Assembly: GCA_021323675.1 (NCBI GenBank)
Contig: JAJPKP010000007.1
Coordinates: 1-64,000 of the forward strand
Length of the DNA stretch: 64,000 bases
Source: Pseudomonadota bacterium
Lineage (GTDB): Bacteria > Desulfobacterota > Binatia > Binatales > Binataceae
Direction: 5' to 3'
A program made the translations under genes and the position numbers. Shown in pieces: positions 1-64,000 of the stretch (the first letter of the stretch is position 1; the number at the start of each line of letters is the position of its first letter). Below the pieces are notes generated by a model. The model did no database searches, was not told the origin of the DNA, and worked only from the letters and a program-made list of their open reading frames with translations.

Positions 1-85
1 CAGGAAGGCGGGCTGGAGGATGATCCCCAAGCCAGGAGACCGGCCGGGCGATTTGAACGTCTGCCTTCCGCGGGGAGGGTTCAGG
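1..85 (+). promoter_or_regulatory. Cobalamin riboswitch, 3' portion
   Basis: The stretch around 29-43 reads AAGCCAGGAGACC, the B12 box of cobalamin riboswitches. It is preceded by GGATGATCCCC and followed at about 65-80 by CTTCCGCGGGGAGGG, both usual in the 3' part of this class. The 5' part lies before the window. It sits directly upstream of an intrinsic terminator and a TonB receptor gene, so B12 binding most likely represses receptor expression by transcription termination. Confidence 0.88.
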
Positions 86-103
86 TGAACGAGTTGCCTG
101 ACG

Positions 104-137
104 CCCAATCCTTTTACGTGAAGGATTGGGCTTTTTT
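104..137 (+). terminator. Intrinsic terminator of the riboswitch expression platform
   Basis: The 10-bp stem CCCAATCCTT / AAGGATTGGG with a 7-nt loop is followed by CTTTTTT. It lies between the B12 box and the receptor start, as expected for a transcriptional-off switch. Its presence rules out the longer reading frame that begins at 126. Confidence 0.9.
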
Positions 138-179
138 GGTCCGTCCTCCGCCGAAGGCCGACTGAACGCGGAGGAGTTC

Positions 180-2207
180 ATGAATCGGCTGGCGCTCGTT
201 CTCGTCGCACTGTCTCTGTTCATTCTGCTTCGGTACCAGGGCTATGCACATGCGGGCCCATCGCCATCGGCGTCGCCGACCTCTACGCCTTCCGCCTCCC
301 AGCAGGGCAAATCGTCCTCGAAGCCCGCCGCCAATCAGGAGACCAGGCTCAAGACCGTTGTGGTAACCGCAACGCGCGTTGAACAGCCGATCGATCAGAT
401 CGGCACCACCGTAACCGTGGTACCCGACGAGCAGATGGAATCGCAGAAGATCCAGGACGTCGGCACCGCGCTTCAGCAGGTTCCCGGAGTGAACGTGACC
501 CAGAGCGGATCGCCCGGAACCCAGACCGACGTTTCGATTCGCGGCGCGTCCTCGTCGCAGACGCTCATGCTGATCGATGGGGTCGAAGTGAATTCCGGCA
601 CTACCGGCGCATTCAACATCGCGAACCTGACCACCGACAACTTGAACCGCATCGAGGTGCTGCGCGGCGCGGGCGGTTCGCTCTACGGATCGCAGGCAAT
701 CGGCGGCGTGGTGAACCTGCTCTCGCAGGAAGGCGAAGGCGCTCCCGCCGCCACCATCCTCTCGGAAGGCGGCAACGGCGCGACCTCGCGCCAGATCGCG
801 ACGCTGAGCGGATCGGAAGGCAAACTCGGTTTCTCGGGCGCGGTCGATTACTTTTCGACCGAGGGGTTTCATCTCGTCAACGACAACTCAGACAACCTTT
901 CGCTGCAGGGCCGCCTCGATTATCACCTGACCGACAACACCACCGTGCGCGGATTCGCCCGCTACATCGCGGCCAATGTCAGCCTGACCAACTTCACGGT
1001 TGCGTCCGGAGTTCCGAACAACCCAACCGCGCATCAACGCACCGAGTTCATGCTGTACAAGACCGAGGTCGAACATAAGTTCAGCGACAAGCTGACGGTG
1101 CGGACCAACGGCTACTACGTGCGAAACCAGATCCGCCTGAACGAGACGCCCTTCACCGGCTTCGACGGCAGCGAAGTGGACAATATCCCCGAGGAAAATC
1201 GGGGCGGCCAGATTGAAGCGGTCTACGCATGGAACCGGAATTTCCGCACCGTGAGCGGCTTCGATTTCCGCGATCTGTGGGCGCGGTCGGACAGCACTTC
1301 CGTTTTCGGCGGATTCCCGTTCGTGAGCAATTTCTACGCGGACCAGCAACAGTATGCCGGCTATCTGGAACAGGAAGGAACGCTTCTGGATGGCCATCTG
1401 ATCGCGACCGGAGGATTTCGCGTCGACGGCAACAGCCAGTTCGGCAAGGAAGTCAGTCCGTCGTGGTCGGTCCTGATTCCGATCGAACAGATTTCGACCC
1501 GGCTGCGCGGGAGCTATTCGGAAGGGTTCCGCGCGCCCTCGTTCGATGAACTCTATTTTCCGGGCTTTGGAAATCCCAACCTGAAGCCGGAAATCTCAAG
1601 CGAATACGACGGCGGTTTCACCACCGATTTCGGCGAGATTGCGTCCCTCACCGCAACCTACTTCTCGCGGCGCGTGCATGACCTGATCGTGGCCGTCCCC
1701 TGCACCGTGGGTCCCGGATGCCCGTTCGGATCGCTCGCCGGCAACGCGGGCAGGGTCGATACGCAAGGCGTCGAGATTGTGCCGAGCGTGACCCTGTACA
1801 AGGGGCTTAACCTGAGCGGCAGCGTGACCTATATCGACGAAACCCACGTATCCGGCACCTCGGGCGCGACTCCCACTCGAGTTCCGAAGTGGTCCGCGCA
1901 GTCGCTCCTGCAGTACATCGGCAACGGGATGCTGATGCCGCACGACCGCGTCATCGGCAGCTTTGCGATGACCTTTGTTGGCGACCGCGACGACATTACC
2001 CCCGTCGGCACGATCCAGAATCACGACGCGTACTACCGCTTCGACCTGTCGGGTTCCTACGCGCTCGGGCGGAAAATAAGCCTTGTCCAGGATGAGGAAG
2101 CGTTCGTGCGCATCCAGAACCTGTTCGATCGCGACTACTCGGAAGCGTTCGGTTTTCGCGCGCCTCCGATCAACTTTGTCGCGGGAATCAGGATGGACTT
2201 GATGTGA
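180..2207 (+). CDS. btuB: TonB-dependent outer-membrane receptor, BtuB-like (cobalamin uptake)
   Basis: This 675-residue protein has an N-terminal signal segment (about residues 1-25), a Pro/Ser-rich linker and a TonB box (TVVVTATR near residue 59). A plug domain follows (DVSIRGASSSQTLMLIDGVE) and then a long beta-barrel ending in FVAGIRMDLM, typical of the family. ATG at 180 is preceded by GGAG; the upstream in-frame ATG at 126 lies inside the terminator stem. The B12 riboswitch indicates that corrinoids are the substrate, moved across the outer membrane with TonB-ExbBD energy. No btuCDF genes lie in the window. Confidence 0.9.
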   Translation: MNRLALVLVALSLFILLRYQGYAHAGPSPSASPTSTPSASQQGKSSSKPAANQETRLKTVVVTATRVEQPIDQIGTTVTVVPDEQMESQKIQDVGTALQQVPGVNVTQSGSPGTQTDVSIRGASSSQTLMLIDGVEVNSGTTGAFNIANLTTDNLNRIEVLRGAGGSLYGSQAIGGVVNLLSQEGEGAPAATILSEGGNGATSRQIATLSGSEGKLGFSGAVDYFSTEGFHLVNDNSDNLSLQGRLDYHLTDNTTVRGFARYIAANVSLTNFTVASGVPNNPTAHQRTEFMLYKTEVEHKFSDKLTVRTNGYYVRNQIRLNETPFTGFDGSEVDNIPEENRGGQIEAVYAWNRNFRTVSGFDFRDLWARSDSTSVFGGFPFVSNFYADQQQYAGYLEQEGTLLDGHLIATGGFRVDGNSQFGKEVSPSWSVLIPIEQISTRLRGSYSEGFRAPSFDELYFPGFGNPNLKPEISSEYDGGFTTDFGEIASLTATYFSRRVHDLIVAVPCTVGPGCPFGSLAGNAGRVDTQGVEIVPSVTLYKGLNLSGSVTYIDETHVSGTSGATPTRVPKWSAQSLLQYIGNGMLMPHDRVIGSFAMTFVGDRDDITPVGTIQNHDAYYRFDLSGSYALGRKISLVQDEEAFVRIQNLFDRDYSEAFGFRAPPINFVAGIRMDLM

Positions 2208-2218
2208 AGGGTCGGTTG

Positions 2219-2237
2219 CCGCGCGTCAATCGCGCGG
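2219..2237. terminator. Hairpin between convergent genes
   Basis: CCGCGCG and CGCGCGG form a 7-bp perfect stem with loop TCAAT, at the tail-to-tail junction of the receptor and the glycosylase. It overlaps the stop codon of the minus-strand gene. No T-run follows, so termination is only a suggestion. Confidence 0.35.
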
Positions 2238-2861
2238 ACGAACGGACACATACGGGTTGCCGCGTTCGTAAAAGCGCCAGGGACGAGCGGCCCAGTCGCC
2301 CGCATAGTCCACGTTAATCCGCGGCGATCGCCCGATGCGTGCGGGAGGACGGTCCGTATCTTCGAGGAACAGCACGCCGCCGCAGAGATCTTCGCCGTAA
2401 AGCGCGCCGGTTATGCCCATCGCCATGGTCAGCTTGCCGGGACCGTTGGTGAGCTGGCGCGAGCCCGCCGGCATCCGCCGCCGGCGCGCCATCAACTCGA
2501 TCCCGCGCACCGGCTCGAGCGCTCTGAGCAAAACCGCGTGCGGTTCGTTCTCGCGCGCGACCACCAGGTTGAGCGCCCAGCTTATGCCGTAGAGGAGATA
2601 GATGTAGGCATGGCCGGGCGGACCGAACATCGCGGCCGTGCGCTTGGTCAATCCGCGCGAACTATGCGCGGCGAGATCGAGCGGACCGCGATAAGCCTCG
2701 GCCTCGACGATACGTCCCGCGGTCTCGCCTTCAGGCGATCGATGCACGAGCACTTTGCCGATGCATTCGCGGGCGACGGTAAGCACGGGGCGCGCGTAAA
2801 ATGCGCGCGTCAGTTTCCTCCCTCTTTTCAGCGCCGTTTCGGCAGACGGATGCTGTTCCAT
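2226..2861 (-). CDS. mpg: 3-methyladenine DNA glycosylase (AAG/Mpg family)
   Basis: Base-excision repair enzyme that removes alkylated purines. Family landmarks are present: LTRAFYARP at the N-terminus, [11 protein letters not shown] holding the catalytic Glu, [24 protein letters not shown] in two pieces, and LTNGPGKL in the C-terminal half. The start at 2861 gives 211 residues, the usual family length. The open frame runs further upstream to 3113, but that extension is low-complexity Arg-rich sequence without similarity to the family, so the shorter start is preferred. Confidence 0.9.
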
Positions 2862-3115
2862 CGCATCCGACAAGATTGCCGATGATCGCGACCTTGTCGA
2901 GCCGCGTATGCCGACGAAGTGCGGTCCTGCGGAAAGGACTATGCGATCGAGCGGACGATTGCGAAAATCGAAGGCGGATGGCCGGTCTTTCAGGTGAAGA
3001 TCGGCCACGCCCGCTCGAACCGGCCAAGCTCCGGCGGCTTCGGTTAGCAGCCGGGCTTCGCCTCCCCTTCGGCGGCGCGATGGCTTTAACCTCTGCGCAA
3101 GGCGAGGAATCAAAG

Positions 3116-3571
3116 ATGATTCGGCTCAAAGTCAACGGCAGCGAGAAGGCTTTTGACGGCGATCCGCAGATGCCGCTCCTCTGGTACCTGCGCGATGAGC
3201 TCGGGCTTTACGGCGCGAAGTACGGATGCGGGGTCGGACTCTGCGGCGCCTGCACGGTCCACATCGGCGGCCGCGCGACCCGCTCCTGCATCACCACGAT
3301 GAGCGCGGCGTCGGGCGCTGAGGTCACGACGATCGAGGGCATCTCGCAAAAGGGGCTGCATCCGGTGCAGAAATCCTGGATACGGCTGAATGTTCCGCAG
3401 TGCGGCTACTGCCAGGCTGGACAGATCATGCAGGCGATCGCGCTGCTCGATTCGAATCGCAGGCCCACCGATGACGATATCGACAAAGCGATGGCGGGAA
3501 ATATCTGCCGATGCGGCACCTATCAGCGAATCCGGGCCGCGATCAAAGCCGCGGCGGAGGAACGCGCATGA
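3116..3571 (+). CDS. (2Fe-2S)-binding small subunit of a molybdenum hydroxylase (IorA-like)
   Basis: This 151-residue electron-transfer subunit resembles those of isoquinoline 1-oxidoreductase and aldehyde oxidoreductases. It has a plant-ferredoxin-type cluster (Cys38, 43, 46 in CGVGLCGAC, plus Cys58) and a second alpha-helical cluster (Cys96 and Cys99 in QCGYC, Cys131 and Cys133 in CRC). ATG at 3116 follows a GAGGAA-type ribosome site. The next gene overlaps by ATGA, so the two subunits are translationally coupled. There is no separate FAD subunit, which matches the IorAB type rather than xanthine dehydrogenase. Confidence 0.9.
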
Positions 3572-5844
3572 ACACGATTAGCAACGTGAGTCGCCGCGCG
3601 TTCCTGCGCGGAGTGTTCTCGGCAGGTGCGCTGGTCCTGGGCGTATCGCTTGCCCCCGAGACCCTGCTCGCGGAAGCCGATAACCGCTCCAAGGGCGATC
3701 CGCGCGGCGCTGTCTTTCAGCCCAATGTCTTTGTCGCAATCGAACCCGATGGGACCGTGCGGATCGTCGCGCATCGATCGGAAATGGGCACCGGAATCCG
3801 CACGTCGCTGCCGCTGGTGCTCGCCGACGAACTCGACGCCGACTGGGATCGGGTGAAGATCGATCAGGCGATCGGCGATCCGCGCTACGGATCGCAGGAC
3901 ACCGACGGCTCCCGCTCGATCCGCGGCTTCTTTGACACGATGCGCGAGTGCGGGGCGACCGCGCGCATCATGCTGCTTACCGCGGCGGCGCGCCAATGGA
4001 ACGTGCCGCAAAGTGAATGCGAGGCGCGTCTGCACACGATCGTTCATCTGCCGACCGGCCGGAAGCTCGGCTACGGCGAGCTGGCCACGGCCGCATCGAG
4101 CTTGCCGGTCCCGCCGCGAAGCGACCTCCGCTTCAAGCCCTCGGCGAAGTGGCGCTATATCGGCAAATGGATTCCCGGCTACGACCTGCGCGACATCTGC
4201 GAAGGCAAGCCGGTCTTCGGCATGGATGCGCGCGTGGACGGGATGCTATATGCGTCCGTCGAACACCCTCCCGTGCTCGGGGGAAGAGTGAAATCGGTGG
4301 ATGACAAGGCGGCGCTGAGTGTCCCCGGCGTGCGCAAGACCGTCGCAATTGCGCCGTTTACGCCGCCGTGCGGCTTTCAGCCGCTCGGTGGAATCGCGGT
4401 TGTCGCCGACAATACCTGGGCGGCGTTTCAGGGCCGCCAGAAGCTGAATATCGAATGGGACAACGGTCCCAACGAATCCTACGATTCGGAGAAATATAAA
4501 CAGGAACTGCGCGCGACCTCCCGCCAACCCGGCAAGGTGATGCGCAGCGCCGGCGACGTCGATGCGGTATTTGCGAAGGGCGGCAGAATCGTCGAGGCCG
4601 AATACTACGTTCCGCTCCTCGCGCACGCATCGATGGAGCCTCCCGTGGCGGTCGCGGACTTTCGCGGCGACCGCGTGACGGTTTGGACTCCAACCCAGGA
4701 CCCACAGGCGGTCCAGGAAACAATCGCCGGATTGATGGGCATCAACCCTGAGAACGTAACCTGCCATGTCACTCTGCTCGGCGGCGCGTTCGGAAGAAAA
4801 TCCAAGCCTGATTACGCGGTCGAAGCCGCGATGCTCTCAAAAGCTGTGGGCCGGCCGGTCAAGGTTGTGTGGTCGCGTGAGGATGATATCCGCTTCGACT
4901 ACTACAACAGTGTCGCGGCGATGTATCTGAAAGCGGCGCTCGACGGCAAGGGACGGCCGATAGCGTGGCTGCAACGGTCGACCTTTCCGCCGATCTCGTC
5001 GCTGTTCGAGATCGATGCGGTCTACGGAGGCCCGGGTCACCTTGGCCAGGGATGGACCGACATTCCGTTCGACATCGCCAATCTTCGGGTCGAGAACGGC
5101 GCCGCGCGGGCCCATATCCGCATCGGATGGCTGCGGTCGGTGGCGAACATCTACCACGCATTCGCCGTGCAATCGTTTGCCGATGAGCTGGCGCATGCGA
5201 GCGGGCGCGATCCGCTCGAATACGTGCTCGACCTGATCGGGCCGCCGCGAATCGTGAACCTTGAGGGGGTCAGGTATCCGAACTATGGCGCTTCGTACCA
5301 GCAGTACCCGATCGATACGGGGCGCCTGCGCCGCGTGCTCGAAATCGCGGCCGAGAAATCGGGATGGGCCCGGCGCAAGAACGGCGGCGGCACCGGATGG
5401 GGCCTCGCGGTGCATCGCAGCTTCGTAACCTACGTCGCCACCGTGGTTCAGGTTGAGGTGGATGACAAAGGACAGATACGAATTCCCCGGGTGGATACGG
5501 CGGTCGATGCGGGAACGGTGGTCGATCCGCAATTCGTGAAAGCACAGTTCGAAGGCGCCGCGGTGTTCGGTACCGCGGTCGCCCGCACCGGCGAGATCAG
5601 CGTAAGCAAAGGCGCGGTCGAGCAGGCGAACTTCTTTGATTATCCGCTCCCGCGAATTGCCGAAGCCCCCTATCAGACGAACGTGTATATCGTGGAGAGC
5701 GAGGCGCCGCCCGGCGGTGTCGGTGAGCCGGGCGTTCCACCGTTCGTGCCCGCGTTGTGCAATGCGGTGTACGCCGCCACCGGAATCCGCGTGAGAGATC
5801 TGCCGCTTGCAAAAGTGAACCTGGCAAGCCGGAAGGCGGCCTGA
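3568..5844 (+). CDS. Molybdopterin-binding large subunit, isoquinoline/aldehyde oxidoreductase type (IorB-like)
   Basis: The protein has 758 residues and begins with a twin-arginine signal ([18 protein letters not shown]), so the complex is probably exported folded to the periplasm. The body carries xanthine dehydrogenase-family motifs: the [18 protein letters not shown] region, [13 protein letters not shown] in the molybdopterin domain, and the C-terminal [15 protein letters not shown] where the catalytic Glu lies (GEPG). It overlaps the 2Fe-2S subunit by ATGA. The substrate cannot be told from sequence: N-heterocycles or aldehydes are known for relatives. Confidence 0.88.
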
Positions 5845-5895
5845 AGAACCTTCGCTGTCCGGGGGCCCGTGCGTGCCGGTCGCGGATCGGCAGGA

Positions 5896-6417
5896 TTATT
5901 CCGCCGCGAATTCGCGCAGTTTCTCGAACCAGACCAGCTTGTCCTTGAACCCCGGAAAGCTCGCGTTGAGCCCGCTCGGGTTCGGAAGCGCGAACACACG
6001 CGCATCGCCGATTTTCTCCTGCTTTGGCCCGGCGCCGTCGCCGGTGGCGAGGCGAAAGAAATGCCGGTAGATGCTGATGCCGACGAACGCGACGATGCGC
6101 GGCTTGACGCGGACGATTTTGCGCGCCAGCGCCGCGCGTCCGCGATCCATCTCCGCCGTGGTGAGCTCCGCCGCCGAGCGCGTCGCGCGGGGACATAGGT
6201 TGGTCAGCGCAAGACCGAATTCAATCAGCCGGCCGTCCTGCTCGCAGGTGAGCGGCTCCGGGACGAGGCGCGCGGCGTAGAGCAGCTTCCAGAACGGATT
6301 TCCGGGACTCGCGAAGTGATGGCCGGCCTCGGCGGATCGGATACTGGGATTGATGCCGACGAACAGGATGAGCGGATTCGGGATCAGGATGTCGGGCAGA
6401 GGACGCAGCCGGACCAT
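5896..6417 (-). CDS. mug: Mismatch-specific uracil/thymine DNA glycosylase (Mug/TDG-like)
   Basis: This 173-residue base-excision repair protein of the uracil-DNA glycosylase superfamily has motif 1 FVGINPSIRSAEAGHHFA and motif 2 LPNPSGLNASFPGF. Both are diagnostic of the Mug/TDG branch, where Asn in GINP positions the water. ATG at 6417 gives the family length; the longer open frame to 6684 has no homologous sequence. It is convergent with the molybdenum hydroxylase genes. Confidence 0.85.
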   Translation of the reverse strand: MVRLRPLPDILIPNPLILFVGINPSIRSAEAGHHFASPGNPFWKLLYAARLVPEPLTCEQDGRLIEFGLALTNLCPRATRSAAELTTAEMDRGRAALARKIVRVKPRIVAFVGISIYRHFFRLATGDGAGPKQEKIGDARVFALPNPSGLNASFPGFKDKLVWFEKLREFAAE

Positions 6418-6515
6418 GGTACTCTTTGCGCGCGATGCGAATGCCAACCTAACGCGCAACACGATTTGCTGAAAAGAGGAACGATCCCCCGCAAGCGCTT
6501 GCCGCCCGGCCTCAA

Positions 6516-7001
6516 CTACCGCACCGACCGCTTTGCAACGGCCGCGGCGTGCTCCTCCGCGAGAATACGGGTAAGACGGCGGACCACGTCGCGCGCGATC
6601 TCGATTTCGTGCTCGTCGAACTGATTGATCAGCCGGGCGGCCCATCGCAGTTCCGCCGCGATCGCTTCGCCGATCAGCTTCCATCCCGCTTGCGTAAGCC
6701 TCGCTAGCTTTGCGCGGCGATGGCTCGGGTTTTCGACAAACTCGACCAGGCCCGCGGCGGCGAGTTCGTCCGCCATCCGCTGCACGCCCTGGCGGGCCAC
6801 GGGGCGGGCGCGCGCGATCTGCGCCACGCTCTGCGGCCCTTCCTCCATCAGGCTGCGCATCAGGCTTACCTTGCCGGGCGTCTGGCCCAGGGAGGAAAAG
6901 ATCCGCTCTCCGGTCGCGCTTAGCCGGAAGTAGCTGAACAATATGTCGCGCACCAGCAGGTCTAGCGCCAGCGCGGACGGCCGCCTGCGCGGTTTCTTCA
7001 T
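6516..7001 (-). CDS. MarR-family transcriptional regulator
   Basis: This 161-residue protein has a winged helix-turn-helix in its middle (SVAQIARARPVARQGVQRM, then a wing around NPSHRRAKL) and flanking dimerisation helices, as in MarR. It is divergent from a methyltransferase gene. The 38-bp gap between them contains two copies of the palindrome GTCATATGAC, so it very likely represses itself and its neighbour. The ligand is unknown. Confidence 0.85.
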   Translation of the reverse strand: MKKPRRRPSALALDLLVRDILFSYFRLSATGERIFSSLGQTPGKVSLMRSLMEEGPQSVAQIARARPVARQGVQRMADELAAAGLVEFVENPSHRRAKLARLTQAGWKLIGEAIAAELRWAARLINQFDEHEIEIARDVVRRLTRILAEEHAAAVAKRSVR

Positions 7002-7015
7002 TTGACAGCCTCTAC

Positions 7016-7047
7016 GTCATATGACAATACAGTTGTCATATGACAAC
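7016..7047. promoter_or_regulatory. Twin palindromic operator between marR and methyltransferase gene
   Basis: GTCATATGAC occurs at 7016-7025 and again at 7035-7044. The second copy is extended to a perfect 16-bp palindrome, GTTGTCATATGACAAC (7032-7047). The two centres are 19 bp apart, close to two helical turns. A pair of dyads in the divergent promoter of a MarR gene is the expected arrangement for autoregulation. Confidence 0.75.
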
Positions 7048-7771
7048 CATGATGAGTATGGCACGAAATGCGAATCGCGTCGATCATCGCCCGCCGCGCG
7101 TTCGGCCCATGGTGGCGGCCGGGCTTGCCGCGATCGCGATGCTGAGCCTCTGGCCGGCGCGCGTGCGGGCCTGGGGCACGGACGATGAGGCGATGGCCAG
7201 GGAGATCGCCGGGATGCTCTCGCTCAAGCCCGGCGACACGGTCGCGGAAATCGGCGCCGGCCACGGCTCGATGGCGGTGCGGATGGCGAAGATCGTCGGG
7301 TCGGCCGGCCACGTGTACGCTACCGAAATCGATCCCGACCGGCTGAACGAAATTCGAAAGCGCGTACAGGATGAAGGGCTCGACAATATCACCGTAATCG
7401 AGGCGACGCCGACCGACTCGGGACTGCCCGCGGGATGCTGCGACGGCGCGTACATGATCGGCGTGTATCATCATGTCACCGATCCGGCCGCGACCGACGC
7501 GAGCATCTTTCGCGCCCTCAAGCCCGGCGCGCGGCTGCTGGTCAACGACTTTCCGCCGACGCTATGGCTCGCGCTCTTCAAGGTGAAGGGCGTTCCCGCC
7601 AATCGCGGCGGCCACGGCGTGCCGGACGAAATCGTCGTGGATGAAATGACGAATGCGGGTTTCCGTGAAGTCCAGGAGACGGCGCCCTGGCATCCCGGAT
7701 TCTTCATCCGCAACAACTACGCCATCGTATTCGCGAAGCCGGAAGGCGCCGCGCCAGGCTCTCCTCGATAA
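7040..7771 (+). CDS. SAM-dependent methyltransferase with N-terminal signal/anchor
   Basis: This is a class I methyltransferase of up to 243 residues. The SAM-binding loop VAEIGAGHGSMAVRMA and the acidic TEIDPDRL of motif II are clear, followed by the fold's later strands (LKPGARLLVNDFPP). An N-terminal hydrophobic segment (about residues 24-46, ending ARVRAWG) looks like a signal peptide or anchor, which is odd for a SAM enzyme. The start is uncertain: ATGs at 7040, 7049, 7052, 7058 and 7109 are in frame, and the first lies inside the operator. MarR probably controls it. Confidence 0.75.
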   Translation: MTTMMSMARNANRVDHRPPRVRPMVAAGLAAIAMLSLWPARVRAWGTDDEAMAREIAGMLSLKPGDTVAEIGAGHGSMAVRMAKIVGSAGHVYATEIDPDRLNEIRKRVQDEGLDNITVIEATPTDSGLPAGCCDGAYMIGVYHHVTDPAATDASIFRALKPGARLLVNDFPPTLWLALFKVKGVPANRGGHGVPDEIVVDEMTNAGFREVQETAPWHPGFFIRNNYAIVFAKPEGAAPGSPR

Positions 7772-7800
7772 TCGCTGACGGCCCAAACCGTTCAGCTCTC

Positions 7801-9165
7801 ATGAACCAAGCGAAGCTGGCGCGCGCGATAAGCTGGCGGGCGGCAGCCGCCGCGGTGGTCGCCAACATGGTCGGCGCCGGCATCTTCACCACCTCCGGGT
7901 TTATCGCGCGAGACACCGGCTCGGCGTGGACGATGCTGGGATTATGGTTTGCCGGCGCAATCGTCGCGCTGGCGGGAGCGCTTGCCTATGCGGAACTGGG
8001 GGCTGCGATTCCCAAGGCCGGCGGCGAGTACGTTTATCTGCGCGAGGTGTACGGTCCGGTCGCGGCGTTCCTGAGCGGATGGACTTCGTTCTTCGCGGGA
8101 TTCAGCGGAGCGATTGCCGCCGCTTTGCTGGCATTCGCGGGCTACTGCGCCACCGTGCTGCCACCGCTGGGAGCGCTCGATACGCGGCTAATCGCGATCG
8201 CGGTGCTGTGGACGCTCACCGGAATTCATTTTGCCGGCGTGCGGCTTGGCGCAAAGGTGCAGAACGGTCTCACGGTCGCGGTCGTATCTGCCATAATCGC
8301 GCTGGTAGTCTCGGGATTCATCCTCGGAAAGGGTTCGCCCGCAAACTTTCTGTCTCGATCGCAGGCACACGGCAATCTCGCCGTGTCGTTGATCTTCGTG
8401 ATGTATGCGTACAGCGGATGGAACGCGGCGGCGTATCTGGCCGGCGAGATCGTGGAACCGGAGCGAGGCCTTCCGCGCGCGCTGGCGGGCGCATCCGCGT
8501 GCGTCGCCCTGCTCTATCTCGCCTTGAATGCACTCTTCATCTGGGCGATGCCGGTTTCCGCGATGAGCGGAGTGCTGGCGGTAGGCGAAAAGGCCGCCGG
8601 CGCCCTCTTCGGCCCCGGCGCGGCCAGGGCAGTCGCCGCTATCATCGCGCTCGCGATCTTCTCGTCGGCGAGCGCGATGGTAATGGCGGCGCCGCGGATC
8701 TACTTCGCGATGGCCCGCGACAGCGTATTTCCACGGATCTTCAGCGCGGGCGGCGGTGCGCCTGGACCTTCGGGGGCGATACTCCTGCAAGCCGGATGGG
8801 TCACCCTGTTGCTGCTCGTCTTTGGAATGTTCGAGCGAATCGTCATATACGCCGGAATCGCCATCACGGTTTTCTCGGCCCTAACGGTGGCGGCGGTGAT
8901 TGTGCTGCGGATGCGCAAGCCGGACATGCCGCGGCCGTTTCGGATGCCCGCGTATCCGTGGCTTGCGATCGGCTACGTTGCGGTGTCGCTCTGGATGGTC
9001 GGATACACGGCGGCCGTACGTCCGAGCGAAGTGATTTTCGGACTGATTACCGTGCTTGCCGGGCTTCCGATCTATTGGCTGGCAACTTCTGGAAACCCGC
9101 GGGTGGCGCATGGATCGCTTCGCGACGGCGAGCGTCCTTTCCCGCGGGCCGATCGGGCGCGCTAG
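7801..9165 (+). CDS. APC-family amino acid permease
   Basis: This 454-residue inner-membrane protein has about 12 hydrophobic helices. The first helix carries the APC substrate-binding glycine motif (NMVGAGIFTTSG), and YAELGAAIPKAGGEYVYLREVYG is the classic helix 2-3 signature. It most likely takes up or exchanges an amino acid. It lies 29 bp after the methyltransferase gene on the same strand and may share its transcript. Specificity is not predictable from sequence. Confidence 0.88.
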   Translation: MNQAKLARAISWRAAAAAVVANMVGAGIFTTSGFIARDTGSAWTMLGLWFAGAIVALAGALAYAELGAAIPKAGGEYVYLREVYGPVAAFLSGWTSFFAGFSGAIAAALLAFAGYCATVLPPLGALDTRLIAIAVLWTLTGIHFAGVRLGAKVQNGLTVAVVSAIIALVVSGFILGKGSPANFLSRSQAHGNLAVSLIFVMYAYSGWNAAAYLAGEIVEPERGLPRALAGASACVALLYLALNALFIWAMPVSAMSGVLAVGEKAAGALFGPGAARAVAAIIALAIFSSASAMVMAAPRIYFAMARDSVFPRIFSAGGGAPGPSGAILLQAGWVTLLLLVFGMFERIVIYAGIAITVFSALTVAAVIVLRMRKPDMPRPFRMPAYPWLAIGYVAVSLWMVGYTAAVRPSEVIFGLITVLAGLPIYWLATSGNPRVAHGSLRDGERPFPRADRAR

Positions 9166-9204
9166 AGGGAAAGTATTCTCGCCGTCGCTTGCGAGGACGC
9201 GCTT

Positions 9205-9855
9205 CTAACGGCTCCCGCGGTTCATCGCGGCAAGCGCTTCGGCCATCTCGCCCAGCGCCTTTTTCACCGACGGCCTGGTCTGCACGTGGCTCCACCAGGC
9301 GGCCAGCTTGGGCCGTCCTTCGAGGGGAGGTTTCGCGCCGAACATCCCGAGCAGATTCACGGCGAAAAAGATTGTCGGCGCGAGCGCGCAATCGGCGAGC
9401 GTGAACTCGGCGCCCATCGCAAATCCGCTCTCGGCGAGCATCTTGTCGAGCTGATCGAGGCGTGCGTTCAGTTCGGTGAGTTTCTCGTTCACGACCTTCT
9501 CGTCGCGCGTCTTCGGGTTCATCTGCGGAAACAGCGCGCGCAGGGGAGGCTCGAGGTACAGGTCGTGAAAGCGCGTGAAGCTGCGAACCTTCGCGCGGCC
9601 CTCCGGCGACTTCGGCATCAACGGCGGATTCGGGAACTTGTCTTCGAGGTACTCGTTGATGGTTTCGGATTCGGGAATCAGCAGTCCGTCGGCATCGAGT
9701 GACGGGGTTTTGCCGAGCGGATTGATCTTCAGATATTCGGGTGATTTGAGGTCGTTGCCGGGAATTCCGACGATCTCGACCGGCGCGTTTTTGTCATAAA
9801 TCGCGATTCGGCACTTGGTCGCGAAATTCGACAGATTCATGTTGTAAAGCTTCAT
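9205..9855 (-). CDS. Glutathione S-transferase family protein
   Basis: This 216-residue cytosolic GST has the thioredoxin-like N-domain (MKLYNMNLSNFATKCRIAIYDK), the glutathione-binding PSLDADGLLIPESETI with its conserved ES pair, and an all-helical C-domain with LTLADCALAPTIFF-type signature. It is transcribed alone toward the permease gene. Substrate unknown. Confidence 0.88.
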   Translation of the reverse strand: MKLYNMNLSNFATKCRIAIYDKNAPVEIVGIPGNDLKSPEYLKINPLGKTPSLDADGLLIPESETINEYLEDKFPNPPLMPKSPEGRAKVRSFTRFHDLYLEPPLRALFPQMNPKTRDEKVVNEKLTELNARLDQLDKMLAESGFAMGAEFTLADCALAPTIFFAVNLLGMFGAKPPLEGRPKLAAWWSHVQTRPSVKKALGEMAEALAAMNRGSR

Positions 9856-9968
9856 CGGCAGACACTCCTCGGTTGCGGGGTTGCAGCCCCGCTTATCGCA
9901 GACGATGGCGGCTAAGGCAAGCGCGGTTTCCCGCTCGAAAGGCGCAGCGAGGCGGACTTGCGGAAATG

Positions 9969-10973
9969 CTATTGTCCGCCCTCGACCTGCTTCAGGATGA
10001 AGGTCAGCGACTCCGCGAAGTCGTCGGGATGCTCGAGTTGGGGGAACGGTCCCGAGGTTTTGAATACGACCGTCGCGGATCCGGGCAGAGCGGAATGGAG
10101 CGCCTCTCCCTGCGCGCTGCTGAAGTAGGGATTCTTCGCGCCCCAGATGATGATCGTCAGCGTGTTGAAGATCTGCCCCAGCCGGGAGCGAATGTGAGCC
10201 TCGTCGCGCGGGACCGAATTGATCATGTCGGTCTGCGCCTGCATGTCGTCCGCGAGCGCCGCGATCATCCGCTGATACATGAATTGCGGCAGCGGCGGCA
10301 TCCCGTAAAAGCTCGCATCGAGCGCGGTTTGCATCGCCTCCGGCGTGTTCGGCAGCATCCCCTTGCGCAGCTTTTCCGCGCCCGCCGCGCCGACCAGACC
10401 GCCCGACACCAGGATGAGCCGCTCGACCTTGTCGGGATGCTCGACCGCGTAATAGAGAGCGACATCGGCGCCCAAATCGGAGCCGACCAGGCTTAAGTGG
10501 TCGAGCTTCAACTTGTCGACGAGCTGCGCGATCGCTCCCGCCTGGTAGGCGATCGAGTAATTGACCTGCTTGTGCTCCGACGATGCGAACCCCATCAGAT
10601 TGGGCGCAATCACCTTGAAGTGCGCTTCCGCCACGGGATGCATCACGTCGCGCCAGACCAGCGCCGCATCCAGCCCGACCCCGTGAATCATCAGGACCGG
10701 GTACTGATCCCAGTAACCGCCGGTGATGAAGTAGGTCATCAGGCCGTCATCGAGCGCGATTTCGTTCTGGGTAACACCCGACCATCCAAGCCGCGTCGTC
10801 TGAAGCCATCGCAACGTGGCAATCGGATGGAGATAAAAGGCGGCGGCGAAGATGCCGATGAAAACGGCCAGCAGCGGGCCAACGATGTTGATCCAGGCGT
10901 GGCGGCGCGTCGGCGGGGCGATCAGGCTGCCGCGGACTTCGGCTTCGGACGGCGCTTTTGCGGGTTCGGGCAT
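9969..10973 (-). CDS. Membrane-anchored alpha/beta hydrolase with Asp nucleophile
   Basis: The protein has 334 residues from ATG at 10973. One transmembrane helix (about residues 28-48) is followed by an alpha/beta hydrolase domain. The oxyanion region is MIHGVGLDAALVW, and the nucleophile elbow is LVGSDLGADVAL with Asp166 in place of the usual Ser. Asp at this site is typical of epoxide hydrolases and haloalkane dehalogenases, so an ester-intermediate hydrolase is likely. The open frame starts at 11078, but the first 35 residues look non-coding. Confidence 0.8.
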   Translation of the reverse strand: MPEPAKAPSEAEVRGSLIAPPTRRHAWINIVGPLLAVFIGIFAAAFYLHPIATLRWLQTTRLGWSGVTQNEIALDDGLMTYFITGGYWDQYPVLMIHGVGLDAALVWRDVMHPVAEAHFKVIAPNLMGFASSEHKQVNYSIAYQAGAIAQLVDKLKLDHLSLVGSDLGADVALYYAVEHPDKVERLILVSGGLVGAAGAEKLRKGMLPNTPEAMQTALDASFYGMPPLPQFMYQRMIAALADDMQAQTDMINSVPRDEAHIRSRLGQIFNTLTIIIWGAKNPYFSSAQGEALHSALPGSATVVFKTSGPFPQLEHPDDFAESLTFILKQVEGGQ

Positions 10974-11110
10974 CGGGCTTCCTCGCGCACGAGACAATAG
11001 CGATACTTGTCTACTATAGCTAGACTGTACCGCGGCCGCATCGTCATTATACGCCAGTTCCGCCCGCCCGGCGTCCACCGGACGATGCGGTCCGATGGCC
11101 GGTCACCGAG

Positions 11111-11545
11111 CTAGTCGCCAGGAGCGGGCGATGCGGCCGCGGAGGGCGAAGGGTCGGCGGCGGCGGTCGCCGCGCCGCTCGGCGCAGCGGCGCCGGACGC
11201 CGACGCGGTCTTCTTGCGCGATGCGCGATGCTTGCGGGCCGCCGCTTGCTGCGCTTCGCGCTGCTCGCGCATCTGCTCCAGATGCTCGGAAGCGCGGTCG
11301 AGTGCCTTGGTGGCTTCCTCGACGGCTTTGGCCGCCTTGTCCGCCGCATCCGCAGCCTGCTGCGCAGCGACCAGCGCCTTGGCGGCGGCGTCTTCCGCCC
11401 GTGCGGCGGCTTCCTGGGCATGAGAGGCGGCGGCCTCGGCTTCCTCAGCCTGCTGCTCCTGCCGCGACATCCAGCATCCCGATACGGCAACGATCAAGAT
11501 CAGGATCGGAAGCCGCGCAACAATCCGCTGCCCTCTCGATAACAT
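11111..11545 (-). CDS. Alanine-rich coiled-coil lipoprotein
   Basis: This 144-residue protein has a signal peptide ending in a lipobox (VAVSGC, Cys24). A long Ala/Glu/Lys helix with heptad character (about residues 28-100) and an Ala/Pro/Ser-rich tail follow. Composition and design recall Braun-type (Lpp) envelope lipoproteins, though it is longer and no homology can be claimed. It is probably anchored in the outer membrane as a structural spacer. GC skew from GCG/GCC alanine codons explains the biased base composition. Confidence 0.7.
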   Translation of the reverse strand: MLSRGQRIVARLPILILIVAVSGCWMSRQEQQAEEAEAAASHAQEAAARAEDAAAKALVAAQQAADAADKAAKAVEEATKALDRASEHLEQMREQREAQQAAARKHRASRKKTASASGAAAPSGAATAAADPSPSAAASPAPGD

Positions 11546-11574
11546 CGCAACACACCCCCCGGGCCGCGCGGCAC

Positions 11575-12483
11575 TCAGGCCGCGGTGGCCGACACCGCCT
11601 TGGGCTTGTTCAGCTTTCCAAACGCCTCAACCGCTCGCATGTCAGGCTTGGGCTGGCCGTCGGCGCGCAGCGGCTGGATGCAGACCTGGGTTGCGCCGGC
11701 TTTCAGATGGGCTTCGATGCGATCGCGGATTTGGTCCTCAGTACCCCACGCAACGATCGCATCGAACAGCCGGTCGCTGCATCCGTTTTCAAATTCCTTG
11801 TCTTCCCATCCGAGCGCCTTGAGGTTGTTGGTGTAATTGGGCAGGCGTGGAACGTAGGTCTTCATATAGGCGCGAGCAGCCGCGCGCGCTTTGGCCGCAT
11901 CGGTTTCGAGAACGATGGCCTGCTCGACGCAGATCATCGGCTTGGGGCCGATCGCGGCGCGGGCCTTCGCGGTATGCTCGGGCGGCACGAAATAGGTGTG
12001 AGTTCCGTTGGCCTGCGTCGCCGAAAGCTGCAGCATCTTCGGATGCAGCGCCGCGATCACGACCGGCGCCGGCTCTTTGGGGCGAGGCGCCTGGTAAAGC
12101 GCGTTCTTCATCCGCGGCAGATACTCCTTCATATAGCTGTACGGCTTGTCATAGGAATGCCCGCGGACGTTGCTGACCAGCGGCTTATGGCTCACGCCGA
12201 TTCCGAGCAGAAAGCGCCCGCCGGACAGTTCGGCGAGAGTGTTCGCCGCCGCCGCCATCGTGACCGGATCACGCGCCCAGATATTCGCGATTCCGGTGGC
12301 GAGCACCAACCGCTCGGTGTTGGCGAGCAGGTATCCGGAATGCGCGAACGGCTCGCGGCCCAGAGCCTCGGGAATCCAGAGCGTGTTGTAGCCGAACTTC
12401 TCGAGATTCTTCACGAAGTCAACCGACTCCGCGGCCGACATCCCCTCGAAGAAAAACCACATTCCAACGGTTCCGATATCCAT
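11575..12483 (-). CDS. LLM-class F420-dependent oxidoreductase
   Basis: This 302-residue TIM-barrel protein belongs to the luciferase-like monooxygenase superfamily. Typical signatures are NLEKFGYNTLWIPEALGREPF near the N-terminus, LATGIANIWARDPVTMAAAANTLAELSGGRFLLGIGVSH in the middle, and AWGTEDQIRDRIEAHLKAGATQVCIQPL at the end. This pattern is usual for F420-binding members. The start at 12483 is chosen because the upstream extension to 13023 is the antisense of the next gene. It is divergent from a second LLM gene. Confidence 0.88.
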   Translation of the reverse strand: MDIGTVGMWFFFEGMSAAESVDFVKNLEKFGYNTLWIPEALGREPFAHSGYLLANTERLVLATGIANIWARDPVTMAAAANTLAELSGGRFLLGIGVSHKPLVSNVRGHSYDKPYSYMKEYLPRMKNALYQAPRPKEPAPVVIAALHPKMLQLSATQANGTHTYFVPPEHTAKARAAIGPKPMICVEQAIVLETDAAKARAAARAYMKTYVPRLPNYTNNLKALGWEDKEFENGCSDRLFDAIVAWGTEDQIRDRIEAHLKAGATQVCIQPLRADGQPKPDMRAVEAFGKLNKPKAVSATAA

Positions 12484-12615
12484 GAGGCAAGAAGTAGCGA
12501 GATAGCCGGGACGGTACAAGAGAAACGCCGAACGCCGGCGCCCGCGCATGAATCTGTGAAATGCGTTGATTTCTGCTAGATTGCGCGGCAAATCACACGA
12601 GAGGTTCCTATCGCC

Positions 12616-13479
12616 ATGAAACTCGGGCTGATGTTCGCCAATTCGGGGCCGTTCTCCAATCCGCAGCTCTTTGCCCATCTCGCGCAATCGGCGGAACGCT
12701 TCGGATTCGAATCGATCTGGACGGTCGAGCACGTGGTCATTCCGCAGGACTACAAATCTCCTTACCCCTACTCGCCGAGCGGCAAGATTCCCGGATCGGA
12801 AGACGTGCCGATCCCCGACCCGCTGCTCCCGCTCGCCTACGCGGCCGCGATCACGAAGAACCTGAAGCTCGGCACGGGCGTGATGATCCTTCCGCAGCGG
12901 CATCCGCTGTACGTCGCGAAGGAAATTGCCACGCTCGACGTGCTCTCGAACGGCCGCGTGATTTTGGGAATCGGCAGCGGATGGCTCAAAGAAGAATTCG
13001 ATTCGCTGGGACTCGATTTCCACCAGCGCGGCGCGCGCACCGACGAGGCGATCAAGTCGCTGCGGGCGCTATGGAGCCCCGCGGCCGCATCGTCGTTCCA
13101 CGGCAAGCATTTCAGCTTCGGCCCGGTGAAATGCTTTCCCAAACCGGTGCAGAAAAATGGCGTCCCGATCATCATCGGCGGCCATTCGCCCGCTGCCGCG
13201 AAGCGCGCCGGCCGCTACGGCGACGGGTTCTTTCCCGCTATCGGCGAGCCGGACAAGCTCGAGGAACTGTTCGCGATGATGTCAGAGGAAGCGAAAAAGG
13301 CGGGACGCGATCCGAAACAGATCGAGCTTTCATGCATGGGCCGCGCGAAGCTCGATTCGCTCAAGGCGCTTCAGGATGTAGGCATCTCGCGCGTCGTGGT
13401 AGCGCCGCCGGCTTACGATCCCGAAGGGATTACGCGGGGCCTGGAGAAGATCGCCAACGAAGTAATCGCCAAGCTCTGA
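12616..13479 (+). CDS. LLM-class F420-dependent oxidoreductase
   Basis: This 287-residue TIM barrel has MKLGLMFANSGPF at the start, the strand-3 region SIWTVEHVVIPQDY, and LDVLSNGRVILGIGSGWLKEEFDSLG, the signature of the probable-F420-dependent branch. It shares a 132-bp divergent promoter region with the other LLM gene but is a different subfamily, not a recent duplicate. Substrate unknown; relatives act on small alcohols, aromatics or terpenoids. Confidence 0.9.
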   Translation: MKLGLMFANSGPFSNPQLFAHLAQSAERFGFESIWTVEHVVIPQDYKSPYPYSPSGKIPGSEDVPIPDPLLPLAYAAAITKNLKLGTGVMILPQRHPLYVAKEIATLDVLSNGRVILGIGSGWLKEEFDSLGLDFHQRGARTDEAIKSLRALWSPAAASSFHGKHFSFGPVKCFPKPVQKNGVPIIIGGHSPAAAKRAGRYGDGFFPAIGEPDKLEELFAMMSEEAKKAGRDPKQIELSCMGRAKLDSLKALQDVGISRVVVAPPAYDPEGITRGLEKIANEVIAKL

Positions 13480-13490
13480 GTCGAGGAATT

Positions 13491-13549
13491 CGCGGATTCC
13501 CGCGGACTCGCGCAGATCCGATTTCCCGCGCCAGTCCGCGAAATCCGCG
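13491..13549. terminator. Long imperfect hairpin between convergent genes
   Basis: CGCGGATTCCCGCGGACT (13491-13508) pairs with AGTCCGCGAAATCCGCG (13533-13549) with a single bulge. It lies tail-to-tail between the LLM gene and the ferredoxin gene, where it could end transcription from both sides. There is no T-run. Confidence 0.5.
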
Positions 13550-13557
13550 CCCTTGCT

Positions 13558-13839
13558 CTAAGCGCGGGCGCGCGCCCAGGCCTGCAGTTCGCGGATTCGC
13601 GTGTACCCGCCCGTGCCTTCCACGATCCCCTCGGCGCGAGCGTCGTGGATGCACGCGACCGGGCATAGCGGCGCGCAAAAGCCGCAATCGATGCATTCAT
13701 CGAGGACGATCGCGTAGCGTCCCAGGAAGTCTCCCTGGACCTGGTAGATCGCATCGACCTTCCCCGGACAGGCATGATCGCACGCGCCGCATCCGATGCA
13801 GGTCTCGTCGATATAGAAATGTCCGGCCTTATGCGCCAT
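13558..13839 (-). CDS. Two-cluster 4Fe-4S ferredoxin
   Basis: This 93-residue bacterial-type ferredoxin carries CIGCGACDHACP and CIDCGFCAPLCPVACI. Two clusters are therefore expected, with a longer spacer between them than in clostridial ferredoxins. It is the last gene of a leftward operon after an SCP2-like protein and a diiron protein (7-bp gap), which suggests that it feeds electrons to the diiron centre. Confidence 0.9.
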   Translation of the reverse strand: MAHKAGHFYIDETCIGCGACDHACPGKVDAIYQVQGDFLGRYAIVLDECIDCGFCAPLCPVACIHDARAEGIVEGTGGYTRIRELQAWARARA

Positions 13840-13846
13840 CGCGAAT

Positions 13847-14329
13847 TCAGTCCGGAAAGATGGTCCGGAAGGCCGCGCAAGCGTTCACGAATTCCTGCAG
13901 GCTCTGGTTGTAGCGAAAGAACAGGTCCTTGCGCAGAGGATCACCCGACCAGACGCGAATGGGCGTGCCCGTATGGCTCAGGTAGTTCAGGGTATGGGTC
14001 AGGTCGGGACGTCCCCGGCCGTGCGCGATGCTTTCGATCATCTCGCGCCAGGTCGCCAGCGTGGCCTCCGCGGTGAAATCGGCGCGCGCCGGGTCATCCG
14101 CCTCACGTACGTCGATTGCCTCGAATTCCTCGAACGTCACCTGCACGCTCCACGGTTTGCCGCGCAATCCGCCGTCCAGGACCGTAAACTGCGCGACGCA
14201 ATCGATGTAGCCGAGATGCTCGTGCAGGGCGCGATTTTCCTTCATCAGGCGCGCCAGCCGCTGAAACCACTCCGCCGATGGAAACGCGACCGGATCCGCC
14301 GACTGCGCCGATACGGCCTGCGGCTCCAT
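13847..14329 (-). CDS. SCP2-like protein of unknown function
   Basis: This 160-residue protein has a middle region, AQFTVLDGGLRGKPWSVQVTFEEFEAIDVREADDPARADFTAE in pieces, that resembles the beta-sheet and ligand tunnel of sterol-carrier-protein-2-like domains. No catalytic motif is seen. Its ATG overlaps the stop of the upstream diiron gene by one base (TGATG), so the two are translationally coupled. In this setting it may present a hydrophobic substrate to the diiron protein. The fold assignment is tentative. Confidence 0.6.
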   Translation of the reverse strand: MEPQAVSAQSADPVAFPSAEWFQRLARLMKENRALHEHLGYIDCVAQFTVLDGGLRGKPWSVQVTFEEFEAIDVREADDPARADFTAEATLATWREMIESIAHGRGRPDLTHTLNYLSHTGTPIRVWSGDPLRKDLFFRYNQSLQEFVNACAAFRTIFPD

Positions 14330-15516
14330 CAGCCCTGCCCCCACGGCGAATCCAGCGGAATCGTGCATCGATCGCGGCGATCGAAGCCCGCCCGTTCGCA
14401 TCGCTGCAGATATTCCTCGACCGACATCTTCCAAAGATGGGCCTGGCCCTCCATCCCCTGATCGATCTTGTCGAGTCCGCCACCAAGCAGGATTGCCATC
14501 GGCTCGACCAGCGCGGCCTCGGTAAAGGAAGTAAGGATGACCTGCTCGCCGACGTCGGCAAAGCGATGCATCTCCTCGAGGGCGGCCGGGCGATCGGGCG
14601 CGTTGTCGAGGTAATTCTTGAGCTCGAGCACGCCGTAGGAAACGTGGCGCGCTTCGTCCTGCAGGCAGCGGCGAAAAATCTCCTTGTCCACGTGGGTCTT
14701 CGCGATCATCTCGCCCGAACGGAACATCGAGAGCACCAGCCCCTCGCCGAGCAGGTTGAGCAGAAACGTTCCCATCGTATGCGTGGGCGCGTCGTTGATC
14801 GCCTTGAGCGCCCATTCGAAGCCGGGCGAGGCGTGCAGCAGGCCGCCCCCGGCGATTGCGCGCTTGCGAAAGACTTCCTGGTGGCGCGCCTCGTCCATCA
14901 TCTGAGTGACGATGAAACTCTTCACCTCGAGGAAGTCCTGCGGAATCTTGTAAAGCCACTTGGCCGGAAAATCGCCGGCCACGAATTCAACCTCGGTTAG
15001 AAAGGTGCAGAGCTGGCAGGTGGCCTTCTCCAGATCTTCGGGCAGGCGCTCCAGCTCGCTCCACGGAATGTCCCGGGTGGCGTTCCACTGCCGCGCCTTC
15101 GCCTCCTCATACAGGGTCACGACGTTGTCGGCCCACGACTCGCCGCGATCGACGAGCGTGTAATCGTCAACCACCGGCATCTCATCCGCATACGGCTCGC
15201 GGACCGCGCCGCGCGGAGCGAACGAGAGAAACGTTACGCGTTCGGGTATGTCGCCATAGCCGGGAACGTTGTTGATGTCGGTGTAGGTCAGGCCGCGCGA
15301 CGATGGTTTTGCGCGCCGTCCCCACGCCGCCTGATCGGTCTTCATCCAGTGCAGCGAATACTCCCCCTTGCGCATCCGATCGGCGTTGCGCTGGAGAATC
15401 TCCGCCCACCGGTTGGTATGCTCCTTGAACTGGCTTTCGTAGCGGGCAACTTGTTCGTCGTTCATTCCGGTTGGGGGGAGCGGACGCAGCGTTTCGACCC
15501 GTGACGCGGTTGACAT
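14329..15516 (-). CDS. Ferritin-like diiron protein (R2/AurF-like oxygenase candidate)
   Basis: The protein has 395 residues with a ferritin-like four-helix core. Iron ligands are visible in order: Glu175/177 (TEVEF), DEARH at 208-212, Glu258 in LLGEGL, and DEARH at 287-291. This E...ExxH...E...ExxH pattern is that of diiron oxygenases and R2-like oxidases. The 130-residue N-terminal part has no recognised domain. It is the first gene of an operon with an SCP2-like protein and a ferredoxin, and divergent from a TetR gene. It is probably an O2-dependent hydroxylase, desaturase or N-oxygenase; the substrate is unknown. Confidence 0.75.
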   Translation of the reverse strand: MSTASRVETLRPLPPTGMNDEQVARYESQFKEHTNRWAEILQRNADRMRKGEYSLHWMKTDQAAWGRRAKPSSRGLTYTDINNVPGYGDIPERVTFLSFAPRGAVREPYADEMPVVDDYTLVDRGESWADNVVTLYEEAKARQWNATRDIPWSELERLPEDLEKATCQLCTFLTEVEFVAGDFPAKWLYKIPQDFLEVKSFIVTQMMDEARHQEVFRKRAIAGGGLLHASPGFEWALKAINDAPTHTMGTFLLNLLGEGLVLSMFRSGEMIAKTHVDKEIFRRCLQDEARHVSYGVLELKNYLDNAPDRPAALEEMHRFADVGEQVILTSFTEAALVEPMAILLGGGLDKIDQGMEGQAHLWKMSVEEYLQRCERAGFDRRDRCTIPLDSPWGQG

Positions 15517-15546
15517 CGGACCACCTCCGAGATTGGATGAATCGCG

Positions 15547-15575
15547 AGCTTAATCTTTACTGATAGAATTGTCAA
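15547..15575 (-). promoter_or_regulatory. Candidate promoter of the diiron operon, overlapping a TetR operator
   Basis: On the minus strand TTGACA (15575-15570) is followed after 17 bp by TAAGCT. The -35 is perfect and the -10 weak. The same bases hold an imperfect dyad centred on AATT (about 15558-15578) that would suit a TetR dimer. It lies directly before the TTG start of the divergent regulator. Confidence 0.45.
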
Positions 15576-15579
15576 TAAC

Positions 15580-16224
15580 TTGCCAACCTCCACGAAGCGT
15601 AAATCCTCGCCCGCTCATCGCCTCAGCGTAAAGAAGCGGGCCGACCGCCTCGACCAGGCAGAACGTCGCGCGCAGTTGATGCGCTGCGCGATGCGCGTGT
15701 TCGCGCGCCGAGGATTGGGCGCCGCGCGCCACGCCGAAATCGCGCGGGAGGCGGGAGTGTCGGTGCCGGCGGTATTCTTTTATTTCCCCAACCGCGAAGA
15801 ACTGGTCACGGCGGTCCTCGATGAAGTCGACCGGTTTCTGATGGACATGGCGGAGCGGATTCACGCGAGCGATCGGCCCGCGCCGGAAATCCTGCTCGAG
15901 CACGCGCGCGCGTTTGCCGCATCCGTCGATACTCATCCCGACTACGCGCGCGTATGGCTCGACTGGAGCACGGCGATTCGCGAGGAGATCTGGCCCAAGT
16001 ACCTCGACTTTCAGGAGCGGATGGTCGCGATTATCGCGGAGACGATTCGGCGATGGCAGAACGAACGCGGTATCGCCAACGACGTCGATATCGAGGATGA
16101 CGCGCGGCTGATGGTGGGATCGGCGCACATGGTGGCGCAGATGAAGTTCACGCGCGTTCCCCCCGAAAAGCTCGATCACTTCCTGCGTACGCTGGTCGGC
16201 GCCGCGCTCGGCGATCGCATCTGA
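15580..16224 (+). CDS. TetR-family transcriptional regulator
   Basis: The reading frame encodes 214 residues from a TTG start. The N-terminal HTH is clear (MRVFARRGLGAARHAEIAREAGVSVPAVFFYFPNREELV in pieces), followed by a helical ligand-binding domain. No ATG precedes the HTH, and ATG at residue 34 would cut into helix 1, so TTG at 15580 is preferred. It is divergent from the diiron operon, 63 bp away, and probably controls it in response to a hydrophobic ligand. Confidence 0.82.
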   Translation: MPTSTKRKSSPAHRLSVKKRADRLDQAERRAQLMRCAMRVFARRGLGAARHAEIAREAGVSVPAVFFYFPNREELVTAVLDEVDRFLMDMAERIHASDRPAPEILLEHARAFAASVDTHPDYARVWLDWSTAIREEIWPKYLDFQERMVAIIAETIRRWQNERGIANDVDIEDDARLMVGSAHMVAQMKFTRVPPEKLDHFLRTLVGAALGDRI

Positions 16225-16322
16225 TCGATAGCATCGGCAAGCGACGCATTCGGAAGCGGCTTCAGCGGACGCCGCATCGTGTCGCGCCGGCCCGGTGCTT
16301 GCCCCACCCGTTTCATCGCGGC

Positions 16323-16769
16323 TTAACGCGTGCGCCTGGGTGCGGACGGTCGGACGCGGCTGCCTGATTTCGCGGCCGAGTGCACAGCGCCGGCCCTCTC
16401 CTTCTTTGAAGCGGGCATCGAAAGGCGATAGCCATCCCGCAGGATTGCGGTTACTTCGTCCCAATCCATCGACCCGTCAAGCCGCACGCCGACCCATCCT
16501 TTGTGACCCATGTATGGGGGCTTGAAGAACCTGCGCGGATCGGACTTGACGAGAATCTCCTGCGCCATCGCGGGAGCCTTGACCCACACGGCGAAATGGC
16601 CGCTGCCGTGATGGTCGTTGTCGGTCATCGCGAACATCGACCCGCCCGCAACTCTGAAAGTGCACTCGCCCCACGCTTCCTTTTCGATCACCTCGCCGAG
16701 TTTCAGGCAGATCGCGCGCAGCCGCTTCAGCGCGGGGTTCGAATCGTCGTACATGCGAGGATGCGCCAT
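16323..16769 (-). CDS. MmcQ/YjbR-family protein
   Basis: This 148-residue CyaY-like-fold protein has ALKRLRAICLKLGEVIEKEAWGE at the N-terminus, FRVAGGSMFAMTD, and LDGSMDWDEVTAILRDGYRLS at the C-terminus, all typical of the MmcQ/YjbR family. Some relatives bind double-stranded DNA, but a general role is unknown. It closes a run with a VOC protein (7-bp gap) and a hydrolase. Confidence 0.85.
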   Translation of the reverse strand: MAHPRMYDDSNPALKRLRAICLKLGEVIEKEAWGECTFRVAGGSMFAMTDNDHHGSGHFAVWVKAPAMAQEILVKSDPRRFFKPPYMGHKGWVGVRLDGSMDWDEVTAILRDGYRLSMPASKKERAGAVHSAAKSGSRVRPSAPRRTR

Positions 16770-16776
16770 CGTCAGC

Positions 16777-17169
16777 TCACTTCGCCGCCCTGTTGGAGGC
16801 GATCCACCAGGTGTTGCCGGAGGCGTCTTTCACTCCCGCGACACGATCGCCCCAGGGCTGATCGGCAGGTTCGCGGACCGCTTTGGCGCCGAGATTAAGC
16901 GCGCGGCGGTAGGTCGCATCTACGTTGGGAACGTAAAGATAAATCGCCCCGGACATCGAAGGGTCGGCGAAGTGGCCGTTGCCAAGCAGAACGTAGGCAC
17001 CGCCGATCTTCGCCTCGGCGTGAAAGTGTCCCTGCGGATCTGGTTGGGGATCGTGAGTGACTTCGGCGCCAAATGCCTGCTTGAGAAAGTCGATCAATTC
17101 CGGCCTCGCGTAGAGATAGGGCGTAACCGCGGTGAATCCCGGATATGCGTAGCTCGGCTGGTTGCTCAT
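16777..17169 (-). CDS. VOC-family protein (PhnB-like)
   Basis: This 130-residue single-domain member of the vicinal-oxygen-chelate fold has TPYLYARPELIDFLKQAFGAE at the N-terminus and WGDRVAGVKDASGNTWWIAS at the C-terminus, the PhnB-like signatures. It is the same subtype as the four-domain VOC protein encoded 2.3 kb upstream. The enzymatic role of the family is not settled. Confidence 0.85.
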   Translation of the reverse strand: MSNQPSYAYPGFTAVTPYLYARPELIDFLKQAFGAEVTHDPQPDPQGHFHAEAKIGGAYVLLGNGHFADPSMSGAIYLYVPNVDATYRRALNLGAKAVREPADQPWGDRVAGVKDASGNTWWIASNRAAK

Positions 17170-17184
17170 AGACCGCCTCCTTGT

Positions 17185-18750
17185 TCAAAGCATGAAAGTT
17201 ATCGGGCTCGTCGCCGCGATCACCCAGGTGAGCCAGACGGATTCGACGATCGCGATCAGGGTCAAATTGCGAGAGGAGCTGTAAGCGGACGCCGCGAAGA
17301 TCTCGACCATCGCATATATAAGAATCAGCGTCGGCAGAATCAGCATCAGGACAAACGGCAACGCCTGCAGAGACACGCCGACCACTATCATCGCGATGAT
17401 CACCGCCCGGCCTGCGGCGGCGCGCGCGGTGGCAATCACGATGCCGCCGCGGCGCAGGAGAAATTCGAAGCTCAACCAGAACGGGAACGTCGCCACGGCA
17501 CCCACCACCAGAGCGAAGAGCCGCTCCGGGGTCAGCGCCAGCGAATGGAACGTCACCGTGCCCGCGACCTGGCACACATAGATAACCGCAATCGCGATGA
17601 ACGCGGCGAGGATCGTCGCTCTCGGGCGAATCAGCAATCGGCTCCATGAAAGCACGTGTGCCAGAATAAGAACGACGGCAAGAATAAGACCGGCCGCGAG
17701 GAGCCACGAGACCTGCGCATCCCCGACGACCATCGGGAAGAACGCGGCCGGGACGATCATCGAGATGAACGGCAGCGCGGCGAGCAGCGCGCCGCCCACG
17801 ATCGCAAGCCCCCACCATCCTCCCAGCCCCTCCGGACCGTCGCTCCAGGACCCGGCAATCTCGCCGCTGATTTTGCCTAGTGGCACCAGGAACACCAGAA
17901 AAACAACAAACACCAAGCCTGTGGCTCTGATGCGCGGCTCGGAAAGGTTCAGTTCGCCGGCGCGCGGGGCTGCAAAGGCACTATCGAGCCACTTGACGAT
18001 GGTCTCGGTCGCCTCCGGAGAAGAGACGATTTGCACATGATCGACCTTGGGAACCTGGATCGCTTCGACCGCCGTGCCCTGCTGAAAATCGCCGTAGACT
18101 TTTCCCATCTCCACCTGGGAAGCGCCGGCGAGGTGCGCGGCAATTGCCGAGGAAGTGTTCTTGATGAAATCGGGATCGCGCTCGGCGAAGATGAAAAGCG
18201 CGTTTCGCGGCCGCTCCCCGCTGCCCAGCGAGAAACCTCCGGAGATCATGACGGCGCCTTTCAGAGCCGGATCGGTGCTCGCGTAGTCCAGTACCGCACC
18301 CGCGCCCATCGAATGGCCTATCACCACGATTTGCGAGCCATCGACCAGCGGATAGCGGCGCACAAATTCGACCGCGTTGCGGACGTCGGGACGCAACGCG
18401 TCCAGATTGCCAAAACCGCCCGGAAACGGATTGCGATTTGCGCCGTGCCCGCTCACGTCGATCGCGAGCACCGCATAGCCGTTTTGCGCGATACGGCGCG
18501 CGAGCGAGCTCAAGGATTGACGGTCGGCGCTGAATCCATGGATCAACACCACCGCGGGCGGCCGATGCGCCGGCGGGATCACGTGAAAGAACGCGTTTCG
18601 ATCTCCCGGAAGGTATATCGTGGCGGGTTCCTGCCCGGGCAGATTCACGAACGCGTGCGCCGGACCGCCCGCGTCGAGAGCCGCGAGCCGCGCGGTGGCC
18701 AGAACCAGGAGAATCCCCGTTATCAGAGCGAAAATGTACAAGGGCTTCAT
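17185..18750 (-). CDS. Alpha/beta hydrolase fused to a polytopic membrane domain
   Basis: This 521-residue protein has a signal-anchor (1-25). An alpha/beta hydrolase domain follows (about 45-265) with VVLIHGFSADRQSL, AIDVSGHGANR and nucleophile Ser147 in VIGHSMGAG; an acid and a His (KVDHVQI) come later. From about residue 275 on there are roughly seven hydrophobic helices. The hydrolase probably faces the periplasm, with the membrane part as anchor or channel. It heads a three-gene leftward group with VOC and MmcQ genes. Confidence 0.78.
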   Translation of the reverse strand: MKPLYIFALITGILLVLATARLAALDAGGPAHAFVNLPGQEPATIYLPGDRNAFFHVIPPAHRPPAVVLIHGFSADRQSLSSLARRIAQNGYAVLAIDVSGHGANRNPFPGGFGNLDALRPDVRNAVEFVRRYPLVDGSQIVVIGHSMGAGAVLDYASTDPALKGAVMISGGFSLGSGERPRNALFIFAERDPDFIKNTSSAIAAHLAGASQVEMGKVYGDFQQGTAVEAIQVPKVDHVQIVSSPEATETIVKWLDSAFAAPRAGELNLSEPRIRATGLVFVVFLVFLVPLGKISGEIAGSWSDGPEGLGGWWGLAIVGGALLAALPFISMIVPAAFFPMVVGDAQVSWLLAAGLILAVVLILAHVLSWSRLLIRPRATILAAFIAIAVIYVCQVAGTVTFHSLALTPERLFALVVGAVATFPFWLSFEFLLRRGGIVIATARAAAGRAVIIAMIVVGVSLQALPFVLMLILPTLILIYAMVEIFAASAYSSSRNLTLIAIVESVWLTWVIAATSPITFML

Positions 18751-18765
18751 CGATCTGCCGGCCTT

Positions 18766-18882
18766 TCAAAGCGAGTCAGTTAGCTTTACGATGCCGCTCC
18801 GCTGAGTTTCAGGGCGATTCGCCGTCGATCGATGGCAATAGCCCGGCGTTTGAGCGACAGCATCGGCTTGTTGCAAAGCCAT
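18766..18882 (-). CDS. Possible small protein, 38 residues
   Basis: ATG at 18882 is preceded by the strong ribosome site AAAGGAGAG and opens a 38-codon frame ending 15 bp before the hydrolase start. The product (MALQQADAVAQTPG... ending KLTDSL) has no recognised similarity. It may be a leader peptide or chance; the ribosome site is the only support. Confidence 0.25.
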   Translation of the reverse strand: MALQQADAVAQTPGYCHRSTANRPETQRSGIVKLTDSL

Positions 18883-18928
18883 GGGCTCTCCTTTCGCGCG
18901 ATTATTTCATCGCGCGCCCTGCGAACCA

Positions 18929-19435
18929 CTACGCTTCTCGCCGGCGCATCTCCCGGCCGGAAAGCTGTTCGATTCTGGTGGAAACAATCCACATGTGTCC
19001 GAATGGATCCTGCAACCGGCCGGCGCGTTCGCCATAAAATTGATCGCGAACCGGAAAGATCACTTTTGCGCCCGCCGCGATCGCGCGTTTCGCGACGGCA
19101 TCAACCTCATCAACTTCCAGATGGATAACAACTGGCGTTCCGCCGAGCGCGGCTGGGCTGCTTGCGCCGACCCCTTGCGACTGATCGGCCAGGAAGATCG
19201 GCGCATCTCCGATGCGGACCTCGCAGTGCGCGATCCTGCCGTCGGCCCCGACGAGCCGAACTATTTCTTCGGCTCCGAACGCGCGCTTGTAAAACTCGAC
19301 CGCGCGGGCGCCATCGTTGACTACCAGGTATGGCACGGCGCCGCGAATCGCGGCCGCCGGCGGCAAAGGCGGTTTTGCGGGCTTCCTCCTTGCGCGGCTG
19401 GAAGTGGCGGTCCGTCTGGTCTTCGCCTTCTTCAT
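18929..19435 (-). CDS. VOC-family protein (PhnB-like)
   Basis: The protein has 168 residues: a Lys/Arg/Ala-rich N-terminal tail (1-30) and one VOC domain starting at AVPYLVVNDGARAVEFYKRAFGAEE and ending in RAGRLQDPFGHMWIVSTR. ATG at 19435 lies 5 bp after the stop of the four-domain VOC gene, so they are co-transcribed. Sequence is close to domain 1 and domain 4 of that neighbour, suggesting local duplication. Confidence 0.85.
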   Translation of the reverse strand: MKKAKTRRTATSSRARRKPAKPPLPPAAAIRGAVPYLVVNDGARAVEFYKRAFGAEEIVRLVGADGRIAHCEVRIGDAPIFLADQSQGVGASSPAALGGTPVVIHLEVDEVDAVAKRAIAAGAKVIFPVRDQFYGERAGRLQDPFGHMWIVSTRIEQLSGREMRRREA

Positions 19436-19440
19436 CGTCT

Positions 19441-21366
19441 TCAGCGCCGAACCTGCCCAAGCGGAGTTGCAATGTACCAGATGTGCCCGAAAGGATCCTG
19501 CACGCCGCAGCAGCGGTCGCCCCAGTCTTCGTCCTTGATCGGGTTGACCATCCGAGAGCCGCCGTCGATCGCTCGCTGGAACGCATCGTCGACATCCGGG
19601 ACATGGACGTAGAGATGCAGCGGGGTGCCGCCGAGCTGATGCGGCGTACGGACATGGCCTTTCGCGACGCCCTCCTCGAAGTGCGCCGCAGTCGCGCCGC
19701 ACAGCATCACGTTCGTGTTGCCGATGGCGATCTGCACGTGGCTCACGTGCCCATCCGCCTCAACCTCGCGGTGCAGCTCCCTGGCCCTGAAAACCTTCTT
19801 GTAGAAATCGGCGGCGGTTTCCGCGCTTTCGAAATACATGAACGGCATGATTGCGGCGGATGCCTCGGTGGCCGGCTCGCTTTCCAGCGCGCTCTGCCGC
19901 TGATTCGGCATTCGCGGTATCTCGACCCGCTTATGGGTTGCGATGTACCAGACATTGCCGAAGGGATCCGTCACACCGCTCGAGCGATCGCCGTAAGACT
20001 CGTCGCGCGGCGCATACATCGACTTCGCTCCTGCGCGGAGCGCGCTGCGGTAAGTGGAGTCGACATCGGGCACGTAGAGGTGCAGCGCGGGCGGCATCGG
20101 CTGATACGGCACATGCGCTTCGCCCATCGCGATAATCGAGTCGCCGATCCTGATCTGTGCGTGCAGAACCGCGCCGCGCTCGTCGGCATGGCGCGCGACT
20201 TCCTCGGCGTCAAACGCTTCCTTCAGGAAGTCGATCAGCTTCGACGCGCCTTTCGGATGAAGGTATGGCGTTACGCTGCGAAGCTCGCGCGGCCACGGCG
20301 CCGCGGACGGCAGCGGTGTCGCGATATACCAGTGATTGCCGAACGGATCCCGTACGCTCCCCTCGCGGTTGCCGTAGTCCTGGTCCATCGGAGGATGAAT
20401 CGGCGTCGCACCCGCCTTGAGCGCGCGTTCGTAAACCCCGTCGACATCGCCGACGAACAGCCAGATCGCGGTGAGATTCGGCTTGAACTGCTCGTTCGCA
20501 TCGGCGAGCTCGACCGCTGAGCCCTCGATCTTCATCTGCGCGTGCAAAATCGAGCCGTCGCGATCATTCACGCGCATCACCTCGTCCGCGCCAAACGCCG
20601 CCTTGAGAAAATCGATGAATCGTGCGGCGCCGTTGACCTGGAGATAGGGCGTGATGCTGTAATAGCCCTCGGGCTTTGCCGCGGCCGCCAGTTCGGCCTT
20701 CACGGCCCGGTCCCAGTCAGCCTTCAGTTGCTGCGGCGCAACGTCGTACATGTGCGTCGCGACCATCCAAACATGTCCGAACGGATCCGCGAACTTGGCG
20801 CCGCGATCGCCGTACGGACGATCGCTCGGAGGTTCGAGGATTTTTGCGCCGCCGCGCTCGGCCCGCTCCGCGAACGCATCGATATTGTCCACGTAGAGGT
20901 GAATGAACGCCGAAGAGCCGCCGAGCGAGTCTGGGCTCAGATTGAAATTGCCCGGGTCTTCGTCCGCGATCATGATTGGCGCGCTGCCGATCTTGATCTC
21001 GGCATGAGCGATATGCCCCGAGGAATCCGCCATCCGCATCAATTCCTCGGCCCCGAACGCTTCCTTGTAAAAGTTGATCGCGCGAGCCGCGTCCCGGATC
21101 ATCAGGTAGGGGGTTGCGACGGTTCGGCGGCGCACCGCCGCAACATTCTTGCTCAGATCGGCTGCAAGCCGTGCCTTGAAGCTTGGCCGCGGAAGGCCGC
21201 GCAGATCGCCCGCGATTCGCAGAAGAGCGGCAACGGCGGAATTCACGCGCGGAAGCCTCGCCTGCGCCATCGCCGCCTCCACCGCCCGATCGAGCTGATC
21301 GATCGGACTCGGCTTAGCCGTGCGGCTGCGAACGGCTCTATGCCTTCGCTTCGCCATCGTTTTCAC
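19441..21366 (-). CDS. Protein with four tandem VOC domains
   Basis: This 641-residue protein has a helical N-terminal region (1-80) and four PhnB-like VOC domains: about 83-205, 237-350, 364-477 and 505-635. Each starts with a TPYL-like strand and ends with DPFGxxWxIAT. Domains 2 and 3 share YGxR and YIAT endings, and domains 1 and 4 share an LGG-x-x-x-HLYV stretch, so more than one duplication round is likely. ATG at 21366 overlaps the sigma-factor gene by 29 bp; ATG at 21357 is an alternative. Most VOC proteins carry one or two domains. Enzyme or ligand-sensor roles are both possible. Confidence 0.85.
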   Translation of the reverse strand: MKTMAKRRHRAVRSRTAKPSPIDQLDRAVEAAMAQARLPRVNSAVAALLRIAGDLRGLPRPSFKARLAADLSKNVAAVRRRTVATPYLMIRDAARAINFYKEAFGAEELMRMADSSGHIAHAEIKIGSAPIMIADEDPGNFNLSPDSLGGSSAFIHLYVDNIDAFAERAERGGAKILEPPSDRPYGDRGAKFADPFGHVWMVATHMYDVAPQQLKADWDRAVKAELAAAAKPEGYYSITPYLQVNGAARFIDFLKAAFGADEVMRVNDRDGSILHAQMKIEGSAVELADANEQFKPNLTAIWLFVGDVDGVYERALKAGATPIHPPMDQDYGNREGSVRDPFGNHWYIATPLPSAAPWPRELRSVTPYLHPKGASKLIDFLKEAFDAEEVARHADERGAVLHAQIRIGDSIIAMGEAHVPYQPMPPALHLYVPDVDSTYRSALRAGAKSMYAPRDESYGDRSSGVTDPFGNVWYIATHKRVEIPRMPNQRQSALESEPATEASAAIMPFMYFESAETAADFYKKVFRARELHREVEADGHVSHVQIAIGNTNVMLCGATAAHFEEGVAKGHVRTPHQLGGTPLHLYVHVPDVDDAFQRAIDGGSRMVNPIKDEDWGDRCCGVQDPFGHIWYIATPLGQVRR

Positions 21367-21928
21367 CCATCCGCAGCCGCAAATTCTGCAGGCCGCGGAA
21401 CTGAAGCTGTTTTACGGCGCCCTCGGTGCGCCCGATCTGAGCGGCAATCTCGCGAATGCTTTTTTCTTCCGCGAAGCGCATCACGATGACGCGGCGCTGA
21501 TCGGGCGGAAGCGTATCGACCATCCGGTAAAGCCGCGCCCTGTTCTCGACCGCATCCGGACATGGCTCATAGGAGTCGGCAGGGTCGGAGACCGCGGATT
21601 GCCTGACAACGCGATTTGCGCGATCCGCGATTTCGTTGGCCGCAATCTTGTACAGCCACGCGGCGAACGGCACGCCACGCCATTCGAACCTGCCGATGTT
21701 CCTGAGCGCCTGATGAAAAACGTCGGCGGTCAGGTCTTCGGCCTCGTGGCGGTCGCCGACGCGCCGGAAAACAAACGCATAAACTCGCTCGAAATTGTTC
21801 TCGTAGAGATTTGCGAAATGGCGCGTGTCGCGCTGCGCGGCTTCGATCAGCCGGTGCTCGTCAGGCTCCCGGTCGGGAGCCGTCGATGCGGATGCCCTGC
21901 GCGCCATCGTCCCAATGGTATAAACCAT
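21338..21928 (-). CDS. ECF-type RNA polymerase sigma factor
   Basis: This sigma factor has up to 196 residues. Region 2 (FANLYENNFERVYAFVFRRV, HEAEDLTADVFHQALRNIGRF) and region 4 (LPPDQRRVIVMRFAEEKSIREIAAQIG, then a recognition helix TEGAVKQLQFRGLQNL) are complete. No anti-sigma gene is adjacent; instead a four-domain VOC gene overlaps its end. The start may be 21928 or 21907. It may direct transcription of the VOC cluster, including itself. Confidence 0.88.
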   Translation of the reverse strand: MVYTIGTMARRASASTAPDREPDEHRLIEAAQRDTRHFANLYENNFERVYAFVFRRVGDRHEAEDLTADVFHQALRNIGRFEWRGVPFAAWLYKIAANEIADRANRVVRQSAVSDPADSYEPCPDAVENRARLYRMVDTLPPDQRRVIVMRFAEEKSIREIAAQIGRTEGAVKQLQFRGLQNLRLRMGENDGEAKA

Positions 21929-21992
21929 CGGGCGCGCAAAAGGTTACGGCCGCCCGGCACGGAACGAAGCGCTTTGCCAGGTTCGGACCGGC

Positions 21993-23078
21993 CTAGTTGT
22001 GCCAGGGCTCGACGAGGATTTTGGCGTGCCGCTCCGGCGAGGCCAGATCCTCGAATGCCTGCGCTACGCCTTCGACGCCGACCTTGCCCGTGATCAGCGG
22101 GTCGCCGTTGATCTTGCCTTCAGCCAGATTGCGCAGCGTGTCGGCAAATTCGGCGGGCGTGTAGCCAAGCACGAACTGGATGTTCAATTCCTTGTTGATT
22201 CCGAACATCGGCTCGAACGAATCTTTCTCCATGCAGACGCCGACCACCACCACGCGCGCACCCGGCGCGGCGGAAGACATGATCGAATCGATCACTCCGG
22301 GTACGCCGACGCATTCGAAGATAACTGCCGGGCGGCGGGCCGGCCCCGGCATCCAGGGCGGCAGCGCGGGCGCCCTGGAAGGATCCCTGTAAACTGCCAT
22401 CTCCTTCCAGGTCTCGAACGGAGATTTTTCCTTGGGATCAACGACGACATCCGCGCCCATCTTAAGCGCGAGCTCGCGCCGGCGCGGCGAGAAGTCCGCC
22501 GCCACGATTGGATGCTGCTCTTTGAGCTTGAGCGCCGAGATGACTGAAAGGCCGACCGGTCCGCATCCGATCACCAGCGGCGCGTCATCCTTCTGCAGAT
22601 GCGCCTTCTCGACGGCGTGGTACCCAACCGCCATCGGCTCGGTGAGCGCGGCGCGTTCGGTGGACAGGCCATTGGGAACCTCGAGCAACAACCCTTCGGT
22701 CAGTCGCATCAGTTCGCCGTAGCCGCCCGGATTTTCGTTCGAGTATCCGACGGTCTCGACGCCGGTCGGACGGATCAGCACCGGCATCGCGCATACGCGC
22801 TGTCCGGCTTTGAAATGCTTCTGGGTGTTGGGCCCGAAGTCGACGATTTCAGCGCAGAATTCATGGCCCATCACGATGTCGCGCTTCAGGTCCATCACGA
22901 ATGCGCCGCCGGATCGCCGCGCGCCTTCAACCAGCTTCTCGGCAAACCTGAGAGCGTGCAGATCGGAACCGCAGATTCCGCAAGCCAGGGTTTTGACCAG
23001 CACTTCGCCGGGGCCCGGGGTGGGGACCGGAATATCGGCGACGACGAGCTTCTTGTTTCGCATCACAGCGGCGCGCAT
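21993..23078 (-). CDS. Zinc-dependent alcohol dehydrogenase (MDR family)
   Basis: The protein has 361 residues from ATG at 23078. The GroES-like N-domain carries the catalytic zinc ligands Cys36 (CGICGSDLH) and His72-Glu73 (GHEF), and the Rossmann part has VIGCGPVGLSVISALK. The four-Cys structural zinc loop of classical ADHs is not evident. Dinucleotide-dependent oxidation of an alcohol or polyol is expected. The frame upstream to 23108 lacks family sequence. Confidence 0.87.
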   Translation of the reverse strand: MRAAVMRNKKLVVADIPVPTPGPGEVLVKTLACGICGSDLHALRFAEKLVEGARRSGGAFVMDLKRDIVMGHEFCAEIVDFGPNTQKHFKAGQRVCAMPVLIRPTGVETVGYSNENPGGYGELMRLTEGLLLEVPNGLSTERAALTEPMAVGYHAVEKAHLQKDDAPLVIGCGPVGLSVISALKLKEQHPIVAADFSPRRRELALKMGADVVVDPKEKSPFETWKEMAVYRDPSRAPALPPWMPGPARRPAVIFECVGVPGVIDSIMSSAAPGARVVVVGVCMEKDSFEPMFGINKELNIQFVLGYTPAEFADTLRNLAEGKINGDPLITGKVGVEGVAQAFEDLASPERHAKILVEPWHN

Positions 23079-23246
23079 TGGTATCGACCTCCGTACGCGC
23101 CCGCGCATAACGCGGGCGAATCCGCCTCACTCTACCGCAAGAGGTGCGCTGGCTAGAAGCCCAACGCGATCCGCGAATGACCAGCCCCGGCCGGCCGATT
23201 ACTTCGATCGCGCCGGGACTAAGTCCAATGGCCCGAACCCATATTC

Positions 23247-23278
23247 AGGTGGCGCGGGCCTCCGTGCCCGCGCCACCT
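23247..23278. repeat. Dispersed hairpin repeat, copy 1
   Basis: AGGTGGCGCGGGC pairs perfectly with GCCCGCGCCACCT over 13 bp with loop CTCCGT. Nearly the same sequence occurs at 37226-37257 with loop CTTCGT. The loop change and the conserved stem suggest a mobile or maintained RNA hairpin. Confidence 0.75.
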
Positions 23279-23462
23279 AAGGATTGTGATCGCAGCGAAC
23301 TGCGAAGCTTCTGAGGTCTCTCGCCTTCGCGCTCTATGCAGAGCGACTTTTCTGTTTGGGAACTTTGCAGCAGGTTCGGACGGTCAATCAATTCATTACC
23401 GGCGAGGACTGCCGAGGAGCTGGCGCGCATTCGATCGGATCAAGATCGCATCCGCCGATAAC

Positions 23463-23488
23463 CCGAAGCCACCTGGGGATGGCTTCGG
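23463..23488. repeat. Dispersed hairpin repeat, partial copy
   Basis: CCGAAGCCA and TGGCTTCGG form a 9-bp stem with loop CCTGGGGA. GGGGATGGCTTCGGAGTGG (23476-23494) matches the reverse complement of the flank of the 37.2-kb copy with one difference, so it is a fragment of the same element. Confidence 0.6.
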
Positions 23489-23546
23489 AGTGGATTGAGC
23501 CGAGGCTCGACAAAGTGCCCTTTTTCCGCGCACTTGCGACGCCGGC

Positions 23547-24362
23547 TTAGCGTGAGGGCGGCGGGACTTTGTGCCCCGCGCGCAGCACGAGGTACTGCCG
23601 ATCCGGCGCGTTGCAGGCGGCGTTCGATTCGACGATGCGCGCGCCGTCGGGCGCGTATTGGAGGATGTACGCTTTCCTCACCGATTGCGTCAGGTTGGGC
23701 CCCGTGCGATGCGGCGTCAGCGAGGAAAACACCACGATGCTGCCGGCGCTTGCGGGCACCGCGACAGCCTCAGGCCCGTCTTCCTCGCGGCATACCCATC
23801 CCAGTTCGGTAAGACGATGCTTCAGCGTGCCCCTGAGATGCTCACCCGCGGCAACCCACGGACATCCGTTCTCCTCGGTCGCATCCGTAAGAGCGACCCA
23901 GCAGGTCAGGTATGCCTGCGGCTCGACGTAGGTGTAGCCGTTGTCCTGATGCCACGGGAACGGCTTCGGGTACTCGGGCTTCTTGTACACCGCCTGATCC
24001 CAGTACAGCCGCACGTCCGGACCAATCAGGTCGTGACACAAATCGGTGAAAACCGCCGATGCGGATAGCTCGCGCAGAAACGGCGATCGCTTCACCAAAT
24101 GCACCGTGAAGCTGATTCCATCTGCTTCAGCGATAAACATCCGGCGGCTCGGTACGGAGCGCAGCGCATCTTCGACTTTTGCTTCCCACGGATCGATCGC
24201 TTCGATCGCGCGGGCGACGATGTCCGCATCGAGCGCGTTTTCCAGAACGAAGAATCCGCGGCGATTGAACGAGTCGGCCTGCTCTTCGGTAATACGCCGA
24301 AACGGCCCGCGCGCGGGCTTCCATTCAAAGCCGCGGTTTAAGGGATGAAGCTCGCCGATCAC
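23547..24362 (-). CDS. Phytanoyl-CoA dioxygenase (PhyH) family oxygenase
   Basis: This 271-residue Fe(II)/2-oxoglutarate-dependent oxygenase has the iron-binding HxD His138-x-Asp140 (WHQDNGY) and distal His218 (LTPHRTGPN), with a downstream Arg suited to 2-oxoglutarate. TEENGCPWVAAGEHLRG is a conserved PhyH segment. It probably hydroxylates a small organic substrate. It is followed on the same strand by the iron-sulfur membrane protein, which ends 5' to 3' away from it, so a shared transcript is not implied. Confidence 0.85.
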   Translation of the reverse strand: MIGELHPLNRGFEWKPARGPFRRITEEQADSFNRRGFFVLENALDADIVARAIEAIDPWEAKVEDALRSVPSRRMFIAEADGISFTVHLVKRSPFLRELSASAVFTDLCHDLIGPDVRLYWDQAVYKKPEYPKPFPWHQDNGYTYVEPQAYLTCWVALTDATEENGCPWVAAGEHLRGTLKHRLTELGWVCREEDGPEAVAVPASAGSIVVFSSLTPHRTGPNLTQSVRKAYILQYAPDGARIVESNAACNAPDRQYLVLRAGHKVPPPSR

Positions 24363-24441
24363 GGGTCCCCGTCGATTGCGAAGGCTGCGCGCTTTCCAGG
24401 GCGGATGCTCTCGTAGCGCGGAATCCGCAGCGCTTACGGCA

Positions 24442-26538
24442 TCATTTGGTCTGCGCGCCGGTCGCTTCCGCCATTATCTCCGCGAGGTCGCGGACGCGGA
24501 CACTCTCTTCGAGCGATCGCGATTTTACCGCATCCTCGATCATCGTCATGCAGAACGGACATCCGACCGCCACGCACTCGGGTTTCGATTCGCTCAACTG
24601 GTCGAAGCGCTTCTGGTTGATGCGGGTGCCTTCGTGCTCTTCCTTCCAGAAGCATCCGCCGCCCGCGCCGCAGCAGAAGGTGCGATTCTTCGATTGATCG
24701 ATTTCCGCGACTTCGGCGCCGGGGATGGCGCGAAGCGCTTCACGCGCGCCGTCCCATTTGCGGTTGTGCCGGGCCATGTAACAGGGGTCGTGATACGTGA
24801 CGCGTGCGCGCAGCACTTCCTTGGGCTTAAGGCGCCCGGCGCGCACCAGCTCGGCCAGGAACTCCGCCTCGTGCATCACGTTGTAGTTGCCGCCAAAGTC
24901 CGGGTACTCGTTCTTGAGATTGTGGAAACAATGGGGGCATTGCGTCACGATCCGCCGCGGCTTGTAGCGATTGAGCGTTTCGACGTTCTGCTGCGCCACG
25001 GTGGCGTAGAGATATTCGTTGCCGAGGCGGCGCGCGGGATCGCCGGTGCACATCTCTTCCTTGCCCAGAATTCCGAAGCGCACTCCCGCCTGCTTCATCA
25101 ATGACGCGAACGCGCGCGAGACTTTCTGATTGCGCTCGTCGAACGAACCCGCGCATCCCACCCAGTAGAGCACATCGAGTTCTTCCGGATTTTCGACTTC
25201 GGCCATCTCGGGAACATCAAGTCCGGCCGCCCAGTCGGCGCGCTTTTCGGCGGCGAGTCCCCATGGATTTCCCTGGTTTTCGATTCCCTTGAATGCGCTC
25301 GTCGCTTCCTGCGGGAACTTGCTTTCCATCAGGACCTGGTAGCGGCGCATATCGACGATGCGCTGAATGTGCTCGATTCCGACCGGGCATCCTTCTTCGC
25401 ACCATCCGCACGACGTGCATCCCCAGATCGCCGCTTCGGTAGCGACCTCGGTAATCATGTCGGGGCCGTTCCATGCGGGCGGTTCGGCGCCGTTTCCGTT
25501 CGCCTTCGCCGCGAGCAGGACGGGAGCCTTCTGCAGCAGATGCTCGCGCTGCTCGATCACGAGATATTTCGGATTGAGCGTCTTGCCGGTGTTCACCGTG
25601 GGACAGTTGATCGTGCATCGCCCGCACTCGAGGCATGCCGACATGTCGAGCAGTTGCTTCCAGGTGTATTGCTCGACCTGCGACACGCCGAAGGTTTCGG
25701 CGGTCTCGAAATCCTTGATCGGAGCGAGGCGGCCGCGCGGACCGAGATTGCGGAAGAACAGATTCAAGGGGCCGAAAACCAGATGGCGCAGCTTGGTGAA
25801 CGCGAAGCATGAGAGCAGCACGTAAACCAAAAGCAGGTGCACCATCCAGAGCCATCGATGGTACGTCGGGCCGGCGCCGAGCGCGCCTTCGATGCTTCCG
25901 ATCGTGCGCCCCACGTATGCCCATTCGGTGAACTGCGGATGGGTCGCGTTGATGCGCGCGCCTTCGAGCATCAGGCCCGTCACCGCGACCAGCACCATCA
26001 TCGTCATCGGAAACCAGTAGCCGAGCCGGTTCTCCAGGTTGTCGTTGACTTTTTCCGCGGGAGGCTGATTCAGCACCGACGGCTTGCGGACCTGGCGGCG
26101 CGCGCCTTCCGCCAGCACGCCCAGGATGAGCATAAGAAAGAAGGTGTCCATCGCGGCTTTGAACACCAGGTAGAAGTCGCCGTAGTAGAAATAGAGCCTC
26201 AGTCCGAACAGCTCGAAGAGGTCGCGGACGTCGCTGTTGATCGCGACGATCGTCGTGCCGATGAACAAGCCGACGAATCCGGTGTAGAACGCGTAATGCA
26301 TCCATCCCCACGATTCGCGCACGACATAGCCCTGCCCGAAGGCATCGCGCAGCGCCAGAAAGACGCGGCGGGGAATCTGGTCGAGGCGATTGTCCGCCGT
26401 TCCGAGCCGGACGGTGCGAATCCATCCGAGCCCCACCACTACGTAGCAGCCAATCAGCACTACCAGCAGCGCGTACATCAGGACGATGAACGGGACCGGG
26501 ACGTTCCAAAGGATCTGGCGGGTGACTTGCTCGTTCAT
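24442..26538 (-). CDS. Fused NarI-like/heterodisulfide reductase D-like iron-sulfur membrane protein
   Basis: The 698 residues form three parts. The membrane part (1-255) has about six helices with spaced His residues, as in nitrate reductase gamma/HdrE haem b proteins. Two 4Fe-4S motifs follow at 302-312 (CLECGRCTINCP) and 374-385 (CTSCGWCEEGCP). The last part (about 455-690) has two CCG domains, with GCAGSFDERN in the first and CCGAGGGCFW near the end. It probably passes electrons between the quinone pool and a soluble partner; relatives include HdrDE fusions and GlpC-like proteins. No flavin subunit is adjacent. Confidence 0.87.
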   Translation of the reverse strand: MNEQVTRQILWNVPVPFIVLMYALLVVLIGCYVVVGLGWIRTVRLGTADNRLDQIPRRVFLALRDAFGQGYVVRESWGWMHYAFYTGFVGLFIGTTIVAINSDVRDLFELFGLRLYFYYGDFYLVFKAAMDTFFLMLILGVLAEGARRQVRKPSVLNQPPAEKVNDNLENRLGYWFPMTMMVLVAVTGLMLEGARINATHPQFTEWAYVGRTIGSIEGALGAGPTYHRWLWMVHLLLVYVLLSCFAFTKLRHLVFGPLNLFFRNLGPRGRLAPIKDFETAETFGVSQVEQYTWKQLLDMSACLECGRCTINCPTVNTGKTLNPKYLVIEQREHLLQKAPVLLAAKANGNGAEPPAWNGPDMITEVATEAAIWGCTSCGWCEEGCPVGIEHIQRIVDMRRYQVLMESKFPQEATSAFKGIENQGNPWGLAAEKRADWAAGLDVPEMAEVENPEELDVLYWVGCAGSFDERNQKVSRAFASLMKQAGVRFGILGKEEMCTGDPARRLGNEYLYATVAQQNVETLNRYKPRRIVTQCPHCFHNLKNEYPDFGGNYNVMHEAEFLAELVRAGRLKPKEVLRARVTYHDPCYMARHNRKWDGAREALRAIPGAEVAEIDQSKNRTFCCGAGGGCFWKEEHEGTRINQKRFDQLSESKPECVAVGCPFCMTMIEDAVKSRSLEESVRVRDLAEIMAEATGAQTK

Positions 26539-26739
26539 TTAGCGCTCCGGAATATGCCGCGCGGGCCGGTCCGCGCATTCGCGGCTCGCGGACGCCCCGC
26601 TGCTCGTATCAGTCTTAAATCAGACCATCGCGAGTAAATTCAATGACCCAGGGAATCGGCGGATTTTGCGGATTTCATCGATTGGTTTTCCAGATCGGCG
26701 GCGTCGCTGAAGTGCGGAAACGCGCCTGCGGTCCGCGCG

Positions 26740-27786
26740 TCACACCTTGAAGCGGATATGGATAATATCGCCGTCTCGCATGACGTAGTCCTTGCCTTCC
26801 AGCCGCAGTTTGCCCGCTTCTTTCACCTTCGCATCGGACTTTAGCGCGGCGAAGTCCTCGAAGCTTACGACCTCGGCCCGAATGAATCCGCGCGCGATGT
26901 CGCTGTGAATCTCCGCGGCCGCATCCAGCGCCGTGTCGCCCCGCCGGAGCGACCATCCGTGCGCCTCGGGCTCGCCGGCGGTATAGAAGGTGATGAGGCC
27001 CAGATGCTTGTACAGTGCGGAGATCAAGCGATCGCGCGCGGGAGCATCGAGTCCCGCTTCCTTCAGCATCTCGCACTGTCCGGCCTCGTCGAGTTCCCAC
27101 AGTTCGGCTTCAAATGCGGCCGCGAGACGAAAGACGTCGAGTCCGCGGGCCCGAATCGCGGTTCTCTCGGCATCGGTGATGTCGGCGGCGGCAGCTTCCA
27201 TCTCGCAGTTTACCACCGCGAGCGCGGGTTTGCGGGAAAGGAAACCGAAGCTCGAGAAGGTCTGCAGCTCCTGCGGCGTCAGTTCGAGCAGCCTGAGCGG
27301 TTTTCCCTCTTCCAGCCATTTGATGACCTTTTCGAGGGCGGCTTTCTCGAAATCGCTGGCACTACGGTCTTTCCTGATTCGCTCCATCCGCCGCTCGGCC
27401 TGATCGAAGTCCGCGAACACCAGCTCACCCTCGATACTCTCGATCGTCGCCGCCAGCTCTCGGTTCATCCCCGCGAACTGCGGAACGACGACCAGCAGCG
27501 CATCGAGGTCTCGAATTAGAGGAATCAGGCTTACGTCCAGGGCAGCCCCTTCCTTCTGCTCCTTGGGATTCGGGGCGAAGTCGAGCACGGTCAATTCGAC
27601 CGGAACCTTTTTCTTCGAGCCGTAGGTCGCCTCGAGGAAATCGAGCCGGGGGTCGGCAACTTTTATCTGGCCCGGCCGCGCGCGGTTTTTTCCTTCAGCG
27701 GCTCCCGGAATCGGGGCAAGTCCGGTCAGGGCATGAAACACGGTAGATTTTCCGGCGCCGCGCGCGCCGATGATCCCGGTCTTCAA
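26740..27786 (-). CDS. ychF: Obg-like ATPase YchF
   Basis: The protein has 348 residues with P-loop GARGAGKSTV (about 7-16) and a C-terminal TGS/DUF933-type domain (MRDGDIIHIRFKV at the end). The central helical region (QAERRMERIRKDRSASDFEKAALEK in pieces) matches YchF. It is a ribosome-associated NTPase linked to stress response in other bacteria. It is divergent from selB with 141 bp between the starts. Confidence 0.85.
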   Translation of the reverse strand: MKTGIIGARGAGKSTVFHALTGLAPIPGAAEGKNRARPGQIKVADPRLDFLEATYGSKKKVPVELTVLDFAPNPKEQKEGAALDVSLIPLIRDLDALLVVVPQFAGMNRELAATIESIEGELVFADFDQAERRMERIRKDRSASDFEKAALEKVIKWLEEGKPLRLLELTPQELQTFSSFGFLSRKPALAVVNCEMEAAAADITDAERTAIRARGLDVFRLAAAFEAELWELDEAGQCEMLKEAGLDAPARDRLISALYKHLGLITFYTAGEPEAHGWSLRRGDTALDAAAEIHSDIARGFIRAEVVSFEDFAALKSDAKVKEAGKLRLEGKDYVMRDGDIIHIRFKV

Positions 27787-27927
27787 ATTCGCGTTACCTC
27801 GAAGGATGGAATTCTACACAAGTGGTTCGGGCGAGTAACGAGCGCCGCGGCGCTTCGCGAAAAAGACTGCACGCCGCGCACCCGCCGCTTTTCCTCCGCC
27901 CGGCAAGTCGAGGTAAGCTCCCCATCG

Positions 27928-29859
27928 ATGCCCTCGAATGTCGCCCACGCCATCATCGGCACCGCCGGCCATATCGATCACGGCAAGACCGCGCTGATAC
28001 GCGCGCTGACCGGACAGGAGACCGACCGCCTCAAGGAGGAAAAAGAGCGCGGGATATCGATCGATCTCGGGTTCGCCTACTTCACGCTGCCCGACGGGAC
28101 CCGCGCCGGCATCGTGGATGTTCCGGGGCACGAACGCTTCATCCGCAACATGCTGGCCGGCGCGCATGGGATCGATCTGGTTCTCTTTACGATCGCCGCG
28201 GATGACGGCGTGATGCCGCAGAGCGAAGAGCATCTCGATATTCTGCATCTGCTCGGCGTCGGCCGCGGCATTTTTGTAATCACCAAGAGCGATCTCGCCG
28301 ATGACGCCCGACTCAGAGAGGTGCGCGACGAGATCGAGTTGCTCGCCGATGGAACCAGGCTCGCGGGCGCTCCGATTCTCGCGGTTTCGTCGGTGACCGG
28401 CGCGGGCCTCGACGAGCTGCGATCCGAAATCGCGCGCCAGTTGGAGGGCTTCGATGCGCGCCGCGCCACGGGCATTTTCCGCCTCCCCCTCGATCGCGCC
28501 TTCGTGATCAAAGGGCACGGCACAATCGTCACCGGCACGGCGATGGGTGCGGAGGTGCAGGTGGGGCAGAAACTTCGCGTGCTCCCCGGAGGAGACGAGG
28601 TGCGCGTGCGCGGTATCCAGGTCCATTCCGAGCCCGTGCAAAGCGCGGGGCGATGCCAGCGCGTGGCGCTCAACCTTACCGGACCGGAGCGGATGGAGTT
28701 GAAGCGCGGGCAGGTGCTGGCGGATGAGCGGCTTGATTTCACTACCGCCCGTTTCGATTCGTGGCTGGAGATCCGTCCCGCCGCCAAAAAGCCGCTCAAG
28801 AACAATTCCCGCATCCGGCTGTTTGTCGGCACGAGCGAGATGCTGGGGCGGATGATCCTGCTTGAGGATCGCGTCGCACTGGCTCCGAAGCAGAGCGCGC
28901 TTGCGCAAATCGTTGCCGACGATCCCGCGGTCGTCCAGGCCGGCGACCGGTTTGTAATCCGCGATGAGACCAACGTGCGCACTCTTGGCGGCGGCGTGGT
29001 GCTGAATCCGTTCGGGCGTCGCGCGCGCAAGCCGATCGACGCCTACCGGCGCAACCTGATCGCCCTTCGCGATGCTTCGGGCGCCGAGGCGATCGAGGCA
29101 TTGCTCAACCTCCAGGAGAGTCTGGCGCTCCCCGCCGGACGCATCGCGTGCCTGCTCAACCGGCCGGCGGCCGAAGTTATCGCGACGCTGCGCGACGGCG
29201 GCTTTATCAAGCTCTCGATGGGTGATGAGGAAGGGTTCACCACCCGCTCGAAATGGGAGGAGCTCAAGGCGTTCACACTCGCGGCCCTCGCGGAGCATCA
29301 CCAGGCCGCGCCGCTCTCGGCCGGGCTCGAGATGGAATCGCTGCGGACCCGCTTGCCTTACGAGGTAAGCGCTCGGGCATTTCGCGCAATCGTTGATCGA
29401 ATCGCGCGCGAGACCGAAGTCGTGCGCGAGGAAAGCCTGCTTCGGCTGAAAACCCACAAGGTGAAGCTGGGTGGCGATGCGGGAGAGATGGGATCGCGGG
29501 TCGAGGGCGCGCTGGAACGCGCGGGGTTCCAGCCCCCCGACCTGAAGCAGCTTGCGGAAGAACTCAAGCTCGCGCCCGCAGCCGCCTCGCAGCTACGGAC
29601 CGTGCTTGGGGCGATGGAACGGCAGGGGCGGGTAGTCAAAGTCGCGACCGACCTGTACTTTGCCCGCGCGGCATTCGATGCGGCCCGCGCGCGCCTTGTA
29701 GAATACCTCGGACATAATCGCGAAATTACCGCGGCCATCTATCGCGACCTGCTCGGCGCATCGCGGAAATTCGCGATCGCCCTGCTCGATTACTTTGATC
29801 ACAACGGCGTCACGACGCGGGTAGGCGATGCGCGCCGGCTGCGCTCGCGCACCGGCTGA
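27928..29859 (+). CDS. selB: Selenocysteine-specific elongation factor SelB
   Basis: This 643-residue protein brings Sec-tRNA to the ribosome at UGA codons with a SECIS hairpin. GTPase motifs are GHIDHGKT (14-21), [16 protein letters not shown] (64-69) and TKSD (119-122). EF-Tu-like domains 2-3 follow, then several winged helices from about residue 370 to the end that bind SECIS RNA. ATG at 27928 follows AGGTAAG; the longer open frame from 27733 is antisense to ychF. The gene lies 33 bp before selD, which itself needs Sec insertion. Confidence 0.92.
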
Positions 29860-29892
29860 CATCCCGCCGCCGATCGGCAAAAATACGAGGCA

Positions 29893-30966
29893 ATGTCCAA
29901 GGCAAAGGACAATAATCCGTCGCGCGCCGAGCTTGTGCGCTTGACGGCGCGGTGCAAGGCAGCGGGTTGAGCCGGCAAGCTGGGTCCGGCGGACCTTGCG
30001 GACGTTCTGGCGCGGCTTGACCTGCCGAGCCATCCCGACCTGCTCGTCGGTATCTCCACCGGCGACGACGCCGGAGTGTATCGTCTGCGCGAGGACCTCG
30101 CGGTCGTCAGCACGGTCGATTTCTTTACACCCGTGGTTGACGATCCCTATACCTACGGGCAGATTTCGGCAGCCAACGCGCTCTCGGACGTCTATGCGAT
30201 GGGTGGGCGGCCCGTGAGCGCATTGAACATCGTATGCTGGCCGCAATCGGGCCTGCCGCACGAGATGCTCGCGGAGGTCCTGCGCGGAGGAGCCGACAAG
30301 GCGCGCGAGGCGGAAGTCGTGGTGGTCGGCGGCCACAGTGTCGCCGACGAAGAGGTGAAGTTCGGGATGGCGGTAACCGGCGTGATCGATCCGCGCCGCA
30401 TCGTCCGCAACGTCGGCGCTCGTGCCGGCGACGCGCTCGTGCTTACCAAGGCGCTCGGAACCGGAGTGTTGATGACGGCGTTCAAGCGCGATGCGCTCGC
30501 GGAGGAACACTACCTGGGCGCGGTCGACTCGATGAAGCTGCTTAACGCATCCGCCGCAGCCGTGATGCTGCAGCATGACGTGCACGCCGCGACCGACATC
30601 ACCGGATTCGGCCTGATGGGGCATGCGTTCAAGATGGCCGACGGCAGCGGCGTGACGATGATCTTCGAGGAGTCGGACCTTCCCCTGCTGCAGGGCGCTC
30701 TGGACAACGTGCGCGCCGGAATGATCCCGGGTGGCGGAAAGCGCAACCGCGAATACTACGGTCCGCACGTGAAGATCCTCGAAGAGGTGGCCGACGAGAT
30801 GATCGAGATCGCATTCGATCCTCAGACCTCCGGCGGGCTGCTGATCGCGGTTGCGGATTCGGAAGCAATCGCGATGCTGGCAAAGCTGCACAAAGCCGGA
30901 TGCCCCGATGCGGCGATAGTCGGCCGAGTCGAACCCCGCGGCGAATTCCCCCTCGAACTGGTCTAG
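29893..30966 (+). CDS. selD: Selenide, water dikinase SelD, itself a selenoprotein (in-frame UGA)
   Basis: The 357-residue enzyme makes selenophosphate from selenide and ATP. ATG at 29893 opens a frame that reads through TGA at 29968-29970 (codon 26) and continues unbroken to 30966. Around it the protein reads LTARCKAAG-U-AGKLGPADL, which aligns with the catalytic loop of SelD where other bacteria have Cys or Sec. Downstream are STGDDAG, VDFFTPVVDDPYTYGQI and ITGFGLMGHA, all SelD motifs. A start at 30076 would lose the active site. The upstream selB gene supports Sec insertion. Confidence 0.93.
29968..29990 (+). promoter_or_regulatory. UGA selenocysteine codon with adjacent SECIS-like hairpin
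   Basis: Directly after the TGA, GCCGG (29971-29975) pairs with CCGGC (29986-29990) around a 10-nt loop, CAAGCTGGGT, that contains GGU. Bacterial SECIS elements lie immediately 3' of the UGA and have a G-U-containing apical loop recognised by SelB. The stem is short, so exact borders are uncertain. Confidence 0.7.
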
Positions 30967-31247
30967 CCCCGCCGCAAGGCATCCTTTCCTTCGCGCCAGC
31001 CGGCGGCCTGGAATCGAAATTCGAGGCCGACTCCCCCAGCCAATTTTCTTGACCTGTTTCTGACCGCGGGTTTCCGGCGGCTCAAACTATTGCAGCAAAA
31101 TGACTTGTCCGAAGAGAGTGAAGGTTTGACGCCGTCTCAAGGTTTGGGAAGACTTGGCATGAAGATTTATGTCTATTAGCGATGTAACCCACCAGCCTCG
31201 TTAGTCAGTCATCACGCATTACAATCGCTCGTTTTGAGTTGTTCCAG

Positions 31248-32852
31248 ATGAACCGGCGGGAGTTTTTGAAGCTTGCGGCGCTTGGAGGACTGAGCTCCCT
31301 GGTCCTTCCGAGTTCGGGATGTGGCAGCGGACAGGGCGGCGACTCTTCGTCTCCATTCTTCGACCATCCACCCAACATCCTCATCCTTATGACGGATGAA
31401 CAGCGCGCGTTTCAGCACTGGCCAGCGGGTTGGGCGGAGGCGAATCTTCCCTCGTTCAATCGGCTGCGCGCGCATGGATTGAATTTCAACCTCGCGTTTA
31501 CGAATTCCTGCCAGTGTTCCCCCAGCCGCTCGACGTTTCTCACCAGCACCTATGCCCCGGTGAACGGCGTAACGATCACTCCGGGCACGCTGACCACCGG
31601 ATTGCCGAATCTTGCCAGCATTCTTGCCTCCGCGGGCTACAACGTCGTTTACAAGGGCAAGTGGCATCTGACGGCTGCCTATGTTTCGCCGTTTGCGCCT
31701 TCTACGCCGGAGGACATCCAGAACATCATCGAAAACGATCAGGGGCTTGAGGCGAGCTATGGGTTCTCGCGCTGGAACTCTCCAGATGCGGGGACGAGTG
31801 CCAGCGCCAGCACGATCGACATGCAGACACTTGGTGGTGGAAAAGCCGCAAACGATGCTCGCTATGTTTCAGGCTTCAGTTACGGTCCCAACGCCGGCAA
31901 CGTTCTTCAGTTCATCCAGCAGTATCATTCGGATGCTCCGTTCTGCCTGATCGTTTCATTGGTCAATCCGCACGATGTTTATGTTTACCCATCGGCGATT
32001 AATATCTCCGGTTATGATCCGGAGCAGTTCGCCTCCCTGCCGATCGAGCTGCCGGCGACATGGAATGAGGACCTCTCGACCAAGCCGTCAGTGCAGGCCG
32101 CGTTTAAGAATGCCTTGAATCAGGAATGGCCGTTCAGTGAATCGGAGCCGGGCATTCTGTATCCCCGCTTCTACGCATACCTGAACAAGCTGGTGGATTC
32201 CTGGATTGTGGAAATCCTCGACGCGCTCGATGCGAAGCGGCTCACCGAGAGAACCTTGATCGTGCGCGTTGCGGATCATGGCGAGCTCGGCCTCTCTCAC
32301 GGGCTGCGCCAAAAGGATTACACCGCCTACGAAGAGATGATCCGCGTGCCGATGGTCTTCTCAAATCCGGTTCTGTTTCCCGTGCCGCTGGAGACCGACG
32401 CCTTGGCTTCGTTGATTGACGTGTTGCCGACGTTGCTCAACGTGGTGGGACTGAAATCCGCGAGCGGGCAGTGGAATCTCAAGGGAAAAGATCTCACCGC
32501 TTTGTTCAGCCGTCCTTCAGGATCTGTCCAGGACCGGATTCTCTTTACCTACGACGATCAACTGCTGCTCGACCAAAAGGCATTTGACTTCCAGGGGCCC
32601 GCGCACATTCGGTGCATCCGCGAACGGGATTGGAAGTACGCGATGTACTTCGATCCCACGTGCCAGTTCGATCCCGAGTATGAGATGTATGATCTCAAAA
32701 ACGATCCTCTGGAAACCTTCAACCTGGCGAACGGGACTACGCCCCCGCGCTATCAAGCCGAACGCGAGCGCCTTGCCGCTCAACTCAAAGCGACGATGGA
32801 AGAAACCGGCACCCAGCCCAGCCAATGCTCATCATCTCCCAGCCGGACATGA
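31248..32852 (+). CDS. Tat-exported sulfatase
   Basis: The protein has 534 residues. It has a twin-arginine signal (MNRREFLKLAALGGLSSLVL) followed by SSGC, a possible lipid attachment site. The alkaline-phosphatase/sulfatase fold shows metal ligands at MTDEQ (Asp50), the formylglycine site CSPSR at 90-94, and YKGKWHL later. Cys90 must be converted by a maturase that is not in the window. ATG at 31248 is preferred over TTG at 31239. Third-position GC is visibly lower than in neighbours, suggesting later acquisition. Substrate unknown. Confidence 0.85.
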   Translation: MNRREFLKLAALGGLSSLVLPSSGCGSGQGGDSSSPFFDHPPNILILMTDEQRAFQHWPAGWAEANLPSFNRLRAHGLNFNLAFTNSCQCSPSRSTFLTSTYAPVNGVTITPGTLTTGLPNLASILASAGYNVVYKGKWHLTAAYVSPFAPSTPEDIQNIIENDQGLEASYGFSRWNSPDAGTSASASTIDMQTLGGGKAANDARYVSGFSYGPNAGNVLQFIQQYHSDAPFCLIVSLVNPHDVYVYPSAINISGYDPEQFASLPIELPATWNEDLSTKPSVQAAFKNALNQEWPFSESEPGILYPRFYAYLNKLVDSWIVEILDALDAKRLTERTLIVRVADHGELGLSHGLRQKDYTAYEEMIRVPMVFSNPVLFPVPLETDALASLIDVLPTLLNVVGLKSASGQWNLKGKDLTALFSRPSGSVQDRILFTYDDQLLLDQKAFDFQGPAHIRCIRERDWKYAMYFDPTCQFDPEYEMYDLKNDPLETFNLANGTTPPRYQAERERLAAQLKATMEETGTQPSQCSSSPSRT

Positions 32853-32985
32853 CCCGATGCCCTCATCTCGTTAAACCGTCGAGCTCGCCCGACGGGAGCA
32901 TTTGCGAAACCGAGCTTTCCTTTCTACTGATAGAGCACGCTGGGTTGGCCGAGCCGGGTACCCGCGGGTAACAGAGAGAGGCGAG

Positions 32986-33645
32986 ATGGATTTCTTCGAA
33001 GTCGCTACCACGATGCCGACGGTTCGCCGGTTCTCGGATCGTCCGATCGAGCAGGCGGTCCTGGAAAAAATCTTCGAAACCGCGAATATGGCGCCCTCGG
33101 GCTCGAACGCGCAGCCGTGGGAGTTTGTGATCGTTCGCGACGGCGCCGCGCGCCGCGAAATTCAACGGCTCTACGAACTGGCGTGGGTGCCATACAAGGA
33201 CACCGCGATCATCCGGGGACGCACCACGCTGTCGGCGCGCGCTGAGAAGGCGCTGCGCCTCGGCGACGAGTTCGCCGCATCGCTCTCGATCGTGCCGGTT
33301 CATGTGGTCATCTTTCTCGATCGACCCAAGATGCGCGTGGTACGCGGCAGCGCCGAGGACCTCACGAATTTCGGCGCCACCTACGGGTCGATATTTCCCG
33401 CGATCGAACTGATGATGCTTGCGGCGCGCGCGCTCGGCATCGGCACCGCCATGACCACGATGCTGTCGCCGCACGAGGCGGAAACCAAGGCATTGTTGGG
33501 CGTTCCGGACATCTACCAGCTAATCGCGCTGGTTCCGATGGGCTATCCGGCGGAGGGATTCAAGCGTCCGTTTCGCAAACCCGTGTGGCCGCGCCTTCAC
33601 GACGGCCACTGGGATCGCGCCTGGCCCCGATCTGACAAGCGGTAA
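32986..33645 (+). CDS. Nitroreductase-family flavoprotein
   Basis: This 219-residue FMN-dependent reductase has TTMPTVRRFSDRPIE and NMAPSGSNAQPWEFVIV, both FMN-contacting signatures, followed by ALGIGTAMTTML and ALVPMGYPAEGFKRP at the end. ATG at 32986 is preceded by AGAGAGGCGAG. It reduces nitro groups, enones or similar in relatives; the substrate is not predictable. Confidence 0.88.
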   Translation: MDFFEVATTMPTVRRFSDRPIEQAVLEKIFETANMAPSGSNAQPWEFVIVRDGAARREIQRLYELAWVPYKDTAIIRGRTTLSARAEKALRLGDEFAASLSIVPVHVVIFLDRPKMRVVRGSAEDLTNFGATYGSIFPAIELMMLAARALGIGTAMTTMLSPHEAETKALLGVPDIYQLIALVPMGYPAEGFKRPFRKPVWPRLHDGHWDRAWPRSDKR

Positions 33646-33719
33646 ACCGGCCTAAATCCCCGGTTCACGAAGGGTTGCGCAACCGGGCGAGAGTTCCCCC
33701 CGATGGCGGCGCATTTTGC

Positions 33720-33833
33720 TTGACACGCGATCTTAGCGGAGTTAGTTGGCCTGTGTACGGAACTTGAGGCGCGGCGCTGGATTGTTTCCGCCGATGTGCT
33801 GGCGCTCTGATTCCTGTCCCTCATCGGCGGAAA
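33720..33833 (+). promoter_or_regulatory. Candidate promoter and structured leader of the cytochrome peroxidase operon
   Basis: TTGACA at 33720 could be a -35 element; a -10 is not clear. Downstream, TTTCCGCCGATG (33785-33796) and CATCGGCGGAAA (33822-33833) form a perfect 12-bp inverted repeat with a 25-nt loop. It lies about 110 bp before the first gene of a three-gene operon. It may be a leader hairpin or a repressor dyad. The whole 297-bp gap from 33646 has no gene. Confidence 0.4.
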
Positions 33834-33942
33834 GGTCTCAGCAAATCACGTCGAAGGTTTCATCCGGCAGCCGGCGTTGCGATGGCGCATCCCGGCGACA
33901 GAGTCGCGCCGGCCTCGCGTACCGCCGCTTACGGGGGCGACT

Positions 33943-35253
33943 ATGTTTGACGAACGCCTTTGGACTGGCCTGCTTCTGATTGTCGCGGTAGTTGGGTTAT
34001 CGGCGGTGCCTGCTCGTGCGCAGGAACCCGGGCCGCTGGCCGAGCCCAAATCTCGAAACCAGGTGGGCTTTCCCGCCGAGCTCTATTCATGGGTGATTCC
34101 CGCCGACAATCCGCAGACCCCTGAGAAAATCGCGCTGGGCAAAGAGCTGTTTTTCGACGATCGGTTGTCCGAGGACGGCAAGATTTCCTGCGACCACTGC
34201 CATGTTCCGAACAAGGGCTTTACCGATCAACTTCCCACCTCGATGGGGATTCACAACCAGTTCGGGCAGCGCAATGCGCCTACGATCCTGAACGCGCTCT
34301 TCAGCACGACCCAATTCTGGGACGGCCGCGCGGCGACTCTGGAAGATCAGGCCAAGCAGCCCATTCTCAATCCGGTCGAGATGGGCATGAAGAGCCCGGA
34401 CGAGGTGGTCGGGAAGATCAAGGGGATACCGGAATACAACGAAAAGTTTCGCAAGGTCTTCGGGCGCGAAGTCAACTACGACGACATCGCGCGCGCGATT
34501 GCGTCATACGAGCGCACGCAGATCGCGTTCGACTCGCCGTTCGATCGCTACATGGCGGGTGATCGGCGCGCGATCAGCGACTCGGCCATCCGCGGATGGT
34601 CAATCTTCAACGGCAAAGGCAGATGCATGTCGTGCCACGGATGGAATCCGACGCAGCCGCTCTTCACCGATTTCAAGTTTCACAACATCGGCGTGTCGGC
34701 GCATAAGTCCGACTTCGTGCCATTGGCGCGCAAGGCGCTCGCAATTCTCGCCCAGGGCGCGAGCCCCGAGCAGATCGACAAGCTCGCGATCCAGACCGAC
34801 ATGAGCGGTCTCGGCCGGTTCCTGGTGACCAAGCAGCCGCACGATATCGGCGGGTTCCGCACGATGGGCCTGCGCAACCTGCTCGTCACTCAGCCGTATT
34901 TCCACGACGGATCGCAGCAGACGCTCTGGGACACGATCGATCACTACAACAAGGGCGGCGTGCAGAACCCATACCTCGACGGCGGAATCGTGCCGCTCGG
35001 CCTGAGCGAGGCCGAAGAGGACGACCTCGTCGCGTTCCTCGCATCGCTTACCAGCCCGGAATACGAGCAGATGGCGAAGGAGGAGTACGACCTGCAGTTC
35101 AAGCGATCGCGCACCGACCGCCCGCAGCGCGACACCGAAGCCGCGATGGGACTGAAGGGGCGCAACGGTCCCGGCCTCGGCGGCCCCTTCGGCGATATCG
35201 GACCGGGGCAGAGCGAGATGGGCGAGAATCCCGCCCTGCTCGGCGGCGATTGA
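33943..35253 (+). CDS. Di-heme cytochrome c peroxidase/MauG-like protein
   Basis: This 436-residue periplasmic protein has a signal peptide (1-26, ending PARAQ) and two c-type haem sites, CDHCH at 83-87 and CMSCH at 228-232. FDDRLSEDGKISCDHCH and AQPxLNPVEMGM-like stretches match the bacterial peroxidase/MauG family. ATG at 33943 gives a clean signal peptide. It could reduce H2O2 or oxidise a partner protein. It starts an operon with an exported phosphoesterase and a second cytochrome. Confidence 0.87.
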   Translation: MFDERLWTGLLLIVAVVGLSAVPARAQEPGPLAEPKSRNQVGFPAELYSWVIPADNPQTPEKIALGKELFFDDRLSEDGKISCDHCHVPNKGFTDQLPTSMGIHNQFGQRNAPTILNALFSTTQFWDGRAATLEDQAKQPILNPVEMGMKSPDEVVGKIKGIPEYNEKFRKVFGREVNYDDIARAIASYERTQIAFDSPFDRYMAGDRRAISDSAIRGWSIFNGKGRCMSCHGWNPTQPLFTDFKFHNIGVSAHKSDFVPLARKALAILAQGASPEQIDKLAIQTDMSGLGRFLVTKQPHDIGGFRTMGLRNLLVTQPYFHDGSQQTLWDTIDHYNKGGVQNPYLDGGIVPLGLSEAEEDDLVAFLASLTSPEYEQMAKEEYDLQFKRSRTDRPQRDTEAAMGLKGRNGPGLGGPFGDIGPGQSEMGENPALLGGD

Positions 35254-35272
35254 TCTTCCAGGGAGGACGGCG

Positions 35273-36421
35273 ATGGCGGCGCGACACAAGAGCGTTGAAA
35301 CGAAGTTCATGGAGGAGCGCGATCGCGTCCTGCGCGCGCTGCGCAATCTCGACCGGCGTTCGTTCATCAAAGTAGTGGCGGCCACGGCGGGTGCCGTAAT
35401 CGCAAAGGGCCTGATGCCGCCGCATTCCTTCCAGCTTGTAACCATCGCGAATGCGGCGCCGGACAAGGCTTCCGCGGCCAGCGGGATGAACGGGCAGCCG
35501 CCGTTCACGTTCGCCTATATCTCCGATACCCATCTGTACGAGCGCACTCTCAACCAGCGCTTCATCCGCGCCGCCCTGAAAGCGGTCGAAGATGTGAACG
35601 CGCTCGATCCGCAGCCCGACTTTGTCCTGTTCGGCGGCGATCTAGCGCAGCTCGGCACCCCCCAGCAGCTCGAGCTCGGCCGGGAGATCCTCAAGGAAGT
35701 GAAGGCGCCGGTGAAGATGATGGTCGGCGAGCACGACTGGTTTCTCGACCTGGGCGAGAAATGGCAGGAGCTGTTCGGTCCGCCCAACTACTCCTTCGAT
35801 TGGAAGGGCGTGCACGTGGTCGTGCTGATGAGCGTGCATGAGAAGGATTTCTGGACCGCGCGCAGGATGACGCCCGAGGAGAGGATGGCGACGGTGGCCG
35901 GGCTCGACAACGGCGTCCAGTCCCGCTTCGAGGTGGGCGAGCCGCAGCGCGAGTGGCTTAAGAACGACCTTGCGAAGGTTTCGTCCTCGACGCCGATTCT
36001 CGTGTTCTCGCATTCGCCGCTCTACAAGTACTACTACAATTGGAATTTCTGGACCGACGATGCCGACCAGGTGCAGGCGATTTTGCGCCGCTTCGACAAA
36101 GTCACCGTCATCCACGGCCATACGCATCAGATGCTCTTCAACCAGATCGGGAACATCTCTTTTTACGGGATGCTCTCGACGGCGTGGCCGTGGCCGTATG
36201 CGCCGCAGGGGCTGCCTGCGCTGACGATCCAGATGAACCGGGCCGACCCGTTCGATCAATTCGACGCATGCGGCGACGGGAGGATGGAGGTGCGGGCCGA
36301 CGGGCTGGTGGACAAGATCTACAACCTGTGGGACCGCAACCCGGTAACGGTCAAGGCCGACTACCTGCGATCGCGCGGCAAGATCGATCGGCCGCCGGCG
36401 CCCCAGTTCGCCAGCTACTGA
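35273..36421 (+). CDS. Tat-exported metallophosphoesterase
   Basis: This 382-residue calcineurin-like phosphoesterase has a twin-arginine segment (LDRRSFIKVVAATAG, about 27-40) set back behind a charged N-terminus. Metal-binding motifs are in order: SDTH with Asp85 and His87, GGDLAQ (121-126), GEHD (152-155) where Glu replaces the usual Asn of GNHD, His247 (HSPLY) and GHTH (282-285). It lies 19 bp after the peroxidase gene and 27 bp before a cytochrome c gene. The substitution at the GNHD Asn could alter activity. Substrate unknown. Confidence 0.82.
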   Translation: MAARHKSVETKFMEERDRVLRALRNLDRRSFIKVVAATAGAVIAKGLMPPHSFQLVTIANAAPDKASAASGMNGQPPFTFAYISDTHLYERTLNQRFIRAALKAVEDVNALDPQPDFVLFGGDLAQLGTPQQLELGREILKEVKAPVKMMVGEHDWFLDLGEKWQELFGPPNYSFDWKGVHVVVLMSVHEKDFWTARRMTPEERMATVAGLDNGVQSRFEVGEPQREWLKNDLAKVSSSTPILVFSHSPLYKYYYNWNFWTDDADQVQAILRRFDKVTVIHGHTHQMLFNQIGNISFYGMLSTAWPWPYAPQGLPALTIQMNRADPFDQFDACGDGRMEVRADGLVDKIYNLWDRNPVTVKADYLRSRGKIDRPPAPQFASY

Positions 36422-36448
36422 TCGCGCATCGCAAACAGGAAAACGATC

Positions 36449-37177
36449 ATGAGCTTCAAGCCGAATCAAACCGTGGGTGCCGCGACGGCCGCCGCCGCGA
36501 TCCTGTCCGCGATCGTAATCCTGCCGGCAGCCCTGCGCGCCCAGCAGGCGCCGCCCGCGCATCCCGTTCCACCGCCGAAAAACGGCGGAACCGTGGTGAT
36601 GCTCTGCGACGGCAAGACCAGCATCGAGATCAAAAGCCTGAAGCCCGGCGAGCAACCCACCGAAAGCCAGGGGCGCGAGGTCGCGAACGAGCTGATGGCG
36701 GAATGGCGGAAGGAGCATCCCGACGAGCATTGGCAGATGGCGCAGGCGGATGCCGGAGCGAAGCCACATGCCGATCCCATGTCTCAGGCATCGAAGAGCC
36801 CGCCCGCCACGGGCCAGCAGCAGGGCGATACTTACGCGAGCTTCACCTCGCGCGACTACAAGGTGTGGCAGGCCGAGACGCAGAAGTTTGTCGACGAAGG
36901 CAAGCGGATTTTTCACGACTGGAAAGCGCTTGGGGGAACTATCGGCGTGAGCTGCGACATGTGCCATCCCGACGGCGCGAACACCCATCCCGAAACCTAC
37001 CCCAAATACCAGGTCCAGCTTCAGCGGGTCGCGCTTCTGCGCGACATGATCGACTGGTGCATCGAAAATCCCGTCAAGGGAAAGACACTCGATCCCAACG
37101 ATCCGAAACTGCGCGCCCTCGAAGCCTACATCTACGCGCAGCGCAAAGGCGTTCCTCTCGACTACGGCAAGCACTGA
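36449..37177 (+). CDS. Monohaem cytochrome c, SoxA/TsdA-like
   Basis: This 242-residue exported protein has a signal peptide (about 1-31), a Pro/Gln-rich region and a C-terminal haem domain with CDMCH at 169-173. The domain's tail (IDWCIENPVKGKTLDPNDPKL in pieces, LEAYIYAQ) resembles SoxA-type cytochromes, including a second Cys (204) that could matter in ligation or chemistry. It is the last gene of the operon and is a likely electron donor or acceptor for the di-haem protein. Confidence 0.75.
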   Translation: MSFKPNQTVGAATAAAAILSAIVILPAALRAQQAPPAHPVPPPKNGGTVVMLCDGKTSIEIKSLKPGEQPTESQGREVANELMAEWRKEHPDEHWQMAQADAGAKPHADPMSQASKSPPATGQQQGDTYASFTSRDYKVWQAETQKFVDEGKRIFHDWKALGGTIGVSCDMCHPDGANTHPETYPKYQVQLQRVALLRDMIDWCIENPVKGKTLDPNDPKLRALEAYIYAQRKGVPLDYGKH

Positions 37178-37225
37178 CCGCAACGCGCCGGATCGGCAGT
37201 ACTTAGCCACTCCGAAGCCATCCTC

Positions 37226-37257
37226 AGGTGGCGCGGGCCTTCGTGCCCGCGCCACTT
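37226..37257. terminator. Hairpin repeat copy 2, between convergent genes
   Basis: AGGTGGCGCGGGC and GCCCGCGCCACTT form a 13-bp stem with one G-T pair and loop CTTCGT. It sits between the cytochrome gene and the convergent epoxide hydrolase gene, a good terminator position, but is also a near copy of the hairpin at 23247-23278. Confidence 0.6.
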
Positions 37258-37263
37258 GGGGAT

Positions 37264-38226
37264 TTATCGCTTCAGGTCAGACAGAAACTCTAGCATCGCC
37301 TGGTTCACTTCCCGCGGCTTCTCCTGCTGAGTCCAATGGCCCGATCCCTTGATCAGGACGGTCTTGCGGAGGTTCGGCACCCAGTTCCGCATCCCTTCCG
37401 CCATCTCGGGCCGCAGCACGACGTCGAGTTCCGCCGTGATCATCAACGCAGGCTGATTGATTCGCTGTTCGAGGGTGGCGCTGTCTTCCCAGTTGCGATC
37501 GATGTTGCGGTACCAGTTGAGACCGCCGCGGAAGCCGGTCTTCGTAAATGCGCGCACGAACACCTGGAAATCTTCTTCGGTCAGGAATTTGCCGTGCGGA
37601 CGATCCGGCATGCGATCGAGGATGCCGCCGCCGGACGGGCCGAACACTCCCGGCGGCGCCTTGCGCATCTCCTCGGGATCGATATTCACCGGATCCTGGT
37701 AGAAGCCGTTGAGCGTCCGCGCGACATCGCGCTCCAGCTCCGATTCGGCGACGCCGGGCGTCTGGAAATATAGAACGTAATGGAAATTCCCGGCCGCCAT
37801 CGCGCGCATCGCATCCGTCGGTTTCATCGGCGCCCGCGGGATAAAGGGCGTGTTGATTCCGATCACGCGCTCGATGCGGTCCGGGTACATCATCGGCGCG
37901 TTCCACGCCGTCATCCCGCCCCAGTCATGGCCGACGATGACGCATCGCGCGATCCCGAGCGCATCCAGCATCCCGATTACATCGGTGACGATCTGCTTCT
38001 GCGAATATGCTTCGATTGGCTGCGGACAATCGGTGTCGCCGTAGCCGCGCTGGTCGGGCGCGATCGCGCGAAAGCCGGCCTCGGCCAGCGCTTTGATCTG
38101 ATGGCGCCAGGAGTACCAGATCTCGGGGAACCCGTGGCACATCACCACCGGAAAGCCGTCGCCCGCCTCCGCCACGTGCATCCGGATTCCGTTGGTGTTG
38201 ACGAAGTGATGCTTGATTTCAGCCAT
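37264..38226 (-). CDS. Epoxide hydrolase-like alpha/beta hydrolase
   Basis: This 320-residue protein has HGFPEIWYSW (31-40, oxyanion hole), GYGDTD, nucleophile Asp101 in VGHDWGG, and a terminal catalytic His in GSGHWTQQEKP. The Asp nucleophile with an HGFP start is diagnostic of soluble epoxide hydrolases. Expected reaction: epoxide to vicinal diol. It is cytosolic and monocistronic. Confidence 0.87.
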   Translation of the reverse strand: MAEIKHHFVNTNGIRMHVAEAGDGFPVVMCHGFPEIWYSWRHQIKALAEAGFRAIAPDQRGYGDTDCPQPIEAYSQKQIVTDVIGMLDALGIARCVIVGHDWGGMTAWNAPMMYPDRIERVIGINTPFIPRAPMKPTDAMRAMAAGNFHYVLYFQTPGVAESELERDVARTLNGFYQDPVNIDPEEMRKAPPGVFGPSGGGILDRMPDRPHGKFLTEEDFQVFVRAFTKTGFRGGLNWYRNIDRNWEDSATLEQRINQPALMITAELDVVLRPEMAEGMRNWVPNLRKTVLIKGSGHWTQQEKPREVNQAMLEFLSDLKR

Positions 38227-38406
38227 CGCGGAAAAACCTCCGAATCGGACGCTCGCGCCGTCCGCCGGGGCATCATCCGAAAATCCCCGCCTATATGCCA
38301 GCGGCGCCGGGGCGGGAAAGAAACCGGTTTGACAAGCGGCGGCTGATGACCTTATGTTCAGGTGCTAATCCACTAATACATCTTCAGCGGGCGGAGGTGC
38401 CCATCC

Positions 38407-39054
38407 ATGAGTCGCGACTTTGAATTCAAAGCCCTGCTGCGCGCTTATCGCAGCAGAATCATCAGCCAGGAAACCTTCGAGTCCGAGATGGGAGCGCTCG
38501 AAAGAAGCGCTTCCAACGGATCGACGGGCAACGGCGCCGGCTTCAAGGCCTTCGGGCGCACTTACAAGTGCGAGCGCGATGCGATCATCAGCTTCGTCGA
38601 CAAGGTCCGCGCGGGAGAGGCCAACGGCGGACAGGCGTTCGCCGCATGGGCGGAAGTCTGCACGACCGATTGCATCAGGACCGGACTGCGGATGGTTGCG
38701 GAGCGCGAGGCCTACCATTCGCGCGTCTTCGCCAAGCGGCTGGCGGAGCTCGGCGGCCAGCAGCGCGCGGATATCACCGAAGACGGGCGCAAGTTCACCG
38801 CCTATCTCGGCGACCCTTCGATACCCGACAACGTGAAGCTGCTCAAATTCGTCGAGCGCGTCGGCAAGCCCGAAGAAGCGATCAAGCCGATCTGCGATTT
38901 TGCCGAGCTGATCAAGGAAGACCTCGGCACCAAGGAAGCCCTTCGGCTGTTCGCGGAAGATGAAATGTCCACGGCCAGGTGGCTGTACGAGTCATGCGCG
39001 ATCCTGAATGCTCCCGCGAACGGAAAGTCCGCGGAAGCTTCGGCCTCGATGTAA
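38407..39054 (+). CDS. Ferritin-like helical protein of unknown function
   Basis: The 215 residues are mainly helical. EREAYHSRVFAKRL and a later EDEMSTARW provide Glu/His pairs at ferritin-like spacing, but a full four-ligand set is not certain. The N-terminus (DFEFKALLRAYRSRIISQETFESEM) looks like a helical hairpin. It is transcribed alone and ends in a strong terminator. Confidence 0.6.
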   Translation: MSRDFEFKALLRAYRSRIISQETFESEMGALERSASNGSTGNGAGFKAFGRTYKCERDAIISFVDKVRAGEANGGQAFAAWAEVCTTDCIRTGLRMVAEREAYHSRVFAKRLAELGGQQRADITEDGRKFTAYLGDPSIPDNVKLLKFVERVGKPEEAIKPICDFAELIKEDLGTKEALRLFAEDEMSTARWLYESCAILNAPANGKSAEASASM

Positions 39055-39083
39055 GGAATCGGCCGATCACCGCATCGGACAGG

Positions 39084-39112
39084 AGCGGGGCCGCGACCGG
39101 CCCCGCTTTTTT
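39084..39112 (+). terminator. Intrinsic terminator
   Basis: AGCGGGGCC (39084-39092) pairs with GGCCCCGCT (39099-39107), loop GCGACC, followed by a T-run through 39112. It ends the ferritin-like gene's transcript. Confidence 0.9.
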
Positions 39113-39204
39113 GTATTTCCCGCGTGCCGGCGGCCTGAACGGCTTTTCGCGGCGGGTTCGGCGTGGTAGTTGAACGCGAAGCGCGCACGTTTTGGAGATG
39201 ACAC

Positions 39205-39756
39205 ATGATTTCGCGAAAACAACGGGTTCCCTTTGCGGATACTTCGAAATTGCCGGCCGATTTCGGCGACCTCGAGCGCTACAAGGTCAACGGAAAGCTG
39301 GTCAATATCTTCGCCGTTCTCATAAACCATCCCAAGCTGTTCAAGGCCTGGATGCGGTTCGGCGGCTACATCCTGAGCGACGAGCAGACCCTGTCGCCGC
39401 GCGATCGCGAAATCGCGATTTTGCGAATCGGATGGCTTAACCAGGCGCAATACGAATGGGAGCAGCATGTCCGAATCGCCAAGACCACCGGCCTCAGCGA
39501 CGACGACATCGACCGAATCACCAAGGGACCGAAGTCCGGATGGGATCGCCACGATGCGGCGCTTCTGCAGGCGGCCGACGATCTGTTCGAGAACTCCGTG
39601 GTTTCGGACGTAACCTGGAAGACGCTCTCGGAGCGCTACAACACGCAGCAGATGATGGACCTGGTGTTCACCATCGGTCAATACAACCTTGTCTCCTGGG
39701 CCTTGAACAGTCTCGGCGTGCCGCTCGACGAGTATCTGCCTGGCGCCAGAAAATAA
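39205..39756 (+). CDS. Carboxymuconolactone decarboxylase (CMD) family protein
   Basis: This 183-residue all-helical protein has the CMD core SPRDREIAILRIGWLNQAQYEWEQHVRIAKTTGLSDDDI in consecutive pieces. The CxxC of AhpD-type peroxidases is absent, so it is closer to the decarboxylase-like or non-redox branch. ATG at 39205 follows GGAGA. A dienelactone hydrolase gene lies 33 bp downstream, which fits an aromatic ring-fission context. Confidence 0.87.
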   Translation: MISRKQRVPFADTSKLPADFGDLERYKVNGKLVNIFAVLINHPKLFKAWMRFGGYILSDEQTLSPRDREIAILRIGWLNQAQYEWEQHVRIAKTTGLSDDDIDRITKGPKSGWDRHDAALLQAADDLFENSVVSDVTWKTLSERYNTQQMMDLVFTIGQYNLVSWALNSLGVPLDEYLPGARK

Positions 39757-39789
39757 TCATTCGCGCGGCGATCATAGGAGCGAATTCGG

Positions 39790-40509
39790 ATGAAAACGGA
39801 AACCATCGAATACAATGACGGCGACGTGAAGCTGGTCGGCTATCTTGCCTACGACGACAAGAAGACCGGCAAGCGGCCCGCAATACTGGTGTGGCCGGAG
39901 GCGTTCGGGCTGGGCGAACATGCGAAGAAGCGCGCCGAGCGCCTGGCGGAGCTCGGCTACGTGGCGCTGGCGTGCGACCCGTACGGAAACGGCGCGCAGG
40001 CCTCGGATCTTCCCGGCGCGATGAAACTGGCGACGCCGCTGTTTGAAAATCCCGACAAGCTTCGCAAGCGGGGACGCTCCGCGCTCGACAAGCTCGCATC
40101 GTTGCCCCAGGTCGATTCAAGCCGCATCGCCGCGATCGGCTTCTGCATGGGTGGGACCTTCTCGCTGGAACTGGCCCGCGACGGCGCGCCGCTGCGCGGC
40201 ATCGTGTCGTTCCACGGCGGCCTTCAGACCCAGCGCCCGGCGGCGGCCGGCCAGGTAAAGGCCAGAATTCTGGTCTGCACCGGCGCCGACGATCCGATGA
40301 TCCCGGTGGCGCAGGTCAACGGGCTGGCCGAAGAGATGACCAAGGCCGGCGCCAACTGGCAGATCATCAGCTATCCGGGCACCGTGCACAGCTTCACGAA
40401 CGTCGATGCGGACGCCGTGGGGATGCCGGGAATCAAGTACAACAAGCACGCCGACGAGCATTCCTGGCGAGCGATGAAGTCCTTTTTCGAGGAAATTTTC
40501 GCCGCCTGA
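39790..40509 (+). CDS. Dienelactone hydrolase family protein
   Basis: This 239-residue alpha/beta hydrolase has the catalytic triad Cys119 (GFCMGG), Asp168 (GADDPMIP) and His200 (TVHSFT). Cys as nucleophile is characteristic of dienelactone hydrolases. The start follows AGGAG. It follows a CMD-family gene, and the two could act in the same lactone pathway. Confidence 0.88.
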   Translation: MKTETIEYNDGDVKLVGYLAYDDKKTGKRPAILVWPEAFGLGEHAKKRAERLAELGYVALACDPYGNGAQASDLPGAMKLATPLFENPDKLRKRGRSALDKLASLPQVDSSRIAAIGFCMGGTFSLELARDGAPLRGIVSFHGGLQTQRPAAAGQVKARILVCTGADDPMIPVAQVNGLAEEMTKAGANWQIISYPGTVHSFTNVDADAVGMPGIKYNKHADEHSWRAMKSFFEEIFAA

Positions 40510-40678
40510 ACCATCCATCGCGGGCCGCGCGCCGCATCCTGCCGCTCCGGCCTGCCGAACCTACCCCCTCCCCAAGATGCGCCGCCGCCTTCGCGATAAA
40601 AATTGGACTGTGAATCCAATATCTGTCGGGATCGTCCAATATCCGATGGCAGGTTGAACTGTCGAAAGGACCGGCGAG

Positions 40679-41473
40679 ATGGACTTTCTGCTCTATTGGT
40701 CGACTCCGGCTCAGATTGCCTTCGTGGCGATCGTGTTCGGCGGCGGCAGCGTGCTCGGATTGTACGTCGTCAGGCATCTGGTCCCGGTCGATCGCCTGCA
40801 GAAAAACCACGAAGTGGCTGGAGTCACCTTCGGCGTCCTGGGCGCGTTCTATGGGCTGGTGCTGGCCTTCGTCATCGTCGCCGCCTGGGAGCGCTTCAAC
40901 CTCGCCAACGCCAACGCGCACGATGAAGCGACCGCGCTCGAAAGTCTCTACAAGCTCGGCGCGGCGTTTTCGGATCCGATGCGCACAGAGCTCGATTCCG
41001 CGGTGATGGACTACACGCGCCGCGTGGTCGACGAAGAATGGCCGAAGATGGCGACAATGGGCTACAACATCCGCGATGCCACCGGCGCCCACCGGCTCTG
41101 GTCGATCGTGCTCTCGTACCACACCTCGGACAGCCACGAGCAGATGCTGCTGGACAAGGCGATTGACGAGCTGAACGAGATCAGCCAGGCGCGCAGCCAG
41201 CGATTCATCTTCTACGAAGACGATCTGCCTTCGGTCGTATGGTTCGTAATTTATCTCGGATGCCTGATTACGATCGGGTTCAGTTATTTTTTCGGCAGCC
41301 ATGTGTTCCGCGCGCAGGTGGTGATGTGCGCCTTCTTTTCAATTCTGCTCGGAATCACCATTCTCGCGATCATCGAACTGGCCCATCCCTACCAGGGCGT
41401 AGTCACGATTTCGGATGAACCGTTCCGCTACGCGCTGGCGCGGATGCAGGAGCTTGCGCATTACAAGATGTAA
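40679..41473 (+). CDS. DUF4239 (bestrophin-like) membrane protein, copy 1
   Basis: This 264-residue protein has an N-terminal helix pair (about 8-32 and 48-70), a soluble middle, and a second helix pair (about 182-238). The pattern and the conserved stretch VAGVTFGVLGAFYGLVLAF match DUF4239. A close paralog follows 97 bp later. Function is unproved; an anion-channel-like fold has been suggested for the family. Confidence 0.82.
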   Translation: MDFLLYWSTPAQIAFVAIVFGGGSVLGLYVVRHLVPVDRLQKNHEVAGVTFGVLGAFYGLVLAFVIVAAWERFNLANANAHDEATALESLYKLGAAFSDPMRTELDSAVMDYTRRVVDEEWPKMATMGYNIRDATGAHRLWSIVLSYHTSDSHEQMLLDKAIDELNEISQARSQRFIFYEDDLPSVVWFVIYLGCLITIGFSYFFGSHVFRAQVVMCAFFSILLGITILAIIELAHPYQGVVTISDEPFRYALARMQELAHYKM

Positions 41474-41569
41474 CTCGGCGACAATAGAGACTGGTTGCGC
41501 GAAGGCGGCGGGCCGCGAACGTATCGGCGGCCGCATTGCCCGAACTTCCGGTCCGGCGAGGAATATACG

Positions 41570-42457
41570 ATGGACTTTCTGCTCTATTGGTCAACTCCGG
41601 CTCAGATCGCCTTTGTCGTAATCGCGTTCGGCGGCGGCAGCGTGCTCGGTCTTTATGTCGTCCGGCACCTGGTTCCGGTCGATCGCCTTCAAAAGAACCA
41701 CGAAGTGGCCGGCATCACGTTTGGAGTGCTGGGAGCATTTTACGGATTGGTGCTTGCCTTCGTAATCGTGGCCGCGTGGGAACGCTTCAACGAGGCAAAT
41801 ACCAACGCCCATGATGAAGCGACCGCGCTCGAGAGCCTCTACAAGCTCGGCGCGGCGCTTCCGGATCCGGTGCGCACGCAGCTCGATTCCGCGATTCTCA
41901 CCTACACCCACAACGTGGTCGAACGGGAATGGCCGATGATGGCCTACAAGAATTATCAGAAGCAGAAGACCGGCGCCCACGAACTCTGGTCGCTCGTTCT
42001 CTCCTACCATCCGGCTGACAGCCGCGAGCAGATGCTGGTGGACAAGGCGATCGATCAGCTCAACGAGATCAGCCAGGCGCGCAGCCAGCGCTTTCTTTTC
42101 TATGACGACGACCTGCCTTCCGTGGTGTGGTTCGTAATCTATCTCGGATGCGCGATCACCATCGGGTTCAGCTATTTCTTCGGCAGCCACGTATTCCGTG
42201 CGCAGGTGATAATGTGCGCGTTCTTTTCGATCCTGCTCGGCGTCACCATCCTCGCCATCCTCGAACTCGCGCATCCCTACCAGGGCGTCGTTACGATCTC
42301 GGACGAACCGTTCCGCTATGCGATCGCGCGGATGGAAGATCTCAAGGGCTACAAGATGGCGAATGTCGCGCTCGCGGATGCTCCGGGCGCCTCGAAACAG
42401 GCGCTCGCCGACGCCGATTCCGGCGGCCGCGACGCCGTTCCGCTCGGGCATCGATGA
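41570..42457 (+). CDS. DUF4239 (bestrophin-like) membrane protein, copy 2
   Basis: This 295-residue paralog of the preceding gene is nearly identical over the membrane helices (MDFLLYWSTPAQIAF at both starts) but differs in the middle and carries an extra C-terminal tail of about 32 residues (from YKMANVALADAPG). ATG at 41570 follows GGCGAGGAA. Tandem duplication with differing tails suggests hetero-oligomers or early divergence. Confidence 0.82.
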   Translation: MDFLLYWSTPAQIAFVVIAFGGGSVLGLYVVRHLVPVDRLQKNHEVAGITFGVLGAFYGLVLAFVIVAAWERFNEANTNAHDEATALESLYKLGAALPDPVRTQLDSAILTYTHNVVEREWPMMAYKNYQKQKTGAHELWSLVLSYHPADSREQMLVDKAIDQLNEISQARSQRFLFYDDDLPSVVWFVIYLGCAITIGFSYFFGSHVFRAQVIMCAFFSILLGVTILAILELAHPYQGVVTISDEPFRYAIARMEDLKGYKMANVALADAPGASKQALADADSGGRDAVPLGHR

Positions 42458-42571
42458 ACATCCGGCCGCGCTCTTCGAGACTCGGCGCCCGCGGGCGGCG
42501 CGTGGCGGACATAGCAGCCGCTCTTACGCGACGGGGGCGTTTGAGCGACAATCGTTGAAGCGCGGCTCTCG

Positions 42572-44902
<2,331 letters not shown>

Positions 44903-44994
44903 GCCGATCGGCGGCGAAGCGCCACGGCCCCGGCGAGCGGCCGCGCAAAGGGTCGCGAGCGCCGGCCTCACCGACAGCGTAAAATCGCATCGCC

Positions 44995-46245
44995 ATGACC
45001 GCCTCTTCCTCCCGAAGCCATCGAGTGTTGAACCTCCTGCTGGCCGTCTTCGGTCTGACGCTTGGCCTTCTTATCGCGGAGATCGGCGCGCGACTCGCCG
45101 GCATCAAGCCTCTCGAGGTTCGATGCTACGACGCGGCCAGGGGATGGAAGCTGAAGCCGGGTGCGATCGGCACTCAACGCTCGGAAGGAGGCTCCGAGGT
45201 TAGAATCAACTCCGGCGGGTTTCGCGGCCCCGAGGTGCCGGTTTCCAGGCCGCCCGGCACTCTTCGAGTCGCGATCCTGGGCGATTCGTTTACCGAAGCG
45301 ATGCATGTTCCATACGAGCAATCGTTCAGCGCCGTCGTCGAGCGCGAGCTCGCGCGATGCGATCGAGCCGCGGGAAAAAAGGCCGAGGTTCTCGATTTCG
45401 GGGTAAGCGGCTACGGGACCGGCCAGGAACTGCTGACACTGCGATTCCAGGCGTCGCGATATTCACCCGATATAGTCGTGCTGGCTTTCTTTGCGGGCAA
45501 CGATGTCAGCGACAATGTCGCCGCTCTCGATTCGGGATCGTGGGTCAACGGCGAGTTATGCCGGCCACATTTTGAAATGCGCGGCGGTTCTCCGGCGGAG
45601 ACTGACAGGTTCCGCGATTCGCTTCCCGCGAATCTATGGTGCCGCACCATATTCACGTTTAACCAGGTGGCAATTCTCGATTATCTCGAAGGTCCGGTTT
45701 CGATGATCAGCGGTGCGTATGACTCGCTGCATTCGAAAGACGCGTCGATCACCGGCCACGAACCCGGAATCGACGACCAAATCTACGGACCGCCCCCATC
45801 GCGGTCATGGAACGATGCCTGGCAGGTTACCGAACAACTGATCGCCGAAATGAACCGCGAGGTGAAGGCTTCAGGGGCGCGGCTGCTGGTCGTTACGCTC
45901 AGCACGCCGATTCAGGTCTATCCCGACCCGGCATACCGCGAAACATATTTGAAAGCCGTCGGCGGAACCGACCTCTTTTATCCCGAGCATCGCATTGCCG
46001 CGCTCGGCGAGCGCGAGGGTATCGCCGTCCTCAATCTGGCTCCGCAGTTGCAGGCATACGCCGACGAGCATCACGCCTTCCTGCACGGCTTCGCGAATAC
46101 CAGGATGGGCACAGGACACTGGAACGCTCTCGGACATCGAATCGCCGGAGAATCGATCGCGCGGCGGCTGTGCGGGATGGTCGAATCGAAACCGGGTCCT
46201 CAAGGCATGCGGCCGGGCTCAGCCTCCGGCGTGGCGCTGCGATGA
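44995..46245 (+). CDS. Membrane-anchored SGNH/GDSL-type hydrolase
   Basis: This 416-residue protein has an N-terminal membrane helix (about 12-34), then an SGNH fold. Block I GDSFTEA has the nucleophile Ser in ILGDSF, block III Asn is in FFAGNDVSDN, and the C-terminal His is in GTGHWNALGH. Extracytoplasmic SGNH enzymes with a signal-anchor often modify polysaccharide acetylation, but this is only a family hint. It converges with the phosphatase gene with a 27-bp overlap. Confidence 0.8.
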   Translation: MTASSSRSHRVLNLLLAVFGLTLGLLIAEIGARLAGIKPLEVRCYDAARGWKLKPGAIGTQRSEGGSEVRINSGGFRGPEVPVSRPPGTLRVAILGDSFTEAMHVPYEQSFSAVVERELARCDRAAGKKAEVLDFGVSGYGTGQELLTLRFQASRYSPDIVVLAFFAGNDVSDNVAALDSGSWVNGELCRPHFEMRGGSPAETDRFRDSLPANLWCRTIFTFNQVAILDYLEGPVSMISGAYDSLHSKDASITGHEPGIDDQIYGPPPSRSWNDAWQVTEQLIAEMNREVKASGARLLVVTLSTPIQVYPDPAYRETYLKAVGGTDLFYPEHRIAALGEREGIAVLNLAPQLQAYADEHHAFLHGFANTRMGTGHWNALGHRIAGESIARRLCGMVESKPGPQGMRPGSASGVALR

Positions 46246-46824
46246 CTGATTGCCGATTACCTGCGGCTTGAGAAATCTTCCCTCGCGATGCTCGACCAGC
46301 ACGATTCCGCAGTTCGGCGGCACGTGCGCATCCTCCCATCGCCCGGTGACATATGCCCACATCGAGACCATCACGCCCCCGTGGCTCACCACCACCACGT
46401 CATCGTCGGGAAAACGCACGACCAGCTCGTCGAGAATCGGCCCGACCCGATCGCGCACATGTTCGTACGATTCTCCACCCGGCGGAACCCATGCCCACGG
46501 GCGCGAAGGATCGTAGCCCTCCGCTTCGAGGATCGATTCGTACGGGCGGCCCGCAAACTCTCCGGTATGCCGCTCATGCAAACCTTCGCGAATTTCGAAG
46601 GGCAGATTCAGAACTTCGGCGATGATTGCGCCGGTGTCGCGGGCGCGAACATACGGACTGGTGATGACGATTCGCGGGCGGGCGATTTCGGCGATAGCCG
46701 CGGCGGCATCACGCGCCTGCCTGCGGCCGAGGTCCGTCAGCGGCAGCGTCATCGGAGTCGTCGTGAAAATGCGCGTGACGTTGCCTTCGCTCTCGCCATG
46801 ACGCACCAGCACCAATCTCGCCAT
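46219..46824 (-). CDS. Histidine phosphatase (phosphoglycerate mutase-like)
   Basis: This 201-residue protein starts MARLVLVRHGESEGN, with the RHG catalytic His, and has a second His in VVVVSHGGVM. The start at 46824 places RHGE at residues 8-11, as usual; the upstream extension to 46854 is not conserved. Substrate could be a sugar phosphate or a nucleotide precursor. Confidence 0.87.
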   Translation of the reverse strand: MARLVLVRHGESEGNVTRIFTTTPMTLPLTDLGRRQARDAAAAIAEIARPRIVITSPYVRARDTGAIIAEVLNLPFEIREGLHERHTGEFAGRPYESILEAEGYDPSRPWAWVPPGGESYEHVRDRVGPILDELVVRFPDDDVVVVSHGGVMVSMWAYVTGRWEDAHVPPNCGIVLVEHREGRFLKPQVIGNQSSQRHAGG

Positions 46825-46958
46825 CTTTGCTTTCCCTTCGGATGATTTGCGCATCCCCGCGCTTCACGAGCATTCTGATCGCGCGCGGGAAACGACGCTA
46901 CGCCTCGCGAGGGGCCTGCCGGTCCCGCTTGATGCCGACGGCAAAGGGCGCGCGCCGC

Positions 46959-47501
46959 TCAGCCCTGTTTCCCCGCGCCCGTCCGCCGCGCCATCCGGGC
47001 GCGATCGATGAATCCGGTCTTGCCATATTTCGCGACCGATTCCTCGACCTCCCGGATCAGGTCCTTCGGCGGCTTTTCAAGATCGAGCGGTTGTCCGTAC
47101 GGCTGCTTCGCCTTCAGTCCCGTGTTCCAGTAAACCTCGAACCGGTTGCCTTCGGGATCGAAACCATAGACGCCGATCGCATTACCATGGGAAAGGACGA
47201 CATCGATTCTGACGCCGTTTTCCTTGAAGCGCCGGTAAAAGCCGAGCACGTCTTCGAGCGAGTTGCAGCGGAAGGAGATCTGCTGCACTACGCGCGCATC
47301 GCCGCCCACGTTGCGCCCGCGGCACAGCAGGAGTTCATGATGCTCTTCGTCCGGCCGCGAGCTCATGAAAACCATCCCGAGCTCCGGATCCTCGTCGCTG
47401 ATCGTGAGGCCGAGGATGTCGCGGTAGAAAGCTTTTTCCTTTTCAAGATCGTTGACGTGAAGCCCGACGTGCCCGAGTTTGTTGATCGATGGCGTATTCA
47501 T
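46959..47501 (-). CDS. Extradiol dioxygenase-like VOC protein
   Basis: This 180-residue protein belongs to the VOC fold. The metal-binding triad of extradiol dioxygenases can be read as His in KLGHVGLHV, His in EEHHELLL and Glu in GNRFEVYW. It is a different subtype from the PhnB-like proteins at 17-21 kb. It follows a FAH-family gene by 16 bp, a pairing seen in meta-cleavage pathways, where the dioxygenase opens a catechol and a FAH-fold enzyme processes the product. Confidence 0.8.
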   Translation of the reverse strand: MNTPSINKLGHVGLHVNDLEKEKAFYRDILGLTISDEDPELGMVFMSSRPDEEHHELLLCRGRNVGGDARVVQQISFRCNSLEDVLGFYRRFKENGVRIDVVLSHGNAIGVYGFDPEGNRFEVYWNTGLKAKQPYGQPLDLEKPPKDLIREVEESVAKYGKTGFIDRARMARRTGAGKQG

Positions 47502-47517
47502 CGTGCGCCTCCTGCCT

Positions 47518-48459
47518 TCAGCGTTGTTGCTTGACGAGCGGCCCGGTCGGATTGCCGGCCGCGAAATTCCGCCACGGCGCGCGCGATGCGACCACGCGGT
47601 TGCGCAGCACGCCGATACCCTCGGTCTCCATCTCGACAAGATCTCCAGCCGCGAGCCGCTTGTTTCCCGCGTAGGTCCCCAGCGAGATCACATCGCCCGC
47701 TTCCATCAGCGTATAGTCCGAGCAATAGGCCAGGACTTCATAAGGATCGAAGATCATCGCGGCGGTGTTTCCGCTGCGCCGCACCTGCCCGTTTATCCGC
47801 ACTTCCATCCTGAGGTTGCGCGCGTCGGGCAGTTCCTTGCTGGTCACGATCCACGGGCCCATCGGACAGAACGTCGCGAAATTCTTCGCATAGCTGTACG
47901 GCTGCCCCATCTTGAGCCGCTCGCGCTGGCGATCGCGCGCGGACACGTCGTTGCAGATGGTGTAGCCGAAGATGTAGTCCGGCGCTTCGGACGGGCGAAT
48001 ATGGCGGCAGTCACGCCCCACGATCAGCGCCAGCTCGTGCTCTTCATCCACCACCTGTGGAAACGGCGGCAGCTCGATCTCGTCTTCATGCGCGATCAGG
48101 TTGCAGGCGTACTTGGCAAAGATGATCGGCTCGTCGAAAAAGCTGAGCTTGCTCTCCTCGATATGCTCGCGATAGTTGAGCGCCAGCGCGAGAATTTTGG
48201 GCGGACGCAGGACAGGCGGAAGCCACTTCGGATTCGCGACAATATAGCCCGCGAGCTTTCCCGCGCGCTCGAGTTGCTCGATGCTTTCCGCGGCGACCGC
48301 GTCGATGTCGATTCCCGACCGGATCATCGCGAGTGTCGAGTCCGCGCATTCAAGACGAGGATGCGTCGTGCGCAGCGCGCGGGTGAGATCGATGGTCTGG
48401 CCGCCGGATGCGACCCCTGCGTGCGCTTCAGCTCCCGCGCGAAACGACAATAGCTTCAT
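47518..48459 (-). CDS. Fumarylacetoacetate hydrolase (FAH) family protein
   Basis: This 313-residue protein has the FAH fold. Metal-binding and catalytic motifs include the LALNYREHIEES segment, DEEHELALIVGRDCRHI and GYTICNDVSARDRQ, with GAGDVISLGTYAG-like sequence near the end. The product class is acylpyruvate or 2-oxo-enoate hydrolysis or decarboxylation. It is the first gene of a two-gene operon with the dioxygenase-like protein. Confidence 0.87.
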   Translation of the reverse strand: MKLLSFRAGAEAHAGVASGGQTIDLTRALRTTHPRLECADSTLAMIRSGIDIDAVAAESIEQLERAGKLAGYIVANPKWLPPVLRPPKILALALNYREHIEESKLSFFDEPIIFAKYACNLIAHEDEIELPPFPQVVDEEHELALIVGRDCRHIRPSEAPDYIFGYTICNDVSARDRQRERLKMGQPYSYAKNFATFCPMGPWIVTSKELPDARNLRMEVRINGQVRRSGNTAAMIFDPYEVLAYCSDYTLMEAGDVISLGTYAGNKRLAAGDLVEMETEGIGVLRNRVVASRAPWRNFAAGNPTGPLVKQQR

Positions 48460-48532
48460 TGCCCGCCCTCCGCGTTGCGTGCCCCAGTCTAGCGCAACCC
48501 GGAGAATCCGGGGTAATTGCCCTCGCGATCGC

Positions 48533-49429
48533 TCAGGGATTGAAGCGCGAATATTGCCGGAACTTTGCGATCAGCGGAAAACCGCCGTCGTTCGCTATCG
48601 CTTCATCCATCTCGAAATCTACTACCCGCTCCGCGCCGGCAAACTCGCGAATGCGATCGGGATTCCAGTCGATCGACGCGCGTCCCGTCATCTGCAGTGT
48701 GCGGCCGTTGTCGAAATCGATAAACAGAAGCCCGGCTTTGGGATTGACGGTCAGATTGCCGAGCGTGTTGAACATGCTGTTGCCGTTGTAGTCGGGAAAT
48801 GCGAGATGGTTCCCGTCGATTACCCTCGCGAAGCCCGGCTTGCCGCCCTTGTGCGAGATATCAGCGCCGGCCTCCGGATGGTCCGTCGCAATGAAGAAAG
48901 TGTCGGCGTTCGCAATCTGCTCGCGATCGCGCGCCGACAATTGCGATCCGCGCGTCGCGTTGTAAGGCGGCAACTCCGCCTCCGGGCGGGCGCCGACGAT
49001 TAGCCGCTCCTGGATGTAGCGCCGGCAGTTTCCGTAAACCTGATCGGCGCGCACGACGATTGAACCGTCCCCGATCGATCCGCGCCCGTTCACCCGAATT
49101 CGGCGCGATGAGGTGAAGTCGGGAAAGAGCAGCCCGACGTGCCCCTCGGTCTCGAGATTTCTGAGTATCGGATCGATGCGATGGGGAGGAGCGTCGATCC
49201 GCAAGGTCCGCGAATCCATCACTGCGATGAACCCCGGCTCCCCCGCAACGACCGACGCCCACACGCGCCCACGGCTGTCGACCGACCCGATCACGACCAT
49301 CCGGCGCAGCGCCAGAAAATTGCGCGCCGTCTCAGGAAAGCGATCGTCGATGCCTTCGCCGACGTCGTCGGCGATCTGCCGAACCCCCGCGCGCGTCTGA
49401 ACCTCAAGCTCGCCGCCGTGAAACTTCAT
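48533..49429 (-). CDS. Pyridoxamine 5'-phosphate oxidase-like flavin-binding protein
   Basis: This 298-residue protein contains two split-barrel-like regions (around VVIGSVDSRGRVWASVVAG and FIATDHPEAGADISHKGGKPGF), the FMN- or F420-binding fold of PNPOx-like proteins. In bacteria with F420 enzymes this fold often serves deazaflavin chemistry. No catalytic details can be assigned. It is transcribed alone. Confidence 0.78.
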   Translation of the reverse strand: MKFHGGELEVQTRAGVRQIADDVGEGIDDRFPETARNFLALRRMVVIGSVDSRGRVWASVVAGEPGFIAVMDSRTLRIDAPPHRIDPILRNLETEGHVGLLFPDFTSSRRIRVNGRGSIGDGSIVVRADQVYGNCRRYIQERLIVGARPEAELPPYNATRGSQLSARDREQIANADTFFIATDHPEAGADISHKGGKPGFARVIDGNHLAFPDYNGNSMFNTLGNLTVNPKAGLLFIDFDNGRTLQMTGRASIDWNPDRIREFAGAERVVDFEMDEAIANDGGFPLIAKFRQYSRFNP

Positions 49430-49603
49430 CGCCGTCCGTCTGGCATTCTACGCCCGGCAAACGATCCGTCATACTTTCCAGTCGCGCAATGGAAGCCGGC
49501 CTCCGTGAATCGACCGCGCGAACCGACTAGACCTGGCTTGCTCGCTGCCCCAAAGAATGAACGCTCTCCCTGGGGGATGCAGCAGCGCGTCTCTGGCCGG
49601 CGG

Positions 49604-50623
49604 TCAGGGCTTGCCAGCCAAAATCAACGGCGACGGCGCGTCTGACTTGATAGTCTTGACGGCGCCGAACCCCGCCTCTTTGAGCCACTGCCTGTACTCG
49701 CGCAGCGTGTAGGTGCCGCCTTCGGCGGTATGAATCAGCATATTCAGGTCGAAGAGCAGCGGAATCGCCGGTCCGCTCCGTTCCTCGTTCGGGATCAGCT
49801 CGCCTATCAGCAACATGCCCTTGCTTCGCAATGCCGCCGCACATCGCGCGAGGAGGCGCTTGCCCCATTCGATGCCTTCGCCGTGGAAGATGTGGCCTAG
49901 GATCGCGAGATCGAATTGCTCTTTCCCAAACTCGATGTCGCGGAAATTGCCTTCGCGGTACTCGAAGCGTTCCGACAGTCCATAGCGGTCCGCATACTCG
50001 CGCGCCACCGCAAGGACTTCCGGCAGGTCGACAATCGTCACGCGCGAGCCGGGAATTTCCTCCGCTATCGAAATCGACCATGCGCCGGCACCCCCGCCAA
50101 TGTCGAGGATGCTTTTGATGCGGCGCCGGGCGGCGGGCGGCATCCCGCGGACGGCGCTTTTCGCGCCGACGTAGTTTTGCGGAAAGATGCTCTTCACCAG
50201 AGTCGCGAAGAAATCCGCCCGGGGCGCCGTATCACCCCCGCTGAAAATCGCCCGGCCGCTGCGCACCACCTGCGCAAGTTGCTGCCAGCCCATCAACAGC
50301 ATCCGCGCAACTTGATCGGATCCTTCCATGAACAACGCGCTGTCGCGGGAAAGATAAGTACGCGCCTGCGGGCTCAGTGCGTAATGCTCGCCGCGCCGCG
50401 TCAGATATTTCATGCCCACCAAGGCATCGAGCAGACGCCGCATGGCTTCCCGATTCGCGTTGGCATGCGATGCGACCGCGGCGGAAGTCGTTTCGCCCCT
50501 GTCGATCGCGGTGAAGACGTCGAGATCCACGGCAGCCGCGAGTGTTGCCGTCCTCCATGTCGCCCACTGATCCGCGACGATCGGGAGTGGCGAGGGGAAA
50601 GATTTCTTCCGCTTTTCCGCCAT
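49604..50623 (-). CDS. O-methyltransferase of the HIOMT/plant-OMT type
   Basis: This 339-residue protein has a helical dimerisation and winged-helix N-domain (DALVGMKYLTRRGEHYALS) followed by the SAM domain with ILDIGGGAGAWSISIAEEIPG and the acidic ERFEYREGNF. It resembles acetylserotonin/hydroxyneurosporene O-methyltransferases. ATG at 50623 has a well-placed AGAGGAG ribosome site, so it is preferred to ATG at 50644. Expected reaction: methylation of a phenolic or hydroxyl group. Confidence 0.85.
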   Translation of the reverse strand: MAEKRKKSFPSPLPIVADQWATWRTATLAAAVDLDVFTAIDRGETTSAAVASHANANREAMRRLLDALVGMKYLTRRGEHYALSPQARTYLSRDSALFMEGSDQVARMLLMGWQQLAQVVRSGRAIFSGGDTAPRADFFATLVKSIFPQNYVGAKSAVRGMPPAARRRIKSILDIGGGAGAWSISIAEEIPGSRVTIVDLPEVLAVAREYADRYGLSERFEYREGNFRDIEFGKEQFDLAILGHIFHGEGIEWGKRLLARCAAALRSKGMLLIGELIPNEERSGPAIPLLFDLNMLIHTAEGGTYTLREYRQWLKEAGFGAVKTIKSDAPSPLILAGKP

Positions 50624-51060
50624 ACGGGCTCCTCTCATTGCCATCGACCCGAAGGCTTATACGCACGGCGCGCGCCTCGGAGCAATCTTCTCGATGGCCG
50701 GGCTGGTTTATTTTCAGCGCTGCCGGCCGACACAGTGCCCCCTCCCCGCCACCGCCCGCATTTTTGATGCGAGAAGTAGAACCTTTCCCGACGATCCAAA
50801 ACCAGGTTCGCAGCCGGATGAACAAACAAAGATGCGAACAGGAACAATGCGACCGTTCTCGGGAAAGCTCCGTTTTCCTGAATGGTCAAACCGCCTTCTC
50901 ACACACGAGAGATTGATTCAACACTAAACACGCGCAAACAAGACTATTTCGAGAGAAGCTGGAAGCGATTCCGTCGCTAGACATCAAATACAGCGTCAAA
51001 TCGGACGTGTGTCCGCTGCTGACTCCGGTAGCGGTGTCATAAAGTGAACATCGGGCCCGG
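50624..51060. other. 437-bp gap, no gene seen
   Basis: Open frames here are short and have no domain features. The right part is less GC-rich than surrounding coding DNA. It leads into a PAS remnant, so it may be decayed coding sequence. Confidence 0.5.
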
Positions 51061-51285
51061 ATGCTGGCTCGAATGTTGCGTCCCTTCGGCAGCGGCGGGG
51101 TTGTGGCCCTCTGCCTGCGCAAAGACGGTAGCAAGTTCGAGGTCACGGTTATGGAGTCGCCGATGCTCGACACCGCCGGCGCCGTGGTGGGACTGTCCGT
51201 CGTCATGCGCGAGACCGGCGCCACGACCTCGAGAACAGGCCGGATGCCCAAGTCATTGAACTCGGAGCAGGACGCGAACCAGTGA
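51061..51285 (+). pseudogene. PAS-domain remnant
   Basis: A 74-residue frame contains ALCLRKDGSKFEVTVMESP and VGLSVVMRET, the C-terminal half of a PAS domain (the usual R-x-x-DG-S...GxVVGxSVxxRD pattern). No N-terminal PAS sequence or kinase follows, and the upstream sequence is out of frame. Best explained as the remains of a sensor gene. Confidence 0.5.
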
Positions 51286-51530
51286 TGCTCGCAATCGGCG
51301 CGCCGATGCCCTCCTGGTAAATCGACAGAATCCGGCCTCATCGAACGCCGGCGAGGCCGCCATTCCGCGCCGGAACGCGAATCCACCTTTTCGCCGGGCT
51401 TCGCAGACGCGGTCAACGGACCCGCTGCGTGTATGATCCGCACAACGGTGCGAGGCCCCGGTCCATGGCTCTCAGTCTCGATAGCGACAATTGCGGACGA
51501 CGAGCAAAGCGGGGGGATGCGCGCAAAGGT

Positions 51531-51800
51531 TCAGGCGCCGAATCTGGCGGCCGAACGCGCTCGTGCCTTTGCCGCTTCTTCCTCGCGATTCTTCGGGGGC
51601 GCGTTCGTCTCCAGCGAACGCAGCAGATGCATCGCCGCGTGGGCTACTTCGTCGACCGCGTGATTGAACGCGTGCTCATTGGCCTTTGAAGGCTTGTTGA
51701 ATCCGCTGATCTTCCGCACGAACTGCAGAGAAGCGGCCCGAACCTCATCGTCAGTAACCGGCGGTTCAAAGTTGAACAGGGTCTTGATATTCCTGCACAT
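51531..51800 (-). CDS. DUF2277 family small protein
   Basis: This 89-residue protein begins MCRNIKTLFNFEPPVTDDEV, the hallmark of DUF2277, with a conserved helical body (RAASLQFVRKISGFNKPSK) and a charged tail. Function unknown. The family is cytosolic and short; length is normal. Confidence 0.87.
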   Translation of the reverse strand: MCRNIKTLFNFEPPVTDDEVRAASLQFVRKISGFNKPSKANEHAFNHAVDEVAHAAMHLLRSLETNAPPKNREEEAAKARARSAARFGA

Positions 51801-51825
51801 CGGAGCGACCTCAGCTTGAACACTT

Positions 51826-52587
51826 CTACGTCGCGCTGATTAACAACTCTTCGCGCGCCGCACACGCATCTATCTCCATCTCCAATCCTGTCACCGGCGG
51901 CCGCGAATGATGGAAGCGGATACCACGAATTGCCGCTGCGCCCAGCGCGGGAAGCAGCAGCTTCTCGAATAGCGGATGCACGTCGTGAACGGTGTACAGA
52001 TTCACCGACGTCGCATCGTCCCATCGAACCTTCATCTCTCCGATCAACTCACTGAGATTGTCGAGCACGCAGGCCATTTTCCGGCCGAGTCCATCCGGAG
52101 AAACGTCTCCTCGCGCGACCAGCTCGCGCCTGCCGCCTTCGCCGGCGCGCATCTCGGCAGAGCCTGCGAGCACGTAAGCCGGTCGTGCGACGCCAGGGTT
52201 CGGGACCGTGTAATAGAAACCAAAGAGGGAAGGCTCGGCCGGAGCGTTTGTCATCGGGGCAACGTTGGTGCGCGCGATCGGATTGACTCCGTCGATCAAG
52301 ACGCCCCAGGCCGCGAGCCGTTCGAGATAGCCGCGATTGAATTCATCGAAGCCGGCAGGCGTCAGTGGAGCGGGGATGCGCAACTCGATTCCGCACACGG
52401 CATGAATCGGCCGCTGCACATCGCGCAGGTGGCGTTCGATCGATCCATAGCCGTCCGCGAGCCGGACCATCGGATGAAAACTCGCGTGCACGATCGCGAA
52501 TCCGAGATCCGCGACGGCGCCCGAAGAAAACGGCATCCCGGGCGCGGTCACGAATCGATAATTGCCTCTGGCATTCAGAGCCAACAT
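51826..52587 (-). CDS. RidA/YjgF-like family protein
   Basis: This 253-residue protein has an internal arrangement reminiscent of two RidA-fold units. The second is clearer (GGRRELVARGDVSPDGLGRKMACVL, then RWDDATSVNLYTVHDVHPLFE). ATG at 52587 is preferred to 52638, whose extension is low-complexity. The deaminase Arg is not confidently placed, so activity is unclear. It lies just upstream of the DUF2277 gene on the same strand. Confidence 0.6.
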   Translation of the reverse strand: MLALNARGNYRFVTAPGMPFSSGAVADLGFAIVHASFHPMVRLADGYGSIERHLRDVQRPIHAVCGIELRIPAPLTPAGFDEFNRGYLERLAAWGVLIDGVNPIARTNVAPMTNAPAEPSLFGFYYTVPNPGVARPAYVLAGSAEMRAGEGGRRELVARGDVSPDGLGRKMACVLDNLSELIGEMKVRWDDATSVNLYTVHDVHPLFEKLLLPALGAAAIRGIRFHHSRPPVTGLEMEIDACAAREELLISAT

Positions 52588-52641
52588 CGACCGCGCTCCT
52601 CCGCGCAGGCGCAAGACCGATGGGCTCAAAGATCCCACGAT

Positions 52642-52965
52642 TCACCCCAAAGTAACAGCCCTAAAACAGCGAATTTCCAAGGCCTTTCCTTTCAAATTCA
52701 AATCGACGCACTTTTGAAAGGAAAAGACCCATCGGAGCCTTGCGAGAGAGCCGAATATTTCTGGAAATATAGTGTTTTTCCTTTCAATTTCTGTCCGCAA
52801 TTCCCCGCCGAGTTTCATGTGCGCTTCGGCGGCATTTGCGCTGCCGGACAGGGCCATACCGGCCAGTAGTGCCTGACCGGCGACTGCCAAAGTTTGCCCG
52901 ATCACAGCGGCACGGAACCCGAAGGAGATCTTCGATCGCCAAAAGCCCTTACCGATTGCCATCAC
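52642..52965 (-). CDS. Possible exported protein, probably degraded
   Basis: The 107-residue frame starts with a credible signal peptide (about residues 16-47, ending SGSANAAEA). After about residue 60 the sequence loses coding character and crosses a group of AT-rich repeats. It may be a truncated or frameshifted secreted protein, or chance. No homology recognised. Confidence 0.3.
   Translation of the reverse strand: MMAIGKGFWRSKISFGFRAAVIGQTLAVAGQALLAGMALSGSANAAEAHMKLGGELRTEIERKNTIFPEIFGSLARLRWVFSFQKCVDLNLKGKALEIRCFRAVTLG
52685..52790. repeat. Cluster of TTTCCTTTCAA repeats and a hairpin
   Basis: TTTCCTTTCAAA (52685-52696) is matched by its inverse TTTGAAAGGAAA (52713-52724), and a third copy TTTCCTTTCAA lies at 52777-52787. 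Between them ATATTTCTGGAAATAT (52755-52770) is a 7-bp hairpin. The block is AT-richer than its surroundings. Confidence 0.6.
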
Positions 52966-53192
52966 ACCTTAGCTCCTTCGCCAAAACCCAAGGAGCAAGG
53001 GACTCCGCCAAAATCGCGCATTCACAGCGTCGCATCGCCCCTAGGCTCTCCACTAGTGAGACGGCATAGGGACTCGGAATGTGACATCGCCATCCGAATT
53101 CACGAGAAGCCCCCGCATAGGACAGCGACCTGAGCCACAAAAGCGACGTGCTGCTGTGTCTTTCGCTAGGAGATTCAGTGTTTCAGACTTCT

Positions 53193-53237
53193 TGGAGCCA
53201 CCGGTCGGATTCAAACCGACGACCTGCTGATTACGAA
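53193..53237 (-). other. tRNA-Thr(CGU) 3'-half remnant, probable att site of an integrated island
   Basis: Read on the minus strand, this holds the anticodon loop TTCGTAA (anticodon CGT), the 3' anticodon stem TCAGC, a perfect T-stem GTCGG/CCGAC with loop TTTGAAT, and an end GGTGGCTCCA. The expected 5' half (acceptor GCCACCG, D-arm) is absent to the right. Homology begins at the anticodon loop, a common crossover point of tyrosine integrases. The remnant's orientation puts the inserted DNA to its right. Confidence 0.75.
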
Positions 53238-53874
53238 TAAGCGTCAGGCCCCAACCACCGCGAACGACCCTGACCAAAGCCCAACAAAATCAAGGAAGCG
53301 CACCGGCTAGGTCCTCACGGTCGTTCGGCGTTTTTCGTCCGGTTACGGCACCCTATAGGCACCAACCGCGAAACTCACCGAGGCGAGGTCGCCCCAAACC
53401 CCGGCACGCACTGCGCCGACTGGATTGGCTCCGCACGCAAGGGAACGCGGACAAAGCTGCAGCCGAACAGATCTTTTCACGAAAGCTTGCCCCGAGGCGT
53501 GGAGCTTGAAAGCGGCGGCGCGGAGGTCCTCAGCCTTGATTCGGTGCCGGATCGTTAGAGTAAATGCATTTCTTGTTGGCAGTTCAGCGCAGGTGATGCG
53601 CCGGGTAAAATAGGTGGGTCGATTGCGCGGCGGCTGAATCGGCTGGATTTGGTGGGTTGGGACGGCTCACGTCAAGCCTGTCGCGATTTGAGGGCCCGAG
53701 AACCTTAGCCGAAGGTCTTCGTCGAATGATGGGACGTCTCCAGGCTACCGAAATTCCTTAGAATTCGACCGCGGTGGACGGCGGTTCTGGAATTTAGGCA
53801 TCCGCTTGGCGTAGCATCCCGGTTGGTCTAAAGGGCAGGAGAGAAAACTGAGGGGCCGGCGGGTCCTTGCGGCG
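53238..53874. other. 637-bp region with no credible gene
   Basis: No frame here shows domains or a good ribosome site; the best open frame (62 codons near 53425-53613) lacks features. No integrase is found at this end of the island. It may hold the promoter for the next gene or decayed phage or plasmid sequence. Confidence 0.5.
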
Positions 53875-54561
53875 ATGTTTCATAAAGAAGCTGACATGAT
53901 GCGACCGGTGGTGCGGTGGATGAAGGCTGCTGGCCTGACAGCGAGGTCCGAATTTGTGACTCCTTGGGGTGTGTGCGATCTCGTCGGTCTTCGCTTCAAT
54001 GCCAATAATCTTGCACGGCGCATCCGGCTGAAGCAGACGCGCGCGGTTAGTTCAATCACCCGAGCAATGATTCTTCTTGAAATTCCGGACGTGGAAACTC
54101 GAAGGTTTGTTACGCTTGAGAAGCTGAGGCGCCATTGGACAGGCTCCTTCCGTGAGGAGACCATTCGAAGGGAGACTGACAGGCTCATCGCCGATGGGTT
54201 CGTGATTCTTTCCCGAAAAAGCCGCCTGCAGAAGATCAATGGCTGGATGCCACTACAAGATCGGTTGGTCGCTGTGGAGTTAAAGCTCTCCAGAATCGAG
54301 GAGGCCATGCGTCAGGCGTTGAACAATGTGGCTTTTGCCGATGAATCATACGTTGCTTTGCCGGACGCTATTGCCAAGCGCGTCGCGTCTCGCCCTTCGC
54401 GTTGGTCAAGGTTCTTTGAGGCCGGGGTGGGATTGCTGGGCGTGACTCCTCACCGGTGTCGGGTGGTGGTTTCACCCAAGAAGGCCGAGCAATGGAAGGA
54501 TAAGCCCGTTCAGTTGTATTGCGTTGAAAAGTTCTGGAGAAGCCGGCTTAAAGGCAACTAA
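53875..54561 (+). CDS. PD-(D/E)XK-like nuclease candidate with inserted winged helix
   Basis: The protein has 228 residues. Elements of a restriction-endonuclease fold can be read: Glu5 in the first helix, Asp35 in GVCDLVGL, and Glu135-x-Lys137 in VAVELKLSR followed by helix IEEAMRQALNNVAFADESYV. About 95 residues between Asp and ExK contain a winged-helix-like stretch (VTLEKLRRHW ... ETDRLIADGFVILSR). The family is not recognised. It lies first in the island and converges with an unknown gene (14-bp overlap). It may be a nuclease of a defence module. Confidence 0.6.
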   Translation: MFHKEADMMRPVVRWMKAAGLTARSEFVTPWGVCDLVGLRFNANNLARRIRLKQTRAVSSITRAMILLEIPDVETRRFVTLEKLRRHWTGSFREETIRRETDRLIADGFVILSRKSRLQKINGWMPLQDRLVAVELKLSRIEEAMRQALNNVAFADESYVALPDAIAKRVASRPSRWSRFFEAGVGLLGVTPHRCRVVVSPKKAEQWKDKPVQLYCVEKFWRSRLKGN

Positions 54562-55717
54562 GCATGAGTGGCTCAGCCACGGCTTCCGGACGGCGAGCTG
54601 TGCCTTCATCGGGTAGATCTGGGAGTGACTTGCCTAGTGCGTATGCTGCCGATAAATCCTGAAACAATGCCATCGACCGGCCAGATTTGGGTGCATTCGC
54701 TATAAGGTCAAGCCACCGCTTGTAAAACGCAGCAACCTGCTCACGGGAAGTATCAGGGGAGATCAAGTTACCGTATTGTTTTTTGATGTCGTTGAACTCT
54801 ATGTACGCTGGATGGCTGGTGCCTAACTTAGTAAGTGCTGTATCCAGCCAGGCTCTGAGTTGAATGCTAACGCTAACCCTCCGCCTTAGCGATGGCAGCA
54901 CAATTCGTACGCTCGGCGGCATTGCGTGACCGCCGGCCAGAAAGTATTGGTACCCAGAGCCAATTCCTATCGCAGGATAGTCGACCAAACCCCTTGACCA
55001 CAACACCAGGTTTAGTCCCCAGTACGGGCCTGCTATTCGGATTCTGGATGGAATTCGTTCATTGAGTTCCTGATGTAAGGCAACAATTCCCGGCAGACGC
55101 CTGTTTCTGAGAGTCGCGGATCCACTGTCGTCAACTAAGCTTCTTTCGACAACCCAAAGACCGTCTGCTTGAGATTCGTGATAGCACTTCTCGGCCTGCT
55201 GTACCTTAGGATTCCTTGCAGTTTTACCATTGACCTGTTGCTGATGCGTAAAAATTAGAGGCAAAATAAGTTTTCCCGAGAACCCCTTATCCCTTTTCCA
55301 CTTTCCCGCGGCGACTGCTAGTGCCCGATTGATTTTGTTGCGGTCAGAATTTGTGACCAATGGTATCTGCGGAACACTAATCCAGGTGGGTTTGTATGAC
55401 GCGCACTTGTCCAAGATAGCGTCAACGAAAGCCTGTACTTCTGAGGCGATCGGCCTTTCCTGGAATGTCGGCTTCGCAACATCTTCGAATTTTGCAAAGC
55501 CTTTCATGAAGGTGAACCAGGGCCGGTCGCGACGCGCGTCGGGATCGTCCATGCCGTCCACACACGCGTCCAACCAGATTTTAAAGGTCGGACGCAAAAG
55601 TGGAACTAGGCTTGCGGCTCGATCTAAAGGGAGCCGCGCAACCTCCGAATCCGCATACAGTCTCTGCGCGATTCTCGCCCCGTCGTCACTCGTTATAAAC
55701 GGAATTTGCTCCGCCAT
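54548..55717 (-). CDS. Unknown protein, partner of the FRG gene
   Basis: The 389 residues begin at ATG 55717, which has GAGGAG at ideal spacing; the frame upstream to 55738 would overlap the FRG gene. No domain is recognised. Conserved-looking blocks are PTWISVPQIPL, GPYWGLNLVLWSRGL and GIGSGYQYFLAGG. It starts 7 bp after the FRG gene, so the two form an operon and probably work together. Confidence 0.7.
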   Translation of the reverse strand: MAEQIPFITSDDGARIAQRLYADSEVARLPLDRAASLVPLLRPTFKIWLDACVDGMDDPDARRDRPWFTFMKGFAKFEDVAKPTFQERPIASEVQAFVDAILDKCASYKPTWISVPQIPLVTNSDRNKINRALAVAAGKWKRDKGFSGKLILPLIFTHQQQVNGKTARNPKVQQAEKCYHESQADGLWVVERSLVDDSGSATLRNRRLPGIVALHQELNERIPSRIRIAGPYWGLNLVLWSRGLVDYPAIGIGSGYQYFLAGGHAMPPSVRIVLPSLRRRVSVSIQLRAWLDTALTKLGTSHPAYIEFNDIKKQYGNLISPDTSREQVAAFYKRWLDLIANAPKSGRSMALFQDLSAAYALGKSLPDLPDEGTARRPEAVAEPLMLSCL

Positions 55718-55724
55718 CCGCTCC

Positions 55725-56540
55725 TCACAAGCCCGCACTTCTCTTTAGGTGAGAGCACACATGTTCCGGCTCCGGAAAGATGAACATCTCACCGATGCCG
55801 ACGCGCTCCAGCTCGTTTAGCAGGCCCCTCTTGTATTCGCGCAAGATGGGCACATACAGCAGCGAACTGGCCTGGGCGCGATCCAATGCAAAGCTTTTTG
55901 ACCCATGAAGCGTGAACACGCCCTGTTGTAGGGCGATCCGTTCGGTGTTCCAAGTTGGATTGATTGCGATGGTGCGCTTTCCAGCTGGTCGCACTTTACC
56001 GTCGAGTTTGAAATAAGGCTTTATGATGTTGGCATCTCGCTCCATGTTAAAGACCCGCGGCGATCGGGCCTCGACGTTTTGGTTCAGCTCGATGGGATTG
56101 AGGATAACAACTAAGCCGTCTGAGTCGGGGTCCTTGCTACAAGCGAAGAAGAGTGCAACAGCTGCATTCTGAGTCCAGTCTAACAATCGCGTGGGCAGTC
56201 CATAGTGTTGTGCGACCTGCATCCAGCCAAGATCATCATCAGGAGCGGGAGGACGACCTAGTTTCATGTCGAGAAAGCGCTTCATATCAGCCAAGAGATG
56301 GAGCGCCGCGTCTCTTTTTTCCTGCGCGGCGTAACGAAGGGCTGAAGGTGCGAGAGAATGCGTGAGCTGCGGATGACCCCGAAACCAGAAGATTTTGTTT
56401 GGCTCTAACAGGGAGTGAAACACACCAAAAAAATCGCTCAGTGTGGAAATCAGTTGGTCTTGAAACATTGGGCAGTCTATCGGACAGGCTCTGTATCGGC
56501 GAATGAGGTCTCGACGGGTTTTCGGTGTTGTCGGAGGCAT
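55725..56540 (-). CDS. FRG-domain protein
   Basis: This 271-residue protein contains the FRG domain: FWFRGH (51-56) with the Phe-Arg-Gly that names it, MQVAQHYGLPTRLLDWTQNAAVALFFAC (107-134, in pieces), and a beta-rich tail. FRG proteins recur in defence islands and toxin-like contexts; a nucleotide or NAD-related activity has been proposed but not proven here. It is upstream of an unknown partner in a two-gene operon. ATG at 56468 is an alternative start. Confidence 0.85.
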   Translation of the reverse strand: MPPTTPKTRRDLIRRYRACPIDCPMFQDQLISTLSDFFGVFHSLLEPNKIFWFRGHPQLTHSLAPSALRYAAQEKRDAALHLLADMKRFLDMKLGRPPAPDDDLGWMQVAQHYGLPTRLLDWTQNAAVALFFACSKDPDSDGLVVILNPIELNQNVEARSPRVFNMERDANIIKPYFKLDGKVRPAGKRTIAINPTWNTERIALQQGVFTLHGSKSFALDRAQASSLLYVPILREYKRGLLNELERVGIGEMFIFPEPEHVCSHLKRSAGL

Positions 56541-56613
56541 TTTCTATCAATCAGATGTGACGGCAAGTTGCCCCATTAACATTAGGTGTTGCCTGCCTTC
56601 GTGGACGCACGAT

Positions 56614-57066
56614 TCAAGACCGCAGCGGGATCGCATGTTGCCCGACCCAACGCACCCAGGGCAGTTCGTTCCTGACCGTGTTCCAGAGGCGTTCATCCGC
56701 GGTCCAGCACTCGCATTGTCGGGATTCCGCAAGGGCCAAGTAGTGCGCGTCGTATGCGCTCGGCAGGGAAAACCGCTCCATAATTTCCAGAGCGCGAAGA
56801 TTGACCGCAACGTCGTTCTCCAGCGCTGGCCCATTCTCCAACAGGAATGCTAGGCGTTCCTTGGCGATCTCAAGGCTCAACTGGCCCCGTTTTACCCGTT
56901 TCGCGAGGGCATTGGTCGCCTCATAGGCAAACAGCGCCGGCGCGGTTAGGCGCCGACGCTGTTTCTGCCACTTTTCTAGAAGCTCCGATGCTTCGTCACT
57001 GTACGGCTCCCGCTCGATCCACTTAAGCGCGAGGCTCGCATCGACGACCACTTCGTCGGCGCTCAC
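56614..57066 (-). CDS. vapC: PIN-domain toxin, VapC-like
   Basis: This 150-residue PIN ribonuclease has acidic residues in VVDASLALKW, FAYEATNAL, YDAHYLALAE and TADERLW, fitting the four-carboxylate Mg2+ site. It is preceded by a RHH antitoxin gene with ATGA overlap (57063-57066). VapC toxins cleave tRNA or rRNA when the antitoxin is lost. As part of the island it could stabilise it. Confidence 0.88.
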   Translation of the reverse strand: MSADEVVVDASLALKWIEREPYSDEASELLEKWQKQRRRLTAPALFAYEATNALAKRVKRGQLSLEIAKERLAFLLENGPALENDVAVNLRALEIMERFSLPSAYDAHYLALAESRQCECWTADERLWNTVRNELPWVRWVGQHAIPLRS

Positions 57067-57365
57067 AGTTGGTTATCACGCTCCATCCTGGCTTCGCGGA
57101 TCAGGTCTACAGAGTCCTCCGGAAAGGGCGTGGGTTGTTGGGCGCGGAAGGTGGCGAAGCGGCCTAGCGTCTCGGTCGTGATGGTGCCATCGGCCTTTTT
57201 CTTGAGTACCCGGCCCGCCGGCACCGAGCGATCGAGGAGGCGCGTCACATAGGCCGAGACTGAAAGGTCTTGGGCGGCTGCCGCCACCTTGATGCGGCGC
57301 CGTAGCGCGGGAGGTATATCAAGCGTAAGCCGGGGCCGGTTCGTCTTGGTGATAGATCTTGCCAT
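57063..57365 (-). CDS. vapB: Ribbon-helix-helix antitoxin, VapB-like
   Basis: This 100-residue protein has an N-terminal RHH fold (PRLTLDIPPALRRRIKVAAAAQDLSVSAYVTRLLD in pieces) and a C-terminal tail expected to neutralise the toxin. It overlaps vapC by ATGA. A promoter with a short dyad lies upstream, suggesting autoregulation. Confidence 0.82.
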   Translation of the reverse strand: MARSITKTNRPRLTLDIPPALRRRIKVAAAAQDLSVSAYVTRLLDRSVPAGRVLKKKADGTITTETLGRFATFRAQQPTPFPEDSVDLIREARMERDNQL

Positions 57366-57384
57366 CGTCTGATACCGTTTTCCC

Positions 57385-57428
57385 GCTAATTTAGCTACAT
57401 TCTACACGATTGACGCTTTCGGTGTCAT
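57385..57428 (-). promoter_or_regulatory. Candidate vapBC promoter and operator
   Basis: On the minus strand ATGACA (57428-57423), 18 bp, TAGAAT (57404-57399) resembles a sigma-70 promoter. Just downstream GCTAATTTAGC (57385-57395) is a 5+1+5 dyad that could bind the antitoxin. Confidence 0.5.
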
Positions 57429-57466
57429 GGCGTCAGAGGGGTCGAAAATCTTGAGAGGAGAGACCG

Positions 57467-58882
57467 TTGGAAGCACGCGACCGCCGTCTTCCCGATTGGT
57501 TCATTCGAATCCGAACCGGTCAAGTTCGATTGCCGCGATTTCAGCGCTTCGAGGCGTGGAGCCATGATCGAGTCGCCGCTTTGCTTGAGACGGTGTTAAG
57601 GGGTTTGCCCGCTGGGGCTGCATTGATCCTTGAGGTCGGTGATAAAGAACCGTTTAGAAGCCGCTCCATTGTAGGGGCGCCGCAGCCAACTGAAAGGGTC
57701 ACGGAGCATCTCCTGGATGGCCAGCAAAGGATAACCGCGTTGTGGCGGAGCATGCACGATAACTATGAGGATCGAACCTATTTTGCCTACTTCGAGCCCG
57801 ACGAGGAACACGACGGAGCGGTGATTCCTAAGGTCTATGGACAGCCACGCTGGTGGCGGAACGGAACGCGCTATCCTGTCTGGGCGGACGATCCAGTAAA
57901 GATTGACGCGAAAGGATACGTCCCCGTGAGTCTGCTAAGGCCTAGCGATTTTGACAAGGACATTACTGCTTGGTGCAAAACGGCGCTGGCAGGTAATGCC
58001 GAGGCGGTCCTCGATCTCAAGGACAGGATTAACGACCTTCGGAAGCGAGTCAGTGAGTTCAATCTGCCGTTTCTTTCTCTGCCGATTGGTACGGCTAGAG
58101 ACGTGGCGCTCGACGTGTTCATCAAAATGAACACGAGCGCAGTTCCTCTCAGCGCGTTCGATATCGTCGTGGCGCAGGTCGAAGATGCCACGGGTCGATC
58201 ACTGCACGAATTGGTAGGGTCTCTTAGAGCCAAAGCGCCGCAAGCAGATGCCTATGGCGACGCGTCCGATTTCATGTTGCGAGTGGCCGCGATGCGCGGC
58301 GATCGTCCGCCGACTCAAGCGAGCTTCTTGCGACTTGACTTCGACAGGCTGGTTGCTGATTGGGAGAAGATTGTAGATGGCATCAGCTTTGCCACCGATT
58401 TGCTCGACCAAGAGCGCATTTACGATGCCGAAAGACTGCCGACAGATATCGTAATTCCGGTCCTCTCTGCCCTTAAAGATGATGTTCCCCCGGCATTGGA
58501 CGAGCGCGGTAACGTGCTGACACTTCTCAGGCGTTACATCTGGCGTGCTTTCCTCACGCGTAGATACGAAAGCTCCGCCGGGACGCGCTCTTTGCAGGAC
58601 TTGCGCGGCCTTCGAAGCGCGATCAAGGGGAACTCTGACCCAAAGGGAATACCGATCTTTGATGAAAGCGAGTTTCCGCTGCCGACTATAGACGAGATAA
58701 AGAGAGCCCGCTGGCCTAAAACGCGGGACATACTGGCGCGAGGAATCTCGGCCATTTCCCTTCGCGAAGGTGCGCTCGACTTGGCAGACGGTACGCCCGC
58801 AAATCGAACCGCCTTGCCGCATCGAGACTCCAGGGCTGCTGGCCTCGAGGCTAACAATGATGAAATCTCTGGCCCCATCTAG
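57467..58882 (+). CDS. DUF262 protein with C-terminal HNH part missing
   Basis: This 471-residue protein starts at TTG (57467) after AGAGGAG. The ParB-like DUF262 domain shows LPRFQRFEAW (22-31) and DGQQRITAL (84-92), plus FIKMNTSAVPLSAFDI later. In related proteins the C-terminus carries a DUF1524-like HNH after a stretch like GTPxxRxxLPxR. Here that stretch (ADGTPANRTALPHR) is followed by only about 20 unrelated residues and a stop. The nuclease part is therefore truncated or frameshifted. Confidence 0.75.
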   Translation: MEARDRRLPDWFIRIRTGQVRLPRFQRFEAWSHDRVAALLETVLRGLPAGAALILEVGDKEPFRSRSIVGAPQPTERVTEHLLDGQQRITALWRSMHDNYEDRTYFAYFEPDEEHDGAVIPKVYGQPRWWRNGTRYPVWADDPVKIDAKGYVPVSLLRPSDFDKDITAWCKTALAGNAEAVLDLKDRINDLRKRVSEFNLPFLSLPIGTARDVALDVFIKMNTSAVPLSAFDIVVAQVEDATGRSLHELVGSLRAKAPQADAYGDASDFMLRVAAMRGDRPPTQASFLRLDFDRLVADWEKIVDGISFATDLLDQERIYDAERLPTDIVIPVLSALKDDVPPALDERGNVLTLLRRYIWRAFLTRRYESSAGTRSLQDLRGLRSAIKGNSDPKGIPIFDESEFPLPTIDEIKRARWPKTRDILARGISAISLREGALDLADGTPANRTALPHRDSRAAGLEANNDEISGPI

Positions 58883-59042
58883 AGGCGTTCCGCTGGGAAC
58901 GACGTGGCACGATGGCGTTACTGTTGTGCCTTCTATTGCGAACTGAGCGCCAGCGCCAGCCAACCTAAGAGCCTGCGACATGCTACGGCTCCAACGTCAA
59001 TGCCTGTGTCGACGCCCCCATTGACTGTTCCTGCTGTGTCAG

Positions 59043-59072
59043 TGCATTGTTCGTGCATCGTCGTACGATGCA
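59043..59072. promoter_or_regulatory. Three-half-site operator over the RHH gene start
   Basis: TGCATTGT (59043), TGCATCGT (59054) and the inverse ACGATGCA (59065) start exactly 11 bp apart. The last two form a 19-bp dyad with a 3-bp spacer, overlapping the ATG at 59068. A TTGACT at 59021 with CATTGT 18 bp on could be the promoter. RHH repressors bind such arrays. Confidence 0.65.
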
Positions 59073-59313
59073 AGGCACACTGACCATCCGAATAGACGCG
59101 ACGCTGAAGCAAAAGGCCGAGGAGAAAGCCGCCGCAGAGGACGAGACCCTTTCGCAAGTGGTGCGGCGCGCTCTTCGAGAATACGTGTCCCCGCGCCATC
59201 CCTCATCTGCCCCCCGCGGACAAAGTGCGCTCAAGTCGCAAACACGCATAACGCCGAAAAGCCGCAAGTGCCATAGCACCCGCATGGTCAAAGGGAGGAA
59301 ACCGGAACAATGA
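59068..59313 (+). CDS. Ribbon-helix-helix regulator
   Basis: This 81-residue protein has an N-terminal RHH motif: strand GTLTIRID, then helices LKQKAEEKAAAE and LSQVVRRALREYV. The C-terminal half is basic and probably disordered. ATG at 59068 lies inside its own operator. It overlaps the next small gene by ATGA. It may be an antitoxin-like regulator of the small gene and of the modification operon downstream. Confidence 0.75.
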   Translation: MQGTLTIRIDATLKQKAEEKAAAEDETLSQVVRRALREYVSPRHPSSAPRGQSALKSQTRITPKSRKCHSTRMVKGRKPEQ

Positions 59314-59495
59314 ACGCCAACCAGGCCCAAACACGGGAGCGATTTAGCTACAACGATTTCATCAGCCACACACTCCAACTGAGCGGACACGGCAAATGCG
59401 GAGCTTCGGAGTGGCCGTACGACGTCACACTGACCTCGAAACCCTGCTTCATGGGCGGGGGACAGGATAAATTCGCACCGTGTGGAATCTGCTAG
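59310..59495 (+). CDS. Small Cys-containing protein, possibly truncated
   Basis: This 61-residue frame starts with an ATGA overlap and a GGGAGG ribosome site, so it is translated with the RHH gene. Cys residues occur as KCG, KPCF and PCGIC at the end. The stop is TAG directly after CGIC; reading on would add DCQNVTPGH before a second stop, making C-x-x-C-x-x-C. It may be a zinc-binding protein cut by a nonsense mutation. No homology recognised. Confidence 0.45.
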   Translation: MNANQAQTRERFSYNDFISHTLQLSGHGKCGASEWPYDVTLTSKPCFMGGGQDKFAPCGIC

Positions 59496-59577
59496 GACTG
59501 CCAGAACGTGACGCCTGGGCACTAGCCCGATGCGCTGCGCCTCCTGCCATTAGAGAGCGGACGTGGATGCGAAGGGA

Positions 59578-60057
59578 ATGAACGGAGGATCGAGCAAGAC
59601 ACCTTCCTTTAGAGGTTTATTGGCGGCATCGCGGTCAAGTTCGTACGCGAAGAAGATGACCCGCAATTCCAATACCACCCACGAGCATCTGTTGCGGATT
59701 ACGCTTTGGAAGCGCGGGTTGCGCTATCGAAAGAACGTACCGACGCTTCCTGGAAAGCCCGATATCGTTTTCCACAGAGAGCGCGTGGCGGTATTTTGCG
59801 ATGGCGATTTCTGGCACGGACGGCATTGGCGGCGCCTATCGGGCAAGCTCCGCGCAGGAACCAACCCTTCCTACTGGACTGGCAAGATAAGCGCGAACCG
59901 CAGCCGTGACCGCCGCGTCACCCGACTGCTGAAAACCGAAGGGTGGACCGTCATTCGGATTTGGGAGACGGATATCCGCCGAGATCCAGAGCGAGTCGCA
60001 TGCATCGTGGAACGCCTCGTTCAAAGGAGCCGACGCGGCGACGATGCGATTCATTGA
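59578..60057 (+). CDS. vsr: Vsr-like very-short-patch repair endonuclease
   Basis: This 159-residue protein has the Vsr core RYRKNVPTLPGKPDIVF with catalytic Asp62, then AVFCDGDFWHGRHW (71-84), NRSRDRRVTRLL and GWTVIRIWETDI. The usual zinc Cys residues are not seen, and HGxFWH reads DGDFWH, so this is a variant branch. ATG at 59578 follows GAAGGGA; GTG at 59563 is less likely. It overlaps the methylase gene by 14 bp. It may repair T:G mismatches from cytosine methylation or serve as the restriction nuclease. Confidence 0.8.
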   Translation: MNGGSSKTPSFRGLLAASRSSSYAKKMTRNSNTTHEHLLRITLWKRGLRYRKNVPTLPGKPDIVFHRERVAVFCDGDFWHGRHWRRLSGKLRAGTNPSYWTGKISANRSRDRRVTRLLKTEGWTVIRIWETDIRRDPERVACIVERLVQRSRRGDDAIH

Positions 60058-61387
60058 TCTGTTTGCGGGACTTGGCGGGTTTCATGTCGGGCTCGCCAGT
60101 CTCGGACACGAGTGCGTTTTCGCGAGCGAACTGGATACTCATCTTCAAGAACTTTACGAGAAAAATTTCGGCCTGCGCCCCCACGGCGACATCCGCACCA
60201 TATCGGCCGATCTAGTGCCTTCCCATGACGTTCTGTGCGCCGGCTCACCCTGTCAGCCGTTCTCGAAGGCGGGAGGCCAGCAGGGCTTCGATTGCCCGAG
60301 ATGGGGAGATCTTTTCGGGCATGTGCTGCGCCTCCTCAAACACCACAAGCCGAAATTCCTCATCCTTGAGAATGTTCCCAATCTTGAGCGACACGATAAC
60401 GGCGACACGTGGTCTCAACTGCAGCGTGAACTGTGCGCCGCCGGCTACGAAATCAGCACCAAACATCTCTCGCCTCATCAGTACGGCGTTCCGCAGATCA
60501 GGGAGCGCGTGTTTATTGTCGGAAGCCGGTCAGGCCTGACGCATTTCGCATGGCCACAACAAGCGGACGAGGCCGATCTCTCTATAAGCTCCGTCCTCGA
60601 CAAAAATCCCGAAGACGCGAAACCCATTTCGTCGCACGCAAAGAAGTGCCTTCAGGTATGGCAGGCCTTCATCAAGGCATTTCCGAAAAAAGAGGAGTTG
60701 CCCTCGTTTCCCATCTGGTCAATGGAATTCGGGGCCACCTACCCGTTTGAAAAGGAGACGCCGCACGCGCTCGGGAGCCGAAGACTAAGGAAATATCGCG
60801 GTAGTCACGGAATCCCGCTTAGTTGGTATCCGGCGGCACTGCGAATGGACGGTCTGCCCTCGTATGCCTGCACCAAAGAGGACTCATTTCCACATTGGAA
60901 GGTGCTGTTCATCCAGCAGAATCGCGAGTTCTATAAGCGCCACAAGAAGTGGATAAAACCCTGGCTCCCGCGCATTCTCGATTTCCCCCCGAGCTTTCAA
61001 AAACTGGAATGGAACTGCAAGGGAGAAAAGCGCAACATCTGGGACTACGTGATCCAGTTCCGCGCATCCGGTGTCCGCATCAAGCGCCCGACGACCGCTC
61101 CGTCGCTGATCGCCATGACCACCACTCAGGTGCCAATCATCGGATGGGAGCGCCGGTACATGACTCCTCGCGAGTGCGCGCGCCTTCAAAGCCTTCATGA
61201 ACTGAAACATCTGCCGCACGCGCCCACCAGAGCCTTCAAGGCGCTTGGCAACGCCGTCAACAGTGAGTTGGTCCGTCTCATCGGCGCAAGCCTCCTGGCC
61301 CCACGCCCTGAGCACCGCGCCACTCTCACAGCGGGAGACTTTAATCGGCTTGGCCAGGCTGAGCCTGCAAACCATGCCGCAATCTGA
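60044..61387 (+). CDS. dcm: C5-cytosine DNA methyltransferase
   Basis: The 447 residues carry all main C5-methylase motifs in order: I DLFAGLGGFHVGL (5-17), IV GSPCQPFSKAG with catalytic Cys70, VI ENVPNL (109-114), VIII QYGVPQIRERVFIVG, and a late X-type LGNAVNSELV. The target-recognition region between VIII and X is about 200 residues. It overlaps vsr by 14 bp upstream and the GHKL ATPase gene by 14 bp downstream. It modifies a palindromic or short site of unknown sequence. Confidence 0.92.
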   Translation: MRFIDLFAGLGGFHVGLASLGHECVFASELDTHLQELYEKNFGLRPHGDIRTISADLVPSHDVLCAGSPCQPFSKAGGQQGFDCPRWGDLFGHVLRLLKHHKPKFLILENVPNLERHDNGDTWSQLQRELCAAGYEISTKHLSPHQYGVPQIRERVFIVGSRSGLTHFAWPQQADEADLSISSVLDKNPEDAKPISSHAKKCLQVWQAFIKAFPKKEELPSFPIWSMEFGATYPFEKETPHALGSRRLRKYRGSHGIPLSWYPAALRMDGLPSYACTKEDSFPHWKVLFIQQNREFYKRHKKWIKPWLPRILDFPPSFQKLEWNCKGEKRNIWDYVIQFRASGVRIKRPTTAPSLIAMTTTQVPIIGWERRYMTPRECARLQSLHELKHLPHAPTRAFKALGNAVNSELVRLIGASLLAPRPEHRATLTAGDFNRLGQAEPANHAAI

Positions 61388-62930
61388 GCAAAGGGCGACC
61401 CTTCCTCCCCGCGTCAGCATTCGTCCCGGCGTCGGGATCTTGTCCGTTCTCCGGCACCTGAATTACAAGGCGTGGTTCGCAATGGCGGAATTCGTCGATA
61501 ATTCTCTCCAGAGTTATCTGCAAAATCGCGAAAAGCTTCAGGGGCTTCACGGAAATGATCTCCGGCTGAAAGTCGAAGTCGAGATCGAGCGTTCCGACGA
61601 GGTCCGTATCAAGATAAGGGACAACGCCGCCGGCATTGCCACTGCCGACTATGCGCGCGCCTTCCGCCCGGCGGAGTTGCCCACGGACCGCAGCGGCTTC
61701 GCCGAGTTCGGCATGGGCATGAAAAGTGCCGCGTGCTGGTTCGCGCCCCGCTGGAAGGTCAGGACATCAGCCCTAGGCGAGCCCATCGAACGAACAATCT
61801 CCCTTGATATCGAAACTATCGTGCGCGATTCCATCGAAGAGCTCGACGTTGTGGAACACCCCGCTGGCGTCAACGACCACTTCACGGAGATCACGCTGAT
61901 CGATCCGTATGACAAGCTTCAGACGAAGACCGCCAGCAAGATCAAGGATCATCTCGCGAGCATCTATAGGATATTTCTGCGCGAGCAAGCGATGGAGTTG
62001 TGGTTCAACGGCGATCGATTGACTTACGAAATTCCGAAGATATTGGTCGCGCCATTCAAGAAGACGCCGAACGAGGAACCCCGGCGCTGGTATCGCGAGT
62101 TCAGTTTCGACTTCGGGCTTGGGCTGCGAGCATCCGGGTTCGCGGCGATCCGGGAAGTTGCCAGCACCTCCACAGCCGGATTTGCATTGTTCAGGCGCAA
62201 GCGGCTGATCGAGGGCAGCCTCGATGAGCCCTACCGGCCGGAATATGTTTTCGGCACGGGCAACTCCTACCGCAAGCAGCGCCTCATCGGCGAGATCCAT
62301 CTCGAAGGTTTCGAGGTCAGTCACACCAAGGACGGATTCAAGTGGGAAGATCATGAACAGCCGTTCCTTGAGCTTTTGTACGACGAGCTCGAAAAGCATG
62401 GCCTTCCTTTGCTTTCGCAGGCGGAATTGTACCGGGCGCGCGAGGCGCAGCGCGACCTTCGGGCCGAGGCCGAGAAAGCCAGTGCCCGCATTGCAGAGAC
62501 GGTTGAAAAGGAAGTCCCGCGTGTTCTCGAAGAGCAAGCCGCCGCGCGCCCGTTTCTTGAGCCTCTGCCGGCAGCGGCTCCGCCCGATCGATCGGCCAGT
62601 TCGCGGCTCATCGAAGTCGACCACCGCGGAGCGAAATGGCGCATCACGATCGAATTGGCAATGGACCCGGCCATCGAGGATTGGATTTCCATCGCCGACA
62701 AGCCGGCGGAACGCGGACAGCCTCGGGCCATCACCGTCCGTATGTCGCTCGCCCACCCATTCATGCAACAATTCTGTCGGGCGGATTCCGAGGAGATCGA
62801 GGCGCTGGCGCGCGTTGCCGCCGCGATAGGGCTTGCCGAGATAACGGCTCGCGACGCGGGCGTTCCGCAATACGGCACCATTCGCCGCAATATCAATCAG
62901 CTCTTGCGGGAGGCCCTCTCGAAACCATGA
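61374..62930 (+). CDS. MORC-like GHKL ATPase
   Basis: The protein has 518 residues. N-terminal Bergerat-fold motifs: N-box AEFVDNSLQSY (Glu39, Asp42-Asn43), G1 DNAAGI (83-88) and G2 FGMGMKSAA (112-120, with Lys117). An S5-like region may follow (about 200-330), then a charged helical part (around 370-440) and a small C-terminal domain. The FGMGxKSAA form resembles MORC/MutL-type ATPases rather than histidine kinases. The longer frame from 61245 is antisense-like to the methylase tail and rejected. A Z1 gene follows 12 bp later. Confidence 0.87.
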   Translation: MPQSEQRATLPPRVSIRPGVGILSVLRHLNYKAWFAMAEFVDNSLQSYLQNREKLQGLHGNDLRLKVEVEIERSDEVRIKIRDNAAGIATADYARAFRPAELPTDRSGFAEFGMGMKSAACWFAPRWKVRTSALGEPIERTISLDIETIVRDSIEELDVVEHPAGVNDHFTEITLIDPYDKLQTKTASKIKDHLASIYRIFLREQAMELWFNGDRLTYEIPKILVAPFKKTPNEEPRRWYREFSFDFGLGLRASGFAAIREVASTSTAGFALFRRKRLIEGSLDEPYRPEYVFGTGNSYRKQRLIGEIHLEGFEVSHTKDGFKWEDHEQPFLELLYDELEKHGLPLLSQAELYRAREAQRDLRAEAEKASARIAETVEKEVPRVLEEQAAARPFLEPLPAAAPPDRSASSRLIEVDHRGAKWRITIELAMDPAIEDWISIADKPAERGQPRAITVRMSLAHPFMQQFCRADSEEIEALARVAAAIGLAEITARDAGVPQYGTIRRNINQLLREALSKP

Positions 62931-62942
62931 CGGAGCGATTTT

Positions 62943-64000
62943 GTGCCTAACGCCGACGGCGAATTGATAACTCCCCAGGAGGAGCTTCCGCCAGGGAGCC
63001 GGTGGCTTCCCGTTCGGGGCGCTGAAGTCCGAGACCTTCTTGCTCACCTCCAGCTTGATGACCAGAGCACCGAGCGCCTGGTCTCCGAAGCGACCACCAT
63101 CCTCAGCAAGTGCCTGCCGCCTCATGGCGCCGCAGATTCGACGACCGGTCTGGTTCTGGGCTACGTTCAAAGCGGCAAAACCATGTCGTTTACGACGGTC
63201 GCCGCACTCGCCCGCGATAACGCGTTCCCGATGGTCATCGTCGTCACGGGAGTCAGCAACCCGCTGCTTGACCAGTCGACACGACGGCTTGAACAGGACC
63301 TTCGCCTTCAGGAAAACCGCAAATGGCGCCTGCTCCGCAATCCCAAGCCCATTGATCGTCATGCAATCAGCGACGTGCTCGCCGACTGGCGGGACGGGAG
63401 GCTGCCGGAACATCGCCGCAAGACTGTTCTGATCACAGTCCTTAAGCAAACAACCAACCTTCGAAACCTCATCCGCGTGCTCGAACAACTCGACCTTTCG
63501 ACATTACCCGTCCTTGTCATCGACGATGAAGCGGACCAGGCCGGACTGAATACTCGCGTCGGCCAGGCGACGCCGAGCACTACCTACCAGCGTCTCGTGG
63601 CCCTGCGGCAAAACCTGCCGCATCACGCCTACCTCCAGTATACGGCCACACCGCAAGCGCCGTTGCTTATCAACATCATCGATGTCCTGTCTCCTGAATT
63701 CGTCGAGCTCCTGACCCCCGGCCCCGACTATGTCGGAGGACAGACTTTCTTTGACGAACGACCGAACCTTGTGCGCGTCATACCGGCGAACGAGATCCCA
63801 GGCCGCAACGCGGCGCCTCAGTGCGTGCCGCCCTCGCTGATCGAAGCTTTACGCCTGTTTTTTCTAGGAGTGGCGGCCGGGTTTACGCTAGCCGAGGATC
63901 AACTCCCCCGCCGCAACCGCTCGATGCTTGTTCATCCATCGCGAGAGACTGCCGGCCACAGCCAGTACTTTCACTGGATCACGCAGATCAGGCAGCAATG
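62943..64000 (+). CDS. Z1-domain ATPase/helicase-like protein, cut by the window end
   Basis: GTG at 62943 opens a frame that stays open for 352 codons to the window end. P-loop GYVQSGKTMS (about 63159-63188) and Walker B VLVIDDEADQA (about 63510-63540) with a DDEAD box identify the Z1-type superfamily-2 ATPase, as does LQYTATPQAPLLI. It lies 12 bp after the GHKL gene. In MORC-type restriction systems Z1 ATPase and GHKL ATPase act with a cytosine methylase. The C-terminus and any later nuclease are beyond the window. Confidence 0.88.
   Translation, partial: MPNADGELITPQEELPPGSRWLPVRGAEVRDLLAHLQLDDQSTERLVSEATTILSKCLPPHGAADSTTGLVLGYVQSGKTMSFTTVAALARDNAFPMVIVVTGVSNPLLDQSTRRLEQDLRLQENRKWRLLRNPKPIDRHAISDVLADWRDGRLPEHRRKTVLITVLKQTTNLRNLIRVLEQLDLSTLPVLVIDDEADQAGLNTRVGQATPSTTYQRLVALRQNLPHHAYLQYTATPQAPLLINIIDVLSPEFVELLTPGPDYVGGQTFFDERPNLVRVIPANEIPGRNAAPQCVPPSLIEALRLFFLGVAAGFTLAEDQLPRRNRSMLVHPSRETAGHSQYFHWITQIRQQ

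Follow-up and report, generated by a model that had tools for sequence, protein, structure and literature searches.

What brought a group of restriction, toxin-antitoxin and FRG-type genes directly behind a partial tRNA-Thr gene in a Binataceae genome is the question that this locus raises. The window, i.e. the whole stretch of 64,000 nucleotides that was analyzed, corresponds to bases 1-64000 of contig C33 (82,422 bp) of a genome of 4.59 Mb in 87 contigs. This source genome is designated G000, and other G-numbers refer to relatives that belong to the Binataceae unless stated otherwise; in the NCBI taxonomy, the Binataceae are placed within Candidatus Binatota. Behind the partial gene, which is a genuine tRNA-Thr(CGU) scar, lies a defense island, an arrangement of an ordinary kind. 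The parts worth following are the tRNA gene as an apparent insertion hotspot and a three-gene cassette next to the scar, termed FRG-g2-g1. The locus also links a defense island of a poorly studied phylum to an exactly defined attachment site.

The tRNA-Thr(CGU) scar and its intact counterpart

The plus strand of the window at 53193-53238 is the reverse complement of a tRNA-Thr(CGU) 3' half, which extends on the minus strand from the CCA end to the anticodon loop, where the match to the intact gene ends. The intact tRNA-Thr with anticodon CGT was detected by ARAGORN on contig C85 (1542-1617, minus strand), and the scar is identical to it at 44 of 46 positions, with two mismatches. The second-best place for the scar within the window reached 26/46, and the best scores in 20 random windows generated by a first-order Markov model were 25-28/46. 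A genome search (E<=0.001) located the tRNA-Thr(CGU) 3' end at two places in G000, the scar and C85. The initial annotation had placed such a half, 45 bp long (53193-53237), at a change of gene content. This observation is confirmed, with restriction, toxin-antitoxin and FRG-type genes to the right of the scar, and only the outer limit needs to be moved by one base, to 53238, where the clean match ends.

The G+C content drops at the scar, as is typical for tRNA-integrated islands: on the left side, all 2-kb blocks between 30 and 52 kb have values of 0.60-0.63, the block with the scar has 0.586, the blocks between 54 and 62 kb have 0.53-0.58, and the final block has 0.607. The partial and the intact copy of the same tRNA, a further hallmark of such islands, have consistent orientations and reside on separate contigs (C33 and C85). 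An insertion into the tRNA 3' half places the element to the right of the scar and to the left of the intact gene. The cargo in the window does lie to the right of the scar, and thus the orientation that was initially proposed is correct. The intact tRNA-Thr(CGU) that this orientation predicted elsewhere in the genome does exist. It was expected at the right end beyond the window; its orientation fits this position, but it lies on another contig. In two relatives, contigs stop exactly at the tRNA-Thr 3' end (L054, G008:C19; L065, G018:C9), which would be the outcome if the assembly broke at the repeated tRNA half.

A conserved element end adjoining the scar

Directly to the right of the scar lies a conserved element end that resembles an attR arm (53230-53366, plus strand) and shows 72-91% identity to its counterparts in relatives. 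Over its ~130 bp, it is 91% identical in G003, which belongs to another genus, 83% in both G008 and G027, 76% in G060 and 72% in G005. By DNA search, it was found in 7 of the 41 family genomes, G000 included. A profile built from 8 copies recovers these 8 copies, an additional one in G011 (E=3.8e-9) and weak matches in three more genomes; at E<=0.01, the profile detects the element end in 12 of the 41 genomes. The element end directly follows the tRNA-Thr half in G000, G008 and G027, and it is adjoined by sequence other than a full tRNA-Thr half in G001, G003, G005 and G017. From its sequence, the scar together with the ~130-bp element end would constitute an attR-like junction, which we assign to the GGTGCC class of repeats described below.

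In G060, an integrase gene, a tRNA-like half and the element end are contiguous, and the GGTGCC class therefore probably belongs to this integrase. C-terminal pieces that are 58% and 57% identical to it are located beside the tRNA-Thr of G001 and G025, respectively, and its nearest match in G000, among the fetched loci with all six integrase matches included, is 28% identical. The G060 arrangement itself (L076:5139-6498 on G060:C103) is attP-like or tandem-junction-like, and the integrase reading frame runs through the tRNA-like part. Two other interpretations of the element end were discarded. A structured RNA is not supported, as RNAalifold predicted four pairs at -0.2 kcal/mol with no compensatory changes in eight sequences. 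ARAGORN reported a tRNA-Lys in the G060 copy, and because its D and anticodon arms are poor, this was taken as a chance fold and not as part of a real tRNA.

Arm-like repeats and insertions at tRNA-Thr

The element end contains an arm-like repeat pair, GGTGCC-N5-GGTGCC (53347-53363, minus strand), which recurs beside the intact tRNA-Thr of G001, G003, G011 and G030, and with a spacing of N6 in G025. Repeats that are one helical turn apart and located beside an attachment site resemble arm-type integrase sites. The search for tRNA-Thr covered 35 family genomes, and the 130 bases following the gene were surveyed for repeats in the 22 genomes in which sufficient sequence was available, with one site each. 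At 20 of these 22 sites, a 6-mer or longer sequence repeats at a spacing of 10-13 bp, while mononucleotide shuffles predict 1.7. Clear arm-like repeats, starting 47-50 or 64-70 bases from the tRNA, are present at 17 sites and comprise the GGTGCC class (G001, G003, G011, G025, G030), the GTGCCC class (G023), the GTGTCC class (G000, G007, G016), the TGTCCG class (G002, G004, G009, G010, G013, G017, G027) and a class of its own in G015. The repeats in G014, G020 and G021 may have arisen by chance, and G005 and G012 lack an exact repeat and display imperfect copies by eye. Apparently, tRNA-Thr is an insertion hotspot in the Binataceae, with a single gene being used by several element classes across the family.

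The two ends in G000 belong to different classes, with GGTGCC in the element end at the scar and GTGTCC beside the intact tRNA, and for this reason they need not be the ends of one island. The classes likewise differ in G017 and also appear to differ in G005, where the tRNA side is imperfect, and in G027, where the element end is imperfect and devoid of an exact pair; in G003, GGTGCC is found both beside the tRNA and in the element end. The tRNA-Thr site of G000 has seemingly been targeted by two or more different elements, and the differing classes would reflect recurrent insertions of distinct elements into a single tRNA. A third tRNA half, which would be expected between stacked elements, was not found by the genome search of G000. 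In a region of G016 (L062:9700-10090, G016:C25), a tRNA-Thr 3' part is flanked by repeat pairs that differ between its two sides, which looks like a junction of two elements.

The right end of the island, the integrase and the left flank

Beyond the window, C33 continues to 82,422 with further defense-type genes. The initial annotation considered an integrase probable at the right end, but none of the six tyrosine-recombinase matches in the genome resides on C33 or C85. Since an integrase of its own is thus missing from both contigs, the island is not classed as an integrative and conjugative element (ICE). No conjugation gene was matched among the C33 proteins that were scanned. Within G000, neither the terminal 150 bases of C33 nor the initial 150 bases of C85 match anything but themselves, and no read or contig bridges the scar and the intact tRNA. 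On C85, the gene for a VirB8-family protein (Pfam E=3.5e-27), which we take to be 'TrbF', starts ~950 bp past the 3' end of the tRNA and is truncated by the contig end. Relatives of this protein with 91-93% identity are encoded ~1.2 kb 3' of tRNA-Thr in G007 and G016.

A tyrosine integrase is encoded on C37, and it is 56-58% identical to integrases located 3' of tRNA-Thr in G012, G017 and G027. It was not assigned to the island, because the other genes of C37, a short contig (L074), look phage-like by eye. Similarly, C16 carries an integrase, the only TrbI match of G000 and a Fic protein that is 76% identical to the Fic protein of the island, but it was rejected as the missing part because no link to C33 was found. 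C16 (L116, L075) constitutes a second mobile-looking region of the same genome.

For the gene immediately to the left of the scar (51826-52638), relatives were detected in 11 of 36 other genomes. It is not close to tRNA-Thr in any of these 11, and in G021 the two are located on the same contig, ~61 kb apart. Most tRNA-Thr sites of the family look occupied, and an empty site was not found.

Origin of the island

A comparable element is present in G023 (L107-L110, G023:C274:1-65718). It is a complete element of ~50 kb at tRNA-Thr(CGU) with both ends on one contig: the intact tRNA-Thr is located at 774-849, the scar at ~50,635, and TGTGCCC pairs occur at both ends. Besides the FRG-g2-g1 cassette, it carries genes for an integrase and a TrwC relaxase as well as type ISP-like and other restriction genes.

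Based on these data, it is quite likely that the region from 53193 to the end of C33 represents the cargo end of a tRNA-Thr(CGU) genomic island and that a second, different element is present at the intact tRNA. A tyrosine-recombinase element would have entered tRNA-Thr(CGU) at its anticodon loop, restoring the tRNA at one end and leaving the original 3' half at the other end as the scar. Its cargo would consist of FRG-g2-g1, the PIN/RHH pair, a GmrSD_N protein and the Vsr-Dcm-MORC-Z1-DUF4420 operon, followed by the Fic and the Avs-like protein. An element of the GTGTCC class with a conjugation gene would now adjoin the intact tRNA, and as a result, the integrase end of the first island would have been displaced, lost or not assembled. 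The island resembles tRNA-targeted islands and ICEs in the duplicated tRNA 3' half at its far end, the intact tRNA elsewhere, the compositional shift and the defense cargo. Different from these, no integrase was found for it, its ends lie on two contigs, and two repeat classes suggest stacked elements. Points that speak against this origin are the failure to find an integrase on C33 or C85, an empty site or a third tRNA half, the absence of a full tRNA-Thr half beside the element end in G001, G003, G005 and G017, and the absence of defense genes seen next to it in G017 and G060. The initial interpretation is partly supported.

Other explanations have to be weighed against a cargo end with a second element at the tRNA. 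The tRNA match could be fortuitous or a pseudogene unrelated to the change of gene content, in line with the fact that ARAGORN calls no tRNA within the window. With 44/46 versus a random maximum of 28, however, a chance match was rejected, and as the conserved element end directly adjoins the scar, an unrelated pseudogene is hardly conceivable either. A single ICE that extends from the scar to the tRNA on C85, with the defense cargo at one end and the conjugation genes at the other, would account for the presence of exactly two tRNA-Thr(CGU) 3' ends in G000 and for the VirB8-family gene ~950 bp from the intact tRNA, and such a layout is seen on one contig in G023. Yet the complete G023 element has the same repeat at both ends, whereas the ends in G000 differ in class, and the only TrbI match of G000 is located on C16 and not near C85, which renders a single ICE unlikely.

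It is also somewhat unlikely that the island is old and fixed, i.e. that the scar is a relic, the element has been trimmed by deletions and the defense genes were gathered later instead of being carried by the element. The two mismatches in the scar, the lack of an integrase on C33 and C85 and the lack of conjugation gene matches among the scanned C33 proteins are in agreement with such a history. On the other hand, the element end retains 91% identity in G003, a member of another genus, and in G023 the cassette nearest to the scar is part of a complete element that likewise occupies this tRNA.

Cargo of the island

The gene families to the right of the scar bear out the defense-like cargo that was initially noted and suggest that it serves an anti-phage function. 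Beyond the cassette, a putative PIN-domain toxin of the VapC type (56614-57066, minus strand; Pfam PIN 46.9 bits, cut-off 23.6) is encoded together with an RHH-like antitoxin (57063-57365, minus strand), whose Pfam RHH_10 score of 24.8 bits is under the cut-off of 27. They are followed on the plus strand by a GmrSD_N (DUF262-type) protein (57467-58882; Pfam GmrSD_N 66 bits, cut-off 33.2), in which Pfam matched no C-terminal domain, so that GmrSD_N is the only part of GmrSD detected, and by a ribbon-helix-helix protein (59047-59313; Pfam RHH_9 27.4 bits, cut-off 23.4).

The next genes, likewise on the plus strand, stand in one run and encode a Vsr endonuclease (59563-60057; Pfam Vsr 72.9 bits; TIGR00632 116.2 bits, cut-off 97.85), a Dcm-like cytosine-5 DNA methyltransferase (60044-61387; Pfam DNA_methylase 218.6 bits; TIGR00675 213.5, cut-off 100.65), a MORC-like GHKL ATPase (61245-62930; Pfam HATPase_c_3 48.6 bits, cut-off 25), the true start of which is probably further in than 61245, a Z1-type helicase (62943-64000, continuing to C33:65159; Pfam Z1 119.2 bits, cut-off 25) and, after the helicase, a DUF4420 protein (C33:65167-66165; 113.6 bits, cut-off 27). 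HATPase_c_3, Z1, DUF4420, DNA_methylase and Vsr all score above their cut-offs. The third type of MORC restriction-modification operon, as outlined by Iyer et al. 2008 (PMC2292703), combines a GHKL ATPase, a Z1 superfamily II helicase, a restriction-fold gene, Dcm and Vsr. The run in the island corresponds to this gene set and, with no basic difference from that outline, represents one more member, in Binatota.

Past the window, C33 encodes a Fic protein, an NTP_transf_8 nucleotidyltransferase with an AbiEii match under the cut-off, a radical-SAM protein and a protein of 1337 amino acids (C33:77985-81998). The latter resembles Avs2 (AVAST type 2) by PADLOC (E=2.3e-89), but at 209.3 bits versus an NCBIfam cut-off of 1000 for the Avs2 equivalog, it is referred to as Avs-like only. 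A glycine-rich protein of 933 amino acids with weak BNR and beta-propeller matches (C33:71537-74338; L004:7537-10338) is also located among the defense-type genes.

Six element-end loci, including the window, have readable inner sequence, and in G001 and G008 the contigs end there. Defense-type genes are located behind the element end in four of the six. In G027, PglX-, BrxL- and PglZ-like genes are found within ~16 kb, G005 has a PglX/BrxL-like reading frame and a HerA fragment, and in G003, the evidence is a fragment with weak HEC-06/Orf5 matches. No defense gene was seen by eye beside the element end in G017 and G060.

The FRG-g2-g1 cassette

The genes nearest to the scar form a rare cassette of g1 (53875-54561, plus strand, 228 amino acids), g2 (54548-55738, minus strand, 396 amino acids) and a gene for an FRG-domain protein (55725-56540, minus strand). 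Only the FRG protein matched the libraries used, with 75.3 bits for the FRG domain versus a curated Pfam cut-off of 25 and a match to the PADLOC candidate PDC-S15 (E=2.6e-48). FRG has been assigned to the ADP-ribosyltransferase (ART) superfamily, and NADase activity has been suggested for it (PMC9503650). The island protein shares with PDC-S15 and the FRG proteins of that report an FRG domain well over the Pfam cut-off. Different from FRG proteins at large, the FRG protein of the cassette is always accompanied by g2 and the convergent g1, and all its matches to plasmid-encoded FRG proteins are below 60% identity, with the best at 28-30%.

No Pfam or NCBIfam family matched g1, and g2 had no match in Pfam, NCBIfam or PADLOC. 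In g1, residues E26, D35, E135-x-K137 and Q147 are invariant in all five distinct cassettes, which suggests a PD-(D/E)XK nuclease, possibly with a winged-helix insert. The predicted structure of g1 (mean pLDDT 55) is too poor to decide on its fold, and the fold search returned nothing at E<=0.001, its top matches being weak winged-helix ones. For g2, the mean pLDDT is 39; searches of solved structures gave best E values of 1.5 for g1 and 0.13 for g2.

G023 encodes all three proteins in the same order (75%, 82% and 87% identity), and g2 is 82, 68, 63 and 59% identical in the four other loci. Among the 41 family genomes, g2 is present in G000 and G023, and a search of 395 genomes of the phylum matched only the window's own genome. 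A wide genome scan, which needs exact short peptides, yielded the record of G023 and two planctomycete metagenome-assembled genomes (L131, L132). Scans of virus collections added a further cassette, which is present in identical form in two IMG/VR records, and one FRG homologue that is cut by its contig end. The first of these scans with g2 was empty and later patterns matched, which implies that the scans miss relatives. No match was found for g2 or g1 in plasmids, or for g2 in phage records.

In all five distinct cassettes, g2 and g1 are convergent with an overlap of exactly 14 nt. On the strand of FRG, the nearest upstream gene differs between the cassettes: in the window, it is the PIN/RHH pair, in G023 a gene for an Hsp70-like protein, in L132 a DUF3303 gene, in L131 a DUF499 gene preceded by a DUF1156 gene, and on the virus-collection contig hsdR preceded by a type I specificity gene. 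A restriction-type gene is thus located directly upstream of FRG in two of the five. DUF1156 methyltransferases are found in BREX-related systems (PMC12839542). In L131, the next gene beyond g1 encodes a tyrosine integrase. A literature search, conducted mostly short of full texts, retrieved no description of a three-gene FRG-g2-g1 cassette.

These features allow a tentative proposal, for which we see a modest chance of being correct. FRG-g2-g1 could be a compact mobile defense unit that is placed behind varied restriction systems as a second line and acts as a fail-safe: when restriction fails, FRG by NAD+/ADP-ribose chemistry and the convergent nuclease g1 would serve as effectors that arrest the infected cell or cause its death, and g2 would act as a sensor or scaffold. 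The unit would move between phyla on integrase-borne elements, and element families stacked in one tRNA-Thr would build the Binataceae defense island. The layout is fixed in two phyla and on a virus-collection contig, and the cassette is short enough to be cloned and tested. By eye, the FRG homologue at the contig end in the virus-collection record (L159:3438-6804) is located near a serine recombinase-like gene.

Follow-up and report, generated by a model that had tools for sequence, protein, structure and literature searches.

Organization of the operon

The window analysed here, the whole stretch of DNA from position 1 to 64000 of an 82,422-base host contig, ends inside a compact group of five genes. 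Coordinates below are those of the window and, past its end, those of the contig.

59578–60057, plus strand: Vsr-family endonuclease gene (159 aa; PF03852 and TIGR00632 matches)
60044–61387, plus strand: C5-cytosine DNA methyltransferase gene (447 aa; PF00145 and TIGR00675)
61374–62930, plus strand: MORC-family GHKL-S5 ATPase gene (518 aa; assigned from motifs and predicted fold; HATPase_c_3, 1.1e-12)
62943–65159, plus strand: Z1 (DEAD-Z1) motor gene (738 aa, complete; PF10593), of which the window holds the 5' part, 62943–64000
65167–66165 of the contig, past the window end: DUF4420 PD-(D/E)XK nuclease gene (332 aa; PF14390, 1.4e-32)

The Vsr and methylase genes overlap by 14 bp (60044–60057), as do the methylase and MORC genes (61374–61387). 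A 12-bp gap separates MORC from Z1, and the stop of Z1 and the start of the DUF4420 gene lie 7 bases apart. All five genes are free of frameshifts and internal stops, and their catalytic motifs are intact. A first-pass annotation of the window had proposed a MORC-type restriction-modification operon composed of Vsr-like, C5 methylase, MORC and Z1 genes. Each of these four identifications is borne out by domain matches far above chance, and the tight coupling that it described (two 14-bp overlaps and one 12-bp gap) is correct, with the same two overlaps present in the nearest relative. Such an operon is supported, with all genes intact and coupled and restriction as its predicted activity. The same annotation noted the Vsr-like protein as the only nuclease visible, a view that fails with the fifth gene. 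Vsr appeared to stand alone because the window ends inside Z1. When the sequence is extended along the contig, as had been recommended, Z1 proves to be complete rather than truncated and the DUF4420 gene follows directly, which rules out Vsr as the sole nuclease. Models from PADLOC match the Vsr, methylase and Z1 proteins of the operon, and no PADLOC model fits its MORC or DUF4420 protein.

MORC, Z1 and methylase proteins

The MORC protein contains the GHKL motifs EFVDN, DNAAGI and GMGMKSA. The segment GFALFRRKRLI at residue 269 is a full fit to the MORC signature GhXhhpXXRhl (PMC2292703). Its AlphaFold model (pLDDT 89.0) is most similar in fold to SMCHD1 (Z 24.6), MORC3 (23.8), MORC2 (23.2) and MORC4 (22.5), with Hsp90/TRAP1 ranking below the MORC structures (Z ∼21). 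The C-terminal region (residues ∼350–506) is barely covered by these matches. A longer alternative open reading frame for this gene would begin at a TTG codon at 61245.

The full-length Z1 gene matches PF10593 at 2.6e-34, and its product has a Walker A motif (GYVQSGKT), a DEAD motif and a YTATP motif. The segment DTIEQRARFFG at residue 457 corresponds to the DThhQXuRhFG signature with one mismatch, a glutamate at the second h position. The methylase matches PF00145 (DNA_methylase, 1.9e-64) and TIGR00675 (5.8e-63), contains the PCQ, ENV, RERVF and GNAV motifs, and has the HhaI methylase as its nearest relative in the PDB. Searched by sequence, the PDB offered no usable relative of the MORC, DUF4420 or Z1 protein.

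The predicted DUF4420 nuclease

DUF4420 (PF14390) is described as a putative PD-(D/E)XK family. Across 34 aligned DUF4420 proteins encoded in related operons, residues E144, D170 and K181 never vary, and the copy studied here retains them within AEL, VDF and EVK, so that its E-D-ExK motif is intact. The best structural match for the C-terminal half of the AlphaFold model (pLDDT 94.3) is the Holliday junction resolvase Hjc (Z 7.3 over 108 residues, rmsd 3.2). Further matches of this half are DpnI (Z 6.1), SPARDA nuclease chains and a second Hjc-type resolvase (Z 4.6–5.6), and EcoRV (Z 4.8). The top eight matches are all nucleases, at modest similarity (every Z<8). The PD-(D/E)XK nucleases surfaced only with a second aligner, a Foldseek search of the same model having returned no significant match. 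Fold matches to the N-terminal half (residues ∼1–130) are weak and unrelated, with no DNA-recognition domain identified among them; this half could be the recognition part.

The DUF4420 protein is likely the restriction nuclease of the operon, as predicted from its motif and fold. This role may not be universal among such operons, since about one in ten of the related loci has no DUF4420 gene beside Z1.

Conservation and acquisition

A MORC profile scan of 84,980 species' genomes detected 307 relatives, and the best 80 were analysed. MORC is present in these by construction, and the counts given here describe close relatives only. The loci come from Acidobacteriota, Chloroflexota, Planctomycetota, Proteobacteria, Bacteroidota and other phyla. 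The gene order methylase, MORC, Z1, DUF4420 is found in nearly all of these best 80 of 307 loci, and DUF4420 is present in 69 of the 77 among them that have room 3' of Z1 (1.2 kb or more; the 77 include the window's own locus and two plasmid loci). On a Rathayibacter plasmid, these four genes are tightly packed. The loci with wide flanks contain the methylase (62 of 63) and Z1 (62 of 63) almost invariably, and 17 of the 63 have a Vsr gene no more than 1.5 kb away from the operon. Vsr is an optional part of MORC-Z1 operons. Seven loci (L011, L029, L036, L039, L042, L063 and L076) have methylase, MORC and Z1 genes, and DUF4420 was found in them neither by profile nor by tblastn. Two of these have a Vsr gene, located directly 3' of Z1 in L036 and at the first position of the operon in L011.

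The nearest relative of the operon is L008, from Acidobacteriaceae bog_382. Its DNA is collinear with 59576–66094 at 72% identity, a range that comprises exactly the five genes; both 14-bp overlaps are kept, and the flanks are unrelated. The confinement of homology to the five genes indicates that the unit moves as a cassette. The encoded proteins are 65–84% identical between the two loci while synonymous sites are near saturation, and non-synonymous change lies far below synonymous change in each gene, indicating that all five are under purifying selection. Among the other close loci, L009 is homologous from the methylase onward on a contig that starts only 0.3 kb upstream, too short to decide on the presence of Vsr, and L010 has no Vsr despite 8.6 kb of upstream sequence.

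Among 57 relatives searched, no MORC gene was detected, apart from a distant homologue, 33% identical, in a different family of the class. Of 297 genomes from the phylum, 5 contain DUF4420, and G+C drops from ∼62% to 53–58% across 54–62 kb. The absence of MORC from close relatives, the rarity of DUF4420 in the phylum and the G+C dip suggest that the operon was probably acquired horizontally. The MORC gene is also present in nine viral contigs, eight of which carry at least MORC, Z1 and DUF4420; among phage records, none with the MORC gene was found. In four viral contigs (L092, L093, L094 and L095) the predicted provirus terminates exactly at the stop codon of DUF4420, which would suit an operon carried as cargo at a prophage edge, or may be an artefact of provirus-end calling.

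The Vsr-family protein

The Vsr protein scores well above the cut-offs of both family models (PF03852: 1.9e-20, 72.9 bits, cut-off 27; TIGR00632: 116 bits, cut-off 98). An alternative GTG start is located at 59563, and the ATG at 59578 is favoured because the DNA match to L008 starts at 59576. E. coli Vsr has a catalytic core of E25, D51 and H69 and a structural zinc bound by C66, H71, C73 and C117. Compared with the E. coli sequence, the operon's protein keeps equivalents of all three catalytic residues. The four zinc-ligand positions are occupied by D, R, W and T, respectively, and an Asp is found at the position of E. coli His64. The C66D and C73W changes are common to 10 of 27 surveyed Vsr proteins. 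With its zinc ligands replaced, the protein is, as judged from its sequence, of a zinc-less subtype of the Vsr family, with the motif FCDGDFWHGRHW, and not a canonical Vsr.

Zinc-site and zinc-less Vsr proteins are found at the same operon positions in related loci. In L054, where the methylase gene is on the other strand, Vsr is still located beside it. A 5-methylcytosine methylase and Vsr form a classical repair pairing. Most likely the protein accompanies the methylase and initiates repair of the T:G mismatches arising from 5-methylcytosine deamination, and is not a restriction nuclease, a reading based on family and co-occurrence. Repair is the best reading of Vsr for three reasons: related operons can lack the gene, its zinc-site and zinc-less forms both turn up in such operons, and in L054 it is still next to a methylase on the other strand.

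Comparison with known systems

The first-pass annotation noted that restriction-modification systems combining MORC homologs with Z1 helicases are known, and this holds: Iyer, Abhiman and Aravind described in 2008 a "third type" of prokaryotic MORC operon with a DThhQXuRhFG (Z1) helicase (PMC2292703). The shared components are a MORC ATPase, a Z1-type SFII helicase, an E-D-ExK nuclease of the RE fold, a cytosine methylase and Vsr. Nothing essential differs, except that Vsr here has no zinc ligands. By its sequence features the operon fits this third type, with the Z1 signature one position off, and it is an ordinary member of a group already described, with one modest variation, a Vsr that lacks the zinc site. 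The remark that the mechanism is little studied also stands: a literature search of incomplete coverage turned up no experiments on such operons and no paper testing any MORC-Z1-DUF4420 system.

A defence system composed of Z1, a PD-(D/E)XK DUF protein and a cytosine methylase was predicted by Miller et al. in 2022 (PMC9523054). The combination of Z1, PD-(D/E)XK DUF protein and C5 methylase agrees with the present operon, and type I of the system is associated with DNA repair endonucleases. In contrast, MORC is placed there among the associates of type II, where AIPR is also present, whereas MORC is a core component here and AIPR was not found in the operon. The "DUF4220" printed there is probably DUF4420.

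The ATP-dependent restriction-modification systems CglI and NgoAVII also rely on a separate DEAD-Z1 ATPase subunit to drive cleavage (PMC4267653, PMC5737866). In CglI, the DEAD-Z1 protein is an ATP-dependent motor subunit thought to translocate on DNA (PMC4267653, PMC5737866). However, these are three-gene systems without MORC or DUF4420, and their nuclease is a PLD-B3 protein. No PLD match was found among the operon genes, and membership in this group is ruled out by a nuclease that is DUF4420 and not a PLD-B3 R protein.

The MZA anti-phage system (MzaABCDE) likewise combines a MutL/MORC-like ATPase with a Z1 protein (PMC9523054). It differs in having AIPR, and the operon's Z1 is only distantly related, with a score of 79.3 bits against the NCBIfam MzaC model (cut-off 1500). 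The low MzaC score and the lack of AIPR among the operon genes or the scanned neighbours rule out MZA membership. The best PADLOC models for the methylase include DruM2 and DrmMII; Druantia and DISARM are ruled out, as no other gene of either system was matched.

Proposed function

The locus is, with good probability, a complete, horizontally acquired five-gene MORC-Z1 restriction-modification operon in which methylation marks self, a MORC clamp, the Z1 motor and DUF4420 cut unmethylated DNA, and Vsr most likely serves repair. As judged from the sequence, it is probably functional as well as complete. From the observed gene content and order, intact motifs, predicted folds and conservation as a unit, we infer restriction, the assignment of roles, the dependence on methylation and the clamp-and-motor mechanism, by analogy with MutL and MORC clamps and with the DEAD-Z1 motor of CglI. 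In the proposed scheme, the C5 methylase would mark a host site. The MORC ATPase would close as an ATP-gated clamp on unmethylated incoming DNA, and ATP-driven movement on the DNA or its remodelling would fall to the Z1 protein. The DUF4420 PD-(D/E)XK protein would then cut the unmethylated DNA, and the Vsr-family protein would start T:G mismatch repair after deamination of 5-methylcytosine. A related proposal, in which MORC loops DNA between recognition and cleavage sites, was made by Iyer et al. in 2008 (PMC2292703).

A different division of labour, in which the Vsr-like protein itself restricts as a nickase together with MORC and Z1, alongside or instead of DUF4420, seems unlikely. Such a partnership would resemble mismatch repair, where Vsr and MutL act together. 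The overlap of the Vsr and methylase genes, the loss of the zinc site with an Asp in place of E. coli His64, which may have changed the activity, and the existence of DUF4420-less loci with either Vsr, methylase, MORC and Z1 (L011) or Vsr right after Z1 (L036) all agree with such a role. However, most related operons with the other four genes have no Vsr, Vsr proteins with and without the zinc site occupy the same operon positions, and the pairing of Vsr with a 5-methylcytosine methylase is classical in repair. A narrower form of this idea, which we consider quite doubtful, is that zinc-less Vsr proteins next to MORC-Z1 have been recruited from repair to restriction, nicking incoming DNA with the MORC clamp, and are the sole nuclease in some DUF4420-less loci, such as L011.

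It is also rather improbable that the operon provides an abortive or signalling defence instead of classical restriction-modification, with MORC and Z1 sensing infection, DUF4420 attacking DNA broadly and methylation shielding the host. MORC/MutL-like and Z1 proteins do occur together with AIPR in MZA, the 2022 prediction (PMC9523054) ties Z1-DUF-methylase operons to MZA, and other candidate defence genes (Fic, FRG and DUF262) are located nearby. This reading is disfavoured by the lack of AIPR in the operon or its scanned neighbours, by the low score of Z1 against MzaC (79 bits, cut-off 1500), and by the C5 methylase found in 62 of 63 wide-flank loci. A decaying or inactive remnant is highly improbable: an island of lower G+C that is absent from close relatives could be read in this way, but the five genes have no frameshift or internal stop, their catalytic motifs are intact, and comparison with L008 indicates strong purifying selection.

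In eukaryotes, genes and transposons are silenced by MORC proteins. Their bacterial relatives in restriction operons, a kind of operon that genome analysis predicted in 2008, have apparently never been tested at the bench, and the present operon adds one member to a described group that seems experimentally unexplored. It offers a compact, complete and mobile example in which the contributions of MORC, Z1, DUF4420 and Vsr could be told apart within a single laboratory strain, because close four-gene relatives without Vsr exist. The idea put forward in 2008, that MORC arose as a component that loops DNA in restriction systems, could be tested in this way (PMC2292703).

Genomic neighborhood

The operon is located in what looks like a defence island, given its DUF262, FRG, PIN-type toxin-antitoxin and Fic neighbours, several of them PADLOC defence candidates. 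Upstream, on the same strand as the operon, a gene at 57467–58882 encodes a DUF262/GmrSD N-terminal domain, with no Pfam match to the second (nuclease) domain. A PIN-type toxin-antitoxin pair is suggested by the translations of two overlapping small genes on the minus strand (56614–57365). An FRG-domain gene (55725–56540, minus strand; PADLOC PDC-S15, 2.6e-48) overlaps by 14 bp a gene of 396 aa (54548–55738, minus strand) that has no Pfam or PADLOC match; the two may form a defence unit. Downstream of the operon, the next clear gene is on the minus strand and encodes a Fic-domain protein (contig 67747–69294, L002:8747–10294) that matches the PADLOC candidate family PDC-S24 very strongly (1.2e-196). 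Farther along, prokaryotic viperin models match the product of a radical SAM gene (L002:17613–18560) moderately well (2.7e-15); it may be an ordinary radical SAM enzyme.
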